64,000 bases of DNA, from positions 62,001 through 126,000 of IMG/VR virus record IMGVR_UViG_3300036791_001907. One strand, written 5' to 3'. A program made the position numbers and the translations under genes. The notes under the pieces are model-generated. The model saw only the letters and a list, made by a program, of their open reading frames with translations. It ran no database searches and was not told where the DNA came from. This DNA is from a virus. Positions 1 through 64,000 of this stretch are shown piece after piece (within the stretch, counting starts at the first letter, position 1; the number at the start of each line of letters is the position of its first letter).

Positions 1-207
1 CGGTGCCGGTTCCTGGAACACGGTTGTTTTTCCGAGCAGTATCAGCACCCGCTCGTCGGCAAGCGAATCCAGGTCAATACCAGGACCGGCTGCATGGCCG
101 AAGGGGTCGTGGAGCGGGTGGTGTCTTCACGTTTCGGCCTGCTCGCCTGCCTGGAAGGCGAAAACGGCAGGGCCTGGGCCGTGAACCAATGCACGCCGGT
201 CACCTGA
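1..207 (+). CDS. C-terminal part of an unidentified protein (truncated by window edge)
   Basis: Frame 1 is open from the first base to a TGA at 205-207 and gives 68 residues ending NQCTPVT. The text has normal amino-acid composition (for example HPLVGKRIQVNTRTG and RFGLLACLEGENGRAWAV), unlike the repetitive sequence that follows, so it is real coding DNA whose start lies outside the window. The alternating hydrophobic pattern suggests a small beta-barrel or SH3-like end, but no family is recognised. A pseudoknot element starts 12 nt after its stop codon. Confidence 0.7.
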   Translation, partial: RCRFLEHGCFSEQYQHPLVGKRIQVNTRTGCMAEGVVERVVSSRFGLLACLEGENGRAWAVNQCTPVT

Positions 208-219
208 CCGGCGTCATGG

Positions 220-252
220 ACCGATGGCCGGCGGTATATCCGGCGGTGGTGG
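220..252 (+). repeat. Pseudoknot element, copy 1
   Basis: Helix 1 is ACCG (220-223) with CGGT (232-235). Helix 2 is GCCGG (227-231) with CCGGC (240-244). The loops are ATG (224-226) and ATAT (236-239), and the tail is GGTGGTGG. The two helices interleave, giving an H-type pseudoknot. It starts 12 nt after the stop of the truncated CDS and lacks the A-rich 5' flank of most copies. Confidence 0.75.
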
Positions 253-528
253 CTAGCCCTGGCGACATCAGCAATGGTCGCGCGAGCACTGCCGTGGCGC
301 GTTCAGGCAGTACAGGCGGGGTGATGCGGGCAACGGCAGGGCCGGGTCCGTCCGGCGATGTCATGCCACGGTATGGCAGCTCAGGTGAGTTCAGATCGGC
401 CATGCGCGGGCTGGCTGCGGTGACCAGAGGTGGGTCGAGCCGTGGCGAGGCAGCGTAGCCATGGAAGGGTCGGGTCGGTTGAGCTGCGGCGAGCCCAGCT
501 GACGCAGGGCTGGCCGCGGCAGCAAAGA

Positions 529-561
529 ACCGATGGCCAGCGGTATATCTGGCGGTGACGG
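529..561 (+). repeat. Pseudoknot element, copy 2
   Basis: Helix 1 ACCG/CGGT (529-532, 541-544), helix 2 GCCAG/CTGGC (536-540, 549-553), loops ATG and ATAT, tail GGTGACGG. The upstream flank GCAGCAAAGA is the A-rich block shared by eight copies. Confidence 0.8.
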
Positions 562-754
562 GAAGCATCGGCAGCGACGGAATGGCAGGGCAAGTTGCGT
601 CTTGTTCCGGCCAGCCAAGTCATGGCTGCGTCGTATTGCCGATCACTACGAGGACGATCCGCCTGCGCGGTGGATCGGAACACGTACTGAACACCCTACA
701 GTTGCAGGGCCGCGGGACGCGCGGCCCGTCTCACTGGCGACAAAGGATGATCCA

Positions 755-1666
755 ATGCCAGCCAAGAAAGGTCCGGCCAAGGGGACAGTCCCGGTCAACA
801 TCCCCCAGCCACAGATCCTCGACTTCGGGATCGGACTCATCGGCGTGACGCCGACGATCTCGAACGCATTCCCGCAGAAGATCCGTGAGAAGCTCGTGGC
901 TGATCACATGCACATGCCTGAGGCCCTCATCCCCCACGAGGCCAAGGACCCGTGCGCCAACTTCAGCGCGTGCATCCACTACGTCAAGTCCAAGGACGGT
1001 GGGGTCAACTTCGCCATGCCCGGCTCCTCGTTCAAGGGGGCCATGGTCGCGGCGTGCCGGATGACCAACAAGAAGTTGGACATGGCCAGTGCCAAGCAGT
1101 TCTTCCAGGTGATCCCGTTCCGGGTCCAGATGTACGGCGACGAGCCGATCATGTGCGAGCACCGGGTCCGCAACGACAACGGCGGCGTCGACATCCGGCA
1201 CCGGGCCATGTACTGCCGTTGGTCGGTGATCCTGCCGATCCGCTACCACGCGGGGTCGATCTCCAAGGAGTCCCTGATCTACCTGGCGGAGCTGGCCGGC
1301 TTCGGCTGTGGCATCGGTGACTGGCGGATCGCGGCGCCCAAGAGCCCCAACGGGCAGATGGGCGCCTTCCGCGTGGCCCGCGAGGGCGAGATCGTCGGCC
1401 CGGCGTACTCCAAGTGGTGCGCCAAGAACCCGTTCGACTGGGACGAGTTCGAGCAGTACGGCATCGTCCCGCCCGCGCGGGTCGAGTACTACCGCAAGGC
1501 CGCCGAGATGGTTCGCGGCCTGCCGCCCGAGCAGCGGGGCACGCCCAAGAAGGGCAAGAGCCGGAAGGCTGTGCCCACCGCTGCGGCCGCCGCGGCGATC
1601 ATCAACGGCGTCCAGCCCGTCGACGGCCTTGAGCCGCCCGATGACGGCTACGTGCCGCAGCAGTAA
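755..1666 (+). CDS. Conserved phage protein, paralogue of the 47266 gene
   Basis: 303 residues. The ATG at 755 follows AAAGGA at a sensible distance; the longer frame upstream runs through a pseudoknot copy and is not used. The middle of the protein (AELAGFGCGIGDWR followed by GQMGAFRV) matches a pattern I associate with a widespread, functionally unassigned phage family: an alpha-helix, then AGFGxGxGxWRP, then GxFGxFxV. The C-terminus is a Lys/Ala-rich tail. The gene at 47266-47808 has the same arrangement (EVAGKFRGIS then GEYGRFTVVSV), so the two look like distant paralogues. It lies 75 bp upstream of the 1742 gene, with which it probably forms a pair. Function unknown; a single-strand-annealing or RAMP-like role is only a guess. 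Confidence 0.85.
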   Translation: MPAKKGPAKGTVPVNIPQPQILDFGIGLIGVTPTISNAFPQKIREKLVADHMHMPEALIPHEAKDPCANFSACIHYVKSKDGGVNFAMPGSSFKGAMVAACRMTNKKLDMASAKQFFQVIPFRVQMYGDEPIMCEHRVRNDNGGVDIRHRAMYCRWSVILPIRYHAGSISKESLIYLAELAGFGCGIGDWRIAAPKSPNGQMGAFRVAREGEIVGPAYSKWCAKNPFDWDEFEQYGIVPPARVEYYRKAAEMVRGLPPEQRGTPKKGKSRKAVPTAAAAAAIINGVQPVDGLEPPDDGYVPQQ

Positions 1667-1741
1667 CCACTTCGTGCAGGAGGACGACCGGGGGCCAGGA
1701 TGGCCCCATCTTTCCCGCAACCCTAGCAGCAAGGATCGAAC

Positions 1742-2275
1742 ATGCCATCGGGTGTCAAGAAGAAGTCATCAGCGCCGGCGCCGGCGCTCAAGTACGAGTT
1801 CCGGGCCTGCTTCCGGAGCCCGCTCGATCCCAACGTCGTCGCGGCGCGGCTCGAATGGCTCAGAACCAGACTGAGCCGGGACCCGGAGGGTCAGGACGTC
1901 CTGGAAGACGCCCGGCCCGTCGGCTCGCCGTTGCATGATCACTTCGACTGGAATGACTACGAGGCCGGCGAGAAGCATCGGCTCGGCCAGGCCACGGATC
2001 TGATCAACGCCATCCGGGTCACCGTTTACGTGGTGGCGAAGCCCAAGGGGCGGGTCAAGCAGCTGCTGCCGGCCTATGTCCGGCTGAAGAACCCCGCCGG
2101 TCGGCGCACCTTCGTCGCAGCGACCATCGCGACGGCAACGCCCCGGCGCGCAGAGACGCTGGCGGAGACCATCATTCGGTATGCACACATGGCGACTCGC
2201 GATCGCGCGCTCGGGCTCACCGAGCTGGATCCGCTGTTCGACGTGATTGATAAGTTGAAGAAGCGGTACGGCTGA
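1742..2275 (+). CDS. Conserved phage protein, partner of the 755 gene
   Basis: 177 residues from the ATG at 1742. The segment SPLHDHFDWNDYEAGEKHR, followed by LGQATDLINAIRV, resembles a phage family often found beside proteins like the 755 product. The C-terminal half is helical and charged (ETIIRYAHMATRDRALG). The ribosome binding site is weak (AGCAAGGATCGAAC). Pseudoknot copy 3 begins 8 nt after its stop. Function not known. Confidence 0.8.
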   Translation: MPSGVKKKSSAPAPALKYEFRACFRSPLDPNVVAARLEWLRTRLSRDPEGQDVLEDARPVGSPLHDHFDWNDYEAGEKHRLGQATDLINAIRVTVYVVAKPKGRVKQLLPAYVRLKNPAGRRTFVAATIATATPRRAETLAETIIRYAHMATRDRALGLTELDPLFDVIDKLKKRYG

Positions 2276-2283
2276 TGCAGCAG

Positions 2284-2316
2284 ACCGACGGTCGGCGGTA
2301 TATCCGGTGGTGACGG
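2284..2316 (+). repeat. Pseudoknot element, copy 3
   Basis: Helix 1 ACCG/CGGT (2284-2287, 2296-2299). Helix 2 GTCGG/CCGGT (2291-2295, 2304-2308) holds with two G-U wobbles. First loop ACG rather than ATG, second loop ATAT, tail GGTGACGG. It starts 8 nt after the stop of the 1742 gene and lacks the A-rich flank. Confidence 0.75.
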
Positions 2317-2678
2317 GAAGGCGGCAGAGATCCGGCTTCGTTCGCTCCGGCGTGCGACGCTGGGGCCCGGCAGCCAAGGACCGGCGTGGCAAGCCGCGTT
2401 CTGGCTTGCAGCGTCTAGGTTCGGCCGCAGCGGAGGGCCAGGCCGGGGTAGTGTTCGGCTCCGCAGGTCGAGGCTTGTCCCGGTTCGGCAGCTCGGGTGC
2501 GTCGTGCTGCGAATAGGCATCGTGAGGCTGGCTTCGGCAGCGTCAGGCAGCGGCGGAGGGCCTTGTCCGGGTGTGGCATTCGGCGGCTTGGCGTGCCCAG
2601 GTGAGCCGAGGCCGTACAGGTTAGGCGGGATGCGCCCGGCACTGCAATGGCCTGCTCCGGCTGGCCGGGCAGTAAAGA

Positions 2679-2711
2679 ACCGACGGCCAGCGGTATATCT
2701 GGCGGTGACGG
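2679..2711 (+). repeat. Pseudoknot element, copy 4
   Basis: Helix 1 ACCG/CGGT, helix 2 GCCAG/CTGGC (2686-2690, 2699-2703), loops ACG and ATAT, tail GGTGACGG. The upstream flank is GCAGTAAAGA. Confidence 0.8.
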
Positions 2712-3050
2712 CAGTTCAGGAGCGGATGGGACGGCCCAGGCAGGGCTTGTTACGGCCCGCCGGGACTCGTTTCGGCGCCGCCGTATTGGTCTGGCTTCAC
2801 ATGCCGTGGCGACGTGAGCCGCGGTCAGCACAGGAGCGGCAGCGATGGTTCGTCTAGTCTACACAAGGCAGGCCCAGGCAGCCGGAGGTATGCCCAGCAG
2901 GGCCATGGCCGTACAGGACAGCAGGGGTAGGTAAAGCACGGGCAAGCCGTGCCGGGTCCCGGCAGCGAAGCCGAGTTCCGGTGTGGTGCGCCGTGGTGGC
3001 GTCCGTCACGGCGGGCCATGTCGCGGCTAGTCAAGTCGCGGCAGCAAAAA

Positions 3051-3083
3051 ACCTATGGCCACAGGTATATGTGGTGGTGATGG
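3051..3083 (+). repeat. Pseudoknot element, copy 5
   Basis: Helix 1 has changed on both sides to ACCT/AGGT (3051-3054, 3063-3066), a compensatory swap relative to ACCG/CGGT. Helix 2 GCCAC/GTGGT (3058-3062, 3071-3075) has one terminal G-U. Tail GGTGATGG, upstream flank GCAGCAAAAA. Confidence 0.8.
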
Positions 3084-3420
3084 CAGGCAGGGCAAGCCCT
3101 GTCACGTCGCGGTGCGGCATGTCCCGGCAGCGTAGGCTTGGTCAGATACGCGAAGTCCTGGTACGCCGCGGCCGGCACAGGTTAGCTGCGGCCAGGCAGC
3201 ATAGGCTCGTCCCAGCAAAGGCAGGTCGCGACAGGGCTGGCCGCGGTTCGGCAGCATTGGCTGGGAAAGCCCAGCCCAGGTTCGCCGCGCCACGCAGGGC
3301 TTCGGCGGGGCGGGGCAGTCAAGGATCGGCATGGCGTGTCTAGCCACGGTCCGTCATGGCGAGTCGTGCTGCGGCAGCGGCGGAGAGCCGAGCCGTGGTG
3401 GCAACTGGTGGGCCAAGCTA

Positions 3421-3500
3421 CGTTGTGGCGACGCCGGATAGGTATGGCATGCCCCGGACTGCCATGGCGAGTCATGGCGGGCCATGGCGAGCCGTGGCCG
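3421..3500 (+). repeat. Quasi-tandem 10-bp repeat within the spacer
   Basis: From 3461 to 3500 four 10-mers stand head to tail: GCCATGGCGA, GTCATGGCGG, GCCATGGCGA, GCCGTGGCCG. The same phase continues upstream in more diverged form (GGTATGGCAT at 3441, ACGCCGGATA at 3431, CGTTGTGGCG at 3421). It is the clearest view of the short-word texture that fills the spacers between pseudoknots. Confidence 0.6.
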
Positions 3501-3634
3501 CGAAGGAGTGGCCGCCCGGCGTTCGTCCGGCGTTGGTTGGTCTAGGTAGGGACGCGTCAGCCGGGGCAGTCATGGTTTGGCGCGGCTTGCCTGGTCGTGC
3601 CACGGCAAGCGATGCCAGGGATGGGCAGCAAAAA

Positions 3635-3667
3635 ACCCATGGTCACGGGTATATGTGACGGTGATGG
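3635..3667 (+). repeat. Pseudoknot element, copy 6
   Basis: Helix 1 ACCC/GGGT (3635-3638, 3647-3650), helix 2 GTCAC/GTGAC (3642-3646, 3655-3659). Both helices differ from copy 2 by paired changes and both are fully Watson-Crick. Tail GGTGATGG, upstream flank GCAGCAAAAA. Confidence 0.82.
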
Positions 3668-3936
3668 TGCGGCAGCTCGGCCCTGCCATGATGGGGCATG
3701 TCGAGCCGCGGCCAGCAGCGCAATGGTAGCGCTGGTGTTCCCAAGCTTGGCCTGGGTAAGTCAAGCGCTGGCCAGCCGGGGCAGCGAAGGTGAGGCTAGA
3801 TCTATCGAGCCTAGCGCTGTCATGTGCTGGTGAGCCGGGGTGAGCCTCGGTACGGTATCGCCGCTCTGGCGGCGTTAGTCGTGACATCGAAAGCTGTGGT
3901 ATGCCGAGTCGAGGTCAGACAGCAGAGGAGGTGTGA

Positions 3937-4152
3937 ATGATCGGACCCAAGTGCGAGTGCCGAAAGCCGACCTTTCCGTCTGAAGACGAACAGTCCTGGC
4001 TGTGCATGAACCCGGAGTGTGCGGGCTTCCAGCAGGTCTACTGCGAGTTGACGCCGGCAGACCTGGCGCTCATCGCCAAGCTGAAGGCGCTGGCCAATGG
4101 CCACTGGCAGCGTGTTGCAAAAACCCGAAAACTCCGCGGTACCAGGAAGTGA
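3937..4152 (+). CDS. Small zinc-ribbon protein
   Basis: 71 residues from the ATG at 3937, preceded by a strong GAGGAGG. Cysteines at CECRK near the N-terminus and CMNPEC about 15 residues later form a compact zinc-binding module; the rest is a basic helix (HWQRVAKTRKLRGTRK). It is an island of normal coding sequence between pseudoknot copies 6 and 7. No family assigned; DNA or RNA binding is plausible from the basic tail. Confidence 0.75.
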   Translation: MIGPKCECRKPTFPSEDEQSWLCMNPECAGFQQVYCELTPADLALIAKLKALANGHWQRVAKTRKLRGTRK

Positions 4153-4232
4153 TGAACGGTTCGGCAGCCGCGGTGAGGTGCGACCGGGTTCGTCCAGCGA
4201 TGGCGGACCTTGGTGTGGCATCACAGCAGTAA

Positions 4233-4265
4233 ACCTATGGCCACAGGTATAAGTGGCGGTGATGG
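4233..4265 (+). repeat. Pseudoknot element, copy 7
   Basis: Helix 1 ACCT/AGGT (4233-4236, 4245-4248), helix 2 GCCAC/GTGGC (4240-4244, 4253-4257). The second loop is ATAA, the only copy not ATAT. Tail GGTGATGG, upstream flank GCAGTAA. Confidence 0.8.
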
Positions 4266-4736
4266 AATGGCAGCATCGGACGGGCTCGGACGGGCCATGA
4301 CGGGCCGGGTTAGCTGTGCCGCGTCAAGGCAGTACTGGCTAGGTTTTTCAGGGCATGCTCTGGTGCGCCTGGTCACGGCCGTCTAGGTGAGGAGTCGCGT
4401 GCAGCGGCTTGCCACGGCCAGTTCTGTCGAGGCAAGCCGAGGCCGTCAAGGTGCGGCCAGGCAAGTAATGCAGGGATCGGGCTGGCTATGGTCCGGCCGC
4501 AATGGCAAGGTTAGTTGCGGCTGGTACCGGCGGGGCGAGCCCTGCTGTGGTATGGCCGTAACGGTAGTCCGCGGAGCGCCATGGACGGCCCCGCTCAGGC
4601 TGGCCAAGGTCGGCCGAGGCAGTCTTGCAAGGGATCGTCCAGCCTGGTTGTGCCATGGCCAGGCAGGGGAGCAGAGGTGTGTTCTGGCACCCTGTGATCT
4701 GGCCGGCCAAGTCACGGCAAGGCCGGGCAGCAGTAA

Positions 4737-4769
4737 ACCCATGGTCGCGGGTATATGCGACGGTGATGG
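4737..4769 (+). repeat. Pseudoknot element, copy 8
   Basis: Helix 1 ACCC/GGGT (4737-4740, 4749-4752), helix 2 GTCGC/GCGAC (4744-4748, 4757-4761), all Watson-Crick. Tail GGTGATGG, upstream flank GCAGTAA. Confidence 0.82.
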
Positions 4770-5132
4770 AAGGGCAGCCGTGGACAGCAGGGTTATGATG
4801 CGCTGCGCAAGGGCTGGTCCTGGCAGGCCAAGGATCGGCAGGAGAGCACAGGTCCGGTCTGCATAGTAGTGGCGAGACCTACCATGTCGAGCCGGGTTTC
4901 GGCAGCAATGCGAAGGTGAGCCTTGCCGGGGCGGCCGTAGCTGTGGCAGTGTAGTCGAGTCGTGGCAAGCCTAGTCCGGCATAGTTGGGCTCTGGTCCGG
5001 TCCGGCAGCAGAAGTGTGTCTTGGTCCGCCGCGTCGCGACGCGGTGGGATCCGGCAGTAATGGTGCGGCTAGTCATGGCGCCGCGAGCCGCGCTGTGTCA
5101 TGTCATGATCTGGCTAGGCCGGACAGCAAAAA

Positions 5133-5165
5133 ACCGATGGCCAGCGGTATATCTGGTGGTGACGG
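5133..5165 (+). repeat. Pseudoknot element, copy 9
   Basis: Helix 1 ACCG/CGGT, helix 2 GCCAG/CTGGT (5140-5144, 5153-5157) with a terminal G-U. Tail GGTGACGG, upstream flank ACAGCAAAAA. Confidence 0.8.
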
Positions 5166-5484
5166 GAAGCATCGGCAGCGACGGCAAGCCGTGGTGTGGT
5201 ATGCCCGGCTCCGCCAAGCTACGGCAGCAGTGGGCAGGCTGGGCAGGTTTTGCTCCGTCGTGTCGAGTGTTGGTAAGGCAGCCATGGTGTGGCCCGGCGC
5301 GTCATGTCGCGTCGTCCTTTGCGCCGGCATGGCGTGGCCGCTGTGGCAAGACACCCTTAGTCATGATGGGGCCGGGCGGGCACCTGTTTGCTGCGCCGAG
5401 TCGTGGCAGTGACGCAGTGGTGTGTTGTGCCCCGGCCTGCCCCGGCGAGTCCTGTCATCGTGGGCAGCGCTGAGGCAGCAAAAA

Positions 5485-5517
5485 ACCCATGGCCACGGGT
5501 ATATGTGGCGGTGATGG
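5485..5517 (+). repeat. Pseudoknot element, copy 10
   Basis: Helix 1 ACCC/GGGT (5485-5488, 5497-5500), helix 2 GCCAC/GTGGC (5492-5496, 5505-5509). Tail GGTGATGG, upstream flank GCAGCAAAAA. Last copy before the hairpin that closes the tract. Confidence 0.82.
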
Positions 5518-5838
5518 ACAGCCCCGCGCTGGCCGGCTTTGGTCAGCCATGCAGAGCTGCGGCAGCAGAGGTGAGGCGTGACCAGCACAGCCGGGGTACG
5601 GTTCGCTGTGCCCTGGTTAGGCAGGTGGGTCATGGTTCGCGATGGCGCGTTGAGCCTTGCCATGGTGAGGCAGCAATGGATCGGCGGGCTGTGGCACGGC
5701 AAGCCTGGGTCGGATCCGCTGCGGCAGCGGAGGTGCGGAACGCCATGGACCGGCAGGGTGGGCCAGGGTGGGCCGAGCCACGGCAGCACGGGTGTGCCGT
5801 GTCCGGCCTAGTCAAGGACGGATGAGCCGCGCACTGTG

Positions 5839-5872
5839 GAAGGGGGCGTGGTCTTCGGGCCACGCCCCCTCC
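5839..5872. terminator. Strong hairpin, probable terminator between convergent units
   Basis: AGGGGGCGTGG (5841-5851) pairs with CCACGCCCCCT (5860-5870), and the loop closes as a C-UUCG-G tetraloop, giving about 13 bp. It separates the plus-strand pseudoknot tract from the minus-strand genes at 5873-7251 and could stop transcription both ways. Neither side has a long T-run, so efficiency is uncertain. Confidence 0.7.
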
Positions 5873-6079
5873 TTATACCTTCACGCCGGCGAGCAACTCG
5901 AAGACCCCGAATGCCTTACACAAAAAGATGATCAGAACCAGGGCCAGCAGACCATAAGCGAGGTGAATACACCACCGCGGGTAAGCCAGCCTCGATCCCA
6001 GCTGCTGATCGGCGAAGGCGACCAGCGCGCAGGCGATGATGAACGCCAGAACGGCCAGCAAAACGCCGAGCAAACTCAC
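5873..6079 (-). CDS. Small two-helix membrane protein
   Basis: 68 residues. Two hydrophobic segments (LLGVLLAVLAFIIACALVAF and YGLLALVLIIFLCKAFGVFEL) flank a short polar loop (ADQQLGSRLAYPR). The start overlaps the stop of the 6076-7251 gene, so the two are co-translated. Size and topology would fit a class II holin, but there is no lysin next to it, so this is only a possibility. Confidence 0.7.
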   Translation of the reverse strand: MSLLGVLLAVLAFIIACALVAFADQQLGSRLAYPRWCIHLAYGLLALVLIIFLCKAFGVFELLAGVKV

Positions 6080-7251
6080 GGTGCACCTCCCTGACGATGA
6101 GTCGCGGCCAGGGCCCGCAGATCCTCACGAGTGAACCCCGTCCGGACGCCAGCTTCCTTGACGAAGGGACGAATGGACCGATCCGCGCACAGTGTATCGA
6201 AGATCCGGGCATCGCCCAGTGGCAGCGTCGGAATGATCTCAGCCATCTTGGTCGCATCAACATGGATGCCATCGCTGTCGATGGCGTTGGCCAGCTCATC
6301 ACCCATGTAACTTCGCACGTCACGAATTCGCAACCGGCCCAGGTCATCGCGGTTGTAGACCGAGCCGCTGGTCGTCGAGACGTGCTGGTCGGCCAGCGCC
6401 GAGGCCACCTTCCGTGTGATCCTGAAAAGCAGGTCCTCGGCCCGCGGCACGGCGGCGGAATATTCACGAATGCGCAGCATCCGGTCGAGCTGATCGATGA
6501 CCTCGGCAGTCTTGATCAGCCGGTCAGGCGCGCGGGACTTGGCCGGATCCTTGGTGATCATGTCGGCCATCCTCTCCAGCTCGCCGGCGAGATCAGGATC
6601 CCGGGCGCGCGCGATCTTGGCGCGATCGCGAACCAGCTGCGCCGCCTCGCTTGCCGAGCAACCGCCGAAGCCGGCCATCCGTTCCAATGGTTCGTCCAGG
6701 CTGCCGAGCGCAGCCCCGTACCGGGCGGCCTTCTGGAGGATCGCCCGCGCCATCTTCAAACGGTCCGGGAAGGTGAACTCATCTCGCCATTTGTGGATGT
6801 ATTCGGCGGCGGCCTTGACCTCGAGCGCATTCCGCAGCGGCAGCTGCCGCTCATTCCCCTGGATCCAGGCAAAGTCCGAGTCAGGCAGCTTCGCCAGGTC
6901 ATCATGGGCCATCGCCGCGGCCTTCTCGCGCAGCGCATCGGCCTGGGACTCGATCCCCCAGAAGCGGGCGGCTTCCGTGAGCCGGCCCTCGATCTCCGCA
7001 GCCTCGCGCTGCGGCAGTCCGGCTTTCTTGTCGACGAAGAACGCTGCTGACAGCCATGTCGCAGCTTTTGTATGCATGGGATAGCGGCGGTGCCGCTGGT
7101 CGGCAAACAGATGCGGCAGGGTTGACTCTGGCCCACAGAGCTGTTCGACGCTAGCCTCTTTAACAAAGGCTGGTGCCTCGAAGAGCTGGACCAGTCGGTA
7201 TGTTTCCTGACCGCCAAGGTCGGTCGTCTGATCGAGGATCGGTTGTGGCAC
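6076..7251 (-). CDS. Unidentified conserved-looking protein
   Basis: 391 residues from a GTG at 7251 preceded by AAGGAGG on the minus strand; that strong site is why I reject longer starts reaching to 7395. Mostly helical and charged, with the motif PMHTKAATWLSAAFF near residue 65, a helical middle (QKAARYGAALGSLDEPLERM), and a C-terminal part with DRSIRPFVKEAGVRTGFT. No catalytic motif recognised. Translationally coupled to the small membrane protein downstream. Its 5' end overlaps the 5' end of the divergent gene starting at 7245. Confidence 0.75.
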   Translation of the reverse strand: MPQPILDQTTDLGGQETYRLVQLFEAPAFVKEASVEQLCGPESTLPHLFADQRHRRYPMHTKAATWLSAAFFVDKKAGLPQREAAEIEGRLTEAARFWGIESQADALREKAAAMAHDDLAKLPDSDFAWIQGNERQLPLRNALEVKAAAEYIHKWRDEFTFPDRLKMARAILQKAARYGAALGSLDEPLERMAGFGGCSASEAAQLVRDRAKIARARDPDLAGELERMADMITKDPAKSRAPDRLIKTAEVIDQLDRMLRIREYSAAVPRAEDLLFRITRKVASALADQHVSTTSGSVYNRDDLGRLRIRDVRSYMGDELANAIDSDGIHVDATKMAEIIPTLPLGDARIFDTLCADRSIRPFVKEAGVRTGFTREDLRALAATHRQGGAP

Positions 7252-9971
7252 AGCTTCCCTCCTTGAATGCGTTTCTGCCCTGGACGAGCGTCCTGCCGGT
7301 ACTCGGCGTGGAGGTCCACGGCGCGGCATTACCGGCCACGGTGCGCTGCCCATTGTGCCAGCGCCAGGCGCTTGGAGTCTACAAGGACCCTTCACGCCGT
7401 GGCGAGTGGTACCATTGTAGCGGTTGCAGCTTCGCGGGCGATGGGGTCGAGCTGACGGCGGCCGTCGGCACGATCTCGATCGGCAGCGCGATCCTCAAGC
7501 TGGCCGCGCGCGGATTGCCCATCCCACCCATCTTGCTGGAGCCTGAGCGGCTCGACGTCTACACCAAGCGGGTCGACGCCCAGCGGCAGGCACAGGTCTT
7601 CTGGGACGCCGCCCGCGCCTCGACGGCCGATACCGGCAACACCGGCCCGGCGCAGCGCAAGCTGGGCATTGCCCCCGGCGCCATGCATGCCCCGGAATGG
7701 CCGCGGCGGGGCGGCCGGTTCGTGGGCCATTGCCGCGTCCCCGAGATCGAGGCGCTGCTGCGGTCCTACGTGCTGAACTACCGGCGCAAGCAGGGCAAGC
7801 ACAACATTGGCGGCGTGGGTTGGAATCCCCTGTTCGTCGGTCCCGGCTGGCGCGATCTTCTGGTCATCGCCTATCAGGACGTGCTCGGCCGGATCTCGGG
7901 CTTCCTGCTGATCGGCCGCGAGGCGCGCTGGCCCGAGGACTTCGTCTTCGCTCCCGCCCGGCACCGCAGGGATGGCCGGGTGTGGACTACCGGCGTGACG
8001 ATGCTCGAGACGGCGCTGCCCCTGCATCGCGAGTTCGCCGACACGATCTTCGTGATCGATGATCCGGTGCTGGCCGTGCGGCTTCAGCTCCGCCATCTGG
8101 CGGCCTCGGATACGCCGCTGCCCGTGGCGGGCGCCTGGGGCAGGCCGGAGGCCAAGTCGATCTGGCCCTGCCTGCCGCGGCGGAACCTGGTCCACTGGTC
8201 GCCCGAGCCCGATGGCCGGCTGATCGCCCGCGCCCGGGCATCGGGCGGGCGGGTCGCCCTGACTCCGGCCGGGACGGCCGTTAGCGGGCACCTGGAGCGA
8301 TCCAGGCCGATCCAGGCCTTGCGGGGCATGCTGACCGCCGCGCGGCCCTGGGACGCGGCCCTGGAGGCCCTCCTGGCCAGGCTGGCGCCCGCCAAGGCCG
8401 AGGAGCTGGTGCTGGGACTGAAGCTCCAGCCCGATGAGACGGCGGGCTTCCTGCGGACCTGCGCCGACGATACCCGGGCGCGGCTGTCGGCCTTGCTCGC
8501 GGACGCGGGCAAGCCCCGGGGGGTGACCATCAGCGGCAAGACGGTCGTCGAGTCCGGCGGCGCCTGGCGGGTCGCCAAGAGTGGTGAGCTTGTCTGTGAC
8601 GCCGTCCTGAGGATCGCCCAGGTGATCCGCGCGGCCAACGGGGGCGTCTCCTACCGGGGCTCGATCGAGTACCGCGGCCAGTCACTCCCCTTCTGGGCTC
8701 CCGACACCGAGATCGAGAAGGATCCCCTGCGCTGGCTCCGGACCAAGGTGGGCCAGGCCGGACTGGGCGAGGTTCTCATTGGCAGTATTTACTGGTCCAA
8801 GCACCTGCTCACGATCGCCCAGCAGCTGGAACCGCCGCGGTCGGTTCGCGGTCTCGACGCTGTGGGCTGGGATGACGACCGCAACGCGTTTGCCCTGCCC
8901 CGGTTCCTGCTCCGCGGCAATGGCGACGTCGCAGTCCCGGACTATGTCGTGCCACCGGAGGCCGTATTGCCCGCCGCCGGCCTGGCGCCGCCCGAGGGGC
9001 TGGCGCCCGGCGCGCGGGTGGCCCTGGCCTGGGGCGACGAGGCCAACGAGCTGTTCTGGGCGGTGGCGACCTGCCTGCTCACCGATATTCTGGCGCCGGC
9101 CTTGGGGCTACAGCGGACGTCGACCGCCCTGGTCGGCGTGGGCGCCATCGCGGCGGGCCAGGCAACGGCGCGCGCCTTCGGCTGCCTGGAGGTACCCGTG
9201 GGCTATGACTCTGCGCAGCAGGTCGCCGCCGAGACCCGGCGGTTGCTGGGCGCTGGGCACCGCTGGCCGCTCCTGGCCCGCCGCCGCGACAACGAGACCA
9301 CCCGAACGATCCATGTCAAGAGTCTGAGCATGCTGCCGCCAGGGATGATCGCTGCGGTCGGCCAGTGGCCGGCTGCGGTGCTGTCGCTCTCCGGCGGCTG
9401 GCACGTGGTCACCTGCGACCACACCGTGAACACGGAGCGGATCCGCGAGCACGGCGCCGCGATCCTGACGAACTATCTCAAGGATCTCTGCGCGCGGCGG
9501 CTGAGCCTGGAGCCCGAGGGCAACCTGCTCGATGCGGTTCACGCCGACCTGGTCGCCTGGTACGGGCGGGCGCAGGCCACGCCGCGGCCGGTCGAACGGG
9601 CCCGCCAGCATCTCAGTGCCGATGATCCGGCGGCGCGCGGCGATCGGTTCGGCCGGATGGTGGCCCGGCTGATCGCCGCCGGCGATCTGCATCTGACCAC
9701 GCCGACCGCCAATGCCCAGCACGCCATCATTCTGCTCGGCAATGACCAGGTCCATATTCCCAAGTGGGAGTTCATCGAAGGCGTCGCGAAGAAGCGCACG
9801 CCTGTGCTGGACGTTGACGCGCTCTCCGCGCAGCTACGCACTTCGCAGGTTCTGCTCGCGGAGCGGGACCAGGACTACGTGGCCGGCTGGATCGTCTCGG
9901 AGCGCTGGCTGCGCCAGCGCATGGACGACCTCCGGCGTGAGGATCAACCCGGCGTCAGTCTTGTCAAGTAG
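7245..9971 (+). CDS. Zinc-ribbon primase/helicase-like protein (DUF927-like)
   Basis: About 908 residues if GTG 7245 is used; TTG 7263 is an alternative start. The N-terminus carries a DnaG-type zinc ribbon: CPLC near residue 34 and CSGCSFAGD near residue 57, as in CHC2 primase fingers. A TOPRIM-like strand may follow (DTIFVIDDPVLAVRL). The C-terminal half (RGLDAVGWDDDRNAFALPRFL, then VPDYVVPPEA) resembles DUF927 helicase-type proteins of phages and plasmids, but the place where a P-loop would sit (GVGAIAAGQATARA) lacks GK(S/T), so ATPase activity is doubtful. Inference: a primase-related replication accessory, distinct from the TOPRIM primase at 52065. Confidence 0.7.
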   Translation: MAQLPSLNAFLPWTSVLPVLGVEVHGAALPATVRCPLCQRQALGVYKDPSRRGEWYHCSGCSFAGDGVELTAAVGTISIGSAILKLAARGLPIPPILLEPERLDVYTKRVDAQRQAQVFWDAARASTADTGNTGPAQRKLGIAPGAMHAPEWPRRGGRFVGHCRVPEIEALLRSYVLNYRRKQGKHNIGGVGWNPLFVGPGWRDLLVIAYQDVLGRISGFLLIGREARWPEDFVFAPARHRRDGRVWTTGVTMLETALPLHREFADTIFVIDDPVLAVRLQLRHLAASDTPLPVAGAWGRPEAKSIWPCLPRRNLVHWSPEPDGRLIARARASGGRVALTPAGTAVSGHLERSRPIQALRGMLTAARPWDAALEALLARLAPAKAEELVLGLKLQPDETAGFLRTCADDTRARLSALLADAGKPRGVTISGKTVVESGGAWRVAKSGELVCDAVLRIAQVIRAANGGVSYRGSIEYRGQSLPFWAPDTEIEKDPLRWLRTKVGQAGLGEVLIGSIYWSKHLLTIAQQLEPPRSVRGLDAVGWDDDRNAFALPRFLLRGNGDVAVPDYVVPPEAVLPAAGLAPPEGLAPGARVALAWGDEANELFWAVATCLLTDILAPALGLQRTSTALVGVGAIAAGQATARAFGCLEVPVGYDSAQQVAAETRRLLGAGHRWPLLARRRDNETTRTIHVKSLSMLPPGMIAAVGQWPAAVLSLSGGWHVVTCDHTVNTERIREHGAAILTNYLKDLCARRLSLEPEGNLLDAVHADLVAWYGRAQATPRPVERARQHLSADDPAARGDRFGRMVARLIAAGDLHLTTPTANAQHAIILLGNDQVHIPKWEFIEGVAKKRTPVLDVDALSAQLRTSQVLLAERDQDYVAGWIVSERWLRQRMDDLRREDQPGVSLVK

Positions 9972-9982
9972 GAGGTTCCCTG

Positions 9983-10219
9983 ATGGCTGTCAGTGCACGT
10001 ACCACCAAGTTCACCGGCCCCCGCGCCGCGTCCGCCGACGATGACGACTACGACGATGGCAACATCGACATCGACGGCGACGAGGACGACCTCGATCTTG
10101 AGGATGCGGATGATGATCTTGACGACGAGGACGACGACAGCCTCGATGACGAGGACGAAGACGACGGCGACGATGACGTTGCCGATCCCGCCGAGGACCC
10201 CGCCGAGGAAGTGGTCTAG
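9983..10219 (+). CDS. Asp-rich acidic protein
   Basis: 78 residues from the ATG at 9983 with AGGAGG upstream. After a basic N-terminus (ARTTKFTGPRAA) almost every residue from about 20 onward is Asp or Glu. Such proteins can act as DNA mimics or chaperones; the sequence itself shows only composition. A copy of the 17-bp palindrome follows its stop codon directly. Confidence 0.65.
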   Translation: MAVSARTTKFTGPRAASADDDDYDDGNIDIDGDEDDLDLEDADDDLDDEDDDSLDDEDEDDGDDDVADPAEDPAEEVV

Positions 10220-10220
10220 G

Positions 10221-10237
10221 CGTTACGCAGCATAACG
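10221..10237. promoter_or_regulatory. 17-bp palindrome, site 1 (one mismatch)
   Basis: CGTTACGCAGCATAACG, one base away from the perfect dyad CGTTACGC-A-GCGTAACG. It begins 1 nt after the TAG of the acidic-protein gene and is followed 4 nt later by GGAGG and then an ATG at 10254. The downstream frame is only six codons (10254-10274), so the regulated gene may have been lost here. Confidence 0.7.
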
Positions 10238-10307
10238 AACTGGAGGCGAACCCATGTCGTGCAGACTCCGCTGACAGCACCTTGGCATCGGACTGCGTGA
10301 CATGATA

Positions 10308-10354
10308 GCTATCCGGGGGCGGTCTGCTGATCACAGGCCTTCCCCCCGGATAGC
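10308..10354. terminator. Large hairpin between convergent genes
   Basis: GCTATCCGGGGG (10308-10319) pairs perfectly with CCCCCGGATAGC (10343-10354), and the inside pairs again (GGTCTG with CAGGCC). It lies between the plus-strand acidic-protein gene and the minus-strand terminase stop, the right place for a bidirectional terminator. There is no clear T-run. Confidence 0.75.
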
Positions 10355-10395
10355 GCAACCCAATTCTGCCCGCGCGCTGGCTGTTGGCGCGGCCG

Positions 10396-12321
10396 TTATG
10401 GCGTGCTGAAGTAGCCGCGCTCGGCGCGCGCATCCTCGTCGGTCCAGCCGATCTCGGCGTTGCCGGCGGCGCGCACCTGCTCCGGCGTGAGCCGGTAGCC
10501 GGCGCCGGCGGCGAAGTTGGGCCAGGCGTCGTTGGCGTGCCAGAGGGTGGCGCAGCCCAGGTTCACGGCCTGGGCGAAGTCGTCGGTGAAGCCGGTGGCG
10601 CGCTTGATCAGGTAGATGTCACCTGCATGGGTGCCCGGTCGCTTCTCGTCGACTAAGGCCAGGAAGTCCTCGATCAGGCCCGCCACGCCGTCGTACTTGA
10701 AGAACCGGATCAGCTTCAGCTTGATCGACGAGGTCACGTAGATCAGGCTGCGGGTCTTGTCCAGCGAGTGCCGCGTCCGCTGGTGCTGGGGCGTGGCCGG
10801 GTGAAAGGTCATCAGCGAGTGCGTCGCCGACCGGACATACTGAATGGGCATGATCCGGGAGATCGGCACGCCGGCCTGGGTCAGGAATGTCTCCCTGAGA
10901 ATTCCCGCCCCGGTGTAGTCATGCGCAACGAGGTCGGGCTGGAACAGCTGGAAGTAGTGGAAGATCTCCTCGGCCTCATGAATGTGTTCGTGTGGGTTCA
11001 GAAGGCGGCGGCCCCAGAGCACGTCGATCCGGCCGTCGGTGCGCAGTCCGAGCAGGGCCACCACCGTGAACGACACGCCATCTTCACCGCCGCCGCCCCA
11101 GTCGATCCCCAGCACGGTCATCCGGTAGTTGCGCAGCCGCGCCATGACTTCCGGCCGCGGGTCCAGGGGGCGGTTCTCCCAGGGCAGCTCGGCCGCTTCC
11201 TGGAGGTCGGGCAAGGTGACCAGCTGGTTGCCCGTGGCCGACGACTCTCCCAGAACTTCATTGATAAACACATGCGGCGCCGTGTTGGCGGCGCCGTCGC
11301 GCTTCAGGAGCAGCTCGGCCCACTTCTTGCGCACCGCATAGTGCAGGGGCATGATCGGCTGGGGCACGTGCAGCCCCAGCCGCTCCCACCGCCGCTCCGG
11401 GTGGCGGTGCACCCAGCGGCCGTAGCGGGGATTGATCGGCTTCCGGCAGCGATGGCAGATGGTCCCCGGGCTGGCCTCGGAGATGTCGTCGTGCAGCGGA
11501 CCGAGCATTGCCTCCAGGTGGAACTCGAGGCTGGCGATGTTCCAGGCGCCGCAGCTGAAGCAGGGGGTGAACCACTCACCCCGGCTCGACCGCATCCATT
11601 CCCCGTGAATAAAGTTGTCCAGCGTCTTGGGGGTGCCGGTGACCTGGGTGATCCCGTACTCCTTCGAGGCCGACATGGTTTCCCGGATGATCGGGATATG
11701 ATCGGGGTCCATGTCCTGCGCTTCGTCGATCCCCACCTTCCCGGCCGGAATGCCGCGGACGCGGTCGACGTCCAGCAGTGCGAATGAGAAGAACATCCGG
11801 CTGCCGTTGTGGAACGTGCGCAGGAGCACGTTGCCGGTGGTCTCGGTGGAGACCCAGAGGTCACGGACCGGCGACTGCTTGATGAAGGCGCCTACATATT
11901 CCGTGGAGAACCGGCGGATCTGCTCGTAGCGGGGGGTCACAAACAGGGTCGAGAAGTGGGGGATCGCATTGGCCAGGGCCACGCCGTGGCTGGCCATCGA
12001 CGTCGACTTCGAGACCTGCCGCCCGGTGATCATCACCACATTGGTGGGCATCCGCACCCGGAAGAGCGGACTGAACGGGAAGTAGTCGTGGAGGCTGTAG
12101 GGCTTACCGTTCAGGTTGAACAGCAGCGGCAGGAGCGGCTCGAGCGTCTGGACCGAGCCCAGTTCGCAGAGCTTGCGGACCGAGATGATCCGGTCGACGT
12201 CCGAGATCGCGCGGCCTTCCTGCTCGGCCCGTTCCAGGTCGGCCAGGATCGCGCCGGTCTCCTTGAGCCGGCGCTCGGCGAGCAACTGATCCTTGCCTGG
12301 TGTCTTGAGCGCAACGGACAT
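10396..12321 (-). CDS. Terminase large subunit
   Basis: 641 residues from an ATG at 12321 preceded by GGAGG on the minus strand; the longer frame to 12360 crosses the promoter region. It is the packaging motor that translocates and cuts phage DNA. The ATPase has a P-loop variant TGRQVSKST near residue 100 and Walker B VGIDEAQDM near 200. A zinc ribbon follows (CFSCG and CHRC), as in GpA-like terminases. The nuclease domain starts at VLGIDWGGGGEDG with a second acidic site in LVAHDYTGAG. It ends against the hairpin at 10308-10354. This is the best single indicator that the window is phage DNA. Confidence 0.9.
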   Translation of the reverse strand: MSVALKTPGKDQLLAERRLKETGAILADLERAEQEGRAISDVDRIISVRKLCELGSVQTLEPLLPLLFNLNGKPYSLHDYFPFSPLFRVRMPTNVVMITGRQVSKSTSMASHGVALANAIPHFSTLFVTPRYEQIRRFSTEYVGAFIKQSPVRDLWVSTETTGNVLLRTFHNGSRMFFSFALLDVDRVRGIPAGKVGIDEAQDMDPDHIPIIRETMSASKEYGITQVTGTPKTLDNFIHGEWMRSSRGEWFTPCFSCGAWNIASLEFHLEAMLGPLHDDISEASPGTICHRCRKPINPRYGRWVHRHPERRWERLGLHVPQPIMPLHYAVRKKWAELLLKRDGAANTAPHVFINEVLGESSATGNQLVTLPDLQEAAELPWENRPLDPRPEVMARLRNYRMTVLGIDWGGGGEDGVSFTVVALLGLRTDGRIDVLWGRRLLNPHEHIHEAEEIFHYFQLFQPDLVAHDYTGAGILRETFLTQAGVPISRIMPIQYVRSATHSLMTFHPATPQHQRTRHSLDKTRSLIYVTSSIKLKLIRFFKYDGVAGLIEDFLALVDEKRPGTHAGDIYLIKRATGFTDDFAQAVNLGCATLWHANDAWPNFAAGAGYRLTPEQVRAAGNAEIGWTDEDARAERGYFSTP

Positions 12322-12367
12322 CGTGTTCCTCCATGAACGGCGCTGTGCGCCCGGAGCCACGGGTCCG

Positions 12368-12397
12368 ATCCTACAATGGCGTGTGTGGCCAATACAA
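12368..12397 (-). promoter_or_regulatory. Candidate promoter for the terminase gene
   Basis: On the minus strand TTGTAT (12397-12392), 18 nt, then TAGGAT (12373-12368), about 47 nt upstream of the terminase ATG. The -10 TAGGAT recurs in front of two other genes in this window (15899 and 58052). Confidence 0.45.
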
Positions 12398-12424
12398 TGT
12401 CAGCAACCAACTTAGGAGCGATCC

Positions 12425-12979
12425 ATGGAGCGACCCACACTCAAACGCGGCCTCGATCCGGCCGTCGTACTCTGGAACCCCAAGTACGTCCATAACCTGG
12501 CCGGCGCCATCCGGGCGGCCTCATGCTTCGGCGTTCCCCAGGTCTGGTGGACCGGCCGCCGGCTCGATGATGCGCTGTACTCGGTCGACCGGCTCCCCCG
12601 CGAGGAGCGGATGAAGGGTTATCGCGACGTCGCCTGGGGTCATACCTTCAGGCCGCTTGATCACTTCGACCGGGTAACCCCGGTGGCCGTGGAGAAGCGG
12701 GACCGGGCCGAATGTCTTACCGACTTCATCCACCCCGAGCGGGCCGTGTATCTTTTTGGCCCTGAGGACGGCTCGCTCCCCAAGGGACTGCTCCATGCCT
12801 GTCACCGCTTCGTCTGGATCCCCAGCGAGCAGTGCCTGAACCTGGCGGCCGCGGTCAATGTCGTCCTCTGTCACCGCCGGATCAGCCGCCAGCTTGCGGG
12901 TCTGGAGCCGCGGATCACCCTGGCCGAGACCCGCGGCTACGCCTCCACCATTGATGTCGCTGGCTGGGACGGCCGCTAG
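12425..12979 (+). CDS. SPOUT-class (TrmH/SpoU family) RNA methyltransferase
   Basis: 184 residues. The three SPOUT motifs are in order: motif 1 NLAGAIRAASCFGV near residue 23, motif 2 YLFGPEDGSLPKGLL near residue 115, motif 3 WIPSEQCLNLAAAVNVVL near residue 140. The family uses S-adenosylmethionine bound in a trefoil knot to 2'-O-methylate tRNA or rRNA. There is no extra RNA-binding domain, so it resembles the short TrmH/TrmL type. Motif 3 has CLNLAAA where SLNVSxA is usual. Divergent from the terminase, with both promoters in the intergenic gap. In a phage it probably modifies host or phage tRNA. Confidence 0.85.
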   Translation: MERPTLKRGLDPAVVLWNPKYVHNLAGAIRAASCFGVPQVWWTGRRLDDALYSVDRLPREERMKGYRDVAWGHTFRPLDHFDRVTPVAVEKRDRAECLTDFIHPERAVYLFGPEDGSLPKGLLHACHRFVWIPSEQCLNLAAAVNVVLCHRRISRQLAGLEPRITLAETRGYASTIDVAGWDGR

Positions 12980-13011
12980 GCCGCCACCAAACCTGCGGGA
13001 GGATAGACGCA

Positions 13012-13263
13012 ATGAAAACGGATCGACGGATGCTCCGCGGCGTGATCGAACGGGTCCGCGCCGCCGTGCCGAATGTGACCCGTGAGCGCCTGGCCGACAA
13101 GTTGCAGGAGCACTTCGATGCTGCCACCATTGCGGTCGAGCTGGACCTGGCCTTCGGCCCGCCCTGCGGACGGAAAGGGTGAGATCGCCTGTATGGCCAG
13201 CTGGCCGCCGGCGGTCTGCCGGGTTACATCGAATATCTCGAGGCAATTCGCCGGAGGACATGA
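13012..13263 (+). pseudogene. Small gene interrupted by an in-frame TGA (13180-13182)
   Basis: An ATG at 13012 after GGGAGGATAG opens 56 codons (MKTDRRMLRGVIERVRA...) to a TGA at 13180-13182. The same frame then continues with protein-like text (DRLYGQLAAGGLPGYIEYLE) to a TGA at 13261-13263 that overlaps the next ATG as TGATG, the coupling used elsewhere in this window. The natural end of the gene therefore seems to be 13263. Either the internal TGA is a nonsense mutation or it is read through. A similar in-frame TGA occurs two genes downstream. Function unknown. Confidence 0.55.
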
Positions 13264-13466
13264 TGGCCAAGCCGAGGACCTACAAGGTCGCCGTCTACTG
13301 GCGCGACGACGAGCGGATCTGGCACCACCACGGCACCTGGGAGGGTGAGGCGAACAGTCCGGCCGACGCCAGGACGCGGGCGCTCAATGCGCTCGAGGAC
13401 GAGCGCATCGAAAGCTGGAAGGCCGAGATCATCGGCAGCAAACCAACCGGGAGTCCCAAGTCATGA
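13263..13466 (+). CDS. Small hypothetical protein
   Basis: 67 residues. GGAGG at 13253-13257 favours the ATG at 13263 over the one at 13260. The content (TYKVAVYWRDDERIWHHHGTWEGEAN, split here only by description) suggests a short beta-rich fold followed by a helix. The stop overlaps the next start as ATGA. No family recognised. Confidence 0.65.
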   Translation: MAKPRTYKVAVYWRDDERIWHHHGTWEGEANSPADARTRALNALEDERIESWKAEIIGSKPTGSPKS

Positions 13467-13803
13467 GTGAGGACAACATGGTCATCTTTGATCAGCGCAC
13501 CGGTACCGTGGTGGCCGATCCCCTGTGGGCCCCTTCGGTCCATGCCGGTCGTATTCTCCCCGACGGCCGCTGTCTACGGCTCATGGCGATGACCTACGGC
13601 AAGGTCCGGCTGACCCTCTCGGCGTCGCTGGACGCGTACGACTATCTCGACGGCTGGTGATACGACGGCATTCCCGCCGCGGTCGCGGCGCTCAACACCT
13701 GGGATCCGGCTGTGGATCCCGAGCCTTCAGGCTGGTACCGCAACCCCCTCTCGGGCCGCCGTCGGCCCGACGGCGACGCGTCCCGGGAATACGTGTGCTA
13801 CTA
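13463..13803 (+). pseudogene. Small conserved-type gene interrupted by an in-frame TGA (13658-13660)
   Basis: The ATG at 13463 overlaps the previous stop. After 65 codons ending in DYLDGW a TGA occurs, and the same frame goes on as YDGIPAAVAALNTWDP, then SGWYRNPLSGRRRPDGD, then SREYVCY and a TAG at 13801-13803. The segment after the TGA resembles a small conserved protein family with the ending GRRRPDGDxxxEYV, so the full frame is the real gene. In relatives I recall a Cys at this place (GWCY), and TGC or TGT to TGA is one base change. Either a nonsense mutation or UGA recoding. Confidence 0.6.
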
Positions 13804-13840
13804 GGTGTCAGACATCGAAACCGAACCCGCGAGGTCAGCA

Positions 13841-14269
13841 ATGTCCAATACCGTGCGCACGACCATTTCGGTCCCACGGGCGCTCAAGGCACGGATGGAT
13901 GCCTATGAGCCGCCCATCAACTGGTCGGCGGTCGCCTGCCGCGCCTTCGAGGCGATCATCGGCATCGATGGTCCGCCCGGTTCCGATGCCGACATGACGA
14001 TCATCGAGCCGCATCCAGACGGCCATGGGGTTCGCCTGCTCGACCACGAGGATACGACTGAACTCCGGCGCAACATCGACGCTGGCCGGATCGTGGCGAT
14101 CTATGCCGGTGCCGTGGGCGACAACGTAGCTTTCGTACTCTGCACCAGTGCCGCATCGCTGCGCCAGTTCTTCGATGCTGCCATTGAAGCCGATTGCACT
14201 TACACGATCGAGGGTTGGAGCCGCGAGCCGTTGACTCTGAAGCCAGGCCAGCCCCACAATGACGCCTGA
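13841..14269 (+). CDS. Ribbon-helix-helix (CopG/Arc-type) DNA-binding protein
   Basis: 142 residues from the ATG at 13841 (GAGG at 13831-13834); an upstream GTG at 13805 is possible but less well placed. The N-terminus RTTISVPRALKARMDAYE, then NWSAVACRAFEAII, is a typical ribbon-helix-helix: a short beta-strand that enters the major groove, then two helices. The C-terminal 90 residues (LDHEDTTELRRNIDAG, VAFVLCTSAASLRQFF) form a separate domain. Such proteins bind short palindromes as dimers, which makes it one candidate ligand for the 17-bp dyad found at four places here; this is inference only. Confidence 0.75.
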   Translation: MSNTVRTTISVPRALKARMDAYEPPINWSAVACRAFEAIIGIDGPPGSDADMTIIEPHPDGHGVRLLDHEDTTELRRNIDAGRIVAIYAGAVGDNVAFVLCTSAASLRQFFDAAIEADCTYTIEGWSREPLTLKPGQPHNDA

Positions 14270-14284
14270 CCGCGGAGACTGATC

Positions 14285-14524
14285 ATGGGATACCCCACAA
14301 CGCGATCGGCAGCGCTGTACCTTGAACGGGTGGGGATCTTCCCCACCCTGAGGCAGCCGGTGCCGTCGGCCTCGCCGGACTTGAACCCGATCCATTCCTA
14401 CCCGCTCGTGCCGCCGCCCCATCCCTGGCCGTTCCTGATCCAGTACATCAATGGGTGTCCAGCGCCTGATCGTGGCCAGAGCGATATCTGGCCGTGGGGC
14501 GAGGCCGGCGAGCTGCCGCCATGA
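14285..14524 (+). CDS. Small Pro-rich hypothetical protein
   Basis: 79 residues (MGYPTTRSAALYLERVGIF...), ending in a TGA that overlaps the next ATG at 14521. The ribosome binding site is GGAGA. An 8-bp hairpin (GGGTGGGG 14328-14335 with CCCCACCC 14341-14348) sits near its 5' end and could instead be a terminator for the preceding gene, so coding status is uncertain. Confidence 0.45.
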   Translation: MGYPTTRSAALYLERVGIFPTLRQPVPSASPDLNPIHSYPLVPPPHPWPFLIQYINGCPAPDRGQSDIWPWGEAGELPP

Positions 14525-14898
14525 CCGGATCCGACCTGTTGCTCAACGTCGTGCTGCTCCCGCTGGCCACCGGAGCGGTCGTGGACATCTGGCTCAACGG
14601 CGCGCTCTTCGCCGGCTGGCGGGCCCGGATCGAGGCCCGGGAAAACAGGCTCTCCGAGTTCCTGGGCTGTAGCCTCTGCCTGAACTATCAGGTGCCCATC
14701 TGGCTCACGCTGGGCTGCTGGGCGCTGCCCATGTACGTCCCCCACTGGGCGGCGCTGGTTCTCCGTGGCATCCTGATCGCACTGGCCACAGGCCGGCTGG
14801 CGTGGCTGATCAACGCCTGGCTCGGCCCCGACTACGGCTACGACCGGGAGAGTCACGACCATGACGACGACGACGACGACGACGAAAAAGACGCTTGA
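14521..14898 (+). CDS. Membrane protein with CxxC motif and poly-Asp tail
   Basis: 125 residues. An N-terminal hydrophobic helix (LLLNVVLLPLATGAVVDIWL), a CSLC motif near residue 52, and two further hydrophobic stretches (VPIWLTLGCWALPM, AALVLRGILIALATG) give about three membrane segments; the layout is like DUF1360-type phage and bacterial membrane proteins. The C-terminus is a run of seven Asp encoded by GAC repeats that, in another frame, form the Thr-rich start of the next gene. Confidence 0.7.
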   Translation: MTGSDLLLNVVLLPLATGAVVDIWLNGALFAGWRARIEARENRLSEFLGCSLCLNYQVPIWLTLGCWALPMYVPHWAALVLRGILIALATGRLAWLINAWLGPDYGYDRESHDHDDDDDDDEKDA

Positions 14899-15259
14899 CA
14901 TCGCGATCCGCGAGCGCGTCGAGGCCGAGGCCCGGGCGATCATGGCCGATCACCCCGAGGTCGAGGCCATCGGCGTGATGTTCCTGTCCAAGTACTTAAC
15001 CGGCATCCTGTCGGCCATGATCGTCAACGCCGACGGCAAGCCGCTCCGGCCCGATCAGAACGTGCGGCTCTTTGAAGTCTGGGTGCGGGTCGGGATGCAG
15101 CTGATGGCCAACAGCCAGCGCGACGTCCAGTTCCTCGACCAGATGCTCGCCGACTATGCCAGGAGGTTTGTCGATGCCAAGACGGCGGCGGAAGCGGGCC
15201 AGCAGCAACGGGCAGGACCGCCTGGAGCTGATGGACAGCATCGAGACGCTGAGCCTTGA
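14861..15259 (+). CDS. Hypothetical protein with Thr-repeat start
   Basis: 132 residues from the ATG at 14861, overlapping the previous gene by 38 bp. The first residues are MTTTTTTTKK from a (GAC)n tract read in a shifted frame. The body is helical (RERVEAEARAIMADHPEVEA, MFLSKYLTGILSAMIV) and acidic, with a VRVGMQLMANSQRDVQFLDQ helix. It also overlaps the following gene. No family recognised. Confidence 0.65.
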   Translation: MTTTTTTTKKTLDIAIRERVEAEARAIMADHPEVEAIGVMFLSKYLTGILSAMIVNADGKPLRPDQNVRLFEVWVRVGMQLMANSQRDVQFLDQMLADYARRFVDAKTAAEAGQQQRAGPPGADGQHRDAEP

Positions 15260-15827
15260 TGAGATGGTGGCGGAGGCCGGCATCCCCGCGACCTGGGACG
15301 TCCTGATCGTCGGCGACGGCGCCGGCTGCTGGTGGGACCGGCCCTGCGGCTGGGGCTGCACCCTCTTTGATCATGCCCTGGGCCGCAGACGGGCCTTCTA
15401 CGGCGGCCTGTCGACCGGCTCGATCGCCATCGCCGAACTGATGCCGGCCGTGCACGCGATGCTCTGGTACGCCGAGTTCCACGGCCACGACCGCAAGCTT
15501 CAGCTGGGTCGCGGCACGCTCAACGTGCACGTGCTCACGGACAATGAGCCGACCGTCTGGCACTGGAAATGCCTGGCCGCAGGCGGTCAGCGCGCCCAGA
15601 AGCTGCGCCGGAAGCGGCCGCTCTGGAATATCATGCTCCAGCTCGAACGTGCCGGCTACAGTTTCCATTTCCACTGGACCGCGCGGCTGGCTGTGGGCCA
15701 GAACCAGCTCGCCGATGAAGTCGCCGGCAGGGCCCGCGACGCGATCGCCACATTCCAGCTGAAACCCCGTGACGGGGTCGCGCGCGATCTCGATAACGAG
15801 ATCTACAGGGTCAACCCAAGTACGTGA
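15174..15827 (+). CDS. RNase H-like fold protein
   Basis: 217 residues from the ATG at 15174, with CAGGAGG eight nt before. After a basic N-terminus (PRRRRKRAS) come candidate RNase H acidic positions in the usual order: WDVLIVGDGAG (Asp on strand 1), SIAIAELMPAVHAM (Glu on helix A), NVHVLTDNEPTVWHW (Asp on strand 4) and QLADEVAGRARD (last Asp). The order and spacing fit RNase HI-type nucleases that cleave RNA in RNA/DNA hybrids. It could remove primers, but might equally be a repurposed RNase H fold. It is the last gene before the 320-nt leader of the ribonucleotide reductase. Confidence 0.65.
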   Translation: MPRRRRKRASSNGQDRLELMDSIETLSLDEMVAEAGIPATWDVLIVGDGAGCWWDRPCGWGCTLFDHALGRRRAFYGGLSTGSIAIAELMPAVHAMLWYAEFHGHDRKLQLGRGTLNVHVLTDNEPTVWHWKCLAAGGQRAQKLRRKRPLWNIMLQLERAGYSFHFHWTARLAVGQNQLADEVAGRARDAIATFQLKPRDGVARDLDNEIYRVNPST

Positions 15828-16147
15828 TGTTGCTAATGGTTATGGCATGATCGCCAGATCGCGGCGAGGCGCGGGTTGGCTCGGTCGCCCGTGCTCGCTA
15901 GGATGAAACCCGCACGACCGCCAGCGATCGGGGAAGGCAACCCAGTGGGCCACGCCGGCGGTTTCGTGTCACGGAGTCCCAGGTTTCGCACGGAGGTGTG
16001 ACCATGGTCGGGCGGCCCTCGCATGCCAGCGGTCCCGCGGGACCGGCAGATGCCGCCTGAACCGATGCACTTCACCAGCCGCTCCGCCGTGGAGCCGGCC
16101 CTGGAGAGACTCCGTTTTTTCTCCCGGCGATCCCGAGGAACCAGACG
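15828..16147 (+). other. 320-nt leader of the ribonucleotide reductase gene
   Basis: Non-coding. It contains a candidate promoter (15876-15904), a stretch GCCAGCGATCGGGGAAGGC (15922-15940) that resembles the conserved P6 segment of cobalamin riboswitches, a 14-nt palindrome GGTCCCGCGGGACC (16031-16044), and GGAG/CTCC followed by TTTTTT shortly before the start codon, which could be a terminator. The downstream gene is a B12-dependent reductase, so a cobalamin riboswitch would make sense, but I could not align the full core or B12 box. Confidence 0.4.
15876..15904 (+). promoter_or_regulatory. Candidate promoter for the ribonucleotide reductase
   Basis: TTGGCT (15876-15881), 17 nt, TAGGAT (15899-15904). 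The spacing and TAGGAT hexamer match the candidate at 58029-58057. The resulting leader would be about 240 nt. Confidence 0.45.
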
Positions 16148-19870
<3,723 letters not shown>

Positions 19871-20015
19871 CACCGTGTCCAGCCCCGTTCCGGCCGTCGC
19901 CCCCATTCCGGGGCGCCGGCCCCGGCGCGCGCTAACGGGCCGGGCGAAAACCTGTCATATACCAGTGGATAGCGTCCCGTACGGGGTCGTTGTCCGGTTT
20001 CGCATGGAGGTCAAG

Positions 20016-20537
20016 ATGAGCGAGCAACCAACCAAGGGCGTGCCCAACCTGCTGGTCCAGATCACAGGTGACACGGCACTCTACGAGGCCGACAGCGACA
20101 TGAACGTCGTCCTGATCAACTGGGACCGCCTGGCGGACGACGACACGACCAGGGGCACGCTGTGCGAGGTCTGGAAGGAGATCTGGACCCTGCCCGAAGC
20201 GATGCGGGAGGGCCCGCTGTGCGACCTGATCGACATGGTGGAAGAGCGGTTCCCGATCATGGCCGAGTTCTGCCCCGAATGGTGGGATAATGACTACGCG
20301 GTGCCGGCCGGCCCGCCGGTCCCATTCGATGCCACCGCGGCCATCCTCCGGATGGGTCCCGACGCGGTCGATAGCATGCAGGATAATGCCCTTCCTACGG
20401 ATCGCCTGGCTGATGATCTGCCGGCGCGACAAGCCCATGACGGGCCGTTCGAGGTCAAGGTCCGGCAGGCTGCGCTCGAGTTTCTTGCAGCCGACCTGAA
20501 TGAGGCCGCCGACAATGAGCGCTCCGGAACCGCCTGA
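20016..20537 (+). CDS. Hypothetical protein
   Basis: 173 residues. The ATG at 20016 is chosen because GGAGG stands 5 nt before it; an in-frame ATG at 20004 has no site. The protein is acidic, with DSDMNVVLINWDRLADDDT near residue 27 and a helical C-terminus (VKVRQAALEFLAADLNEA). It overlaps the following gene, forming the head of a chain of small genes to 21973. No family recognised. Confidence 0.7.
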   Translation: MSEQPTKGVPNLLVQITGDTALYEADSDMNVVLINWDRLADDDTTRGTLCEVWKEIWTLPEAMREGPLCDLIDMVEERFPIMAEFCPEWWDNDYAVPAGPPVPFDATAAILRMGPDAVDSMQDNALPTDRLADDLPARQAHDGPFEVKVRQAALEFLAADLNEAADNERSGTA

Positions 20538-20820
20538 ACTGCCCGACGACTACGACGGCACGCTCTACCGGGTGGTCTTCGTCGAGGACGGCGAGCGCAC
20601 GATCGTGAACGTTCTGCTGCCAGGGCTGACCGCAGCCGTGAATGCCATGCGCCGCGCCATGATGGCGCTGCTGACGGCCCGGATCGGCCATCTCATCGGG
20701 CCCCAGACGCCCTACGAGGGCCAGGCGGATGTCTTCGGCAAACAGGTGCGGCTCTACCTGCCTGATGGTCCTGTGGACTTCCTGATCGAGGAGAGCGACG
20801 ACGATGCAATGGACCCCTGA
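20515..20820 (+). CDS. Hypothetical protein
   Basis: 101 residues from the ATG at 20515, overlapping the previous stop by 23 nt. Pattern of strands and one long helix (GLTAAVNAMRRAMMALLTARI), acidic end. It overlaps the next gene by 17 nt. Nothing identifies its function. Confidence 0.65.
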   Translation: MSAPEPPELPDDYDGTLYRVVFVEDGERTIVNVLLPGLTAAVNAMRRAMMALLTARIGHLIGPQTPYEGQADVFGKQVRLYLPDGPVDFLIEESDDDAMDP

Positions 20821-21043
20821 GAAGCTCAAAGAACGGGTCGCGGCGCTGCCTGAGGACGTGCGGACCACGATCATCTGCGACGTCGCCTGGAGCTTCTTTG
20901 GCGATCTCGATGACGATGGCGAGGAGTACATCGACACCGGCCGCAGGCCCGACAGCCCGGACCTGACTGCGGCGGTCGACTATCTCCGCGAGGAGCTAAC
21001 CAAGATGCGATCCGAGGAGGCTAACAATGACGACGCAGTTTGA
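20804..21043 (+). CDS. Small acidic protein
   Basis: 79 residues: an amphipathic helix (MQWTPEKLKERVAALPEDVR) followed by an acidic loop (FGDLDDDGEEYIDTG). It overlaps both neighbours by 17 nt, indicating coupled translation. No family recognised. Confidence 0.6.
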   Translation: MQWTPEKLKERVAALPEDVRTTIICDVAWSFFGDLDDDGEEYIDTGRRPDSPDLTAAVDYLREELTKMRSEEANNDDAV

Positions 21044-21272
21044 TCCCCTGGGTTCCCACTACGCGATGCATGGCGGCGACGCCGGAACCATGGTGCCGCT
21101 CTCCCGGGTACTGATCGAGACGGCCTTTATCCTGATCCCCGACGTCACCCTTGAGGTGGCCGTCACAAAGCTCCTGACGCTGGCGCGCAAGCTCGACGTC
21201 CCGGTCGATGACGGCTGGCTGGAGAACTGGTGTCGGGAGCTGTGCACCGAGGTCTGGCAGATGACCGCCTGA
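21027..21272 (+). CDS. Small hypothetical protein
   Basis: 81 residues, ATG at 21027 after GAGGAGG inside the preceding gene. Contains a hydrophobic helix pair (VLIETAFILIPDVTLEVAVTK split at proline) and a final WLENWCRELCTEVW. Function unknown. Confidence 0.6.
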   Translation: MTTQFDPLGSHYAMHGGDAGTMVPLSRVLIETAFILIPDVTLEVAVTKLLTLARKLDVPVDDGWLENWCRELCTEVWQMTA

Positions 21273-21289
21273 TCAAGGAGAACAATCCC

Positions 21290-21586
21290 ATGTCCATCGA
21301 CCTGTACAGCTACCAGGCGTGCCTGGGCACGCTGGTGATCGACTGGGCCAACCGCACGTTCACGCTCGCGGGCATGGACGGCGACGGCGGCGAGGAGATG
21401 ACCGTCGCCGATGTCCAGGCAACCTTCGCGGCGCATGCCAACAACGACGACATCGAGGTCTCGGCGCTCGTCTTCTGGCCCGAGAACGAGCAGCTCTGCG
21501 CTCATGATGAAGGCAGCTTCGCCAACGAGCTGGAGCACGACCGCGAGATCAAGGGCGACGACGAGGAGGACGGATGCGAGACGTGA
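21290..21586 (+). CDS. Hypothetical protein
   Basis: 98 residues from the ATG at 21290 (AAGGAG upstream). Very acidic, with LGTLVIDWANRTFTLAGMDG and a C-terminal DDEEDG stretch. It overlaps the next gene by 13 nt. No family recognised. Confidence 0.65.
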   Translation: MSIDLYSYQACLGTLVIDWANRTFTLAGMDGDGGEEMTVADVQATFAAHANNDDIEVSALVFWPENEQLCAHDEGSFANELEHDREIKGDDEEDGCET

Positions 21587-21822
21587 AGCTGCCCGACGGC
21601 ACTTGGGTCACGACCGCGCTGTTCGCCGGGGCGGCGACGGCGCAGGCGCAGTGCCCGGACGATACGTGCGCGTGGGAGGACAACGGCCCGATCATGGGCG
21701 AGGGGCCGGTGCCGGTCCAGCTCCAGCGGTGCCCCCGCTGCGGCTGGGTCCGCGGCCGCTACCTGGGCAACCCCCACCCCGAAGCTGGAAGCGACGAGCC
21801 ACTGGACTACAACCTGATCTGA
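21574..21822 (+). CDS. Small zinc-ribbon-like protein
   Basis: 82 residues. Cysteines CPDDTC near residue 27 and CPRCG near residue 53 form a likely zinc ribbon. Start overlaps the previous gene. One of about ten short CxxC proteins in the window; target unknown. Confidence 0.65.
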   Translation: MRDVKLPDGTWVTTALFAGAATAQAQCPDDTCAWEDNGPIMGEGPVPVQLQRCPRCGWVRGRYLGNPHPEAGSDEPLDYNLI

Positions 21823-21847
21823 ACCACAGAAAGGCAGGAGCAAGGAT

Positions 21848-21973
21848 ATGGTGGAAGCCGACGACGCCGATGGGAAGCTACCCGACGTTGGTGGTGTGAT
21901 CGCTGACGGCAAGCACCACGGGACGTTCTGTGGCTCCTGCCGCACAGAGCTCAGTTCTTACGAGGTCCGTTAG
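21848..21973 (+). CDS. Very small CxxC protein
   Basis: 41 residues: ATG at 21848, TAG at 21971-21973, sequence including HHGTFCGSCRTELSSYEVR. The cysteine pair CGSC plus the two His make a possible single metal site. Spaced 25 nt from the preceding gene and 28 nt from the next, with GGAG just upstream. Confidence 0.5.
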   Translation: MVEADDADGKLPDVGGVIADGKHHGTFCGSCRTELSSYEVR

Positions 21974-22001
21974 GCGTACGGTTCAGACAGGGAGAATCTT
22001 G

Positions 22002-22757
22002 ATGAGTAAGCTTTCGCAGAATGTCTGGATGGTCGACAACCTCAACCCCAATTCCCGGGATCCCGATGACGATGGAGCCGACGAGGGCTTCGATATCTCC
22101 GTGTACGACAGTCTGCTCGATGCCGACCAGGAGGCCAGGCGCATCGCCGGTTGCAGTCGATCGTCCCTGGCAACATCGGACTATCTGGTTTACCGCGGAC
22201 ACGATGGCGCGATCAGTGTCCTCGTTCACAGGGTTCCTCGCGAGGTGGCCAGTGCGCAGTGGCCCGAACTTGCGATCCCGACTGTCGACTATCCGGTGAC
22301 CGAGGAGGATCTCGCACTGATCAGGAAGCGTACCTGCAAACGCGTGCAGCGGCAGATCGCGGCCATCAACCTGCAAACCACCGCGATCGTGCAGCTGAGG
22401 GACAAGGTAATGGCACTGGCGGTACTGGCGATGCTGGCAGGAGAACCCGACCCGATCCGCCGTCCGCCCGTAAAAGGGGCTCGGGTTCAGTTCGCCTATC
22501 TCATTGCCCGCGGCCCGAACAAGGGACGGTTTGCCGCGGTGTTCAAGTGTCCGCAGCCCGGAGGATACCAGCTCGTCACTGGTCCCGAACGCTCATTCTC
22601 GGGTGGTTCGGGGCTGAAGCTGGACCATCGGACGGTCTATGGCAACTACACGACGCTGGCTGCGGCCATGGACGGTCTGGAGGCCCTGTTCGCCGATCAG
22701 CTCAGCGACCATCTCCGGCAGCTTCTGGCCACGGACTGCGCCACGCTCCGCTCCTGA
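22002..22757 (+). CDS. Hypothetical protein
   Basis: 251 residues from the ATG at 22002 (GGGAGAATCTTG upstream). N-terminal half acidic with SVYDSLLDADQEARR; a basic helical middle (LIRKRTCKRVQRQIAAINLQ); C-terminal part with ARVQFAYLIARGPNKGRF. The last segment looks like a beta-rich domain. No family recognised. Confidence 0.65.
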   Translation: MSKLSQNVWMVDNLNPNSRDPDDDGADEGFDISVYDSLLDADQEARRIAGCSRSSLATSDYLVYRGHDGAISVLVHRVPREVASAQWPELAIPTVDYPVTEEDLALIRKRTCKRVQRQIAAINLQTTAIVQLRDKVMALAVLAMLAGEPDPIRRPPVKGARVQFAYLIARGPNKGRFAAVFKCPQPGGYQLVTGPERSFSGGSGLKLDHRTVYGNYTTLAAAMDGLEALFADQLSDHLRQLLATDCATLRS

Positions 22758-22774
22758 CCTTGAGGAGGATCCCA

Positions 22775-23041
22775 ATGCCAGATCCTGAACTGCGCGCGGT
22801 CATCGTGCTGGGCAAGGATCACCTGAAGTGCCCTTACTGCGGCATCGCGGGGCTCGACAACTTTTACTACGTGGAAACCGCCTCGACCATGCGGGAGCTG
22901 ATCAGTCTGACGGATCAGTTGCTGCTGATCCGGTCGCATTACGCCGTGGCCGATGAGAGTACCGACAATCCCCGGCTGGGATGCAAGAGCTGCGACAAGG
23001 ACTGCGCGCTCCCGCCCGATCTCGAACTGGAATGGGAGTGA
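22775..23041 (+). CDS. Small zinc-binding protein
   Basis: 88 residues from the ATG at 22775 with TGAGGAGG upstream. CPYCG near residue 19 and CKSCDKDC near residue 70 give a split zinc ribbon around a helix (TMRELISLTDQLLLI). Coupled to the next gene (3-nt gap). Function unknown. Confidence 0.65.
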   Translation: MPDPELRAVIVLGKDHLKCPYCGIAGLDNFYYVETASTMRELISLTDQLLLIRSHYAVADESTDNPRLGCKSCDKDCALPPDLELEWE

Positions 23042-23043
23042 TC

Positions 23044-23313
23044 ATGGCCACGACCACCCTGGGACCGGACGGCCTGCTGGTCGAGGTGCGCGACGAAAGC
23101 GATGGCGACAACCGGGCGCCGCCCCGCACCTTCAAGGTGGCGCAGGATGCCTACGGCATCTTCGTCGAGGACGTTCAGAGCGGCCACCACGTGGTGCTGG
23201 AGATCTTCGATGGCCAGTTGAGCGCCCTGGTCTTCGACCGCGATCAGGAGGAGCCGGTGGTGAACCACAAGTTCACGCTCCCGCCCGCGGAAGACCAGCA
23301 CGGCGCCCCTTGA
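23044..23313 (+). CDS. Small beta-rich hypothetical protein
   Basis: 89 residues. Alternating strands (GLLVEVRDESDG, HHVVLEIFDGQLSALVFD, NHKFTLPP). Pseudoknot copy 11 begins 5 nt after its stop, which repeats the stop-then-pseudoknot arrangement seen at 207 and 2275. Confidence 0.6.
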   Translation: MATTTLGPDGLLVEVRDESDGDNRAPPRTFKVAQDAYGIFVEDVQSGHHVVLEIFDGQLSALVFDRDQEEPVVNHKFTLPPAEDQHGAP

Positions 23314-23681
23314 TGTGATCCGATGGCCACCGGAATATGTGGCGGTGACGGCAGCGCAGGAGAGGACAGCCGTGGCAAGCCGAGCCCGCTCGCGGCAGGG
23401 CAGGCCAAGGCGGGCCTTGGCAGCAAAGGCGGGGCGTGGACGGACGCGTTATGCTAGGATGAGCCTCGCGCAGGCAGGACCGCCGAGGATGGTTGAGGCT
23501 TGATCTATCAGGGCACGCCCAGCCAAGTCAGGGCAGGACGCCAGTCGTACTGGTCGGGACCCTACCGCCGGACCCGGCGGTGGGCCTGACACCCGGGGAT
23601 CCTGGGACACCTCTTGCCCCCAGGATCCCAGGTGGGCCGGTCTCTGGAACGAGACGTCGTTCCGGGGGCCGGTCCGTTTTC
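23314..23681 (+). other. Intergenic region with pseudoknot copy 11 and several hairpins
   Basis: Starts with the isolated eleventh pseudoknot, continues with the same GC-rich short-word text as the 1-5.8 kb tract, includes an orphan GCTAGGATG (23453-23461), and ends with three strong hairpins: ACCGCCG/CGGCGGT near 23572, GGGATCCTGGG/CCCAGGATCCC near 23595-23634, and GGAACGA/TCGTTCC near 23646-23663, followed by TTTTCTT. The last ones are well placed as terminators between convergent genes. No coding potential is seen. Confidence 0.55.
23319..23351 (+). repeat. Pseudoknot element, copy 11 (isolated)
   Basis: Helix 1 is TCCG/CGGA (23319-23322, 23331-23334): the first base pair is T-A instead of A-T, changed on both sides. 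Helix 2 GCCAC/GTGGC (23326-23330, 23339-23343), loops ATG and ATAT, tail GGTGACGG. It lies 18 kb from the other copies, 5 nt after a stop codon. Confidence 0.82.
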
Positions 23682-24635
23682 TTACGGGTCAAGCCACCCC
23701 CCTTCACTGCCGAAGGGATCGCGGGCGTGCATCAGTCCCAGGGCCAGCAGCTGATCGGGTCCGGTATAGCAGGTCGAATAGTCCGGGTGGAAGAAGGATC
23801 GGCTCGGAGTCTGCTCGAGCATCAGTTCCATGGAGCGGTATTCCCGGGCGTCGCCGAAGTGCTCGCCGCGGATGATCTCCTCCCGCGCCCGCGGCACCGC
23901 GTCATCAAAATGTTTGCAATGTAGGAGCGCTCCCCGCATTGGCGCCAACGTCACCGGGACCTTCAGGCCGTGCGCGCCGCAGTCGAACGCCTGGCCCGGC
24001 TGCCAGCGCACCAGCGGCAGCTTGCTGCCGGCCGGCGCGTCGCGGCCGAGCCCATCGAAGACGCGGGTCCGCGCGCCCCCCAGGATCATGCGGTGCGGAA
24101 ACGCCGGGATCGTGATCCAGCGATAGTGCTTGCGGTCGAAGAAGGGGGTTGCGGACAGGAACGGTTCGCCGCGAACATAGCCCACGCTGCCGAACGGCCG
24201 GTCGGAATAGCAGTCAGTGAGCACACAGAAGAGCGCACGGGCCTGGGCGCGGTCGAGTTCCCCGGTCAGGTCCTGGATCGGCTTGCCGGCGCTGCCGGGC
24301 CAGACCAGCAGCTCGTCGGCATCGGCGATCAAGACCCAGCATTCCGGACAGTGTGTGTTCAGGACCGGGTTGACCCAGTCCATGCCGAAGTGGGCGGGCC
24401 CGTAGCGGTCTTGGGTCTCGAACAGGCTGACGTCAGGCCGGTCCTCGAGAAACTCGTGGGTGCCGTCGCTGGAGCCATTGTCGATCAGCAGGAACCGATC
24501 GAACCCGAGCGCCCGATAATACATCAGGAAAAAGGGGAGGCGCAAGGTCTCGTTCCGGACCACGGAAACGACGACGTGATCGGTCGGCCGGATATCATCC
24601 GGCGGCCGTGTGGACGCGGCAAGTGTAACCGGCAT
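23682..24635 (-). CDS. Glycosyltransferase, GT-A fold (Glyco_tranf_2_4-like)
   Basis: 317 residues from the ATG at 24635 with GGGAGG upstream on the minus strand. N-terminal pattern HVVVSVVRNETLRLPFFLMYY, then FLLIDNGSSDGT, and WVLIADADELLVW with the metal-binding DADE. This is the arrangement of family-2-like transferases that use nucleotide sugars. Middle residues FDRKHYRWITIPAFPHRM and a His-rich GALLHCKHF complete the domain. It is alone on the minus strand here; acceptor unknown. It could glycosylate a virion protein, a cell-surface glycan or DNA. Confidence 0.8.
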   Translation of the reverse strand: MPVTLAASTRPPDDIRPTDHVVVSVVRNETLRLPFFLMYYRALGFDRFLLIDNGSSDGTHEFLEDRPDVSLFETQDRYGPAHFGMDWVNPVLNTHCPECWVLIADADELLVWPGSAGKPIQDLTGELDRAQARALFCVLTDCYSDRPFGSVGYVRGEPFLSATPFFDRKHYRWITIPAFPHRMILGGARTRVFDGLGRDAPAGSKLPLVRWQPGQAFDCGAHGLKVPVTLAPMRGALLHCKHFDDAVPRAREEIIRGEHFGDAREYRSMELMLEQTPSRSFFHPDYSTCYTGPDQLLALGLMHARDPFGSEGGWLDP

Positions 24636-24693
24636 GAAGGCCTCCCAGGTCCCGTTAGTGTTGCCCATCACGCACCAAGAGGAACGATGCCAG

Positions 24694-25098
24694 ATGATCC
24701 ACGATCCCGCCAGACTCCGGTTCGCACTGAAGTGCCTCAAGCTGGCTCGCGATGAGATGAAGGCGCACGGCCGCACCTTCATGACGCCGCGCCAGAACCT
24801 GTTCGACATCGCCGTGCAGTACGGCGGCAACATCGCGCTGACCCGCCAGGAGATCATGGCCGCCGCCCGGATGTTAAGATCGCGGCACGCCGCTGCGGCC
24901 AGCAAACGAAAGTACCGATCGACCGGGACCGGCGCCGAGGGCCCGTTCGCCATCGAGGTCGAGGCCGTCAGCCCGGCCGATGCATTCGTTGAGGTGTCCC
25001 TGAACGTGCGCGGGGAGACGGCCGTCGACACGCTGTTGGATCTGGCCACCGGCCAGGATGTGCTCGACGACATCGACCCTGATGACCCTGTGCTTTAG
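24694..25098 (+). CDS. Hypothetical protein
   Basis: 134 residues, ATG at 24694. Helical first half (FALKCLKLARDEMKAHGR, ALTRQEIMAAARML) then basic linker and an acidic beta-rich end (IEVEAVSPADAFVEVSLNV). The 17-bp palindrome begins directly after its TAG. No family recognised. Confidence 0.65.
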   Translation: MIHDPARLRFALKCLKLARDEMKAHGRTFMTPRQNLFDIAVQYGGNIALTRQEIMAAARMLRSRHAAAASKRKYRSTGTGAEGPFAIEVEAVSPADAFVEVSLNVRGETAVDTLLDLATGQDVLDDIDPDDPVL

Positions 25099-25115
25099 CG
25101 TTACGCAGCGTAACG
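25099..25115. promoter_or_regulatory. 17-bp palindrome, site 2 (perfect)
   Basis: CGTTACGCAGCGTAACG, a perfect 8+1+8 dyad immediately after a stop codon. Four nt later comes GGAGG and then the ATG at 25130, so the dyad sits where it would control initiation of the 25130 gene or fold as a 7-bp hairpin just upstream of its ribosome binding site. Confidence 0.75.
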
Positions 25116-25129
25116 ACCCGGAGGCAACA

Positions 25130-25450
25130 ATGCCCCTTTTCGACGTGACGGTCACAGTGACCCTGGCCGACGGCCACAGCTTCGAGGACGCCGAGATCGA
25201 CGCGCGCGACGATCTCGGCGACCACAACTACCACATCGAGGACACCTCACCACAGGCGGCCGAGGCGCTGGCGCTCGACCTGTTTCACGGCACGGTGGCG
25301 ATCGGCGCGCTCGAGGCCGTGGAGATCGACGTCAAGGTTCAGGAGGCGCGCCCGGGATCCCCGGAGACCTACCTCGACAGCGCGGCGGTCATCAAGACCA
25401 TCCGGGACCGGTGGCACCAAGACCGCGACCAGAACCTGGAGGAGCCATGA
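25130..25450 (+). CDS. Small beta-rich hypothetical protein
   Basis: 106 residues, directly downstream of the perfect palindrome. Begins FDVTVTVTLADGHSFEDAEI and contains AEALALDLFHGTVAIGALEA; a strand-helix mixed fold. The stop overlaps the next start as ATGA. Function unknown. Confidence 0.65.
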   Translation: MPLFDVTVTVTLADGHSFEDAEIDARDDLGDHNYHIEDTSPQAAEALALDLFHGTVAIGALEAVEIDVKVQEARPGSPETYLDSAAVIKTIRDRWHQDRDQNLEEP

Positions 25451-25644
25451 TCGACAATGATGCGCGCACCAGGCGCTATGGTCTCAGCCTCGGCGACGAG
25501 GTCGACTTCCGCTGGAACGGCGCGCGGCTTCGAGGCACGGTGATACGGCTGACACTCACCAAGGCCGTGATCAAGACCGCAGCTGCTGACTCGAAGACAG
25601 TTCTCTATCGACAGGTCGAACAGTCGAACCGGTATCCCACCTGA
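25447..25644 (+). CDS. Small SH3/KOW-like protein
   Basis: 65 residues. LSLGDEVDFRWNGARLRGTV, then IRLTLTKAVIKT: a short barrel of the kind found in SH3, KOW or Tudor modules. Coupled to the 25130 gene by an ATGA overlap. A similar small barrel is encoded at 35996. Confidence 0.6.
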   Translation: MIDNDARTRRYGLSLGDEVDFRWNGARLRGTVIRLTLTKAVIKTAAADSKTVLYRQVEQSNRYPT

Positions 25645-25858
25645 CGGGCTCCTCGACGGTGTGATGGGTCCGGAGGCGCCTCGAACAGGGAAGAAAAGCA
25701 AGAAAAAAGACCCTGTAAGGGAATGCCGGACGAAACTCGAAGATGGTGTAGGTGCAGCGGACGCCATCGAGGCGTAGCCAGGGCTTCGCCTGGCCGGCGT
25801 ATAGGTTGTTGGCGCCCCTAGTTGCGCATGGTGTCCAGGCGCGCGCTTATGTTACTCG

Positions 25859-25902
25859 TTCTTGGAAAGAGGGAGTCGCGGAGCGGCGACCCTTTCCAAG
25901 AA
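25859..25902. other. Long perfect inverted repeat
   Basis: 11-bp perfect arms TTCTTGGAAAG and CTTTCCAAGAA, 22 nt apart, with a further 5-bp inverted repeat inside (GTCGC/GCGAC). As RNA it is a stable extended hairpin; as DNA it could be an iteron-like or nicking-site dyad for the Rep-like gene downstream. Confidence 0.55.
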
Positions 25903-25950
25903 TTTACTCCCTTCGGAGGAGTTACTAGCAAAAAGATATGGGCTAGGAAC

Positions 25951-25979
25951 TTGACACCCGAGCTTCCCATTTTTATACT
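25951..25979 (+). promoter_or_regulatory. Consensus sigma70 promoter
   Basis: TTGACA (25951-25956), exactly 17 nt, TATACT (25974-25979). It is the best match to housekeeping consensus seen in the window. Transcription would start near 25986 and run through a roughly 200-nt leader containing CGCAAC/GTTGCG and ACACT/AGTGT hairpins into the gene at 26185. Confidence 0.75.
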
Positions 25980-26184
25980 CTACAAGCTCAGGCGCCGCAA
26001 CAAGTTGCGCACACTTTGTCGAGTGTCCATGATCCATGTCCTTGATGGCATTATCAGCGCATAACTCAATATACAGCCTCGAGTTGCGTATGATTGCCGC
26101 AGAGGGTGTACTCCAGTGTGTATATCTTTCCGATGAACTTTCCACCCGCAATTGAGGTTTTTCGCGCCCCGAGGAGGCCTTCTT

Positions 26185-27333
26185 TTGAGTGTTGAAAGTC
26201 TGGACGGCGAGTCCCCCCGCGATGGTTCGAGGTTCCGGAAGCCGCCCCACTGCGGCTACCGGGTCTCGGCGGTGCCGAAGCGCTATGTCGACCAGGTTCA
26301 GCTCTCTGCGGTGCTGCGGCCGGCCTACGGCCGGCTGGCGACCGAGGCCGACATCATCGACGCCACGGCCTGGGCGCTGTACCACTGGCGGCGCAGGGCC
26401 ACACAGCTGGCCTCGGCGGGCTGGGGGCCATTGGGGATCGTCGGCAGAAAGTCGCGGCTGCCGAACGCCATGAGCTGTCCGGTGGCGTTCGTCATGACCT
26501 ATGACGGCAAGGCGGGCCGCAGGCCCTGCAAGTTCCGGCAGATCTGTCCATTCTGTTGGGCGCGTGAAGTGCGGCGGCACTGGCTGAAGATCGATGCAGC
26601 CTTCTTCCCGGTTGTGACCAGGAAGCGCCGTGTCCGGGTGGTCGATACGGACTCAGATATGGCAAAGTCGAAGTCCTTTACACGTAGTGTAAAGGACGTC
26701 GAAACCGGCGTCAAGAGCCCCTATGATCTGGTGCGCCGGGTCTTTACTTTTCGGGTGCCAAGGAGCCTGGCATACCCTGTGGGCGGTGCGCGGATCGTGC
26801 TGGAAGATGATGTCGGCCGGATGCTGGATAAGGTGAAGGTCATCGCTGACGAATGTGATGGTCGAGTCCAGACGGTGAAACAGGTCGTCATCAAGCGTAG
26901 TGGTCTGCTTGCTTATCTGGATAGCCGGATCCGCGGTCGTCCTGACTCCCGGTTCCATCGCCTCCACGAGTGTCGCAAGCTGCTGGAGTCTGCCGGACCC
27001 GGCGGCGGTATGCTCGAGGTCGTTTCCTTTCGTCACGTCGACGATCCGGCCTATCCCTGTGAGGTCCAGGTTCACCAGCTGATCCTGGCTGCCGACGGCA
27101 CCAAGGTGCCCAAGCAGATGCACGAGCTGTCCGCGCCCGAGTCGCGGCGGCACATCGTCATCTCCAAGCCCGGCCGCCGCGTCGTGACGGCGGCGGTGGC
27201 GCGGGCTCTACGCTATCCCCAGGGCCTCATCGATCCCAAGGTGCCGATCGAGGACGTCATTGCCTATCTGGAGGCGCGGCGCGGCCGCCGCCTCGTCGCG
27301 AGTTTTGGTTGTTTTCGCAACCAGAAAACCTGA
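26185..27333 (+). CDS. Rep-like protein with Cys ribbon and HUH-like remnant
   Basis: 382 residues from TTG 26185, chosen because GAGGAGG stands 8 nt upstream; TTG 26152 is possible. A cysteine pair CPFCWAREVRRHW near residue 120, and later GGMLEVVSFRHVDD followed by VQVHQLILAADG near residue 290. The order (Cys knuckle plus basic helix, strand, conserved Glu, then strand with His) resembles rolling-circle replication initiators, with QVH in place of HUH. Sequence similarity is weak and I could not place a catalytic Tyr firmly. Driven by its own consensus promoter. It could instead be a regulator. Confidence 0.5.
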   Translation: MSVESLDGESPRDGSRFRKPPHCGYRVSAVPKRYVDQVQLSAVLRPAYGRLATEADIIDATAWALYHWRRRATQLASAGWGPLGIVGRKSRLPNAMSCPVAFVMTYDGKAGRRPCKFRQICPFCWAREVRRHWLKIDAAFFPVVTRKRRVRVVDTDSDMAKSKSFTRSVKDVETGVKSPYDLVRRVFTFRVPRSLAYPVGGARIVLEDDVGRMLDKVKVIADECDGRVQTVKQVVIKRSGLLAYLDSRIRGRPDSRFHRLHECRKLLESAGPGGGMLEVVSFRHVDDPAYPCEVQVHQLILAADGTKVPKQMHELSAPESRRHIVISKPGRRVVTAAVARALRYPQGLIDPKVPIEDVIAYLEARRGRRLVASFGCFRNQKT

Positions 27334-27345
27334 GAGGAGGATCCC

Positions 27346-27801
27346 ATGTCTATCGGACCGTGGCGACCAGACCGTGGTACCAGGAGTGACAAACCCGCCG
27401 ACCACGGAACTCCCGCTGAGGAGACACCTCAGCAGCGAACCCGGAAGATCCTTGATATGCTGGCCCCGGACCAGACCTGCAACCGCTGCCAGAAGCCGGC
27501 CGCGCGCCATGAGATCACCCCGCTGGGGGCCGTGGTCTGTCTCGAGCTGCCCCGCTATGGCGGCCTGACGCCCTGGCACAGCCACGGCTTCATGACCAAG
27601 GACGGTCTGCATTACCTGTCGCTCATGGAGCAGATCGGCGCTCTGGCCGGAATGCTCGAAGAACGGGGCCTGGTCGAAGGTCACGATGTGATCCTGGAGC
27701 GGATCGTCGCGCTTCAGCTCTGGATGAACCTGCTCAGGCCGGGCGGCTCAATGGGCGCCGGGGCCGTGATCACGATCCCCCGGCCCCCGGAGCTGGGGTG
27801 A
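27346..27801 (+). CDS. Hypothetical protein with CxxC pair
   Basis: 151 residues after AGGAGGATCCC. CNRC near residue 45 with HEITPLGAVVCLELPRYGG; a helical second half (LSLMEQIGALAGMLEERGLV). The stop overlaps the next start as TGATG. No family recognised. Confidence 0.65.
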   Translation: MSIGPWRPDRGTRSDKPADHGTPAEETPQQRTRKILDMLAPDQTCNRCQKPAARHEITPLGAVVCLELPRYGGLTPWHSHGFMTKDGLHYLSLMEQIGALAGMLEERGLVEGHDVILERIVALQLWMNLLRPGGSMGAGAVITIPRPPELG

Positions 27802-28073
27802 TGATCCTCGATGCCAGGCACATCGAAAACGCCAGAGGTTACACGATCCTGGATGCCGCGACCGGCCGTTGTCTTGACAAGGAGCACATCTTCTACGCCG
27901 ACAGCGATCTGGGGTTTTACAGGCGCTACCTCACGGACGAGCAGAACAACACGTACTGGTGGGACCGCCGCACCCGGCAGAAGGCCACGATGGATACTCC
28001 CGACCGGTTCCGGGAGGTCGCCTGGACGACCGTGCGGCGGTCGATCGCCATCTTCAAGAAGGAGTCCTCGTGA
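27801..28073 (+). CDS. Small hypothetical protein
   Basis: 90 residues from ATG 27801. Contains GYTILDAATGRCLDKEHIFY and NNTYWWDRRTRQKA; basic end. Coupled on both sides by overlapping stop/start codons. Function unknown. Confidence 0.6.
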   Translation: MILDARHIENARGYTILDAATGRCLDKEHIFYADSDLGFYRRYLTDEQNNTYWWDRRTRQKATMDTPDRFREVAWTTVRRSIAIFKKESS

Positions 28074-28435
28074 TGGCTACACTGCCTGATCCGCCCAGGC
28101 TCTTCATGGCCGTCGTGCCGATGGTCCTGGGCGTCGACACGCTGGCCTGGGCGCCGATCACGCTGGCGGCCAGCCGTGCCGGCTGCTGGGACCACACCCT
28201 GGAGTGGGCCGGTGAGGCGCGCGACCGTGCCGCCATGTTCGATGATCTGTTCGCGCGCTGCCCACGCGGCGCGCCGTCGGCGATCACGCGGAGTCTGGGC
28301 CTGTGGGCCAGCTACAAACCCGAGGCGCCGCGGTCGGCGCGGATCGCCTGGCTCAAGCGACACGGCTGCCGCGTGGTGGCCGGTCAGTTCATCATCGAGA
28401 CAGGAGCAAACCATGAAGAAGTCTTACAGTCGTGA
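28073..28435 (+). CDS. Hypothetical protein
   Basis: 120 residues, ATG 28073 with AAGGAG upstream. Helical; contains WDHTLEWAGEARDRAAMFDD and SARIAWLKRHGCRVVAGQF. Overlaps the next gene by 23 nt. No family recognised. Confidence 0.6.
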   Translation: MATLPDPPRLFMAVVPMVLGVDTLAWAPITLAASRAGCWDHTLEWAGEARDRAAMFDDLFARCPRGAPSAITRSLGLWASYKPEAPRSARIAWLKRHGCRVVAGQFIIETGANHEEVLQS

Positions 28436-29057
28436 GCAGACCCTGGCGCTGCGTTCCACCAAGGTGCCAGCGCTCGCGGTCATCGAAAAGGCCGTTGGCA
28501 TGAAGGCCCGCGCCTGGCGGAACCGCTGTCATGAGGTTGCCTGTGCGATGCTCGAGAAGAAGTTGGTTGTGGGCGTCGAGCGCTATGGCCATTACTATGG
28601 TCCCGTGGCGCGGCGACATCCGCAGTATGACCGGCCGTTCCAGCGGCACGGCTGGATCGAGACCCCCCGCGGCCTGGTCATCGACCCCACGCGGTGGGCC
28701 TTCGAGCTGGTCGCGCCTTATGTGTATCATGGTCCCGGTGATGACTATGATGCCGGCGGCCAGCGCGCGCGGGCCTCACGGCTCGGGCCCTATCCGCCGC
28801 GATCGCCGGACGCGGAATTCATCTCGTTCGACGTTGACGGCGCGGCGCTATTACGGCTCCGCGAGCTGACCGGCGGCCAGGATGCCGACTTCAGTTTGGA
28901 TCAGATCTTTTGGTTGGCCAACTTGCCGCTGGAGCGCTGGGGCCGGCATGCGGCGGCGATCTACGCGGCGCTGGCCCAGGCCGGGCACAAGGCGGCGATC
29001 CCGATCGACCTGTGGCGGATGGCCATGGATCGGCCGGTAGCGTCACATTTACCATGA
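28413..29057 (+). CDS. Hypothetical protein
   Basis: 214 residues from ATG 28413 (CAGGAG upstream). Contains KKLVVGVERYGHYYGPVAR, HGWIETPRGLVIDPTRW and WVF-type aromatic segments; the GWIE...G.VIDPTRW pattern is like a family of phage proteins of unknown function that could be enzymatic. Final helices LERWGRHAAAIYAALAQAG. Confidence 0.65.
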   Translation: MKKSYSREQTLALRSTKVPALAVIEKAVGMKARAWRNRCHEVACAMLEKKLVVGVERYGHYYGPVARRHPQYDRPFQRHGWIETPRGLVIDPTRWAFELVAPYVYHGPGDDYDAGGQRARASRLGPYPPRSPDAEFISFDVDGAALLRLRELTGGQDADFSLDQIFWLANLPLERWGRHAAAIYAALAQAGHKAAIPIDLWRMAMDRPVASHLP

Positions 29058-29066
29058 AAGGTTGCC

Positions 29067-29357
29067 ATGGAGATCGGCGGCTACGACACGATCTACGAGA
29101 CAGCCGAGCCCACGCGGCTGCTGCTGGCCATCATGATCGCCCTGGGCTGGTCGGCGCCGGTCACCGAGTGGATCAATGACAGGGAGCTGTTCTTCTATCG
29201 CGACCAGGCGGCCAGGGACGCCTGGGATCGCGACGTCGGGCCCGACGAGACCATGGTCTACTTCATCGTCGATCCCGGCAGGCTCACCGTCGTCAGCGAC
29301 GAGGTGCTCACGGCCGCGATCCGGGTGCGGTTCCTGTCGTTTCTCGTCCCGTCGTGA
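29067..29357 (+). CDS. Small hypothetical protein
   Basis: 96 residues after AAAGG. A hydrophobic helix RLLLAIMIALGWSAPV near the N-terminus and a C-terminal strand pair (MVYFIVDPGRLTVVSDEVL). It might be membrane-associated, but the helix is short. Function unknown. Confidence 0.6.
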   Translation: MEIGGYDTIYETAEPTRLLLAIMIALGWSAPVTEWINDRELFFYRDQAARDAWDRDVGPDETMVYFIVDPGRLTVVSDEVLTAAIRVRFLSFLVPS

Positions 29358-29386
29358 AAACCTGTCATTCAGCACAGGAGGGTTCC

Positions 29387-31195
29387 ATGCCAGCGCTCAA
29401 AGGCTTCGAGGTTCAGACTCATTCACTCGGCAAAGGCCGGGAGATCGACGTCCTCCACCATCCCGACCACAGCCTGTTTCTCTGGGTGCCGGCGCAGCAG
29501 GTCGCCGAGCACAGCAACTGGAGCCGGCGGCGCACCGGCGAACACAGCACCAGCGACATCGGCAAGGATCTCGACCCGATGTACCGGATGCGGGTGGAAG
29601 ATCCGCACAAGCTGTACTCACGGTCGCGAGTCAAGAGCACGACGCTCTTCAACGTCGAGGGCCTGATCCAGAAGACGTTCCACACGCGTAAGCAAGGTTA
29701 TCTGGAGTTCTGTCACGACTTCATCGCGCAGGTGCTGCCGGCGTACGAGGCGTTTGCCGCGCATTACGCCGAGCTGGTCTTGATCTGGCGCGACGCGATC
29801 GATGGCGCCGTCACGGGACAGTACCTCCGCGAGGACAGCTTCACGCAGGCGCTGGCGCTCTGCGCCGACCGCTGCGCGGTCCGGCCCGCTGCCAGGCCGA
29901 TCCTGATCCTCGGTACGCTGACCCTCGACGGGGTGCTCTCCAACTGGGCGAAGACCACGCTTGATCCCATCCCGGTCGCCAGCGCGGCGACGGTGCTCAC
30001 GTTCCCGGTGGCCCAGCTGCATGCAGCCAACAAACGCGCGCAGGCGTACTGGGACCAGCATTCCGACGGTCCGGCCATGACCTTTCATCTGGCACTCGCC
30101 TATCCGGACGGCGCGATCTCCCTGCCCGACGGCACACTGGTCGCCGGACCGAGCGTGGCGGCGGCCTCGGAGCCGCCACCCGAGACCGAACCGGCCGTCG
30201 ATCGCCCTCTGCCCGGGCTGCCTGCGGGCTTCAACGGGCATCCGTGCCCGACTTACGGATCGTACGAAGATCCTGAGTGGATCGGACTTTACGTCTGCGA
30301 CGCCCTGGGGATCGTCGACCATCACGATGCCCTGAGCCGAGTTCCCGCCGAGGAGAAGGGTAGGGTTATCGCCCCCACCCAAGTGTCCTCCCGTGGCCGC
30401 AAGACCCAGAGCTACGTCACGATCAAGGAGGCAGGCCTCTACCGTTTGATCAGCGAGAGCCACAAACCTGAGGCCGAAGCATTCAAGAACTGGCTTTATC
30501 GCGAGGTCTTGCCGGCGATCCGCCGCTACGGTTACTACGCGCAGCCAGGCGCGCAGCCTGGTCCCACGGCCGAGGAACTGCGCGCGGCCCTCCGCACGAT
30601 CGTCAGGGAGGAGCTGGCGGCGGCCGTCGGCAGGATCATCCCGACGCAGGTCGGCGCGGCCCAGGTGGCGGCGCTGGTCGAGCCCCTGGTCGCGGCCGCC
30701 GAGCGGCTGGCCGAGAGCAATGTCATTCACCAGCAACAGCTCACGCTCATGGGCCAGACGATCGAGCTGATCCTGCCCAGCAAGGAGCTGTTCCTGCCGG
30801 CCAAGGACTACGTCGAGATGGACGGTGTGGCCGATGCCCTGAAACGCGCGCCCCGGCTGGCGGCGCCGGCGCTCGAGATGGACCATTGCCCCGACTACGG
30901 CAAGGCGTCCCTGTTCATGAAGCGGCTCTGCCGCGCCGAGAACAAGAAGGTCGCCGCCAACGCCGTCGCGCGGATCATCGCCAGGGACGCCGGCCAGCCG
31001 CTGCCGCCCCTGTACATCCCCGAATTCCGGATGCGGAAGATCGAGCGCGAGCACGCCAAGGTGCTCATGTTCAACCCGGCCTGCTGGGCCTTCTGCAAGC
31101 AGACGTTCCTGCCTGCGGATACTCCGACCCTGCTCTTCCCCGGCCCGCGGGCCGAGGCGGCGCCGGGTGCTCGCGACCAGGCCGGTGAGGTCTGA
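29387..31195 (+). CDS. BRO-N domain antirepressor-like protein
   Basis: 602 residues from ATG 29387 with GGAGGG upstream. Residues about 300-385 form a BRO-N domain: WIGLYVCDALGIVDHHDALS, IAPTQVSSRGRKTQSYVTI, KEAGLYRLISESHKPEAEAF, KNWLYREVLPAIRRYGYY. This domain binds DNA in antirepressors of phages and large DNA viruses. The N-terminal 280 residues are unassigned and rich in helices; the C-terminal part has a repetitive Ala/Val/Glu helix (EELAAAVGRIIPTQVGAAQV) likely for oligomerisation. Next to a second antirepressor, it suggests a lysogeny or superinfection switch. Confidence 0.8.
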   Translation: MPALKGFEVQTHSLGKGREIDVLHHPDHSLFLWVPAQQVAEHSNWSRRRTGEHSTSDIGKDLDPMYRMRVEDPHKLYSRSRVKSTTLFNVEGLIQKTFHTRKQGYLEFCHDFIAQVLPAYEAFAAHYAELVLIWRDAIDGAVTGQYLREDSFTQALALCADRCAVRPAARPILILGTLTLDGVLSNWAKTTLDPIPVASAATVLTFPVAQLHAANKRAQAYWDQHSDGPAMTFHLALAYPDGAISLPDGTLVAGPSVAAASEPPPETEPAVDRPLPGLPAGFNGHPCPTYGSYEDPEWIGLYVCDALGIVDHHDALSRVPAEEKGRVIAPTQVSSRGRKTQSYVTIKEAGLYRLISESHKPEAEAFKNWLYREVLPAIRRYGYYAQPGAQPGPTAEELRAALRTIVREELAAAVGRIIPTQVGAAQVAALVEPLVAAAERLAESNVIHQQQLTLMGQTIELILPSKELFLPAKDYVEMDGVADALKRAPRLAAPALEMDHCPDYGKASLFMKRLCRAENKKVAANAVARIIARDAGQPLPPLYIPEFRMRKIEREHAKVLMFNPACWAFCKQTFLPADTPTLLFPGPRAEAAPGARDQAGEV

Positions 31196-31210
31196 TCCGG
31201 GGAAGATCCC

Positions 31211-32002
31211 ATGACCAACTCGATGTTCGATCTTGTTGAGATCCCGTTCTACGGTGACTCGATCGAGGCTGCCCGCAACACCCAGGACGGCAGCTTCTAC
31301 GTCTCGATCCGCCGGGTCTGCGACAACCTCGGCATTGGTTTCAGTGCCCAGCTCGAGAAGCTCAAGGGCTACCACTGGGCAACTGTGGCGCTGATCGACA
31401 TGGTTGCGCAAGATGAGAAACGGCGGGAACTTGCGGTCTTGCCGCTGGCCCAGGTGCCGGGCTGGCTGACCCACATCAACCCTGACAAGGTCGGCGGTGG
31501 GGATGAGCTGGTCGAGAAGCTCAAACGGTACCAGGTCGAGGCCGTCGACGTGCTCTACAGGCACTTCATCGCAGCGCAGTCGGCGCCGCAGGACCCGATC
31601 GTGGCCTTGTCGCAGTCGGTGATCGCGACGCGGCAGGCCCAGCTGGCGATCGAGAGCCGCGTTGACGGCATCCAGGAGCAAGTCGGCAACATGGTCGAGC
31701 TGCAACGGGCGGCGCTCGGCACCTTCTTCAACGTCCCCCGCGCCACGGAGCCGCCGGCGCCGCTGACGACCAGGAAGAAGATCAGCATGATCGTGCGGAG
31801 CTTCATCGCGGCCCACAGCATCAACCCCGACGGCGACGAGTACAAGGATATGTTTAATAACATCTACTGGCAGTTCAAGTACCGGTACGGCTTCGACGCT
31901 ACCGTGCGGGCCAAGAACGCCGGGATCTCCAAGCTCGAAGCGATCGAGCGGGCGGGTCTGATCGAGGAACTCTACAAGCTGGTGTCTGAGCTGTGCTCGT
32001 AG
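31211..32002 (+). CDS. P22 antirepressor-type (P22AR_N) protein
   Basis: 263 residues. The N-terminal 110 residues follow the P22AR pattern: IPFYGDSIEAARNTQDGSFY, VSIRRVCDNLGIGFSAQLEKL, LPLAQVPGWLTHINPDKV, KLKRYQVEAVDVLYRHF. In P22 such proteins inactivate the prophage repressor. The C-terminus is a separate domain (FIAAHSINPDGDEYKDMFNN) resembling the end of ORF6C-like antirepressors. Located 15 nt after the BRO-N gene, so probably one operon. Confidence 0.85.
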   Translation: MTNSMFDLVEIPFYGDSIEAARNTQDGSFYVSIRRVCDNLGIGFSAQLEKLKGYHWATVALIDMVAQDEKRRELAVLPLAQVPGWLTHINPDKVGGGDELVEKLKRYQVEAVDVLYRHFIAAQSAPQDPIVALSQSVIATRQAQLAIESRVDGIQEQVGNMVELQRAALGTFFNVPRATEPPAPLTTRKKISMIVRSFIAAHSINPDGDEYKDMFNNIYWQFKYRYGFDATVRAKNAGISKLEAIERAGLIEELYKLVSELCS

Positions 32003-32035
32003 GCGGGAACGCGTGGTTGAACCAGGAGGCGACAT

Positions 32036-32527
32036 GTGAGCAACCGATACAAGCTGGGGCTGAAGTGTCGCGACTGCGGCGCCTATCGCTATGCCAGCCG
32101 CCAGGAGCTGGGTCGGTCGGCGCGGGTGCGCTGCCTGCGGTGCGGCGGGCCCATGGAACTTTCCGGGGCTGGGGGCGAGAAGATGGCCGACTCCCAGGAC
32201 GTCGTCAACGAGCAGCGGCTCCGGTTCGAGCGGCTGCGGGAAGGGCACGAGTTCTGGCAAGGCCAGACGGCCCAGGAAGGCATGATGACGGCCCAGGACA
32301 AGCTCCGTGCCGAGCACGGCACGCCCGAGGAGTTCCAGAACGCGACGTGGGAAGAATATTACGACTGCAAGATCACGGCCGACGAGGCCGTGGCGGCGAT
32401 CACCCGGTATCGCAGGGCGTGGACCACTGCCGGTGACACGGCAAACCAGGACACATTGTGCGCCGATCACCATGATCAGGGATCTGGCAGCGATCGTGCT
32501 GACGACCATTCGACGCAGGAGAGCTGA
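32036..32527 (+). CDS. Zinc-ribbon protein with HGTxEEF module
   Basis: 163 residues from GTG 32036 (AGGAGG upstream). The N-terminus has CRDCG and CLRCGG, a classic zinc ribbon. The middle contains HGTPEEFQNATWEEYYD and TADEAVAAITRYRRAW, a module shared with the gene at 32770. Acidic, His-containing end. Function unknown. Confidence 0.7.
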   Translation: MSNRYKLGLKCRDCGAYRYASRQELGRSARVRCLRCGGPMELSGAGGEKMADSQDVVNEQRLRFERLREGHEFWQGQTAQEGMMTAQDKLRAEHGTPEEFQNATWEEYYDCKITADEAVAAITRYRRAWTTAGDTANQDTLCADHHDQGSGSDRADDHSTQES

Positions 32528-32531
32528 CGCC

Positions 32532-32786
32532 ATGGCGATTGAGAAAAAACCGCAGCCACTTCAGGTGTTCGGCACGCCGGGGCCAGGCACGGCCCCGGTG
32601 ATCTTTCATGCCATGACCGCCTGCGACTGCGGCTGTGGCCGCCCCGCCCGGTTCCTGTTCTGCATCGGCCAGGATACGGTCGCGATCGCGGATCCGAAGG
32701 CGATCCGGGCGCTGATCACCGAAATGGAGGCGGGCTACGCACTACTCTGGGGACCCCAGGAGACTCGTGATGCCAACCCTGGCTGA
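32532..32786 (+). CDS. Small Cys-rich protein
   Basis: 84 residues from ATG 32532. CDCGCGRPARFLFC provides four cysteines within 14 residues, a likely metal site. Overlaps the next gene by 17 nt. No family recognised. Confidence 0.6.
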   Translation: MAIEKKPQPLQVFGTPGPGTAPVIFHAMTACDCGCGRPARFLFCIGQDTVAIADPKAIRALITEMEAGYALLWGPQETRDANPG

Positions 32787-33165
32787 ACTCCGCACCAGGC
32801 ACGGCACGCTCGAGGAGTTCGAGCGTGCCGTCTGGGCGGCGCATGCGCAGCTCTTTGTAACCACTGACGAGGCTGTGGCGGGGATTGCCAAGTATCGCGC
32901 GGAATGGATCGCCGCCGGTGGGACCGTGCCGCAACCCTACGGGCCCCACATCGACGCGCTGTCGCTCGCGATCCTGTTTCATTTTCACTACGAGCGGCTC
33001 GCGCCCCAGTACGGTTACGAAACCCGGGAGGGGACGCGGAAGTTCGATCCCAACAGTCCCAACGGCAAGCTCATGGTTGCGACCTGCGGCGCGGTCCTGG
33101 ATGCGTTGTCCAGTTTGCCGTCGCCGGATCCAGAGGCCAAGGAGTCACACGATGCCGGATCATGA
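32770..33165 (+). CDS. Hypothetical protein with HGTxEEF module
   Basis: 131 residues from ATG 32770. LRTRHGTLEEFERAVWAAH, then TTDEAVAGIAKYRAEW, is clearly related to the middle of the 32036 product, pointing to a local domain duplication. The second half contains LAILFHFHYERLAPQYGYE. Overlaps the next gene by 14 nt. Confidence 0.65.
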   Translation: MPTLAELRTRHGTLEEFERAVWAAHAQLFVTTDEAVAGIAKYRAEWIAAGGTVPQPYGPHIDALSLAILFHFHYERLAPQYGYETREGTRKFDPNSPNGKLMVATCGAVLDALSSLPSPDPEAKESHDAGS

Positions 33166-33562
33166 TCTGCCGGCAGGATGGCACCCAGCCATTCCGGTCG
33201 ACTATCTGAACCCGGGCAGCAGGGTCGGCAAGGTCTATGCCGCGATCGCGGATGGCCCGCCGCTGCGGGTGCGGGAGCAGGCCTGGGGCTCGGACTCCGG
33301 CGATACCCAGATCGTCATCGAGCTGGAGAACTTCGTGGGCGTGGCCAGCAGCGAGCTGATCGACCAGCTCCGGTTACCGGAGCTGCGGGCGGAGCCCGTG
33401 CTCCGGCTGGCCTTGCACCCGACAGGGGCGCGCAAGCTCTGCCTGCACTTGCTCACGGCCCTGGCGGGCACCGGTGACCGGGTGGCCGGTCTGGCGCACG
33501 AGAAGACGATCGAGGCCATGAACGAGATCGGACGGCAAAGACAAGGAGATGTCGATGGATGA
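33152..33562 (+). CDS. Hypothetical protein
   Basis: 136 residues from ATG 33152 with AAGGAG upstream. Strand-rich centre (TQIVIELENFVGVASSELI) and a long helix (RKLCLHLLTALAGTG). The pattern VLRLALHPTGARKL resembles small bacterial proteins of unknown function. Coupled to neighbours by overlaps. Confidence 0.6.
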   Translation: MPDHDLPAGWHPAIPVDYLNPGSRVGKVYAAIADGPPLRVREQAWGSDSGDTQIVIELENFVGVASSELIDQLRLPELRAEPVLRLALHPTGARKLCLHLLTALAGTGDRVAGLAHEKTIEAMNEIGRQRQGDVDG

Positions 33563-33908
33563 GGATCTGTTCAATGAGATCACGCGGCGGTCCAGGCGGG
33601 CCCATCAGGTGCGACCTGATGTGCCCGCCGAGGATATGCTCTTCACCATTGCGGGCGACGAGCGCGTCGAGACCATTCCGGAGGTCAATGCCTCCAAGGA
33701 GCCGTTGTTTTTCGTTTGCATGCGCACGGCGACACTGAAGGCCGCTGACGTGTTTCCCGGCTCAACGCGGGTTCATTGCAACCGCTGTCAGAGCGAGGTC
33801 TGGATCAGTCCGGCGACCAAGATGACCTATGACCGGATCCCCAAGGCCGAGATCGTTTGCGCCGACTGTTTGGGGCTCATGATCGCGGCCGAGGAGGACG
33901 CGTCGTGA
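33555..33908 (+). CDS. Zinc-ribbon protein
   Basis: 117 residues. AAGGAG at 33543-33548 favours ATG 33555 over ATG 33549, which would be too close. CNRCQSEVWISPAT and CADCLG form a four-Cys zinc ribbon in the C-terminal half. Stop overlaps the next GTG start. Function unknown. Confidence 0.65.
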   Translation: MDEDLFNEITRRSRRAHQVRPDVPAEDMLFTIAGDERVETIPEVNASKEPLFFVCMRTATLKAADVFPGSTRVHCNRCQSEVWISPATKMTYDRIPKAEIVCADCLGLMIAAEEDAS

Positions 33909-34132
33909 GCCAGCGGCGACCGTTTACCTGTGCCATCTGCAAGGGCGACTTCACCACGGAGCGATCCCTGGAAGAAGTCCTTGCCGAAACCCGTGAGGTC
34001 TTTGGATCCGTGCCCGCTGAGGCCGATCGCGCCGCAGTCTGTGATGACTGTTACGACCAGTTCATGGCCTGGTTCAATGCACTGGGCCCGGAGGAGCGGG
34101 CCGAAATGGAACGAAAGGAGCATGGCGCATGA
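33905..34132 (+). CDS. Small zinc-ribbon protein
   Basis: 75 residues from GTG 33905, overlapping the preceding stop (GTGA). CAICKGDF and CDDCYDQF separated by 36 residues make a four-Cys zinc site joined by a helical hairpin. Followed by an ATGA overlap with the next gene. Confidence 0.65.
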   Translation: MSQRRPFTCAICKGDFTTERSLEEVLAETREVFGSVPAEADRAAVCDDCYDQFMAWFNALGPEERAEMERKEHGA

Positions 34133-34485
34133 AGGCCGAGGACCTGATCCCATTTGATCCCGCGGTCGTCCCCTGGGCGACGACCCCCAGCGACTGGGCG
34201 CTCTGCCTCGTCCCCGAACCGGAGTGCCGGGTCTGGGTCGAGCACTCACTCATCCGCGCCATGCTCGAGGCCGATGGTCTCAATACAGACGACATCGCGA
34301 ACATTCATGGGACATTCACCGCGATCGGCGGCAAGGTTGCCGCGGCGTTCGATCGCCCGGAGCATGCCTTGCCTCCGAATAAGGTCCGGATGATCCGGTT
34401 CGCGGGTAACATGGTCGCGATGCGCGTAGGCCGCTTCGGTGATGATCTCTTTGTTTTCCTTCCCCGTCCGGAGTTCGAGTCGTGA
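34129..34485 (+). CDS. Hypothetical protein
   Basis: 118 residues, start overlapping the previous stop. Contains WALCLVPEPECRVWVEHSLI and a strand-rich end (MVAMRVGRFGDDLFVFLP). Overlaps the next GTG start. No family recognised. Confidence 0.6.
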   Translation: MKAEDLIPFDPAVVPWATTPSDWALCLVPEPECRVWVEHSLIRAMLEADGLNTDDIANIHGTFTAIGGKVAAAFDRPEHALPPNKVRMIRFAGNMVAMRVGRFGDDLFVFLPRPEFES

Positions 34486-34778
34486 ACCGGATCCGTCCCC
34501 ACATGCCGGGCTTCATGGACTTCGAGCCTGAGCCGGCGGCCGAATTCGAGACCCTCGATGAGCTGCGCGCGGTGCCGTTCGTCCGTCGCTGGGTCGAGGA
34601 CCCGCAGTTCCGCCGGCTTTCGCTCGCCGGTCCGCACGGCGATGAATACCTGCTCATGGCCGAGATGGCCGACGCCAGCCACTGGGTGATCGGCTACCTG
34701 CGTGAGCCCGTGGCGCTACCCCAGTTCGTGTCCCGGAGCACACTTGCGCCCCACGAGGCAAAGCCCAATGAGCCGTGA
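34482..34778 (+). CDS. Small hypothetical protein
   Basis: 98 residues from GTG 34482 (GTGA overlap). Pattern EFETLDELRAVPFVRRW followed by strands (YLLMAEMADASHWVIGYL). The LDELxxVPFVRRW start recalls small phage proteins of unknown function. Overlaps the next gene by 11 nt. Confidence 0.6.
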   Translation: MNRIRPHMPGFMDFEPEPAAEFETLDELRAVPFVRRWVEDPQFRRLSLAGPHGDEYLLMAEMADASHWVIGYLREPVALPQFVSRSTLAPHEAKPNEP

Positions 34779-35022
34779 AAAGTTCGATGAGAACTGCGAA
34801 GGCTGCCGGCCTGTCCTGATTGGCGAGAACGGGCCCCTGCCCGTTGATAGTCCCGAGGTGCAGGCGATCCGCGCCGTCTTCGAGCAACAACCCCTGGAAG
34901 TGAAGAAGGCCTGGCACGCCTTCACCTGTCTGAATTCGCGCCAGCCGCACGATCTCGATCAGGTCGCGCTCTTCATGGAGGCGATGAAGACCGCACTGCT
35001 CAAGCTTCATCCTGGCCAGTAG
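34768..35022 (+). CDS. Small helical hypothetical protein
   Basis: 84 residues from ATG 34768. CEGC near the N-terminus, then helices (EVQAIRAVFEQQPLEVKKAW, LDQVALFMEAMKTALL). No family recognised. Confidence 0.6.
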   Translation: MSREKFDENCEGCRPVLIGENGPLPVDSPEVQAIRAVFEQQPLEVKKAWHAFTCLNSRQPHDLDQVALFMEAMKTALLKLHPGQ

Positions 35023-35031
35023 GAGGTGCCA

Positions 35032-35271
35032 ATGGCCTGTATGGTTTTGCTGGGTGCCGAGGGCTGCTCGGAGCTGAAAGACGCACCCTATGTTCGCGAT
35101 GCGACGTCGGATGAATACGCGGCCTGGAAGGCCCGGTTCCCTAAAGTTGACATGGTTGTGGCTAACAGGCCCTACTTCCTGATGGTCGTCGATGTCGACC
35201 ATCCTGAATGCTCCAAGGTGGTCGCGGACCGCGCGCGGTCCGTGGTCCGGACGATCCGACTCACCGACTGA
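35032..35271 (+). CDS. Small hypothetical protein
   Basis: 79 residues from ATG 35032, 5 nt after AGGAGG; an in-frame GTG at 35026 lies within that site. Mixed fold with YFLMVVDVDHPECSK. Function unknown. Confidence 0.6.
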   Translation: MACMVLLGAEGCSELKDAPYVRDATSDEYAAWKARFPKVDMVVANRPYFLMVVDVDHPECSKVVADRARSVVRTIRLTD

Positions 35272-35284
35272 AAGGAGCCGTGCG

Positions 35285-35557
35285 ATGGCACGGATCGAGC
35301 TGGAGTTCGAGGAGGTCAACCTCCGCAACGAGGAGTCGGGGCTTGTCCAGCGTGGGGTCCGCGCCATCTGCCCGGAGTGCGGTGAGACCGAGGAGTCCTA
35401 CGGCACGGGCGCCAAGAGCCGGATGCGCTGTCTGATGCGGCTCAAGGAGAACTGCTCCGAGACAGATTCTGCCACGGGGCGGAGTCACTACTACGTGGAC
35501 CCGGACGCCGACGGCCGGCTGCCTGATCCGGTCGTCAAACCCTGGTGGGAGAAGTAG
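35285..35557 (+). CDS. Small zinc-ribbon protein
   Basis: 90 residues from ATG 35285 (AAGGAG upstream). CPECGETEESYG and CLMRLKENC supply four cysteines, as in phage and transposon zinc ribbons. The first strand IELEFEEVNLRNEE is acidic. Function unknown. Confidence 0.65.
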   Translation: MARIELEFEEVNLRNEESGLVQRGVRAICPECGETEESYGTGAKSRMRCLMRLKENCSETDSATGRSHYYVDPDADGRLPDPVVKPWWEK

Positions 35558-35561
35558 GAAC

Positions 35562-35999
35562 ATGCCGCGACGAGAGATGACAGCCGGCCTCTTGCCCGGG
35601 CCGGTGTGGCTGATCGTGCGCCCTGACTACCCGAACAACGAGCCGCTCCACGCGCTGGGGCCGATCCGTACCCTGGAGAAGCTCCGGGGCGTGTACGAGG
35701 GCATTCACTGGGCCGGGCGCAGCAACACCATCGTCGATGTTGTCACCATCCTGCCCGAGAAGTGCACCGAGGTTCATGTCGATGCGTTCTCTGGTTTCTA
35801 CTTCGGGCCGCTGGAGGCGGTGACCTTCGAGCAGCGGCTCATGGCGGTCCTCTGGTACGACTTCGACACGGGCCGCTGGGACGCGGAGAAGGAGTGGAAC
35901 GCGGACCGCTGGCAGGACGTTGGCCAGCTGCTCGCACAGTTTGGGATCAAGTTCCCGGGTGAGAACACGATCAAGCCCACCTGGGAGGACCCTGGATGA
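35562..35999 (+). CDS. Hypothetical protein
   Basis: 145 residues from ATG 35562. Contains VWLIVRPDYPNNEPLHALG, AFSGFYFGPLEAVTFEQR and LMAVLWYDFDTGRWDAEK; a compact alpha/beta protein. The stop overlaps the next start as ATGA. No family recognised. Confidence 0.65.
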   Translation: MPRREMTAGLLPGPVWLIVRPDYPNNEPLHALGPIRTLEKLRGVYEGIHWAGRSNTIVDVVTILPEKCTEVHVDAFSGFYFGPLEAVTFEQRLMAVLWYDFDTGRWDAEKEWNADRWQDVGQLLAQFGIKFPGENTIKPTWEDPG

Positions 36000-36175
36000 G
36001 GAGGCGTGATGCACTCAAGCTACACAACGGCGATGAGGTACGACTCAAGGCGACGGGTGAAGTCTGCACCGTCTATCGGTCTTACCGCCGCGAGAATGAT
36101 CCGCGGGCGATCGTGGTCGAGATCCAGTCGCCCACCCAGGGCTTTCTGGTCGTCGACAGTGCCGCCCTTTCCTGA
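35996..36175 (+). CDS. Small SH3/KOW-like protein
   Basis: 59 residues, ATG 35996 overlapping the previous TGA, stop TGA at 36173-36175. Sequence LHNGDEVRLKATGEVCTVYR, then AIVVEIQSPTQGFLVVD, fits a small five-stranded barrel like the 25447 product. Overlaps the next gene by 17 nt. Confidence 0.55.
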   Translation: MRRRDALKLHNGDEVRLKATGEVCTVYRSYRRENDPRAIVVEIQSPTQGFLVVDSAALS

Positions 36176-36677
36176 ACGGCCGGCGCGGCCGTCTGAGCGG
36201 TTTGTGGTCATTGACTTCAGGCAGCCGCTTTCGGTCCTTGACTGCATGCGGCGGCGCGTGTGGCAACAGCAACAACAGCAGCGGACGCTTCGTATTCCCC
36301 CGCCGTTCGGCCCCGGGGAACCTCATCACATGTTTCTCAACATGAGTCAATTCACCATGAGCGAGACCGATGGCCGGCAGTCGCGACGGCGGCGGTTTTC
36401 CGGCTGCGTGTACCTCAGCTTCGAGCAGACCGAGATGGCGATCCGGGCCGAGTGGATCAACGAGTGGCTCGACCAGGGTGGGACGGTCCTGGGCAAGCTG
36501 GCTCGCGATGACCAGGCCCCATACGCCCTGATCGCCGAGGCGCTGGAACCGTACGTTGATACCATTCTCTGTGAGATGGCCGATGGTACGCGGCAGCGGA
36601 TCTACGGCTACAAGCACGAGCCGGCCGGCTGGCCAGCTTCCAGGGAGTTTCGGCTATGGCCATCGTTCGTGATCTGA
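36159..36677 (+). CDS. Hypothetical protein
   Basis: 172 residues if GTG 36159 is the start; a downstream start cannot be excluded. Begins PPFPERPARPSERFVVIDF, has a Gln run (WQQQQQQRT), a long helix (FEQTEMAIRAEWINEWLDQ) and a strand-rich end. It overlaps the next gene by 22 nt. Function unknown. Confidence 0.5.
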   Translation: MPPFPERPARPSERFVVIDFRQPLSVLDCMRRRVWQQQQQQRTLRIPPPFGPGEPHHMFLNMSQFTMSETDGRQSRRRRFSGCVYLSFEQTEMAIRAEWINEWLDQGGTVLGKLARDDQAPYALIAEALEPYVDTILCEMADGTRQRIYGYKHEPAGWPASREFRLWPSFVI

Positions 36678-36967
36678 CCCAGCACCTGCTCGAATGCCTG
36701 GCGCTCGATGTCTGGCCGCGGCTCGCGGCGATCGTGGACTTCGGCATCGACACGCAGGAGCACCTGGGCGCGCTCCAGTACGCCTGGAAGCACGGCCGTA
36801 CGCCTGAGGAGTTCGACGCGGCGCTCGGTGATGGCGCCAAGCTAACCGCGCTGTGCGCGGTGCCGGGACAGCCGTATCAGGTGAAGTTCGCGACCTCCTG
36901 GGACCGGATTGGCCCCGAGGATGCGTTCATGGACGACGATGATGACGATGACGACGAACTGGAGTGA
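36656..36967 (+). CDS. Hypothetical protein with poly-Asp tail
   Basis: 103 residues from ATG 36656. Helical body (LTQHLLECLALDVWPRLAAI, HLGALQYAWKHGRTPEEFD) and a tail of eight Asp encoded by GAC/GAT repeats. Poly-Asp ends also occur in the 14521 product and inside the 56912 product. Confidence 0.6.
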   Translation: MAIVRDLTQHLLECLALDVWPRLAAIVDFGIDTQEHLGALQYAWKHGRTPEEFDAALGDGAKLTALCAVPGQPYQVKFATSWDRIGPEDAFMDDDDDDDDELE

Positions 36968-36969
36968 TC

Positions 36970-37248
36970 ATGAGCAAACCACCGATCGACTGGAAGCATT
37001 ACATCGAGCATCAGGGGCTGACGTGCCCCTATTGCGGCAGCGTGGACCTCGAAGGCGGGTCCTTCAATGCTGATGGGGGTTACGCCCGGTGTTCCGTCAC
37101 CTGCTGCGGCTGCGGTCGCTGCTGGGATGACGTTTATCGGCTCGTGGATGTCGACAACAAACCCGAGGAGGATCCCGATGGTCAAGAAGAAAGCTCTTAC
37201 CAAGACCCAGACCCCGACGATCCAGGCCCCCGCGGCCAGGTCGGTTGA
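36970..37248 (+). CDS. Zinc-ribbon protein
   Basis: 92 residues from ATG 36970. CPYCGSVDLEGG and CCGCGRCW around a short strand pair, a zinc-ribbon arrangement as in many phage-encoded ribbons. Acidic C-terminus overlapping the start of the next gene. Confidence 0.65.
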   Translation: MSKPPIDWKHYIEHQGLTCPYCGSVDLEGGSFNADGGYARCSVTCCGCGRCWDDVYRLVDVDNKPEEDPDGQEESSYQDPDPDDPGPRGQVG

Positions 37249-37463
37249 GAGTACTCTCGTGGGCCGCACGATCGTGGAGGTCCGCCCCATGCGGCCCGAC
37301 GAGCTGAAGACCGAGGGCTGGGCGCTGGGTGTGCACGCAGCACCGGTTGTCCTGGTGCTGGACGACAGCACCCCGGATCTATCCCTCCCGCGATCCGGAA
37401 GGCAACGGTCCCGGTGCCCGCTTCGGTATCGACGCGCAGGGCGCCGGCTTCATGCTGGGCTAG
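37178..37463 (+). pseudogene. Small conserved-type gene with a +1 frameshift near 37373-37377
   Basis: ATG 37178 after GAGGAGG opens MVKKKALTKTQTP, VGRTIVEVRPMRPDELKTEG and VVLVLDDSTP. The familiar continuation (IYPSRDPEGNGPGARFGIDA, then QGAGFMLG and TAG 37461-37463) is in the +1 frame; dropping one G of the GG at 37375-37376 restores a single reading frame. The joined product matches a small bacterial/phage family of the form VGRxIVxVRPMxxxE...LVLDDGTxLYPSRDxEGNGPG. It may be a one-base indel, a sequencing error, or programmed frameshifting at ACC CCG G. Function of the family unknown. Confidence 0.6.
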
Positions 37464-37471
37464 GCGATGTA

Positions 37472-37516
37472 CGGACCGGCGGGGGCGGCGCCCTCGCCGG
37501 TCCGGGGCCGATCTTT
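37472..37516 (+). terminator. Hairpin, probable terminator
   Basis: GGACCGGCG (37473-37481) pairs with CGCCGGTCC (37495-37503), with an inner GGGC/GCCC closing a short loop; ATCTTTTAT follows at 37511-37519. It comes right after the frameshifted gene and before the 37549 gene. Confidence 0.6.
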
Positions 37517-37548
37517 TATGATCGAGTCCCGTGATTGGGAGTCATAGC

Positions 37549-38520
37549 ATGCCAACGGCCAATACCCTGGATCGTGATGACGACGATACCGCGGCGCTGG
37601 CCAGGCGGCGGCGCGCGGGCGATCGGGTGATCACCAATGGCGTCGTCGGTTACTACGATGGCAGGTCGCTGCTGATCGTTCCGTGCGATGAGGCGGAGAC
37701 CGCAACCGCGTCAGATCCGCTACCACGCAGGGCGTCCCGAGCCCGGGTGCCCGTTTCCCTGACCCAGCGGAGGATGTGCATGGTTACGCAGAAAGTCAGC
37801 ACCTGGGATCTGCTCCAGAACCACCCGGTTGCCGGTACGCTTGATGCCGAGGCCAGGCTCGCGCTGGTGTGCGAGTATCTCGACCTGGTCGACGAACTCG
37901 AGGGGATGTCCCTGACCGACTTCGTCACGGCGTACTTTACCGCCGAGGCGGTGGCGCCGGATGCCGAAGCTGCGGCGCCGGACCGGAACGGGGAGGCCGA
38001 CGCCGACGACGGCGACGGATCCAAGGGTGATCCCCGGCCGACGACCATGGTCGGCCTGCGGGTCGTCTACCGGTTCCCCGGCCGCAATGTCCTTTCGGAT
38101 GCGACAGGCGTCACTCGCGACTCGGGCGGCACCGTCGCGTTCACCGACGTGGACGAGGAGGTCTGGTCCAACATCGCCAGGGACAAGGTCTACCCGATCG
38201 ACCCCGCCAACTACCGCGAGCTCCACATCACCAAGCGCGAGGCCAAGGAGATCAACGGCTGGCTGGCCGGCACGCCCGCCAAGGACCAGCCGGAGAATGG
38301 TCTGCTGCGGAGCCTGTTCGTCGAGTTCCCCGAGTCCCCCGAGTTCACCGAGCGAATTGCGTTCGCGATCGTCAACGGCAAGAAACCCTATGTCGATCGG
38401 TTCGTGCAGCTGCCGGACAACGGCTTCGAGGACGACCAGAAGCCCACCACCCGGCTCTTCGGCGAGCATTGTTTTCGGGTCCGCAGCGTGGACTACGTCG
38501 TCAAGGTGGTGAGTCCCTGA
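37549..38520 (+). CDS. Hypothetical protein
   Basis: 323 residues from ATG 37549 (GGGAG upstream); GTG 37531 is less likely. Disordered acidic segments (DRDDDDTAALARRRR, PDRNGEADADDGDG) separate an N-terminal strand region, a helical part (EARLALVCEYLDLVDELEG) and a C-terminal beta-rich domain (MVGLRVVYRFPGRNVLSDAT, VEFPESPEFTERIAFAIVNG). Its 3' end overlaps the convergent sulfotransferase-like gene by 28 bp. No family recognised. Confidence 0.65.
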   Translation: MPTANTLDRDDDDTAALARRRRAGDRVITNGVVGYYDGRSLLIVPCDEAETATASDPLPRRASRARVPVSLTQRRMCMVTQKVSTWDLLQNHPVAGTLDAEARLALVCEYLDLVDELEGMSLTDFVTAYFTAEAVAPDAEAAAPDRNGEADADDGDGSKGDPRPTTMVGLRVVYRFPGRNVLSDATGVTRDSGGTVAFTDVDEEVWSNIARDKVYPIDPANYRELHITKREAKEINGWLAGTPAKDQPENGLLRSLFVEFPESPEFTERIAFAIVNGKKPYVDRFVQLPDNGFEDDQKPTTRLFGEHCFRVRSVDYVVKVVSP

Positions 38521-39197
38521 TCGTTACGCAGCGTATCCGCGGACTGCCGGTGGCGGCGGAGCTTCGGCGCGATGAACGCAGTGGCGGCCGCCGTCACAGG
38601 CAATTCGACATACGCGGCGATCCGTGCCACCGTGTCGTCCGGGTTGTCGATGGCCCGGTCGTAGTCGATCCAGAGCGCCGGGGGGATACCGTGGGATTCC
38701 AGCTCGTCGAGCGTGATCAGCCGGCGGCGGGAATACTCCCGGATGATCAGGGCACATTCCGCCGGTGAGAAGTAGCGGCGCGCGGCGCCCAAGCTCGTGA
38801 TCATCGTGTCCGTATCACGATCGGTCACGATCACCCGGACGGGATGGTTCACCGTGGCTGCGAAGTGCGCGGCGTAGTAGCAAAGCTCCGGATCTTTAAC
38901 ACCCCAGCAGGGGCGTTGTTCGCAGGCCCGGATCAGCCGGATGTACCGCAGCATGTCGGTCGGCTCCGGCGTGCATTCCCAGGGGGGCAGTCGGAGCCGG
39001 GCACGCACCGGCCGTCGCTCGTAATGCCGCGACCAGGAGCGATGCAGGCAGCGGAACCGGATGTCCTCGAAGTAGCCCAGCGGATTGGCGGCGTCGGGAG
39101 ACCGGGACGGCCCCATGTCGACGCCCAGATGATGGAGAATGCCGGCCACCATGCTCGAACCGCTCCGCGGCACCGGCAGCACCAGGACACATAGCAA
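38493..39197 (-). CDS. Sulfotransferase-like protein
   Basis: 234 residues from TTG 39197, 8 nt after GGAGG on the minus strand. The N-terminus LPVPRSGSSMVAGILHHLGV is the 5'-phosphosulfate loop (PRSGSS) of PAPS-dependent sulfotransferases, and VIVTDRDTDTMITSLG matches the 3'-phosphate-binding region (usually RxPxxxxxS). LPLxY and a final WIDYDRAIDNPD fit the family. It would transfer sulfate from PAPS to an acceptor, probably a glycan made by the adjacent glycosyltransferases. A degenerate 17-bp palindrome lies in its 3' end. Confidence 0.75.
   Translation of the reverse strand: MLCVLVLPVPRSGSSMVAGILHHLGVDMGPSRSPDAANPLGYFEDIRFRCLHRSWSRHYERRPVRARLRLPPWECTPEPTDMLRYIRLIRACEQRPCWGVKDPELCYYAAHFAATVNHPVRVIVTDRDTDTMITSLGAARRYFSPAECALIIREYSRRRLITLDELESHGIPPALWIDYDRAIDNPDDTVARIAAYVELPVTAAATAFIAPKLRRHRQSADTLRNDQGLTTLTT
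38522..38538. promoter_or_regulatory. 17-bp palindrome, site 3 (right half degraded)
   Basis: CGTTACGCAGCGTATCC: 14 bases match the dyad consensus and the last three do not. It begins 1 nt after the TGA of the 37549 gene and lies within the 3' end of the convergent sulfotransferase-like gene. There is no plus-strand ribosome binding site after it. Confidence 0.55.
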
Positions 39198-39198
39198 C

Positions 39199-39210
39199 GG
39201 AGGATCCTCC
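39199..39210. promoter_or_regulatory. Palindromic ribosome binding site serving two divergent genes
   Basis: GGAGGATCCTCC reads the same on both strands, so each strand carries GGAGG at a workable distance from its start: ATG 39212 on plus and TTG 39197 on minus. The 14-bp gap leaves no space for promoters between the genes. Confidence 0.7.
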
Positions 39211-39211
39211 C

Positions 39212-40090
39212 ATGAGGCATGCGGTCTTCACGATCGTCCAGGACGAGCCGGTCTTCTTCCCGCTCTGGTACCGGTACTATAGCCGGCACTACAAGCCGCA
39301 GAATATCTACGTGCTCTACCATCCCCTCTTCGAGGAAGAGTCGGGCGGCGAGCCGACGTGGCTCAAGGTGCCACTTTTCAATGATCCGAATACCCGGACC
39401 TTCCGCGATATGAACATCGTGCGGGTCTTCCGCGAGAAGTCGTTCGACCATACCTGGCTCCGCGCGCAGGTCGAGCAGTTCGCGGCGTTCCTGCTCGGCT
39501 CCCATGATACGGTGACATTCACCGAGGTCGATGAGATCCTGGCGCTGGATCCGTACAGGGTCAATGATGGCAGTCTGATGCGATGGCTCGCCATTTGGTG
39601 TCGCCAGCGCCGACCCGCGGTCCGTGCCACGGGGTACGAGGTTGTGCACCAATTCGATGACGAGCCCGATCTGGATCTCGACGAGATCCAGTACAAGGCC
39701 GGCCGGGTGCTCAGAGACCGGGGGTGGTGGTACCCCTCGGAGATCTACTCCAAGACCCTGATCTGGACCGCGCCGCCGCAGTGGGACAATGGGTTTCACG
39801 AAGCCTTTATCCCTGACGGCGCCGGCGCCGTGATGCCTCTGGTGTTGGGCCGGGAGCCTGAGCTGCTCCTTCTGCACCTGCACAAGGTCGACTATTGCGT
39901 TGCCGCGGCGCGGCTGCGGCGGACCGCGGCACGGGACTGGAACAAGCCGGACACGCGGGATCGGGTCGGCATCCAGAACCGGTTCACGAGCGAAGCGCAG
40001 CTCAAGAATTGGTGGTACAAGAGTATCGATCATCCGGCAGCCAATGCGCCGCTGGTCCAGATCCCGGACGATATCCGGTCCATCATCTGA
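39212..40090 (+). CDS. Glycosyltransferase-like protein (GT-A type)
   Basis: 292 residues. The start HAVFTIVQDEPVFFPLWYRY, then YSRHYKPQNIYVLYH, resembles the nucleotide-sugar half of family-2-like transferases that begin FTIVxNE, and DTVTFTEVDEILALDP gives a plausible metal-binding EVDE. Later WYPSEIYSKTLIWTAPPQW and LLLLHLHKVDY match the His-containing C-terminal part of that group. First gene of a plus-strand glycosylation cluster (39212-42279). Acceptor and sugar unknown. Confidence 0.7.
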   Translation: MRHAVFTIVQDEPVFFPLWYRYYSRHYKPQNIYVLYHPLFEEESGGEPTWLKVPLFNDPNTRTFRDMNIVRVFREKSFDHTWLRAQVEQFAAFLLGSHDTVTFTEVDEILALDPYRVNDGSLMRWLAIWCRQRRPAVRATGYEVVHQFDDEPDLDLDEIQYKAGRVLRDRGWWYPSEIYSKTLIWTAPPQWDNGFHEAFIPDGAGAVMPLVLGREPELLLLHLHKVDYCVAAARLRRTAARDWNKPDTRDRVGIQNRFTSEAQLKNWWYKSIDHPAANAPLVQIPDDIRSII

Positions 40091-40101
40091 AGGAGGATCC
40101 C

Positions 40102-41277
40102 GTGGTCGATGTCGCCATGGTTGTCGCGTCCAACCGCGAGGCCGAGTTCAGAGCGTTTTTCGATGCCTGGCACGGCGAGAAGGGGTTTCCCTGGGACGTC
40201 ACGATCCTGGTCCAGGACGGCGGCGGCGAGCCGTTCCAGCCTGATGACGAGGACGATGATGACTACGGCCAGCGCTATCGCTGGCAGAACCTGGTCCGGC
40301 ACGACTGGGGATCGATCGTCGTCGACAGCGGGATGGTGATGCCCGACTGGCTGTCCCGCCGCGACTCGGGCATCAAGGCGTGGGGCTTCCTGGACGCCGT
40401 GCTCCGCCATAAGGCCGACGTCGTTATCACGCTCGATGACGACTGCTTTCCCTGTCCGCTGGCGGCCGATCCCAGCTGGCGCCGCAAGGGCGTGGAACAC
40501 GCCCAGCTGATCGAGGCGGCGCGGGCTGACTTTGTCGGTCAGCACGTGGATGCGCTCCACTATACACGCCGGTGGTCCACCTCGGTCCCCGGCTTCACAT
40601 CCCGGGGGATGCCCTATGGCACGCTGGCCGATGGCCAGCGGCAGCCGCGCGCCGGCGACAACTCCCTGGGCGCGCTGCCGGTCGCGCTCAACATGGGCGT
40701 CTGGGGCGTGATCCCGGACCGTGACGCGGTTCACGAGCTGACCAACTGGACGGAGGAGGGCTATTACAAGCCCTGGAAGCCGCAGAAGAATGTCTACCAG
40801 CATTCGCGGGTCATGAGCCCGCAGCAGTACTGGCCGCTCTGCGGCATGAACCTGGCCTTTCGCCGCGAGATCGCGCCGCTGCTCTACCTTCCCCGCATGG
40901 GCGAGGGAGTGCCGTTCCGCCGGTTCGACGATATCTGGTGCGGCGTGATCGCCCAGAAGTGCCTGCGCCATCTGGGTATGGCCTGTACCGTGGGTGGGCC
41001 GATCATCAACCACATGCGGGCGTCGCAGCCCATGGATAACCTGGTGCGGGAGGCGCCCGGGATCCGCGCCAACGAGGAGTTCTGGAGGCTGATCGACCGG
41101 ATCGAACTCTGGCCCGTCGACCAGACGCCGCTGCGCTGCATGAGCCATATCGGCAATGCGCTCGCGGAGGATTGCACGGGGATCAAGGACGAGCAGCTGC
41201 GCGCGTACATGCCGCAGCTCGGCGGCTGGATCCAGCAGTGGTGTAACCTGTTCAGGAAAGCGGGGTGGGAACCTTGA
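40102..41277 (+). CDS. Reversibly glycosylated polypeptide / UDP-arabinopyranose mutase homologue (GT75)
   Basis: 391 residues from GTG 40102 after AAGGAGG. Family features in order: MVVASNREAEFRAFFDAW, VVITLDDDCFPCPLAADPSW with the metal-binding DDD, TSRGMPYGTL, VALNMGVWGVIPDRDAV, YWPLCGMNLAFRREIAPLL, RRFDDIWCGVIAQKCLRHLG, and the ending INHMRASQPMDNLVREA. The GMNLAF and RxDDxW pairs are characteristic of plant RGP proteins, which bind UDP-sugars and interconvert UDP-arabinose forms. Bacterial relatives exist; a phage version would fit the making of an unusual surface sugar. Confidence 0.85.
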   Translation: MVDVAMVVASNREAEFRAFFDAWHGEKGFPWDVTILVQDGGGEPFQPDDEDDDDYGQRYRWQNLVRHDWGSIVVDSGMVMPDWLSRRDSGIKAWGFLDAVLRHKADVVITLDDDCFPCPLAADPSWRRKGVEHAQLIEAARADFVGQHVDALHYTRRWSTSVPGFTSRGMPYGTLADGQRQPRAGDNSLGALPVALNMGVWGVIPDRDAVHELTNWTEEGYYKPWKPQKNVYQHSRVMSPQQYWPLCGMNLAFRREIAPLLYLPRMGEGVPFRRFDDIWCGVIAQKCLRHLGMACTVGGPIINHMRASQPMDNLVREAPGIRANEEFWRLIDRIELWPVDQTPLRCMSHIGNALAEDCTGIKDEQLRAYMPQLGGWIQQWCNLFRKAGWEP

Positions 41278-41290
41278 GAGGAGGAAGGCC

Positions 41291-41467
41291 ATGCACAGGA
41301 TCAAGCCCAAGGTCAAGCCCGAGATTGATCCCAAGGACAGGCCCATCGAGACCTGCCTGGGCTGTGGCCGGCCGACCAAGTTGCTCTACTGCGACAGCTG
41401 CGCGCCGCCGCCGCTGCTCCGGCAGACCAGCCGGCGGAGCAAGGGCGGGAAGGAAAGCGAGTCATGA
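41291..41467 (+). CDS. Small zinc-ribbon protein
   Basis: 58 residues from ATG 41291 with GAGGAGG upstream. CLGCGRPTKLLYCDSC is a four-Cys knuckle; flanks are basic (HRIKPKVKPE, RQTSRRSKGGK), suggesting nucleic-acid contact. The stop overlaps the next start as ATGA. Confidence 0.65.
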   Translation: MHRIKPKVKPEIDPKDRPIETCLGCGRPTKLLYCDSCAPPPLLRQTSRRSKGGKESES

Positions 41468-42279
41468 ATGTTGAGACCTTGATCGTCTTCGCGACCAACC
41501 GGCGGGGTATCATCAAGGATCAGGTCGAGGCCATTCGCTGGGCGCACAGTCGGCCCTGCGCGATCGTCTGCGTCGATGACACACTTGAACGCGACGATCC
41601 CCTGATCCGCCGCGATGGCAACTTCTTCCGCATCCCCTCGCAGCTTCCCGGCCGCCGAAACCTGTCGGGGTTCAAGAACAACGAGGGGATCCAGTTCGCC
41701 CTGGCCAATAGCATCGACTTCCGGTATGTGCTCTGTCTCGACGACGATGCCCTGCCGATCGGCCGCGGCCTCGACGAGTGGGCCCTCGGGCGGATGGATG
41801 CCACCGCGATCGATCTTCTGGGCGTCAAGGACCGGATGAACTACCAGAACTACTGGCCGCAGGTGCCGCAGCTCCTGGGCCGCTGGCTGCCCGAGGCCCG
41901 GGAGGTGGCCGCCGCCATCGACCTGAGTCCGGAGACGGTCTTCTACGCGATCAACTGGATGTCGCGCGGATTGGTCGATACGCTGGCGGAGCACAACCTG
42001 CTGGTGCCCGACGGCTGCGCCGGCTGGCCGCTCTGGCCCGATACCTACACATCCTGGGTGACGCAGCTCATGGGCGGCTATCAGGTCACCTGGGGTCACA
42101 TGGATGACCCGAAGCCGCCCGTCTACGGCAACCATCGCAACCACATGAGGTTCGCGCCGAGCCCGACGATCCTGCGGGATGACTTTTTGATCTACCATCC
42201 CATCCGCCACGTCACGATGAATGACGAGCAGAGCCTGCGCGAGCATTATGCGGCGCGACGCCAGCGTGATCAGGGCTGA
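41464..42279 (+). CDS. Glycosyltransferase-like protein (GT-A type)
   Basis: 271 residues. LIVFATNRRGIIKDQVEAIR, AIVCVDDTLERDDPLIRRDG and FRYVLCLDDDALPIGRGLDE with a DDD metal site near residue 82 give the GT-A Rossmann-like half. The C-terminal part (WPLWPDTYTSWVTQLMGGYQ, HRNHMRFAPSPTILRDDF) would hold the acceptor. Its 3' end overlaps the convergent csrA gene by 10 bp. Probably works with the GT75 homologue upstream. Confidence 0.65.
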   Translation: MNVETLIVFATNRRGIIKDQVEAIRWAHSRPCAIVCVDDTLERDDPLIRRDGNFFRIPSQLPGRRNLSGFKNNEGIQFALANSIDFRYVLCLDDDALPIGRGLDEWALGRMDATAIDLLGVKDRMNYQNYWPQVPQLLGRWLPEAREVAAAIDLSPETVFYAINWMSRGLVDTLAEHNLLVPDGCAGWPLWPDTYTSWVTQLMGGYQVTWGHMDDPKPPVYGNHRNHMRFAPSPTILRDDFLIYHPIRHVTMNDEQSLREHYAARRQRDQG

Positions 42280-42473
42280 CGGGTTTCGCGAAGGGCCTGT
42301 TCCTGGGTTTCCCCGAGGCGGATTCGCGTGAGGACTTCTTCCCGGTGGACGGGGATCTCACGAGGTGCCTCGATACCGATCCTGGCCTTGTCGCCTCGGA
42401 CCTGGACGAGGGTGAGAACAATGTCATCGTTGATGACGATCTTTTCGCCGATCTTTCGCGTCAGCACCAACAT
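42270..42473 (-). CDS. csrA: CsrA/RsmA-type RNA-binding regulator
   Basis: 67 residues from ATG 42473, preceded by GGGAGG on the minus strand. MLVLTRKIGEKIVINDDIVL, TLVQVRGDKARIGIEAPREI, PVHREEVLTRI is almost the textbook CsrA fold, including the conserved LTRK start and the IGIEAPxxxxVxREE segment used for RNA contact. CsrA dimers bind GGA motifs in mRNA leaders and block or stabilise messages. Single minus-strand gene between the glycosylation and recombination clusters. It could rewire host carbon and motility control or regulate phage messages; no GGA-repeat sponge RNA was identified. Confidence 0.95.
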   Translation of the reverse strand: MLVLTRKIGEKIVINDDIVLTLVQVRGDKARIGIEAPREIPVHREEVLTRIRLGETQEQALRETRQP

Positions 42474-42608
42474 GAACACCTCCCTGCGAAACATCCATGG
42501 TCCATCCCTGCTGGGAAGGCGCCATCCACGGCGGCGCCTCTATCAGGCCCAACACGGGGCTGGTTCCTCATGGTCGCCGGGGAGTGGGCAAACTGTCAAG
42601 GAGCCCTG

Positions 42609-42905
42609 ATGGCTTCCACCATTTTCGATTCGCTATGGGACGAGGCCTTCGATCGCGAAGGCGAGCTTGTCTGTCACGCGGCTGAGCTGGCGCAGCTCTA
42701 CAAGATCTCGAGCGCCATGGAGTCGATCCGGCTGGCCCAGCTGTTCCAGGCGTCGGGTCAGCCGTTCTTCGAGCACTGCGAAGCCATCGTACGGGCGCGG
42801 CAGGAGCGCAAACTGAAGCGTGTCAGGCGGCGCTATCATCTGGACGAGCAGCAGATGACGCTGCTCCGGCAACTGCTCGCCAAGGCGACGAAAGGATGGC
42901 AATGA
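42609..42905 (+). CDS. Small helical protein
   Basis: 98 residues from ATG 42609 (AAGGAG upstream). Entirely helical: LVCHAAELAQLYKISSAMES, IRLAQLFQASGQPFFEHCEA, then a basic helix RARQERKLKRVRRRYHLDEQ. Its stop overlaps the start of the Mre11-like gene as ATGA, so it belongs to the recombination operon. Confidence 0.65.
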   Translation: MASTIFDSLWDEAFDREGELVCHAAELAQLYKISSAMESIRLAQLFQASGQPFFEHCEAIVRARQERKLKRVRRRYHLDEQQMTLLRQLLAKATKGWQ

Positions 42906-44023
42906 CCAACATGAATTCTGAGTCTCCATCAATTGTTTTCACGGCGGACCTCCACTTTGATGAGACCGGCGCCTGGAAGCACCGGGGGATCACGGGCGAT
43001 GCCTGTGACTCATTTGCGCAGATCGTCGACTTCTGCTGCGCACACCAGGCGGGCGTCCTGGCCCTGGGCGGCGACATCGTGGACCGGCCGAGCACGAAGC
43101 AAAGGACGGTCAAGTTTCTCTGCGACCAGATCGACCTCCTTCAGGGGGCCGGAGTCCAGGTCATCTACATCCTCGGCCAGCATGACGGTCGCGAGGAATG
43201 GCCGTCGCTCCATCCCAATGCGATCCACCTTCACGGCAGGGCCTATGACGTGGATGAGTTCACGATCTGCGGGCTCGATCATTACCGCCGGCCTGGTGAG
43301 TTCCTGGCGGCGTACGCCGCCCTTCAGGTCCCGCCCGGATCGTTCCTGCTCTGCCATCAGGGATGGCGCGAGCTGATGGGCGGCAAGGAGGAGCTGATGC
43401 TGGCCGATCTGCCGTTTGCGCTCGACCTGCTGTGCGGCGACTACCACGACCACTGCACCCGGCATTACAAGGCCCGAGATGGGTCGCATGGTATCCTCCT
43501 GTCGCCCGGCTCGACGCACGCCCGGGACGTGACGGAGGAGAATGGCAAGCAGTTTTTCGCCATCTACCGCGGCACCGCGACCCCGTATGCCTACCGTTCG
43601 ATCAGTCTGCGGACCCGGCCGGTGCAGCGCTACTGGATCAGGACCGTGGCGGAGGCTGATGCATTTCTGGCCCGGCAGGACCTGCCCCTGGACGGCACGG
43701 GCCTGGAACGCGCCGTGATCGATGTCTCCTTCTACAGCGACATCGACGGCTTTGCCGCGCAGCTCGAGCGCGCGCTGGCGACGCGGTGTCACCTGTTCCT
43801 GAAGCCACGGGACCGCCGCCGCGAGGAGCGGACTCCGTCAGCCGTGGCCCGGCGAACCATTGCCGATCGCGGTCTGGCGGGCGCCGTCGACCTGGTGTGT
43901 GAACCCGGTCCGGTGCGGGACTCGGCGAAGCGGCTGCTCGAGGCGATCGATGCCGGTGCCGAGCTGGCGGTCATGAGAAAGGAATTCTACGACTCGACGG
44001 ATAGCGGATCGCGAGGAGGTTGA
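42902..44023 (+). CDS. sbcD: Mre11/SbcD-like nuclease
   Basis: 373 residues from ATG 42902. Phosphoesterase motifs in order: FTADLHFDE (DxH), LALGGDIVDRP (GD), YILGQHDGRE in place of GNHD, LLCHQGWRE (His), and LLCGDYHDHC in place of GHxH. With the Rad50-like ATPase encoded immediately downstream it should open and trim DNA ends in recombination-dependent replication. The GQHD substitution (Gln for Asn) is unusual for the metal-ligand position. The C-terminal 120 residues would carry the Rad50-binding part. Confidence 0.85.
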   Translation: MTNMNSESPSIVFTADLHFDETGAWKHRGITGDACDSFAQIVDFCCAHQAGVLALGGDIVDRPSTKQRTVKFLCDQIDLLQGAGVQVIYILGQHDGREEWPSLHPNAIHLHGRAYDVDEFTICGLDHYRRPGEFLAAYAALQVPPGSFLLCHQGWRELMGGKEELMLADLPFALDLLCGDYHDHCTRHYKARDGSHGILLSPGSTHARDVTEENGKQFFAIYRGTATPYAYRSISLRTRPVQRYWIRTVAEADAFLARQDLPLDGTGLERAVIDVSFYSDIDGFAAQLERALATRCHLFLKPRDRRREERTPSAVARRTIADRGLAGAVDLVCEPGPVRDSAKRLLEAIDAGAELAVMRKEFYDSTDSGSRGG

Positions 44024-46156
44024 ATGAACCTGCGACGACTCGTGCTGGAGAACATCTGCCAGCACCAGTGTCTGGAACACGTCTGGCACCGCGGCCTCAA
44101 CGGCATCGTGGGCCCCAATGGCTCGGGCAAGAGCAACATCATCAAGACGATCCGGTTCGCCATCACCGGGCAGTTCGATAACGCCGGCACCAAGGCGGAG
44201 AACATCTGCCAGCTGGCCGGCGACAAGTCCCGGTCGCGTACCGTGCTCGACTTCGAGCACAACGGGGTCGAGGTCGAGGTCGTCCGGGTGCTCCGCCGCG
44301 GGGTCTCGAGCTGCCGGATCGGCGGCGGCAAGCCGATCGATGGCGACAATGCGGTGACGGCGGCCGTGCTGGATCTGCTGGGCGTGGACCAGCGGATCTT
44401 CTCCGAGTACATCTTCGTTCCCCAGCGGCGGATGGCCGCATTCATCGACGAGACGCCCGGCGAGCGCAACAAGACCTTCGGCCAGCTCTTCGATCTGGCG
44501 CGGGCCGAGGCCATCTACCGGCTGCTGGAGACCGAGGTCAAGCGGGTCAACCCGGCGCCCCCCAACCCCGAGATCGAGTCCCTGCGGGGGCGTGTCGCCG
44601 ACGGCCGGAAGCGGCGGAGCGAACTCACGGCCGCGATCGCCAGGGGGCAAGCCGCGCTCCAGCAGTTGAACCCGGCGGCAGCCCGGGCGCTGATTGACCG
44701 CGCCGAGGGGTGGCGGAGTGGTCAGGCGGCCGTCGCGACCCTGGCCCATGAAGTCGACGAGCTGGCGGCCGATCTGGAAGCCAGGCAGGCGGACCTGCGA
44801 GTGGCCGAGGCCGCGCAGGCTGAGCTCGAGCAGGCCAGGACTGCGGCCGCCGCGGATATCGATGCGGCCTACGTGGCGCTGGCCGGATGGGATGCGGTCA
44901 AGAAGCATCGAGAGCAACTGGAGGAAGTCGAGATTCGCCAGCATGCGCTGGATGCCGAGCCGGCGGCGCATCCCGAGCCGCAGCCACCGGAGAATTATCC
45001 AGGCGTGCCACAGTCACAGAACCGGATTGCCAAGCTGGGCCATGAGATCCGCATGCGGGACGAGCTGCTGAAATGGTTCAAGGACGAGCCCGAGAACTGT
45101 CCCACCTGCGGCGCCAGGACTGATGTGATCCTGAAGAAGGCGGCGGTTTACAAGACCGAGCTGCCGGACCTGAAACGGGCGCTCAAGGAGGCACAGCAGC
45201 TCGAGGAGACGTACGCGGACTACGGCCGGAAGCATGCGAAGTGGCAGTACTGGTCCCAGGATCACACGCAGCGCTGTAGCGCGCTGGCGCTGGACCAGGC
45301 CCGGCTTGTCGCCGGCAACGGCGCGGTTCCGGATGCCGATGAGGCGGCCTGTCTCGCACTGGTGAGTGCCGGGGAGGAGCTGGAGCGGGCCATTGACGAT
45401 GCTGCGATCCGGATCGATCAGCTCCGCCAGGAGGAGAACCGCTGGGCCGGCAAGCTCGATGAGGTCAGCCAGAAGCACCTCCAGGCCCAGAAGGCGCTGG
45501 GCGCGGCCCCGGATCCGGCCGCGGTGGCGGCGGCCAGGGCCGACCTGGAACGGGCCGAGCCGATCAGCCAGGCCGTGATCCGGGCCGAGGGCGAGGTGGG
45601 TGCTGTCGTCACCAGCCTGGCGGCCGATGAGGACATGCTCGGACGGCTCGAGACCGCCGAGCGCACGGCCGAGACCGACCGGTTGTGGGTTTACCACCTG
45701 GGCGAGATTCGCAAGGTCATGCATCACGATCGTCTGCCCAAGATCGTGGCGGAGAACTACCTGGAGATCCTTGCCGATGATACCAACGAGCTGCTTGACT
45801 CCTTCGATACGGACTTCCGCGTGAGCCTGGGCGCGGGCCTGAATTTTCTGGCGACGTTCCTCCATGGCGCCTATGCCGGCACGGTTTCGCCGGCGCAGCG
45901 GCTCAGCGAGGGCCAGAAGGTCCTCCTTGCCCTGGCCTTCCGGGTCGCTGTAAACTCCCTGTTCGCAGGCACAGCCGGACTGTTGTGTCTGGATGAACCG
46001 ACCGAGTCGCTGGATGAAAGGAACCTGGAATGCCTGGAGGTGGCGATCGGCAAGATGCGCGATCTCTCCGAAAGCCGGGGCATTCAGTGTCTGCTCGTGA
46101 CCCACGAGCCGTCATTCGAGGTTCTTTTCGATGGCGTCCTGCGGCTGGCCGGATGA
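44024..46156 (+). CDS. sbcC: Rad50/SbcC-like ATPase
   Basis: 710 residues, starting directly after the sbcD stop. Walker A GIVGPNGSGKSNIIK near residue 30; a long coiled-coil on each side of a zinc hook ENCPTCGA near residue 358; ABC signature RLSEGQKVLLALAF near 627; Walker B GLLCLDEPTESLDERN near 655. It has the size of phage SbcC/gp46 proteins (T4 gp46 about 560; cellular SbcC about 1000). Works as a DNA-end clamp with the Mre11-like partner. Confidence 0.93.
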   Translation: MNLRRLVLENICQHQCLEHVWHRGLNGIVGPNGSGKSNIIKTIRFAITGQFDNAGTKAENICQLAGDKSRSRTVLDFEHNGVEVEVVRVLRRGVSSCRIGGGKPIDGDNAVTAAVLDLLGVDQRIFSEYIFVPQRRMAAFIDETPGERNKTFGQLFDLARAEAIYRLLETEVKRVNPAPPNPEIESLRGRVADGRKRRSELTAAIARGQAALQQLNPAAARALIDRAEGWRSGQAAVATLAHEVDELAADLEARQADLRVAEAAQAELEQARTAAAADIDAAYVALAGWDAVKKHREQLEEVEIRQHALDAEPAAHPEPQPPENYPGVPQSQNRIAKLGHEIRMRDELLKWFKDEPENCPTCGARTDVILKKAAVYKTELPDLKRALKEAQQLEETYADYGRKHAKWQYWSQDHTQRCSALALDQARLVAGNGAVPDADEAACLALVSAGEELERAIDDAAIRIDQLRQEENRWAGKLDEVSQKHLQAQKALGAAPDPAAVAAARADLERAEPISQAVIRAEGEVGAVVTSLAADEDMLGRLETAERTAETDRLWVYHLGEIRKVMHHDRLPKIVAENYLEILADDTNELLDSFDTDFRVSLGAGLNFLATFLHGAYAGTVSPAQRLSEGQKVLLALAFRVAVNSLFAGTAGLLCLDEPTESLDERNLECLEVAIGKMRDLSESRGIQCLLVTHEPSFEVLFDGVLRLAG

Positions 46157-46187
46157 ATCTCATCGCCTTCAACCGGAGGAGATTCTC

Positions 46188-47219
46188 ATGTCCACACCGG
46201 TGGTCCTCGAAGATCAGGTTCTCAAGATGCACACGGCCAGGGACGGCCTTGTGTGGTATGTGGACGGCGGCCGCGATGCCGTCAACACCCACGCACCTAT
46301 TGAGGACTTTCTCGAGGACAGTGCCTGTCAGCGCGCGCGCCACGTCAGGATGGTCGGGAGTTCTGGGAATGCCAGGGCCCTGTGCGTGATGTACTGTCGC
46401 AAGCTTCGTGGCTTGCTGCTTCGTCTTGAGGTCGCCAGTCCGGCCGTGATCGGCCGGACCCGCGCCGAGCGCGCTGATCCGCGGCTGATGCTGGTGCGGA
46501 TCCGGGACTCAGCCGCCGATGGTTTGAACCCGGCCATGGGCGGCTGGCACGAGTTCGACCGCGACGACTACAACGCGTACACCCTTGCGGCTTTTGAGGC
46601 CAGTGACTATCCGAGCCGCGCCGCGCATGATATCCGCCAGTCTGAACTCAAGCGCCATCCGGCGTGGCCGGCGCTATCGTTCATCTGGCATCTCGATCGG
46701 GAGAAGCTGGCGCAGTTGCTGGGGATCGTTCTGGATCCGCGCTGGTACGTGTCGCTGCGCGCGCCGCGGCACGGCGGCGACATGATCCCCTATCACGATG
46801 ATGCGGCCAAGCTGCACGCCTACCTGGGCCTCGATCCGCGGACGATGGCCGGGGTGCTCGGGTTCTGCACCGAGAATAGCGCGACGGCACGCTGCCGGCT
46901 GGTGCTCGAGACCTGGTCGGGCACCGGCGTGCCAGCACCGGCCGAACAGGAGCAGCCCGCCTGCTTCCTCTGGCGTCGTTACCGCCGGGAAGATGGTCCG
47001 GTCAAGGGGGCGCTGCGGGCGAGCCAGATGTTCGTCGACTATCTGCGACTGGTCTGGCTCGATGCGCTCTACTGTGATCATGTCCGGGGCCGGCCAGCGG
47101 CGCCAGGCAAGCGTCCCTTCCAGGAAGGCTTGTTCGCGCCGGATCACTTCTTCTCGCACGCTGAAGAAGCAGCGGCGTACACGCAGCACAGGAATACCAT
47201 TGCGGGTCAGGGCGCTTGA
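46188..47219 (+). CDS. Hypothetical protein
   Basis: 343 residues from ATG 46188 (GGAGGAG upstream). Contains RHVRMVGSSGNARALCVMYC, MGGWHEFDRDDYNAYTLAAF, LSFIWHLDREKLAQLLGIVL and SQMFVDYLRLVWLDALYCDH. Mixed alpha/beta without recognisable catalytic motifs. It sits between sbcC and a gene related to the 755 family, and a perfect 17-bp palindrome follows 5 nt after its stop. Confidence 0.7.
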   Translation: MSTPVVLEDQVLKMHTARDGLVWYVDGGRDAVNTHAPIEDFLEDSACQRARHVRMVGSSGNARALCVMYCRKLRGLLLRLEVASPAVIGRTRAERADPRLMLVRIRDSAADGLNPAMGGWHEFDRDDYNAYTLAAFEASDYPSRAAHDIRQSELKRHPAWPALSFIWHLDREKLAQLLGIVLDPRWYVSLRAPRHGGDMIPYHDDAAKLHAYLGLDPRTMAGVLGFCTENSATARCRLVLETWSGTGVPAPAEQEQPACFLWRRYRREDGPVKGALRASQMFVDYLRLVWLDALYCDHVRGRPAAPGKRPFQEGLFAPDHFFSHAEEAAAYTQHRNTIAGQGA

Positions 47220-47224
47220 CCGGG

Positions 47225-47241
47225 CGTTACGCTGCGTAACG
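47225..47241. promoter_or_regulatory. 17-bp palindrome, site 4 (perfect)
   Basis: CGTTACGCTGCGTAACG, a perfect dyad with a T at the centre instead of A. It lies 5 nt after the stop of the 46188 gene and just upstream of GGGAGG and the GTG start at 47266. The central base differs while both arms are conserved, as expected of a protein-binding dyad. Confidence 0.75.
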
Positions 47242-47265
47242 GCGCGCCAGGGCGGGAGGATCTGC

Positions 47266-47808
47266 GTGCAAGAGGTCAAGATCCTGCTCCGCTTTACCAT
47301 CCCCTGTCTCGGCGCGGACAAGCGCTTCCGCGAGGGCCTGGGGACCGTGTTCTGCTTCCCGCGGACGCCCGACGGCCAAGTGCTGTTCCATCAGACCTGG
47401 TGGCGTGCTATTGTGACCCATGCTGCCAGGGTCAAGAATATCCCGACGACGATCATCAAAAAGATCGAATGGTCGCCGGCAATTGACGGCAGTCCACGGC
47501 TCTGGCAGCGCTATATTCATGAGCCGAACCGGCCCGAGAACACACGGGCCCGCTACGCCCAGCATGAGGCATTCCTGCCGGGGCGGGTCATCGGAGTCGA
47601 GTGTATCTTGCCGGTCGATCTTGCGGTCAGCACATTTGCGGCATTGATGGAAGTGGCAGGCAAGTTTCGCGGCATCTCGCCCTACAAGCCGGGCGAGTAT
47701 GGCCGGTTCACTGTCGTATCGGTTCAGGCCGCCGGGAGGGGTATTCCGGAGAGCGACGTGCTGGAAAGCAGCGAGCCCGCCGGAGGGCCATCCGACGGGT
47801 TCGCCTGA
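47266..47808 (+). CDS. Conserved phage protein, paralogue of the 755 gene
   Basis: 180 residues from GTG 47266, 6 nt after GGAGG. FHQTWWRAIVTHAARVKNI, KIEWSPAIDG, then LPVDLAVSTFAALMEVAGKF and GEYGRFTVVSV share the architecture of the 755 product (helix, AG(F/K)xxGI, GxxGxFxV). Being inside the recombination cluster, between sbcC and a helicase, it supports a role of this family in DNA metabolism. Directly downstream of a perfect 17-bp palindrome. Confidence 0.75.
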   Translation: MQEVKILLRFTIPCLGADKRFREGLGTVFCFPRTPDGQVLFHQTWWRAIVTHAARVKNIPTTIIKKIEWSPAIDGSPRLWQRYIHEPNRPENTRARYAQHEAFLPGRVIGVECILPVDLAVSTFAALMEVAGKFRGISPYKPGEYGRFTVVSVQAAGRGIPESDVLESSEPAGGPSDGFA

Positions 47809-47835
47809 GTTGATCCCGAAGATCAGGGTTCTCAC

Positions 47836-47913
47836 ATGCCACTCGAAGTTTACAGGGCCCAAACCGCCCTGACAAGCCCCCTTGCGCAGCTTGCTGCGGG
47901 AGGGGCGCGATGA
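47836..47913 (+). CDS. Possible 25-residue peptide coupled to the helicase gene
   Basis: ATG 47836 to TGA 47911-47913, sequence beginning MPLEVYRAQTALTSPLAQ. Its stop overlaps the helicase start as ATGA, and GGGAGG inside it serves the helicase. It could be a leader peptide or simply a chance frame. Confidence 0.35.
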   Translation: MPLEVYRAQTALTSPLAQLAAGGAR

Positions 47914-49451
47914 CGACCCAGTCATCCCGGGCATTGCTGGTCCGCAATGGCAATGCACTTTACCTGGCCAGCCAGCTCGATGTTCCGCTGCCTGCTGCGG
48001 TCTACGCGACCCTGACCCAGCACATGCAGTACCGCCACGTCACGCGGCTCTACGGCCGCGAGGCGTACGGCAAGACCCCCGGACAGCGGATCCGGGCTGA
48101 GCACCGCAGGCTCTTCAGCGTCGATACGCATGGTTGCCTGAATTTCCCGGCTGGCTACTACGACCGGGTCATGGTGCTTCTGGCCGGCATGGGCTATGAC
48201 GTCCGCTACGTCGACGACTCGCCCCGGTTCCCCCAGCAGCTGGAGTGGGACTGGAACAACCTGGAGGCATTCCAGTTCCGGCCCAAGCAGGAAGAGGCCC
48301 TGCGGCTGATCGAGACGGCCTACAAGGCCCGCCGCGGCGGGGTGATCGATGCGGCCGCCGGCTTCGGGAAGACTGAACTTTTTGCTGCTATCGGGATGCT
48401 GCTGCCCACCGCCCGGATCTTGATCTGCGTGAAGTCGACGGACAACGTGCAGAAGACGATCCGGATCCTGCTCAAGTACCTGCCCAAGCAGACTGTGGGT
48501 CAGCGCGGCGCCGGCCGGAGCAAGCAGGCGCGCATTACCGTGGCCACGGCGGCGTCTGTCGGCAACTATCAGGGTCCGGTGGACCTGTTCCTGGGCGATG
48601 AAGGGCATGAGCTCCTGGCCGAGACCTATGTCTCGGACATTGTCACGGTGACTCCCCAGGCGATCCGCTACAGTTTCACGGCCACCGTCGAGGGCCGGTC
48701 CGACAACTCCGACGCCCGCATGGAAGCCGTCTTCGGCAGAACCCTGTTCCAGCTCACCTACCCTGAAGCGGTTGCGCTGAAGTTGGTGGTACCCATCGAG
48801 GTCCGCTGGAAGCGGGTCATCATGGACCGGAACCCGGCGGCCGGGTTCGAGGGCGACACGGCGCGGAAGCGGCACGGGCTCTGGACCAACGTGTTCCGCA
48901 ACCACGACGTCGCGGCCACGGCATGGAAGCATTACGAACAGGACGATCAGGTCCTGGTCCTGGTCGACAAGATCGAGCATCTCTTGCATCTGGCCCGGCT
49001 GCTGCCCGACTTCGCGCTCTGCTACGGCAACATCGACGATGGCGACGAAGCCTACTACCGCAAACACGGGCTGCTGCCGCCGGGTTACAAGCCGCTGACG
49101 GTCGCGCGCCGCAAGCAGCTCCGCGAGGACTTCGAGAACGGCAAGATCCGCGGCGCCATTGCCACCGGCGTCTGGCGCCTGGGCGTGTCGTTCGATGCGC
49201 TGGCGGTGCTGATCTGGGCCGGCAGCGGATCATCCCCGATCGACGCCACTCAGGGCCCCTCGCGGGTCTCGCGGATCCATGGCGAGTCGGGCAAGGAATA
49301 CGGCATCGTTTATGACTTCAATGACGAGTTCGATGACCAGTTCCACAAGCAGGCCATGGCGCGGCGCCGCGTCTACAAGAAGCACGACTGGGCGCAGGTT
49401 GAGCCCCCCGGCGCCTTCGCGCAGGGCATCGCCCGGATGTTCTTTAGTTGA
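47910..49451 (+). CDS. SF2 DNA helicase (UvsW/RadD-like)
   Basis: 513 residues. Motif I GVIDAAAGFGKTEL near residue 148, motif II LFLGDEGHELL near 228 (DEGH), motif III YSFTATVEGR, motif V region GAIATGVWRLGVSFDALAVLI, motif VI QGPSRVSRIHG. The N-terminal 130 residues resemble the accessory domain of T4 UvsW. Motif VI has Ser where GRxxR usually has Gly. UvsW-type helicases unwind branched recombination intermediates and R-loops, fitting the neighbours sbcCD and recA-like. Confidence 0.85.
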   Translation: MTTQSSRALLVRNGNALYLASQLDVPLPAAVYATLTQHMQYRHVTRLYGREAYGKTPGQRIRAEHRRLFSVDTHGCLNFPAGYYDRVMVLLAGMGYDVRYVDDSPRFPQQLEWDWNNLEAFQFRPKQEEALRLIETAYKARRGGVIDAAAGFGKTELFAAIGMLLPTARILICVKSTDNVQKTIRILLKYLPKQTVGQRGAGRSKQARITVATAASVGNYQGPVDLFLGDEGHELLAETYVSDIVTVTPQAIRYSFTATVEGRSDNSDARMEAVFGRTLFQLTYPEAVALKLVVPIEVRWKRVIMDRNPAAGFEGDTARKRHGLWTNVFRNHDVAATAWKHYEQDDQVLVLVDKIEHLLHLARLLPDFALCYGNIDDGDEAYYRKHGLLPPGYKPLTVARRKQLREDFENGKIRGAIATGVWRLGVSFDALAVLIWAGSGSSPIDATQGPSRVSRIHGESGKEYGIVYDFNDEFDDQFHKQAMARRRVYKKHDWAQVEPPGAFAQGIARMFFS

Positions 49452-49466
49452 CAGGAGGGCCGGCCC

Positions 49467-50150
49467 ATGCCCGCACAGAAAACACCCAGGGCGCGCACGG
49501 ACGATCGCCACGATCTTTATGACATGGCCAACGCGGTGCGGACCTATTACATCCTGGAGTACCGCCGCCATGTCGAGTCCAAGCAGGGCGGTGCCCCCTG
49601 CACTTACGGGTGTCACCCCATTCCCCAGTGGGATGGCGGCGTCGACGCCGAGGGCCGGGTTCACGATCGGCCGATCTGGTTCGAGATCGTCCGCTATGCG
49701 CTGAGTCACGCGATCAACCCGATCCTGCTGGTCCGGGGCACGTTCCGGCAGTGGAGCAGCCGGCGGCCCCCCTTCCCCAACCAGTTCGCCAATGCGCTGT
49801 CGCTTCAGCGCGCGCGGGCGCTCACCGATCCGCCGGTCGTCTTCAGCGACAACCTCAAGCTGGAGGATCACCGGTTCAAGTCCGCGGTAACGCTCCATCA
49901 GCTCTACAACCACATGGACGTCGAGGCCGCGGCGCGGCGGGCGCTGCACGATCCGACCAACGATCTCTCGCCGCTCTACCGGTACTGCGTGGGCAAGCTG
50001 GGGGGCGCCGACGACGTGGCCGCGCGGTTCAAGCAGGAGGCATTCCGGATGTATGTCTTCGATCGTGAGACTTACGATGCCGCCTGGGGTGAGCGGATCC
50101 CCCAGGAGTTGCGCGCCGCCGCCAACCATTTCTACAACGAGGTGCTCTGA
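49467..50150 (+). CDS. Hypothetical protein
   Basis: 227 residues from ATG 49467 (CAGGAGG upstream). HDLYDMANAVRTYYILEYRR at the start, WFEIVRYALSHAINPILLVR, and NQFANALSLQRARAL. The stop overlaps the start of the helicase gene that follows, so it may be a loader or partner, but nothing in the sequence proves that. Confidence 0.65.
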   Translation: MPAQKTPRARTDDRHDLYDMANAVRTYYILEYRRHVESKQGGAPCTYGCHPIPQWDGGVDAEGRVHDRPIWFEIVRYALSHAINPILLVRGTFRQWSSRRPPFPNQFANALSLQRARALTDPPVVFSDNLKLEDHRFKSAVTLHQLYNHMDVEAAARRALHDPTNDLSPLYRYCVGKLGGADDVAARFKQEAFRMYVFDRETYDAAWGERIPQELRAAANHFYNEVL

Positions 50151-51829
50151 TGGCTGGAAAATTCGGGGGAGGCGGGATCCAGGACGAGCCGCGGATGACC
50201 CCGGCCGAGCTGGAGGAGCTCCTCATTCACATCATCAAGGTGCCCGCCGTCTACGCCGAGGCGCGGCGGTTCATCGGGAGCAGCGACTGGGATCCCCATT
50301 CCGAGCGGCATTACCGCATCATGGTCGATGGTCTTTTCAAGCTCGGCGACTCGAAGCTCTATCCGCTGGGCGAGATCCCTTACGTGGCGGTTCATACCGA
50401 GGTCCGCCGCGTCATGGACGACGACCCGATGCTCAAGGACGCGCCGCACATGATCGGCGACATCGTCGGCCGGCCCATGGATCATGATCCGTACAACGGA
50501 CTGCTGTACCAGGCATACCAGAGTGTTAATGAGGTGGATCTGAGTACGCAGTACGGGCTCGAGCTCCTGAAAAAGTTCTGCCGTGAGCGGCAGGTACTCG
50601 ACGGCATTCGCCGGGTGATCGACGGCGCCGGCGGCCGGAACATCACGGGCTTTGGCGCGCATCTGAGCAAGATCACGCTCCGGGACCGGGCCGTCGAGGC
50701 GATCGGCAGCGATCCCTTTCACCCGATGCTTCCCGCGGGCTGGGTGCCAACCACGATCGACACGACGCCGATCGGGATCAAGTGGGCCGACGATCTGATG
50801 GGCGGGCAGGCCCCGGGTGATGTCAACGGTCTTCTGGGGCCGTTCGGCGGCGGCAAAACCATGTTCGCGGTGCAGATGGCCGTGGAGCGGGCCCGGCTCT
50901 GCATGGCCTGGCACGTTCACGGCGACGCCGGCCACGAGCGGCTCCGCCAGGTGATCTTCGCGTCCTACGAGGAGGATGTTGATCGCGATATCCGGCCCCG
51001 GGTCATGTCCTGCGCCGGCCAGATCAAGAAGGCGACGCTGGAGGCGCTGCGCTCGATGGATCAGCTCAGCCGCAAGAACAAGCTCTTGCCTTATGAGCTG
51101 GCGATGTACGCGCAGATGAAGGTCGACGATCCGGAGCTGATGGACGGCGAGTACGAGCGGTTGCAGAAGGCCGACGCGCAGATCGGCAAGAACCTGCAAA
51201 TGATGGATATGCGCAAGGATGGCCGCGGGACGGGCTGGATCCCCGAGCTGACCAGCTACATCGAGCGGCATCAGGCTGAGCACGACTGGGCGATCGATAC
51301 GATCATCGTTGACTACACCAAGATCATGTGCCGCCGCCACCTGAAGGCGCAGGACAAGGATCCGGATCGGGCGCTGCGGCATCTGATCAATGAGACGCCG
51401 ATGATGGCCAAGATGGAGCTGGCCGAGCGGTTCAACTGCACCGTCTGGCTGCTCCAGCAGCTTTCCGGCGAGGCCAATACGCGGTCGCCGACGGCCAACC
51501 TGAGCCACGCCCATGCCGGCGAGGCGCGCGACTTCGCCGAGAACCTGGTGAGCTGCCTGGTCTTCGGCGTCAAGGACGGCCAGACCGGGCTCTGTCGCGT
51601 CTTCTACACCAAGGGGCGGCGGAGCGAGAACCAGGGCCTGGATACCCTGGTGTCCCTGGATGGCGGCTTCGGCCGCACGGTCGGCGCCACCGGCTGGAAG
51701 GTCGTCACTGGCCGGATCGTCCAGGCCAACCTTTACGATAAGATCCACGGCGAGCCGTTCAAGCAGGGTCCGGCCGCGCCGCCGATCGCCAGCTGGAACC
51801 CGTACATGGGTACGGAAGGAGATGAATGA
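50150..51829 (+). CDS. DnaB/RecA-fold replicative helicase
   Basis: 559 residues. Walker A LLGPFGGGKTMF near residue 230, EEDVDRDIRPR (DnaB-like Glu), Walker B TIIVDYTKIM near 384, and CTVWLLQQLSGEA as the sensor strand; SENQGLDTLVSLDGGF near the end. The N-terminal 200 residues are helical and may act as a hexamerisation collar. It is followed at once by the primase gene, so the two probably form the primosome. The middle has a long charged insertion (KKATLEALRSMDQLSRKNK). Confidence 0.82.
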   Translation: MAGKFGGGGIQDEPRMTPAELEELLIHIIKVPAVYAEARRFIGSSDWDPHSERHYRIMVDGLFKLGDSKLYPLGEIPYVAVHTEVRRVMDDDPMLKDAPHMIGDIVGRPMDHDPYNGLLYQAYQSVNEVDLSTQYGLELLKKFCRERQVLDGIRRVIDGAGGRNITGFGAHLSKITLRDRAVEAIGSDPFHPMLPAGWVPTTIDTTPIGIKWADDLMGGQAPGDVNGLLGPFGGGKTMFAVQMAVERARLCMAWHVHGDAGHERLRQVIFASYEEDVDRDIRPRVMSCAGQIKKATLEALRSMDQLSRKNKLLPYELAMYAQMKVDDPELMDGEYERLQKADAQIGKNLQMMDMRKDGRGTGWIPELTSYIERHQAEHDWAIDTIIVDYTKIMCRRHLKAQDKDPDRALRHLINETPMMAKMELAERFNCTVWLLQQLSGEANTRSPTANLSHAHAGEARDFAENLVSCLVFGVKDGQTGLCRVFYTKGRRSENQGLDTLVSLDGGFGRTVGATGWKVVTGRIVQANLYDKIHGEPFKQGPAAPPIASWNPYMGTEGDE

Positions 51830-52068
51830 CAATGGACGTTCATGTGAAGCTGGTGGCGATCAAGGGCAACCAGGAGGAATTCGCCGACATGATCGGCACG
51901 GTTGGGATGCTGGATCTCACACATGGCAAGGAGCGGTACCGGGCGACCGGCGGCGACAGTCTACGTCTGATGCGCAAGCGGGTGTCCTGGAAGGATGGCC
52001 AGATCCGGGTTTTCACCACCTTCGGCAACGTATTCACGTTTCGGGCCCTGGTGGAGGCGCCGTCATGA
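51826..52068 (+). CDS. Small hypothetical protein between helicase and primase
   Basis: 80 residues, ATG 51826 overlapping the helicase stop. DVHVKLVAIKGNQEEFADMI, then KRVSWKDGQIRVFTTFGNVF: a small beta-rich protein. Overlaps the primase start by 4 nt. Perhaps a replisome accessory by position only. Confidence 0.65.
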   Translation: MTMDVHVKLVAIKGNQEEFADMIGTVGMLDLTHGKERYRATGGDSLRLMRKRVSWKDGQIRVFTTFGNVFTFRALVEAPS

Positions 52069-53192
52069 TCACGCCCGGTGGTCCTCTCTGTCCTGGGCTC
52101 TACGATCTGCTTCACCGCGCGTTCGGCGAGATCGTCATCGCCAACGAGGGGGAGGAGGTGGTCATCGCTGGCCAGCACTGGAATGCCACCGACGGCCGGA
52201 CCGAATGGGATATCATCCAGCCGGGGGAATACTACCGGGTGAACTGTCCATACTGCGGCGATGGCCGCAAGCGGCTCTGGTTTCACTACTGCTATGGTTC
52301 CCTGGACGGCAATGGGCGGATCATCAACTGGCTCGTGAACTGCTACAACGACGGCTGCCTGTCGGGGCATGACCGCCGCGCCATCGAGAACCGCCAGGAC
52401 CTGGAGATCCGCCTGTTCAACGCCGAGATGAGCGCCGGAGAGCGCGACCAGCTATTGACGACCCGGCCCGGGAACCGCGGCGACAACGGGCCGCTCACGG
52501 AAGTCATGATGCCGGGCAAAGTCATCACGCTGGACAAGCTATCCAGCAGTCACGAGGCGGTCCAGTACATCGAGGACCGGGGCTACGACGCGGCCAGGCT
52601 GGGCCGCAAGTATGGCCTGTGCTACTGTCGCCGCGCGTTCGAGTTCTCCCAGGTCCAGGGGCGGCTGATCATTCCGATCACGATGGATGGCCTTTTGGTC
52701 GGCTGGCAGGGCCGCTACATCGGCGAGCTGAACTGGAGCGCCTGCGGAGTCCGGAAGTACTACAACCTGCCCGGAATGAAGAAGCGCAAGATGCTTTATA
52801 ACTGGGACCGGGCGTCCCAGGGCCGGATCCTGGTTGTGGTCGAGGGCGTCACCGGCGTCTGGACCGTGGGCGACGCGGCGACGGCGCTTCTGGGCAAGTC
52901 GATCACCGCGCACCAGATGGACAAGCTGGCGCGGCTGCCGCACGTCGACGGCCCGCCCCGCTGTCTGGTGCTCATGCTCGACCCGGATGCCGACCAGGAC
53001 TACAGGGAGCGGCGGCGGCTGGACCTGGCCTGGAGCAGCCTCACGAACAACTACCTGAAGACCGGCGGCGCGGCGGTGCGCGTCCACCTGCCGGCGGGGA
53101 AGGATCCCGGGAACTTCGACCACGCGACGATCTGGGATCTGATCTATGCGGCCGGCGACGGGATGGGGGTTGATGTCGCCAGCTTCGCCTGA
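52065..53192 (+). CDS. DnaG-type TOPRIM primase
   Basis: 375 residues. N-terminal zinc module CPYCGDGRKRLWFHYC and NCYNDGC near residues 62-95. TOPRIM features: RILVVVEGVTGVWTVG (catalytic Glu) near residue 267 and CLVLMLDPDADQDYRERR (DxD) near 305. A GKDPGNFDHATIWDLI end is typical of short phage primases. It makes RNA primers for the polymerase encoded next, together with the DnaB-like helicase upstream. Confidence 0.85.
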   Translation: MITPGGPLCPGLYDLLHRAFGEIVIANEGEEVVIAGQHWNATDGRTEWDIIQPGEYYRVNCPYCGDGRKRLWFHYCYGSLDGNGRIINWLVNCYNDGCLSGHDRRAIENRQDLEIRLFNAEMSAGERDQLLTTRPGNRGDNGPLTEVMMPGKVITLDKLSSSHEAVQYIEDRGYDAARLGRKYGLCYCRRAFEFSQVQGRLIIPITMDGLLVGWQGRYIGELNWSACGVRKYYNLPGMKKRKMLYNWDRASQGRILVVVEGVTGVWTVGDAATALLGKSITAHQMDKLARLPHVDGPPRCLVLMLDPDADQDYRERRRLDLAWSSLTNNYLKTGGAAVRVHLPAGKDPGNFDHATIWDLIYAAGDGMGVDVASFA

Positions 53193-53245
53193 TAGCAACC
53201 CCCTTTCCCGCGCATGCCTATCGCTGGCTGACAAGGGAGAAATGC

Positions 53246-56200
53246 ATGTCTGAACCTACCGCGGAACAACCCACGGCCTTCAAGACGATCACCCAGCTGC
53301 CACGCGAGCAGCGCTGGGAGCATTACGGCAAGAAGTTCCTGGTGCCGCTCGATCATCCGAACATCCCGCCCGCCGGTCCCGACTTCGCGCGCACCGTGCA
53401 CGATCTGATCGGCGCCAAGGTTGCGCCCAAGATGCCGCGCGATGATCTGGGCACGATCGGCGTGGACTATCTCTACCGCCATGCGCTCTACCGGCGCAAG
53501 TGGGAGCTTCAGGTCAACTTCAAGGGCCAGCTCCGGCAGGCGGAATTCCTGCCGGGCGGGCTCTGGACGTTGCCGCCCGTCTTCGACATCAAGAACAGCT
53601 CGGTGGACACCCACGATCATGAGTGGGCCGGTTACGCGCCGGTTGGTGGTCCGCGGAAGCTGGCCGCAGTCATGGTCGTCGGCAAGCATCCGGGCGCCGA
53701 GGAGCTGTTTTACAAGCAGAACTTCATCGGGCCGGCGTCGGCGGATCTGCACCGGGCACTCCGCGAGATCGGGGTGCCGCCGGAGGTGCGGCACAACTGG
53801 TACGTGACCAATGCGGTCAAGCACAACCGGCTTGATCCCACATCGGGGAACATGCAGCAGGCGTGGCTCAAGAACTGCGCGCCGCTGCTCTGGCAGGAGA
53901 TCCTCCTGGTCCGGCCCCGGTTCATCGTCTGCCTCGGTACCGAGGCGATCAAGGCCGTGCTGGGCAAGGGCTTCACGGTCACCAACATGACTGGCCGCGT
54001 GATCGAGAAGATGCTCAGAGTGCCGCCGGCCGCCGCCGGCACGCAGGCCGACTTCGAGAACCTGGACGACTATTTCGAGCACAAGATCCTGATCATGGGT
54101 CTGCCCCACCCGGCCTACATCTTTCGGGTGCCGGAGGCTTACCCTGATCTGGTCTCGGGCCTCACCAAGTTCCTCGAGCTGGTCGGCGGCGATCGGCCGC
54201 GCGACGTCGAGGAGGACCGCAAGCATGCGGCCTACCATGCCCAGTTTCCCCTGGCCAAGGCGATCGACAACATCCTCGAGAAGGCCCACCACGAATGGAA
54301 GTTTGATATCGACGGCGATCTCCCGGTCGCCTGGGACGCCGAGTGGCATGGCCGGCAGCCTGCGGATGCCGGGGCCTACCTGCGCACCATCCAGTTCGCC
54401 GTCGGGGAGAAGTACGACGAGGCACCCAAGAAGGCGACCTCCGTGGTCCTGACCGAGAAGGGCGGAGGTACGGGCTGGTTCCACTCCCGCGAGGAGGTTG
54501 CCGGCGAGCTGCGCCGTCTGGTCGAGGGCCGCCATCGCAACGACAAGATGCCGCTGGTCAGGACCCGCCATGGCGGCCACTTCTTCAAGGCCGACATCCC
54601 CTGGATCGATATGTTCCTGGGGATCAACTTCCGCCCGCTCTGGACGACCCTGCGGCCGCGGCGGGAAAAGTCGGAGGAGGAGCCGGAAGGCGAACCAAAG
54701 GTCCAGCGGTTCGACGGCGTGGAATTTCGCAAGCAGCTCGCCGCCTACAAGGAGGAGGAGCGGAAGGCCACGGATGATGACCGAGCGCCACAGTGGTCGG
54801 CACCGGATCCTGCGGACAGGTCCTTCATTCGGGGGCATGAGCCCTGGGAGCTGACCCGCTACATGGGCGGCTTCGACACCTGCTACATGGCACACGCGGT
54901 CTTCGAGGCCGCGGAGAGCTTCGGCCTGGAGTCGCTGGCGCTGCGCTGGACGACGTGCCCGCGCTGGAGCACCGACATCGAGCAGGCCAAGATCCGGATC
55001 GCCAAGGAAATGGGGATCAAGCTCCGTGATCTGATCGGCTACGGCGACATTCCCGATCACGAGATCCTGCCCTACGCCTGCTACGACGCCGACGCGACGC
55101 TTCGCCTCTTCTGGAAGTTCAACTTCGCGCGGGCGCCCCGTGAGGGGGAGGGGTTCCTCGATCACGATGTCCACCATCAGAATTCCCGTGAGGCGTTCTG
55201 GCGGACGATGCTCGCCGGGCTGGCATTCCTGGAGATGGAGGAGACCGGCGTGGCGGTCGATGTCGACCGCGGCAAGGAGCTGATCAAGGTCTTCGAGCTG
55301 GTCAAGGAGCGCCTGACCACATCGCTTCGCGACGATCTGGGCTGGCCGGCGTTCAACCCCAACTCAGCGCCCCAGGTGCGGGCGTGGCTCTTCGGCGAGG
55401 AGTACAGCGGCGCGATCGACAAGAAGACCGGCAAGGGCCGGCCGCTCATGCCGCGGAAGGACATGTCCCTCGGCAAGGTGCCCATCAAGACCACGGGCAA
55501 GCCGCCCAAGGCGTGGGAGCAGGTCCAGTACAAGGACGCCAAGCTGTATACGCCGGCCGTGGACAAGGAGGTGCTGGGGATCTACGCCTGGGAGGATCCC
55601 CGGATCAAGAAGTTGCGGGACATCCGGTATGTTCGCCAGGTGCTCCAGTCGGTGCTCCGTCCCCCCAAGGTCGGCGAGGCCGTTGTCCCTGATGGTGACG
55701 GCGGCATTGTCTACGATGAACTCGACGAGTTCGATGGCGGCTTCCTGAGTTATGTCAGCCCGCGCGACGGCCGGGTACGGAGCCGGTTCGCGCCCGTGGA
55801 GACCCGGCGCTGCTCGTCGGCCGGTCCCAACCTCCAGAACCTGGCCAAGCGCCGGGAGGATGACTACGGACGGATCCTCGGGCACTACGACGACGAGGGC
55901 AAGCTCAAGGGGGACTACCTGGACATCCTGGGCGGGCCGCTCTATCGCGACCCGATCCGCTCGATCGTGACGGCGGACCTCTGGGACGGCGTGCCCACGG
56001 TCCTGATGGAGTTCGACATCGTCTCGGCCGAGATCGCCGCCCTGGCCTGGGAGTCGGGCGATCCGCAGATGATCGCGGACGTCACCCGGGCCATGCTCGA
56101 TGAGGATGATCCCAAGTTCCTGGATATCCACGGCGCCACCGCCGTGGAGGCGTTCAAGCTCAGCTGCGCGCCGACCAAGAAGGGCCTCAAGTCGATCGGC

Positions 56201-56896
56201 AAGCCGGGCCTGCGGGTGGCCGCCAAGAACGTGCGGTTCGGCGTGCCCTACGGCCGCAGCGCCGAGGCACTGGCGCGGCAGTGCCGCGAGGAGGGTGCGG
56301 ACGTCTCGGTGCGGGACTGTCAGCGGCTGATCATCAACTATCACAAGCGCTACCCGCTGGCCAGCCATTTCCTGGACGCGTGCGAGGCGATCCCGGCTGC
56401 CGACAAACCGTTCATGGTCGGGGCATTCGGCGGGATGCGCCGGTTCCAGCGAGTCGACGACCGGTCGGTCCTGGCCGACCAGGGTCGCTCGGCCAAGAAC
56501 TACCCCATTCAGAACCTGGTGGCCGACGCCATCCTCCTGGGCATGTACAACCTGCTCCAGGTCCGCGCCGAGATGGGGCTCGAGAACGCGTTTCAGATCG
56601 TGCTCCAGATCCACGACGCCATCATGCTGCGGGTCAAGGTCCCGTACATCGCGACCGTCCGCGACGAGGTCATTCCGGTGGCGCTGAAGGAGCGGGTGCC
56701 GATCATGCCACGAACCCTCAAGGGCACTCCGTTCTCTGAGGTGAAGAAGGAAGAGCCGGAGCGCGGCTATCTCCATCTGGACAAACCCTACCGGTTCAAG
56801 GTGGACTGTTCAGTGTTCCTGAACTGGGGACAGGCGATCGATCCCGTGCACGGTCGGTCGCTGGGGATCCCCGAACAGTATCTCGGCAGCAAGTGA
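53246..56896 (+). CDS. Family A DNA polymerase fused to an N-terminal uracil-DNA glycosylase
   Basis: 1216 residues. N-terminal part (about 137-310): VMVVGKHPGAEEL, YVTNAVKHNR, PRFIVCLGTEAIKAVLG and IMGLPHPAYIFR follow family 4 uracil-DNA glycosylases. Next a 3'-5' exonuclease-like domain with VAWDAEWHG near 362 (DxE) and CYDADATLRLFW. The polymerase has motif A LMEFDIVSAEIAAL near 920, motif B AAKNVRFGVPYGRSAEAL near 992 and motif C QIHDAIML near 1122. Motif C has Ala after His-Asp where family A has Glu. Uracil excision built into the replicase would let it read and remove uracil at the fork. Confidence 0.9.
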   Translation: MSEPTAEQPTAFKTITQLPREQRWEHYGKKFLVPLDHPNIPPAGPDFARTVHDLIGAKVAPKMPRDDLGTIGVDYLYRHALYRRKWELQVNFKGQLRQAEFLPGGLWTLPPVFDIKNSSVDTHDHEWAGYAPVGGPRKLAAVMVVGKHPGAEELFYKQNFIGPASADLHRALREIGVPPEVRHNWYVTNAVKHNRLDPTSGNMQQAWLKNCAPLLWQEILLVRPRFIVCLGTEAIKAVLGKGFTVTNMTGRVIEKMLRVPPAAAGTQADFENLDDYFEHKILIMGLPHPAYIFRVPEAYPDLVSGLTKFLELVGGDRPRDVEEDRKHAAYHAQFPLAKAIDNILEKAHHEWKFDIDGDLPVAWDAEWHGRQPADAGAYLRTIQFAVGEKYDEAPKKATSVVLTEKGGGTGWFHSREEVAGELRRLVEGRHRNDKMPLVRTRHGGHFFKADIPWIDMFLGINFRPLWTTLRPRREKSEEEPEGEPKVQRFDGVEFRKQLAAYKEEERKATDDDRAPQWSAPDPADRSFIRGHEPWELTRYMGGFDTCYMAHAVFEAAESFGLESLALRWTTCPRWSTDIEQAKIRIAKEMGIKLRDLIGYGDIPDHEILPYACYDADATLRLFWKFNFARAPREGEGFLDHDVHHQNSREAFWRTMLAGLAFLEMEETGVAVDVDRGKELIKVFELVKERLTTSLRDDLGWPAFNPNSAPQVRAWLFGEEYSGAIDKKTGKGRPLMPRKDMSLGKVPIKTTGKPPKAWEQVQYKDAKLYTPAVDKEVLGIYAWEDPRIKKLRDIRYVRQVLQSVLRPPKVGEAVVPDGDGGIVYDELDEFDGGFLSYVSPRDGRVRSRFAPVETRRCSSAGPNLQNLAKRREDDYGRILGHYDDEGKLKGDYLDILGGPLYRDPIRSIVTADLWDGVPTVLMEFDIVSAEIAALAWESGDPQMIADVTRAMLDEDDPKFLDIHGATAVEAFKLSCAPTKKGLKSIGKPGLRVAAKNVRFGVPYGRSAEALARQCREEGADVSVRDCQRLIINYHKRYPLASHFLDACEAIPAADKPFMVGAFGGMRRFQRVDDRSVLADQGRSAKNYPIQNLVADAILLGMYNLLQVRAEMGLENAFQIVLQIHDAIMLRVKVPYIATVRDEVIPVALKERVPIMPRTLKGTPFSEVKKEEPERGYLHLDKPYRFKVDCSVFLNWGQAIDPVHGRSLGIPEQYLGSK

Positions 56897-56911
56897 CGAC
56901 AGGACGGAGCC

Positions 56912-57991
56912 GTGGCGAAGAAGGGCCTGATCATCGTGCCCAAGCCAGGCGATCTGCTGGCGGCCTTGGCGGGCAAACCCACGCGCGCCGAGGTCGCCGA
57001 CTATTACTCCGGTCCTGTCATGTCGGAGGCCGAGTTCAAGAACGAGATGCTGGCCTCGTGGCCCGCTGAGCCAGCCGTCCCGCCGAAGCCAATGGAGTCT
57101 TCCGTCCAGAAAGCCATGGACGCAGTCAATGACTTCACCCGGCTCAAGATGCGAGAGGACGGGTTCTACAAGAAGATCATGCCGCCCCTGACGGTCAGCA
57201 AGAATGAACTGGGCCCACAGGTCGGCGATCAGGTAACGATAGGAGTGGATCTGGCTTCAGGGCACCCGGGCGGTCATGCCATGACCGTCATGGACGTGTC
57301 GGATAATACAGTGCTCTTGCAGAATGGCTGGAGCGTATCCGTTCCGTCCGAGGGTCTCAAGGAGACTCCAGCGGGCGCCGAGAACCCCATCCTGTTCTCC
57401 GATCCCAAGTTCATCGGCAAGTCGTTCGCTGTCGATGATACGACCGCCTACGTCAAGAAGGAGTCGCATCTCCTTGAGTTCTTCGCTTATGAGACCGTGG
57501 GCGCGGCAATTGGCGATGCCGGCGCCATCGCGGAGGGCGAATGGGACGAGGACGACGACGACGACGACGACGAGGAGACCAGTGTGGATATTGCCTTCTG
57601 GTACTACCGGTCAACGGTCCTGATCTACTCCGTGCGGCGGGTGAGTGATAACTTCTTCTACGACTTCGCCACCAAGCGGTTCTCGCTGATGCCGGTCAGT
57701 CCCCGCGCCGGCATGCCCGTGGCCGAGCCCGTCCGACCGGGTTATCTCTACAGCACCCGCCTGTCGGGCAAGCTCGATGACGGCGAGTACATCGTCACCT
57801 ATCGCGACACCCAGGCCGGTGACGTGGTCATCGGCATCATGGCCCTGTTCATGGAGAATGGCGCGCAGCAGCAGGCGCCGGTCGCAGGGCTGGAGAACAC
57901 GCCCGTCGAGGAAGGCTTGCCCGTGCCGGAAGGCATGTTCCGCCGGGCGGGACAGCGGGTGCGGCCGGTCGATACCGGCGCATCGGAGTAG
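56912..57991 (+). CDS. Hypothetical protein with internal poly-Asp
   Basis: 359 residues from GTG 56912. KKGLIIVPKPGDLLAALAGK at the start, a beta-rich middle (GDQVTIGVDLASGHPGGHAM), an acidic run of seven Asp near residue 212, then IAFWYYRSTVLIYSVRRVSD. It is placed between the polymerase and a candidate ssDNA-binding protein. No family recognised. Confidence 0.65.
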   Translation: MAKKGLIIVPKPGDLLAALAGKPTRAEVADYYSGPVMSEAEFKNEMLASWPAEPAVPPKPMESSVQKAMDAVNDFTRLKMREDGFYKKIMPPLTVSKNELGPQVGDQVTIGVDLASGHPGGHAMTVMDVSDNTVLLQNGWSVSVPSEGLKETPAGAENPILFSDPKFIGKSFAVDDTTAYVKKESHLLEFFAYETVGAAIGDAGAIAEGEWDEDDDDDDDEETSVDIAFWYYRSTVLIYSVRRVSDNFFYDFATKRFSLMPVSPRAGMPVAEPVRPGYLYSTRLSGKLDDGEYIVTYRDTQAGDVVIGIMALFMENGAQQQAPVAGLENTPVEEGLPVPEGMFRRAGQRVRPVDTGASE

Positions 57992-58028
57992 TCCAACAGA
58001 TCCCGTTACAGCGGGCCACGGATGGTGC

Positions 58029-58057
58029 TTGCCGGAGCCCGGCGAGCCTGCTAGGAT
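58029..58057 (+). promoter_or_regulatory. Candidate promoter
   Basis: TTGCCG (58029-58034), 17 nt, TAGGAT (58052-58057), 72 nt upstream of the ATG at 58129 in a 137-nt gap. Same -10 and spacing as the candidate at 15876-15904. Confidence 0.5.
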
Positions 58058-58128
58058 GCGCATGCTCGACTTGATCGGGCAGCTAAAACTGTGATCTGTG
58101 AATGGGAATGTGCGACAGGAGAAGTGAC

Positions 58129-59883
58129 ATGACTCGCGCCCAACAGGGCGATGAGGCGCCCGAGCGTTCGTACGTCTCGTCCATGTTCGACGACGACAGC
58201 CGGTACAGCGGCAACCTGTTCGTCGATACCGACCTCGTGACGCCGATGAAGTCCCTCTGGCAGGTGCCAGGGACGAGGCTCAAGCAATTCGACTCGGTCC
58301 TGCGGATCTTGCCCGGCAAGCGCAATGACGGTCGCTGGTCGGCGTTCCGCACCAACCCCGGCAAGGGGCAATTCGGCCGCTGGATCTACTCGGCCTGGGC
58401 GGCCCGTTCGATCGGCGATCCCGCGGTGACGTTCTTCCTCTGCTCCGATGCCGACGTGCAGGATCACAACTACGATCCCCGCCAGCATCCGGTCTACATC
58501 CTCTACAACGCCATTTACTACGCGGTGGAAGAGGTCAACAAGCACGTCAAACCGCACTGGGCGCCGATGGTCACCTCGAAACAGCGCAAGGTGATCAAGA
58601 AGCCGGGACCGATGTTCCTGGTGCAGTGCCTGGTGTACGGCCGCGGCGACAAGATCTACGACCCGCCGATGGGCACGGAAGAGGGGGAGAAGGTCGTCTG
58701 CTTCGATCTGGCCTCGGACGGCGGCAAGACGTTGCGGGCGCTCCTGGATCAGCGCAAGAGCCGCGACGAGCTGCCCGAGTCGGATGAGGCCGTGAACTTC
58801 GCCGACTACTACAAGTACGGCGACATCACCGCCTTCGACGGCGGCAAGTTCGTGCAGCTGTTCCCGGCCGGTCAGAACCCCAACCGCGACGGTCCTGGTC
58901 CGGCGGCGCAGGGGCCACGGCGGTCGCTTTCCAAGGCTGCGGTGGCCGAGAGCCGCACCCGCGCCCAGCAGGCGATCGACAGCGATCGTGACAAGATCGG
59001 CTACGAGGTCGCCATCCTCGATGAGTACCAGGGCTGGGAACCCAGCATCGCACCGGATCTCGCCGAGGCACTCGCGGCCAAGATCTACCCGTGGCCCGAG
59101 CTCATCAAGGTGCCGGATCACAAGATGGCGGCCAGCTACCTCTGGAGCCGGATGCGGTTCGGCGGCGAGCTGAAGCTCGATGTCCTGCTCTACGCCTGGC
59201 GGGATCATCCTGACTGGCTGCCCCCCAAGGACTCCGACGTCTGGTCCGAATGGGTCAACCGGCGGCAGATCGCCCCGCGCGGCTACGATCCCGACGCGGG
59301 CGAGGAGGACGAGGATGATCAGCCGGCGGCAGCGCCGCAGGAAGATGCTGATCGCCGTCCCCGCCGCCGCGCCGGTGATGCCGCCGAGCGCGCTGATGAT
59401 CTACCGCGGCGCCGCGCCGGTGATGCGGCCGAACGCACCGAACCGGCGCCCGCCGCACCGGCTCCGGATGATGAGGAGCCGCCGCCGCAGCGCGGGTCGC
59501 GGATGGTCGAGCGGCAGCAGACGACCAGCCCGCCGCCCACCAGCCCGCCGGCCACGACCGATCAGGAGCAGCCCCTGCGGGGGCGCGTGAGCCGGAGCCG
59601 GCCGAAGCCGGCCCAGGTGGAGGATACCACGGTTGCCGCGGACGCGATCGCCGGCGCGCGGGCCGCGCCGGATCCGGCGGCCAATGCCACGGCCTTCCGG
59701 CCCAGCAAGGCCGCGGCGGCAGCGGTTGCCGATAACGACGGCGAGGATCGACCCGCCACCAAAACGGCCGGCGGGTTCGCCGCGCCTCCGCCATCCGCAG
59801 CGGCGCCGCCGGTAGGGACCGGCAAGCGCGATCCCAAGGAGATCCTGGCGGCGGCGCGGGCCAGTTTCACCCGCACCAAGTAA
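58129..59883 (+). CDS. Candidate ssDNA-binding protein with long disordered tail
   Basis: 584 residues from ATG 58129 (CAGGAG upstream). Residues 1-230 are a compact domain (WSAFRTNPGKGQFGRWIYSA, PVYILYNAIYYAVEEVNKHV, GPMFLVQCLVYGRGDKIYDP) comparable in layout to phage gp32-like cores, though no zinc site is seen. The last 200 residues are disordered and Pro/Ala/Arg/Glu-rich, with a 15-residue unit starting PRRRAGDAAER repeated twice in tandem. Position between polymerase and recombinase, with its own promoter, supports an SSB role; homology is not certain. Confidence 0.5.
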   Translation: MTRAQQGDEAPERSYVSSMFDDDSRYSGNLFVDTDLVTPMKSLWQVPGTRLKQFDSVLRILPGKRNDGRWSAFRTNPGKGQFGRWIYSAWAARSIGDPAVTFFLCSDADVQDHNYDPRQHPVYILYNAIYYAVEEVNKHVKPHWAPMVTSKQRKVIKKPGPMFLVQCLVYGRGDKIYDPPMGTEEGEKVVCFDLASDGGKTLRALLDQRKSRDELPESDEAVNFADYYKYGDITAFDGGKFVQLFPAGQNPNRDGPGPAAQGPRRSLSKAAVAESRTRAQQAIDSDRDKIGYEVAILDEYQGWEPSIAPDLAEALAAKIYPWPELIKVPDHKMAASYLWSRMRFGGELKLDVLLYAWRDHPDWLPPKDSDVWSEWVNRRQIAPRGYDPDAGEEDEDDQPAAAPQEDADRRPRRRAGDAAERADDLPRRRAGDAAERTEPAPAAPAPDDEEPPPQRGSRMVERQQTTSPPPTSPPATTDQEQPLRGRVSRSRPKPAQVEDTTVAADAIAGARAAPDPAANATAFRPSKAAAAAVADNDGEDRPATKTAGGFAAPPPSAAAPPVGTGKRDPKEILAAARASFTRTK

Positions 59884-59899
59884 CAGGACGCGGCATCCG

Positions 59900-59925
59900 G
59901 CGGGCAGATCAGCTGATCTGCCCGC
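59900..59925. terminator. 26-bp perfect palindrome between two genes
   Basis: GCGGGCAGATC (59900-59910), AGCT centre, GATCTGCCCGC (59915-59925): a perfect inverted repeat without loop. It lies 17 nt after the stop of the 58129 gene and 21 nt before the start of the RecA-like gene. As RNA it would form an 11-bp hairpin with AGCT loop, either a terminator/attenuator or a processing site. Confidence 0.6.
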
Positions 59926-59946
59926 GTCTGCGCAGGGGAGGTTCTC

Positions 59947-61500
59947 ATGACCAGGAAGGGGTTCCGGAAGGGACCCAGCAAGGGTGCCGCGGCGAGTAAC
60001 GGTCAACCCACAGCGAAACCGGCGGCGAAACCTCGTACCAGGAAAGCAGCGGGCGGCAAGCCCAAGTTCAAGCCGCCGCCGAAGGTCAAGGCCGGTGACG
60101 CGGCCCGCGCCGGTTTGAAGATCTATCACGAGAGCGTCAAGGAGCTCGGCCACGAGGTGGCCTCGGACGCGGCCTGGACAGCACAGGTCGCGGTGCACCA
60201 GCGGGATAACGACCGCAAGGATCTGATCGTGGCGGGCGAGGCCCGCAAGCTGGTGGTGGGGATCCCGCTGCCCAGCCTGGCGCTCATGCACCTGTTCCAG
60301 TCGAACGTGCTGCCGGTGGGCCGGATCTACCAGATCACCGGCGAGGAGGGCTCCTCCAAGTCCAGCTTTCTTGCGGAGATGATGCGCTGGGTGCTGATCT
60401 ACTCCGGCTACGCGATGGTCTTCGAGGTCGAGGGCAAGGACATCGCCGAGCTGCGCGAGGCGATCTGGGAGTACAACTCCACCTGGCTCAATGTCCGCAG
60501 CCTGATCGATCCCTGCGACTCGCTGAACCACTGGATGCGGAACCTGGGCAAGGAGATCGGCGAGGTCACTCGCTACAACGAGGGCTACGGCGGCTCACCC
60601 GGTATTGGCTGGCGCAACCCCTACATCTTCGGGGTCGACGCCTTCACGTCGGCGGGGGCCGACGAGACGATCGTCAAGATCGGCAAGGAGGGCGCTCCGG
60701 GCCGGAGCCACCCGATCGAGGCCAACCTGATCGCCCAGTACAGCCGCACCTGGACCGACAAGCTCCGCGGCACCTCGATCATCGTTGCCGGCACCAACCA
60801 CCTGAAGCCCAAGCGGGATGACCAGGGCAATGAGATCTCGCACTCGCCGGGCGGCAAGGCGCTGAAGTTCATGGAGTCGGTCGAGATCCAGATGCGGCGG
60901 CTGGGCAAGTACAAGGAGGCCGCCAAGTCCGGGGTCTGGCTCTGGATCGAGACGATGAAGAGTTCGATCGGCGAGCGGCTGAAGTCGGTGCGGGTCGCCA
61001 TGGTCTGGGACTGGCGGTATCACGACGATGTCGCCGACTGGCGGCAGCATGCCTACTTCGACTGGCACACGGCGACCCTGGATACGCTGCTCCAGTACGA
61101 GGCCGACAAGGACTCGAAGAAGACCTGGAACGCGATCAACGACATCGTCGATATCAACGCGGTGGCGCAGGGGCGCTACTGGTCTTACCGGCTGGGGATC
61201 CCTAAAGAAAAGCCGGTGCGGCGTCATGAATTCGGCCGGGCCCTGGACTACGATCGCGGGGTTTGCCGCGAGCTGTTCCCGATCCTGGGTATCACCCGGC
61301 GGCCGGTGTTCCGGCCGGGCGAACGGCTCGTGGACACCATCGTGATGGCCTCGGCGAAGACCGATGCCGAGCTGCCCGACTACTATGCCGAGTACGACGC
61401 GAACCTGAATGACTTCGCCGATGTCACGGAGAACCTGCATCGGGGCCGGACGGCGCGGCCCAAGGACGCGCCGGTCGCGGAGGAAGACGACGACGCATGA
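59947..61500 (+). CDS. RecA/UvsX-like recombinase
   Basis: 517 residues from ATG 59947 (GGGGAGG upstream). A basic disordered N-terminus (about 50 residues of Lys/Pro/Ala) precedes the core. Walker A ITGEEGSSKSSFLAE near residue 130, Walker B-like IFGVDAFTSAGAD, GTSIIVAGTNHLKPK, and HSPGGKALKFMESVEIQMRR, the counterpart of the L2-adjacent GGxALKF of RecA. Acidic C-terminus (VAEEDDDA). It should coat ssDNA and pair homologous strands for recombination-dependent replication. Its stop overlaps the next start as ATGA. Confidence 0.85.
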   Translation: MTRKGFRKGPSKGAAASNGQPTAKPAAKPRTRKAAGGKPKFKPPPKVKAGDAARAGLKIYHESVKELGHEVASDAAWTAQVAVHQRDNDRKDLIVAGEARKLVVGIPLPSLALMHLFQSNVLPVGRIYQITGEEGSSKSSFLAEMMRWVLIYSGYAMVFEVEGKDIAELREAIWEYNSTWLNVRSLIDPCDSLNHWMRNLGKEIGEVTRYNEGYGGSPGIGWRNPYIFGVDAFTSAGADETIVKIGKEGAPGRSHPIEANLIAQYSRTWTDKLRGTSIIVAGTNHLKPKRDDQGNEISHSPGGKALKFMESVEIQMRRLGKYKEAAKSGVWLWIETMKSSIGERLKSVRVAMVWDWRYHDDVADWRQHAYFDWHTATLDTLLQYEADKDSKKTWNAINDIVDINAVAQGRYWSYRLGIPKEKPVRRHEFGRALDYDRGVCRELFPILGITRRPVFRPGERLVDTIVMASAKTDAELPDYYAEYDANLNDFADVTENLHRGRTARPKDAPVAEEDDDA

Positions 61501-62141
61501 GCTATGATCAGCGCGAGGAAGATGAGCTGTGGCGCGCCGCGGCGCGCGAGGGTGCGGCCCAGGCCGCCGGCGTGGCGCTGGAGGCCTACGAACGATCGGT
61601 GATCGCGCACATCCTCAAGGTGGGCGAGATTGCCAACGGGATGTCGCAGCTCCGTGCCCGGGCGCGCGAGGAGCTGGGAGAGCCGACGGTCAGCCTGCGG
61701 CTGTTCAATGCGCACACCGACTTCCCGCTCCGGCTGGTCGCGGCTAAGCTGAGGCTCGTCGGGATGCCCATGGGGGATGTCTTCAAGCGGCCCACGGCCA
61801 CGCCCATTCATCGGGCTTACGCGGAGGCCGTGCTGGAATACCCGGACGAGCAGGCGCTCGTGCTGGTGTTCCGGTGGCGGGGCTACGGCGAGCGCATGGT
61901 CCTGCACACGCTGCCCCGGGAATTCGGCGAGCCGGGCCAGGCCAGCCGGACCAAGCTGATCTACGCGGTGGGACGGCCGAAGCTGCCGCCGATGATCTAC
62001 ACGATCGAGGACATGGACGGCCTGCTGGCGGCGATCGGCTGGACGCAGCCCAATGAACAACACGCTGTACATCGATCCCGAAACCGTGGTGTACGCCGAG
62101 GGCGAGGAGGCCGCGCTGGCGGCCCGGCTGGTCGCCACTGA
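61497..62141 (+). CDS. Hypothetical protein with Arg/Gly-rich tail
   Basis: 214 residues, ATG overlapping the recombinase stop. Helical start (EDELWRAAAREGAAQAAGVA), beta-rich middle (ALVLVFRWRGYGERMVLHTL) and then IGWTQPNEQ. The final 27 residues (RSRNRGVRRGRGGRAGGPAG) lie entirely within the next gene in another frame and look non-native, as if the original stop near 62053 had been lost. Confidence 0.6.
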   Translation: MSYDQREEDELWRAAAREGAAQAAGVALEAYERSVIAHILKVGEIANGMSQLRARAREELGEPTVSLRLFNAHTDFPLRLVAAKLRLVGMPMGDVFKRPTATPIHRAYAEAVLEYPDEQALVLVFRWRGYGERMVLHTLPREFGEPGQASRTKLIYAVGRPKLPPMIYTIEDMDGLLAAIGWTQPNEQHAVHRSRNRGVRRGRGGRAGGPAGRH

Positions 62142-63198
62142 TCGGGTCACGCAGACGCCCTACGTGGGCGCGCTGGCGCAGCTCCAGCTCAACCATGAGG
62201 GGCAACTCCCGGGCGGGTATCGCTACACCTCGACCGCCTTCAAGCAGGTCTGTGGGCTGGCCTGCCCGGGACTGCACCAGGCCGTTGTTGACCTCTCAGG
62301 GATCCGCCGCACCTCGATGCAGCCGCGGTGCGACTACTCCTTTGCCGATGCCATCGAGATCTTCAACCGGGCGCTACGGATCCGCTACCAGGAGCGGTTC
62401 GATGGCAAGGTGCGGCTGATCAAGGATGTGAACCAGCGTCTGGTTGAAGGAGTTATGGGTCCGAAGTATAATTACCTCGAGAACCGTACCCTTTACGACA
62501 TCGCGAAGGACGCCATGGCGACGAGCCCGGCGCGGGTGCGGTTCCTGGAGGCACTCCTGGAAGGCCGTCGACTCTTGCTCCGCTTCGTTCACGATCGTCC
62601 GCTCTTCGCCGTCGATACCCATCCCGGGGCCGACGGCGAACGCTTCTCCGGAGGCTACCACATCTCGAATTCCGAGATCGGCGGCGAGGCCAGCGTGCGG
62701 GTGACGACGCTGCTCTACCGGCATCGCGCGGCGACGACGTCGCTGGGGCCGTTTCCGGGGCGCCGGCCGCTGGCACACATCGGCAAGGACTTCGCCAAGA
62801 AGCTGAACCGGGTCTTCGCCGGCGCCATGGCCGTTCATCAGGACGGCAAGCTGCTGGCGCAGCGTGTGCGGCAGCTGATGGCGCTACCGCTTGAACTGGG
62901 GCACGACGAGGAGCAGCGCGAGGAACGGCTGGATGATCTCTCTCTGCTATTGCACCGGCAGAATATTCCACGAGGTCTGGCCAGGCGGATCATCCTGGCT
63001 ACGATAAGCTATGGCAGCGATCCGTCAGGGCCGTTGCCGCGCGCACCTGAGCGACTGCGACGAGGCCGAACCTGGTTTGATCTTTACAGCACACTCACGC
63101 GCGAGTCGCGCGGTCTTGATATGACCGTGATGGAGGCCGTCGAGCAGGCGGCCTTTCAGATCCTGCTCGGTCGAGTACGGGACAAGGGGATCAACTGA
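62053..63198 (+). CDS. DUF932-like phage/plasmid protein
   Basis: 381 residues from ATG 62053. YRYTSTAFKQVCGLACPGLH, FADAIEIFNRALRIRYQERF and GYHISNSEIGGEASVRVTTL are laid out like DUF932 (phage/plasmid-like TIGR03299) proteins, where an NSxxG...xxxxxYR segment is central. The C-terminus is helical and basic. The family has no settled function but is frequent near replication genes of phages and plasmids. The stop overlaps the next start (TGATG). Confidence 0.6.
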   Translation: MNNTLYIDPETVVYAEGEEAALAARLVATDRVTQTPYVGALAQLQLNHEGQLPGGYRYTSTAFKQVCGLACPGLHQAVVDLSGIRRTSMQPRCDYSFADAIEIFNRALRIRYQERFDGKVRLIKDVNQRLVEGVMGPKYNYLENRTLYDIAKDAMATSPARVRFLEALLEGRRLLLRFVHDRPLFAVDTHPGADGERFSGGYHISNSEIGGEASVRVTTLLYRHRAATTSLGPFPGRRPLAHIGKDFAKKLNRVFAGAMAVHQDGKLLAQRVRQLMALPLELGHDEEQREERLDDLSLLLHRQNIPRGLARRIILATISYGSDPSGPLPRAPERLRRGRTWFDLYSTLTRESRGLDMTVMEAVEQAAFQILLGRVRDKGIN

Positions 63199-64000
63199 TG
63201 GCAGTTGCAACGCAGAAGCAGGGACGTTCACGCACGAAAAAGGAACCGGTGACACCGACCCGCGATCAGGTGATCGCGATGGTCCTGGAGCTGGGCGGCG
63301 AGCCCGAGCGGAAGCGCTACGAGAAGATCGAGGGTCTCGAGAAGACTCATGCCCGCGACGATGTTCTCCACCACTGGAAGGTGGGAAGCATTCTGGGCGA
63401 GAGTTTCCAGGAGCACGACGAGGAGACCATCCGCGTCTATTCGATCGGCCTTCAGCGCAAGGCGCAGACGCTGCGGCTCTCCGTGCGGCTGGCCGAGCTG
63501 TATTCCGAGCCCCAGGTCCGCGAGCTGCTCCAGGCGGCATCGACCGCGGGCCATGAGCTGAACTGGGGCCATTTCCGCCAGCTGCTTCACGAGGGGCTGA
63601 CGGAGGCGCAGCGGGCCGACCTGGTGCGGCGGGTCACCAAGAACCGCTGGGGCTACCGCGAGTTGCAGGACAAGATCACGGCCATGCTGGGCGGCAAGAA
63701 GTCGCAGGGGGGCCGCAAGCCCGGCAAGACGAAGTACCGGACCTACGCCGGGGCTCTGAGCGCCATGAAGCTGCGCTCGCAGGCGTGGCTGGCGCTGGAG
63801 GAGGACTGGATCATCCAGGTCAAGGATCTGGTGCTCAAGCTCGGCGAGGACGAGAAGCTCACGCCGGAATTCGTCGCGACCACCAAGGCCGCCGCAGCGC
63901 AGCTCCGGAGCGTGGCCAACAAGGCCCAGCGCGATGCCGAGGAGGCCGAGGCCATTGCCGCCGAGGTGGACAAGGCCCTGGGCCATCCCGAGCTGACGCC
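63198..64000 (+). CDS. DUF1016-like N-terminal domain protein (truncated by window edge)
   Basis: ATG 63198 overlaps the previous stop; the frame stays open to the right edge (at least 267 residues). A basic start (KQGRSRTKKEPVTPTRDQ), then LRLSVRLAELYSEPQVRELL, NWGHFRQLLHEGLTEAQRAD and KNRWGYRELQDKI, which recall the DUF1016 N-terminal module (LxWSHYxxLL...W..RELxxQI) of YhcG-type DNA-binding nuclease proteins. The remaining part is a Lys-rich linker and a helical region (FVATTKAAAAQLRSVANKAQ). The match to DUF1016 is by pattern only. Confidence 0.6.
   Translation, partial: MAVATQKQGRSRTKKEPVTPTRDQVIAMVLELGGEPERKRYEKIEGLEKTHARDDVLHHWKVGSILGESFQEHDEETIRVYSIGLQRKAQTLRLSVRLAELYSEPQVRELLQAASTAGHELNWGHFRQLLHEGLTEAQRADLVRRVTKNRWGYRELQDKITAMLGGKKSQGGRKPGKTKYRTYAGALSAMKLRSQAWLALEEDWIIQVKDLVLKLGEDEKLTPEFVATTKAAAAQLRSVANKAQRDAEEAEAIAAEVDKALGHPELT

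Follow-up and report, generated by a model that had tools for sequence, protein, structure and literature searches.

A Large Phage Locus, Very Probably of the VIPR Class, With Recurrent Covarying Pseudoknots 5' of Its Guide Groups

VIPR is a recently described relative of CRISPR that comprises Vipr, vrRNA, and vap (bioRxiv 2026, PMC13142463, doi 10.64898/2026.04.26.720920). The vrRNA is described there as 9-16 tandem pentamers in which a fixed triplet, GGY "or a related consensus," alternates with a variable NN (PMC13142463). Moreover, the preprint reports RNP formation, a skip rule, and repression for other VIPR members, a structured element 3' of the guide in SUSP1, and arrays interspersed with hammerheads in some systems (PMC13142463). 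The class has been known for months, and very few members have experiments.

Here, a stretch of 64,000 nucleotides (the window) from a 161-kb IMG/VR virus record (IMGVR_UViG_3300036791_001907, positions 62,001 to 126,000) is examined; its features are collected in Table 1. The locus that it contains is very probably a large phage-borne VIPR locus. The class is thus already known, and the locus would be a member of it with an unusual pseudoknot side, an unusual, relaxed motif, and an unusual size. Direct support comes from the covariation of the pseudoknots, the 5-nt code, the homology and fold of Vipr, the linkage of gene and array, and one guide that fits vipr.

Table 1. Features of the locus in window coordinates.
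Feature	Position	Strand	Remarks
Pseudoknot copy 1	220..252	+	12 nt past CDS stop; 5' edge of guide block
Guide tract	253..700	+	G-B-Y-N-N pentamers; units close with tetramer GGCA
Pseudoknot copy 2	529..561	+	
Guide of 10 pentamers	574..623	+	NN = AC AT AG AA GC TT CC CA AA AT; decodes TISNAFPQKI
vipr-like gene	755..1666	+	303 aa; phrog_4652; RAMP/Cas7 fold
Match of guide 574 within vipr	854..883	+	NNx rule; 18/20 nt; skipped base is codon third position
Putative vap (accessory) gene	1742..2275	+	177 aa; phrog_15946; adjoins vipr
Pseudoknot copy 3	2284..2316	+	8 nt past vap-like stop codon; 5' edge of guide block
Guide tract	2317..3936	+	about 25 guide units; contains three pseudoknots
Pseudoknot copy 4	2679..2711	+	
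Pseudoknot copy 5	3051..3083	+	
Pseudoknot copy 6	3635..3667	+	
Cys-rich ORF	3937..4152	+	71 aa; between guide blocks
Guide tract	4153..5830	+	about 25 guide units; contains four pseudoknots
Pseudoknot copy 7	4233..4265	+	
Pseudoknot copy 8	4737..4769	+	
Pseudoknot copy 9	5133..5165	+	
Pseudoknot copy 10	5485..5517	+	
Strong G+C-rich hairpin	5838..5872	.	3' end of array, between convergent units; terminator-like; seen in sequence
Pseudoknot copy 11, distal module	23319..23351	+	3 nt past CDS stop
Short distal guide tract	23352..23480	+	

All ten of the 33-nt elements that an initial annotation had placed on one strand are present on the + strand, with helices, loops, and tail as it described them. 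The eleventh copy to which it alluded lies at window position 23319 (TCCG-ATG-GCCAC-CGGA-ATAT-GTGGC), and a twelfth was added at record position G000:61290, 710 nt upstream of the window. Its count of five covarying pairs out of nine holds over the 12 copies: both sides change in 5 of 9 base pairs, standard pairs fill 108 of the 108 cells of the alignment, and the covariation score of 0.512 compares with 0.201 +/- 0.033 for shuffled alignments (0 of 500 shuffles reach 0.512) and with values of at most 0.066 when the partners are slid by 1-3 columns. Read from the + strand, the four wobble cells are G-U or U-G pairs, whereas the - strand would have A-C mismatches there, indicating that the + strand RNA is the one that folds. 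Selection on a folded structure, as proposed in that annotation, is supported in the form of a + strand RNA pseudoknot. The flanks GCAGYAAANA and GGTGRYGG are conserved. A search more widely in phage and metagenome sequence had also been envisaged, and a pattern search of IMG/VR and GTDB genomes returned 1 viral and 16 genome matches outside the locus, with full pairing in none.

The DNA between the pseudoknots follows a strict 5-nt rhythm, G-B-Y-N-N, on the + strand, in which units of about 9-15 pentamers are divided by a 4-nt step, GGCA. Because this sequence is not filler but carries a periodicity of its own, the description of the locus as an array of structured elements, although the elements themselves are real, was incomplete: it overlooked the guides, their pentamer code, and the partner protein, and the pseudoknots are the lesser part of the locus. 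The periodicity is confined to the neighbourhood of the pseudoknots and is absent from the rest of the 161-kb record. A total of 59 pentamer runs (about 60 guides), mostly of 9-15 pentamers, fall into five blocks, which places the locus with the largest guide arrays of this analysis. Position 1 of the pentamer is G in 93%, and position 2 is G in 42% as compared with 61-94% across 80 other loci; the fixed triplets include GGY (33%), GCY (23%), and GTY (14%), or G-B-Y overall. CRISPR repeats with contiguous spacers are absent from positions 1-6000, where vipr and one small partner make up the genes of the locus and there is no cas operon. Folding z-scores inside the guide tracts are only about -1.2. 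A mutual pairing of the triplets as 3-bp stems was considered but not retained: canonical arrays consist almost wholly of GGC, which does not allow such pairs.

The predicted fold of the vipr product matches Csm3/Cas7. Its AlphaFold (AF2) model has a pLDDT of 89, and the first 50 PDB matches in Foldseek are all CRISPR proteins, nearly all of them Csm or type VII Cas7-like, with E values from 5e-5. The profile of the phrog_4652 family (A1) matches PDB 36pp, "SUSP1 Vipr protein," with an E value of 3.8e-10, and the window protein alone does so at 7e-4 in a match that spans the G-loop GIGDWR, part of a conserved glycine-rich loop, GFGCGIGDWR. Additionally, an array adjoins a vipr-family gene in 80 of 80 related IMG/VR loci and in 11 of 11 further named phages, while in two genomes with a TerL identity of 83% (G001 and G002) gene, array, and pseudoknot are all absent together. 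An Rfam scan of ten related loci yielded tRNAs only.

Every pseudoknot borders a G-B-Y-N-N tract in a phage genome that carries vipr, and the pseudoknots are therefore read as parts of a VIPR guide-RNA locus. Rfam covariance models at gathering score give 0 matches in the window, but the earlier suggestion of a nameless RNA class that stands by itself is not supported. A guide tract lies downstream of 12 of the 12 pseudoknots, whereas an upstream tract is present at seven and absent at five; at 61290, 220, 2284, and 23319 the pseudoknot begins 3-12 nt past a CDS stop with no guide upstream. Pseudoknots stand at the head of 4 of the 5 guide blocks and recur every 1-7 guide units, 5' of a guide group, and the 3' ends of all five blocks are free of them. 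A repeated pseudoknot (at least 3 copies with common loops) was not found in 86 other VIPR loci.

Under a 1-nt skip, guide 574 agrees with vipr at 10 of 10 amino acids as well as in the nucleotides given in Table 1, the wobble position being the one skipped. None of 1000 randomised guide sets equalled it against vipr and vap, and its E value is about 0.02 over roughly 1.7 Mb, before correction for 59 guides. It is the only 1 of the 59 guides for which the search of this sequence gave a convincing target: the other window guides have no target above chance in G000-G003 and 80 VIPR loci, and the pattern of guide 574, exact or with the Ser letters freed, has no match in IMG/VR. Guides elsewhere match rival vipr genes likewise (L100 to L106 at 25/28; L126 to L100 at 20/22), and across other loci skip 1 shows a small excess of hits (3 of 259 versus 0, 0, and 1 for other skips). 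A match of guide 379 to the PGSSFKG motif of vipr (20/28) was rejected, being out of wobble phase and not significant once corrected.

The locus shares with VIPR systems a RAMP protein homologous to SUSP1 Vipr, a phage host, 5-nt GNY/NN repeats at about 9-15 per guide, a small gene adjoining vipr, and a guide that fits a vipr gene with a 1-nt skip at wobble positions (PMC13142463). It differs from them in the pseudoknot 5' of guide groups, the relaxed fixed triplet, the number of guides and their division into five blocks, and a C-terminal extension of Vipr of about 90 aa. Arrays beside phrog_4652 in Cheoctovirus (Donkeykong) and Jujuvirus (Pipp) have the same Vipr and accessory families and the GGCA step, but are nearly strict GGCNN, span only a few hundred nt, and lack a repeated pseudoknot. 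Class 1 CRISPR Cas7/Csm3 is alike in fold and in binding RNA at regular steps, but its 6-nt step, contiguous spacers, CRISPR repeats, and cas operon have no counterpart here. The RNA of type III toxin-antitoxin systems (ToxI) is likewise a series of H-type pseudoknots; those elements are in tandem and accompany a ToxN-type toxin, whereas the present ones lie 300-600 nt apart and no toxin gene was found in the locus, whose genes encode Vipr, the vap-like protein, and the 71-aa ORF.

The most likely role of the pseudoknot is analogous to that of the pseudoknot tail of SUSP1 vrRNA. That tail (type II VIPR) is also H-type, with a 4-bp helix 1, a loop 1 of 2-3 nt, and a 5-bp helix 2, but its loop 2 of 2-3 nt and loop 3 of 8-9 nt are 0 and 4 nt here, and it sits 3' of the guide rather than preceding guides. 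This likeness raises an alternative in which the locus is a VIPR locus whose pseudoknots each form a 3' tail to the guide directly upstream, the other guides being tail-less or having staggered, overlapping ends. The SUSP1 tails, GTAG-TTA-GTCTC-AG-CTAC-ATTAAAAT-GAGAC, share the topology and lie 3' of the guide (PMC13142463), and 7 of the 12 present elements do follow a guide tract; the four that instead follow a CDS stop, and the 5 of 5 blocks that end without a pseudoknot, make such a tail an unlikely arrangement. Hammerhead-interspersed arrays, as reported for some VIPR systems (PMC13142463), raise the further possibility of a small self-cleaving ribozyme that divides guide groups in the hammerheads' place. 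Recurrence between guide groups and the conserved flanks are in keeping with this, but an element of 33 nt with only 9 bp and without an Rfam ribozyme match at gathering scores is quite improbable as a ribozyme. No small ribozyme is known to fit the element.

Strong covariation together with the lack of an Rfam match would suit a stand-alone structured RNA family (a riboswitch, ribozyme, or similar), but all copies border guide tracts of one VIPR system and IMG/VR and GTDB genomes gave no further copy that pairs; this reading is highly improbable. The ring protein TRAP contacts about 11 triplets with 2 nt between neighbours, the same spacing as here, where units also run to about 11 triplets, and the NN could on that model be spacers with no role as guides. 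Such a ring was dropped because the protein proved to be a Cas7-like RAMP and not TRAP; moreover, the NN letters of guide 574 spell out 10 consecutive residues of the vipr product, leaving TRAP-like regulation barely credible. Within the preferred VIPR reading, the pseudoknot is more likely than not a structural 5' handle, or an element of vrRNA processing or protection.

In a VIPR locus of this kind, Vipr would coat guide RNAs built of 5-nt G-B-Y-N-N units, with the three fixed bases of each pentamer docking on one Vipr subunit and the two variable bases facing the target. The NN letters, with one target base skipped per step, would select a DNA sequence, usually one that encodes protein in a competing phage, and block its transcription on binding. 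The 5' pseudoknot might nucleate or cap the Vipr filament, or define vrRNA 5' ends. By analogy with the described systems, guides and a CRISPR-like RNA-binding protein probably silence rival phages; repression, published for other VIPR members, is extended to the targets of the present locus on that analogy (PMC13142463). Tentatively, the locus could represent a subtype of VIPR: a covarying pseudoknot that recurs on the 5' side, and not a 3' tail or hammerhead, would partition an array of roughly 60 guides and act in processing, protection, or loading of Vipr, with relaxed G-B-Y docking. This would be a second way for guides and a structured element to be arranged, and a loosening of the fixed triplet to G-B-Y. 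The locus is suited to a direct test of how single guides are released from an array and how much variation the docking motif tolerates.

Among the remaining features, the 71-aa Cys-rich ORF has no family match, and a scan for terminators did not report the G+C-rich hairpin. The 177-aa gene is putatively vap, an assignment made from position and from homology among phages and not from the vap sequences of the preprint; phrog_15946 homologues lie beside vipr in Mycobacterium phages, Gordonia phages, and Cy-LDV1.

The preprint PMC13142463 describes Vipr as a RAMP protein of phages whose vrRNAs alternate GGY with NN, the NN letters specifying a dsDNA target with one base skipped per step; guides aimed at other VIPR systems are also reported there. 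A family profile of the vipr-like gene of the window matched the deposited Vipr of phage SUSP1 (36pp) with an E value of 3.8e-10 (7e-4 for the window protein alone), and the best 50 PDB matches to its predicted fold (pLDDT 89; 43 aligned sequences) were all CRISPR proteins, nearly all of them Cas7-like components of either Csm or type VII complexes. The family, phrog_4652, is hosted by Mycobacterium phages, Gordonia phages, and one cyanophage, and a GGCNN array adjoined the gene in 11 of 11 phages inspected. Scanning IMG/VR with an alignment of the family returned 155 relatives, and all 80 of the loci kept have an array adjacent to the gene. Homologs of the neighboring 177-aa gene adjoin vipr in Gordonia and cyanobacterial phages. 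In two of the 11 phages the array translation has been annotated as a 'hypothetical protein'; these two, Donkeykong gp48 and Pipp gp43, are spurious genes over VIPR guide arrays. In a tree of 49 Vipr sequences, the window protein forms a long branch of its own that falls between clades; support for this position is weak. A search by terminase for relatives recovered three long contigs, of which G001 and G002 (83% identity) lack the array, the pseudoknot, and both the vipr-like and putative vap genes. The third, G003, carries a period-5 array immediately upstream of a vipr-like gene; the structured element of its units is a hairpin and not the pseudoknot of the window.

Coordinates of VIPR-related features and of other genes in the window
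Location	Positions	Feature	Sequence
Window	755-1666	vipr-like gene
Window	1742-2275	putative vap (177 aa)
Window	3937-4152	Cys-rich 71-aa ORF between guide blocks; no family match	AGGAGGTG (ahead of ORF)
Window	559-579; 5163-5183	almost identical stretches after pseudoknots 529 and 5133	CGGGAAGCATCGGCAGCGACGG
G003	116330-117000, minus	VIPR array; roughly six units of ~116 nt in tandem, a GAGCC-ATCAC-GGCTC hairpin in each
L066	7444-7830	Donkeykong gp48	VTFFSGRRGSARHGKG...
L067	4129-4398	Pipp gp43	MAGMARLGLTRPG...
L074	1860-3077	gp54 of Mycobacterium phage Gorge; apparent single CDS for vipr and vap, following a frameshift of one base compared with sister phages
Window	16148-19870	class II ribonucleotide reductase that contains an intein and HNH endonuclease
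Window	29354-31999	pair of neighboring antirepressor-type genes (Bro-N / Ant families)
Window	53246-56896	fusion of DNA polymerase A with a domain of the uracil-DNA-glycosylase family (residues 140-297)

The window covers positions 62001-126000 of an IMG/VR virus record of 161,481 bases. The initial annotation placed ten 33-nt H-type pseudoknots between 208 and 5872, all at exactly the right positions; its eleventh copy lies at 23319, and a twelfth was found at record position 61290. Aligning the 12 copies bore out the covariation it had described, with double-sided changes in five of the nine pairs. Both helices are paired in 108 of 108 cells, and the covariation score was 0.512, versus 0.201 for shuffles and at most 0.066 with slid partners. 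The wobble cells read as G-U only in the + strand, so it is the + strand RNA that folds. The near-identity of the stretches that follow two of the copies suggests a module duplication.

Autocorrelation of the DNA between pseudoknots peaked at 5, 10, 15, 20, and 25, then at 29/30, 34, 39, 44, 49, 54, and 59. A Viterbi fit resolved pentamers of the form G(90%)-[G/C/T]-[C/T]-N-N, in runs of about 9-14 that are separated by a tetramer, in most cases GGCA. In the whole 161-kb record, only four regions showed this rhythm above threshold: 61.2-61.8, 62.2-62.6, 64.3-68.0, and 85.3-85.7 kb. These coincide exactly with the locations of the pseudoknots. A guide tract follows every pseudoknot (12/12), while periodicity indicated no upstream tract at five of the 12, one of which (4233) has a weak guide-like stretch upstream; four of the five start 3-12 nt after a CDS stop. 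Each guide block of the locus runs up to either a hairpin or the ribosome-binding site of the gene that follows; none ends with a pseudoknot. In SUSP1, by contrast, an H-type pseudoknot of like topology sits 3' of the guide, and a repeated pseudoknot of the window kind was not found among 86 other VIPR loci. This placement is unusual, as is the relaxed docking triplet, position 2 of which is G in 42% of cases versus 61-94% (median 84%) in the 80 loci; the array size (59 guides parsed, about 60 in all) was counted as a third unusual trait. The layout may already be covered in the supplement of the preprint, which has seven types and staggered and hammerhead-interspersed arrays.

One parsed guide, at 574-623 (NN letters AC AT AG AA GC TT CC CA AA AT), matches vipr itself at 854-883 (ACG ATC TCG AAC GCA TTC CCG CAG AAG ATC) at 18 of 20 nucleotides and all 10 residues (TISNAFPQKI), the skipped base being the third codon position throughout. 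None of 1000 randomised guide sets did as well against vipr and vap. Self-regulation of vipr by this guide is possible; the sole difference, at a Ser codon (AG/TC), suggests that the true target is the vipr of a close relative. The other window guides had no target in the sequences searched (the record, G001-G003, and the 80 VIPR loci); one candidate, guide 379-448, which matches (20/28) the antisense sequence of PGSSFKG, a conserved motif of vipr, was out of wobble phase and not significant after correction. Independent matches came from two other phage contigs: a guide of L126 (7576) decodes TYVxSSLSRxS in the vipr of L100 (20/22), and a guide of L100 (7171) fits the vipr of L106 (25/28), both under the 1-nt skip rule. 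Such guides may reflect vipr-against-vipr warfare between rival contigs.

Follow-up and report, generated by a model that had tools for sequence, protein, structure and literature searches.

VIPR systems, described only in 2026, read DNA through a noncontiguous RNA-guided code that may predate CRISPR, and the preprint presents them as mostly phage-borne and composed of a single RAMP protein (Vipr), an accessory partner (Vap), and vrRNAs (PMC13142463). As set out there, a vrRNA consists of 9-16 YNNGG units in which NN reads DNA and one base per unit, mostly the wobble base, is skipped, and in the SUSP1 clade a pseudoknot tail comes after the repeats (PMC13142463). Units with a middle base other than G may fall under the "related consensus" of the preprint, which also depicts staggered and ribozyme-bearing arrays, and the layout described below may be among its figures (PMC13142463). 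As a reference we used the type II VIPR system of Escherichia phage SUSP1 (KT454805), and when we scanned its VIPR locus for H-type pseudoknots with 4-bp and 5-bp helices we obtained exactly four sites, which are the four vrRNA tails.

Vipr and the genes around it

The window, by which we mean the whole 64,000-nt stretch of viral DNA analyzed here, belongs to a 161-kb phage record and encodes on its plus strand a 303-aa RAMP/Cas7-like protein (vipr, 755-1666) that profile comparison and fold modeling identify as a VIPR effector homolog. Against SUSP1 Vipr the profile comparison gave a probability of 97.9 and an E value of 4.4e-13, with 34% identity across 67 columns, the G-loop among them. Its AlphaFold model (pLDDT 75.5) matched 39 PDB entries with E ≤ 0.001, exclusively chains of CRISPR RAMP complexes with Csm3/Cas7 as the best, and residues 19-211 aligned with Csm chains at Z 10.4. 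The locus encodes, at 755-1666, a Vipr with RAMP fold and G-loop, as expected of a VIPR system. The protein also carries a C-terminal extension of ∼90 residues, largely of low confidence in the model and absent from other homologs, which we counted against our preferred explanation.

In the vap position lies a plus-strand accessory gene (1742-2275; PLHD.F.W.D family, phrog_15946), whose product, marked by the PLHD.F.W.D motif, is the second conserved neighbor at VIPR-like loci. It is unrelated to SUSP1 Vap1 at the sequence level, which likewise weighs against our explanation, and a Foldseek search with it gave no fold match. The sole large neighbors of the arrays described below are vipr and this accessory gene. 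Elsewhere in the window, the large subunit of ribonucleotide reductase (1240 aa, 16148-19870) contains a stretch at residues ∼515-595 that matches HNH endonuclease families and suggests an intein or homing insertion.

Pseudoknots and the pentanucleotide text behind them

Twelve copies of an H-type pseudoknot occur in the record, all on the plus strand, with 11 of them inside the window and the twelfth at L007:1290 (record position 61290) upstream of it. A consensus-plus-pairing scan of both strands of the whole 161-kb record returned no additional copy, which corrects the first-pass annotation, where the copy at 23319 had been called the eleventh. The copies fall into four plus-strand arrays. 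Array A, just upstream of the window (L007 1290-1687), has one pseudoknot; array B-C (220-626) has pseudoknots at 220 and 529, each with guide text; and array D-K (2284-5838) has eight, starting at 2284, 2679, 3051, 3635, 4233, 4737, 5133, and 5485, again with guide text. A stable plus-strand hairpin at 5845-5875 (z -4.4), terminator-like although without a long T run, closes array D-K. The fourth array, cassette L, is headed by the copy at 23319-23351, which lies 17.8 kb downstream of the final copy in the main array, in agreement with the ∼18 kb first given.

Sequence reading and covariation define the copy at 23319 as TCCG-ATG-GCCAC-CGGA-ATAT-GTGGC-GGTGACGG, that is, S1 TCCG/CGGA, L1 ATG, S2 GCCAC/GTGGC, L3 ATAT, and the tail GGTGACGG. 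Its first pair is U-A, while the other copies have A-U (A at the start and T at the closing position), so the reversal reported from the initial reading is real. Our case for the pseudoknot is built on covariation; minimum free energy folding cannot show a pseudoknot. Over both helices of all 12 copies, every one of the 108 cells holds a standard pair, and five of the nine pairs vary on both sides. The covariation score was 0.51 (0.512), compared with 0.02-0.07 when the partner strand was slid by 1-3 columns. The A-U to U-A flip at 23319 belongs among these compensatory changes, which bears out the earlier suggestion that it is independent evidence for pairing. Since the helices tolerate the G-U pairs present among the copies, selection probably acts on RNA rather than on DNA. 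Rfam returned no match at the gathering score for the window and only chance-level matches for the cassette regions.

Behind every pseudoknot copy stands a degenerate pentanucleotide array, G-[G/C/T]-Y-N-N, in which G (0.94) is followed by G/C/T, then C/T, and then two free letters; the middle scaffold base in the window is G at 0.47, C at 0.32, and T at 0.16. The text has the layout of a vrRNA, tandem pentamers with hypervariable NN, with a middle base of G, C, or T and not G throughout. Autocorrelation of the text peaks at 5, 10, 15, and 20 nt (0.40, 0.39, 0.38, and 0.38, versus ∼0.25 elsewhere), and a five-state cyclic model reached a log-likelihood of -4142, compared with -4782 for a first-order Markov model and -4909 for base composition, a gain of ∼640 log units from the period-5 register over the Markov model. 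Of all steps, 8% lack one letter, and decoding identified most of these shorter, 4-nt steps as GGCA or GGCC. This 4-nt unit recurs every 8-15 pentamer units and divides the text into ∼63 segments in total. Two-class segmentation of the 161-kb record confined the text to the neighborhood of the 12 pseudoknots. TRAP-type RNA binding ((G/U)AG N2-3) was our first idea for the 5-nt register; it was dropped because TRAP (PF02081) is absent from the record and a 5-nt spacing is better accounted for by the RAMP protein.

The same text follows the remote copy. Pentamer guide text occupies the plus strand at 23352-23540 (23358-23537 in the two-class segmentation), and under a held-out model trained on the other blocks this stretch of ∼185 nt scored z = 10.4 against dinucleotide shuffles, whereas the stretches flanking it gave z -0.4 to 2.6. 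GGCA separators divide it into guides L0 (23354-23418), L1 (23423-23472), and L2 (from 23477), such that cassette L comprises one pseudoknot and three guide segments of 13, 10, and ∼11 units, among them the irregular units CTCGC and ATCAG. Strong plus-strand hairpins with TTTTCTT at 23566-23690 (z -4.5) form a terminator-like end. The element had been thought able to occur alone, which these ∼185 nt of text contradict. What had been described as short-word spacer text is indeed present behind it, although as an informative VIPR-type pentanucleotide guide array and not as loose spacer. The proposal that element and spacer belong together is upheld, with text behind 12 of 12 copies and nowhere else in the record, and both single copies, in cassette L and at L007 1290-1687, come with text. 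We are therefore highly confident that the "isolated pseudoknot" is a remote cassette with one pseudoknot, three guides, and its own terminator-like hairpin.

Two further features concern the main arrays. A 71-aa cysteine-containing ORF with an RBS-like sequence of its own interrupts guide block G at 3937-4152, and since it splits that block, genes can insert inside an array. Blocks C and J (508-622 and 5112-5226) have the pseudoknot and the start of the text in common, with 77% identity over 115 nt, which suggests that a block was duplicated and then diverged.

Guide code, targets, and relatives

If the guides of this phage read codons with the wobble base skipped, the NN letters should follow codon positions 1-2. 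The 715 NNs behaved as expected: sense codon positions 1-2 taken from the phage's own genes gave a log-likelihood of -1973 (r = 0.75), any phase gave -2050, and the five remaining phases ranged from -2064 to -2352. With an unphased model fitted to the bases of the NNs, the log-likelihood was equal (-1973) but the correlation lower (r = 0.46). When NNs were pooled from 19 other loci, sense positions 1-2 again ranked first.

One guide of the phage matches its own vipr gene. The NN letters of guide C1 (574-623, plus strand) match vipr codons 34-43 at a predicted site at 854-883, on the coding strand, with 18 of 20 letters in agreement and the one-base skip falling on the wobble position. By chance, 0.0005 such matches would be expected in the genome for C1 and ∼0.03 over 63 guides, and none of 40 shuffled-guide sets equaled it (best 0.0013). 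Chance is less likely still because the match falls in vipr and in phase, yet it is a single case. A match of guide B2 to the minus strand of vipr (20/28) is not wobble-phased and was taken as chance. Exact seeds of C1, L1, and L2 gave no hit or chance hits that did not extend, and the lack of a foreign target for them was counted against our explanation. For 118 guides from 19 other VIPR loci we found no convincing target within the sequence examined, which indicates that vipr self-targeting is not general.

To locate relatives by the text alone, we scanned IMG/VR for 20 G at five-base spacing. Along with unrelated repeats, this period-5 scan returned many loci in which GGCA interrupts GGCNN text; loci with other G-rich period-5 or period-15 repeats lacking GGCA have low uniqueness and were left uncounted. 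Among the loci fetched, at least 16 encode a protein homologous to 755-1666 (E 3e-27 to 9e-11), as a rule close to the text, and Vipr homologs lie beside such text in ∼20 other viral loci, most of them located through the text alone. Homologs also adjoin such text in four annotated phages, namely Gordonia phages Pipp and Ecliptus, Mycobacterium phage Donkeykong, and cyanophage Cy-LDV1. In Donkeykong, gp48 (L135 2444-2830), annotated as a hypothetical protein, overlies GGCNN/GGCA guide-type text (2455-2808) and is probably a misannotated non-coding RNA. Four loci (L104, L109, L118, and L127) have long GGCNN text with almost no GGCA unit and possibly represent another VIPR array layout.

In the GGCA-type relatives the middle base is G at ∼0.8-0.98. 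An H-type pseudoknot matched at 1 of 19 of their array starts and 0 of 19 ends, which is not above chance. When IMG/VR and GTDB genomes were scanned for the pseudoknot pattern, all hits were at chance level and lacked the pairing or the text. A Vipr protein search of IMG/VR, together with searches of other collections, revealed no close relative of the phage.

The pseudoknot as the probable head of a guide cassette

Taken together, these data make it very likely that the cassette at 23319 is a non-coding VIPR guide-RNA cassette carried by a large tailed phage, and likely that the pseudoknot forms its structural head at the 5′ end. Cassette L would be transcribed from the plus strand, probably by read-through from the gene that ends ∼5 nt upstream of 23319, to give an RNA with one pseudoknot, three pentamer guide segments, and a terminator-like hairpin end (23566-23690); this RNA may also be processed. 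Vipr subunits would coat the RNA, one for each G-S-Y-N-N unit, such that GSY is held and NN exposed, and successive NNs would read the DNA target with one base skipped each time, normally the wobble position of a codon. Once bound, Vipr would repress the targeted gene, which would belong to a rival phage, a satellite, or a prophage. As an anchor or boundary, the pseudoknot would define or protect each guide block at its 5′ end, as the counterpart of the SUSP1 3′ tail pseudoknot. Further observations count against this scheme, namely that no promoter was recognized, that one pseudoknot serves several guides with most guides not adjacent to one, that the SUSP1 pseudoknot is 3′ of its guide, and that G fills the middle scaffold position in just 0.47 of units.

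The main alternative is that each pseudoknot is the 3′ tail of the preceding guide, as in SUSP1, and that the copies first in their arrays, including the one at 23319, are guide-less leftovers or start markers. The H topology is indeed that of the SUSP1 3′ tails, and internal copies come after a guide end via the conserved GGCAGCAAAAAACC linker. However, all four arrays (A, B-C, D-K, and L) open with a pseudoknot 4-14 nt past a stop codon and end in guide text without one. Furthermore, for ∼16 of the 63 guide segments the array contains no pseudoknot farther downstream, whereas a single segment, the one after the inserted ORF, lacks a pseudoknot immediately upstream. Because arrays open with the pseudoknot and close with text, and guides without a downstream copy outnumber those without an upstream one, the pseudoknot is probably the 5′ head of the guide block in this phage, and we regard the 3′-tail assignment as unlikely.

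A somewhat less probable alternative is that duplication left behind, at 23319, a copy of an array unit that has since decayed and lost its function, which would fit its short length, its remote position, and its few irregular units. Against such decay, its pseudoknot is intact via a compensatory change, and the register is kept over ∼185 nt, with the terminator-like hairpin after it. It is very improbable that this is a DNA-level repeat array (a centromere, packaging, or nucleoid-protein site) with the pseudoknot as DNA inverted repeats or a minus-strand terminator, since, although some copies resemble a hairpin followed by a T run on the minus strand, helix 2, which crosses helix 1, covaries across the 12 copies with G-U pairs among them, the A-rich linker is missing from the four first-of-array copies, and the text keeps to one strand, accompanies a RAMP protein, and follows codon phase.

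As a 5′ head, the covarying pseudoknot lies on the opposite side of the guide from that in the characterized system, which makes this phage a natural test of the purpose of the pseudoknot. With ∼63 segments in one phage, it is also a guide-rich VIPR example, whose scaffold tolerates C or T at the middle position and whose guide blocks can sit well away from vipr. With the codon-phase composition of its NNs, the VIPR code can be tested without a database. More tentatively, the locus may represent a type absent from the layouts in the main text of the preprint, in which a 5′-handle pseudoknot heads multi-guide GSY blocks, mobile or copied cassettes settle far away, and vipr is autoregulated by one guide.

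Comparison with known systems places the locus as follows. Vipr has the RAMP backbone fold in common with class 1 CRISPR-Cas (Csm3/Cas7 backbone), where the guide is contiguous, whereas the guide here is gapped, with NN every 5 nt; the arrays contain no CRISPR repeats (identical direct repeats with contiguous spacers) and adjoin no cas genes. In the Cas12a crRNA, a structured 5′ handle stands ahead of the guide, as the pseudoknot does here. The GGCA-punctuated loci (Pipp, Ecliptus, Donkeykong, Cy-LDV1, and IMG/VR L093, L098, and L101) have the same GGCA boundary, similar segment lengths, and the same Vipr and PLHD accessory families, but they differ in having a GGY rather than a GSY scaffold and no above-chance H-type pseudoknot at array starts or ends. 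With SUSP1, the phage has in common a Vipr homolog with a G-loop, a pentamer guide RNA with free, codon-phased NN, and an H-type pseudoknot with 4-bp and 5-bp helices beside the guide. It differs from SUSP1, where the pseudoknot is 3′ of the guide and four guides have a GGY scaffold, in that the pseudoknot is 5′ of the guides, ∼63 guides have a GSY scaffold, several GGCA-separated guides go with each pseudoknot, the accessory protein is unrelated, and one cassette lies 18 kb from the main array.
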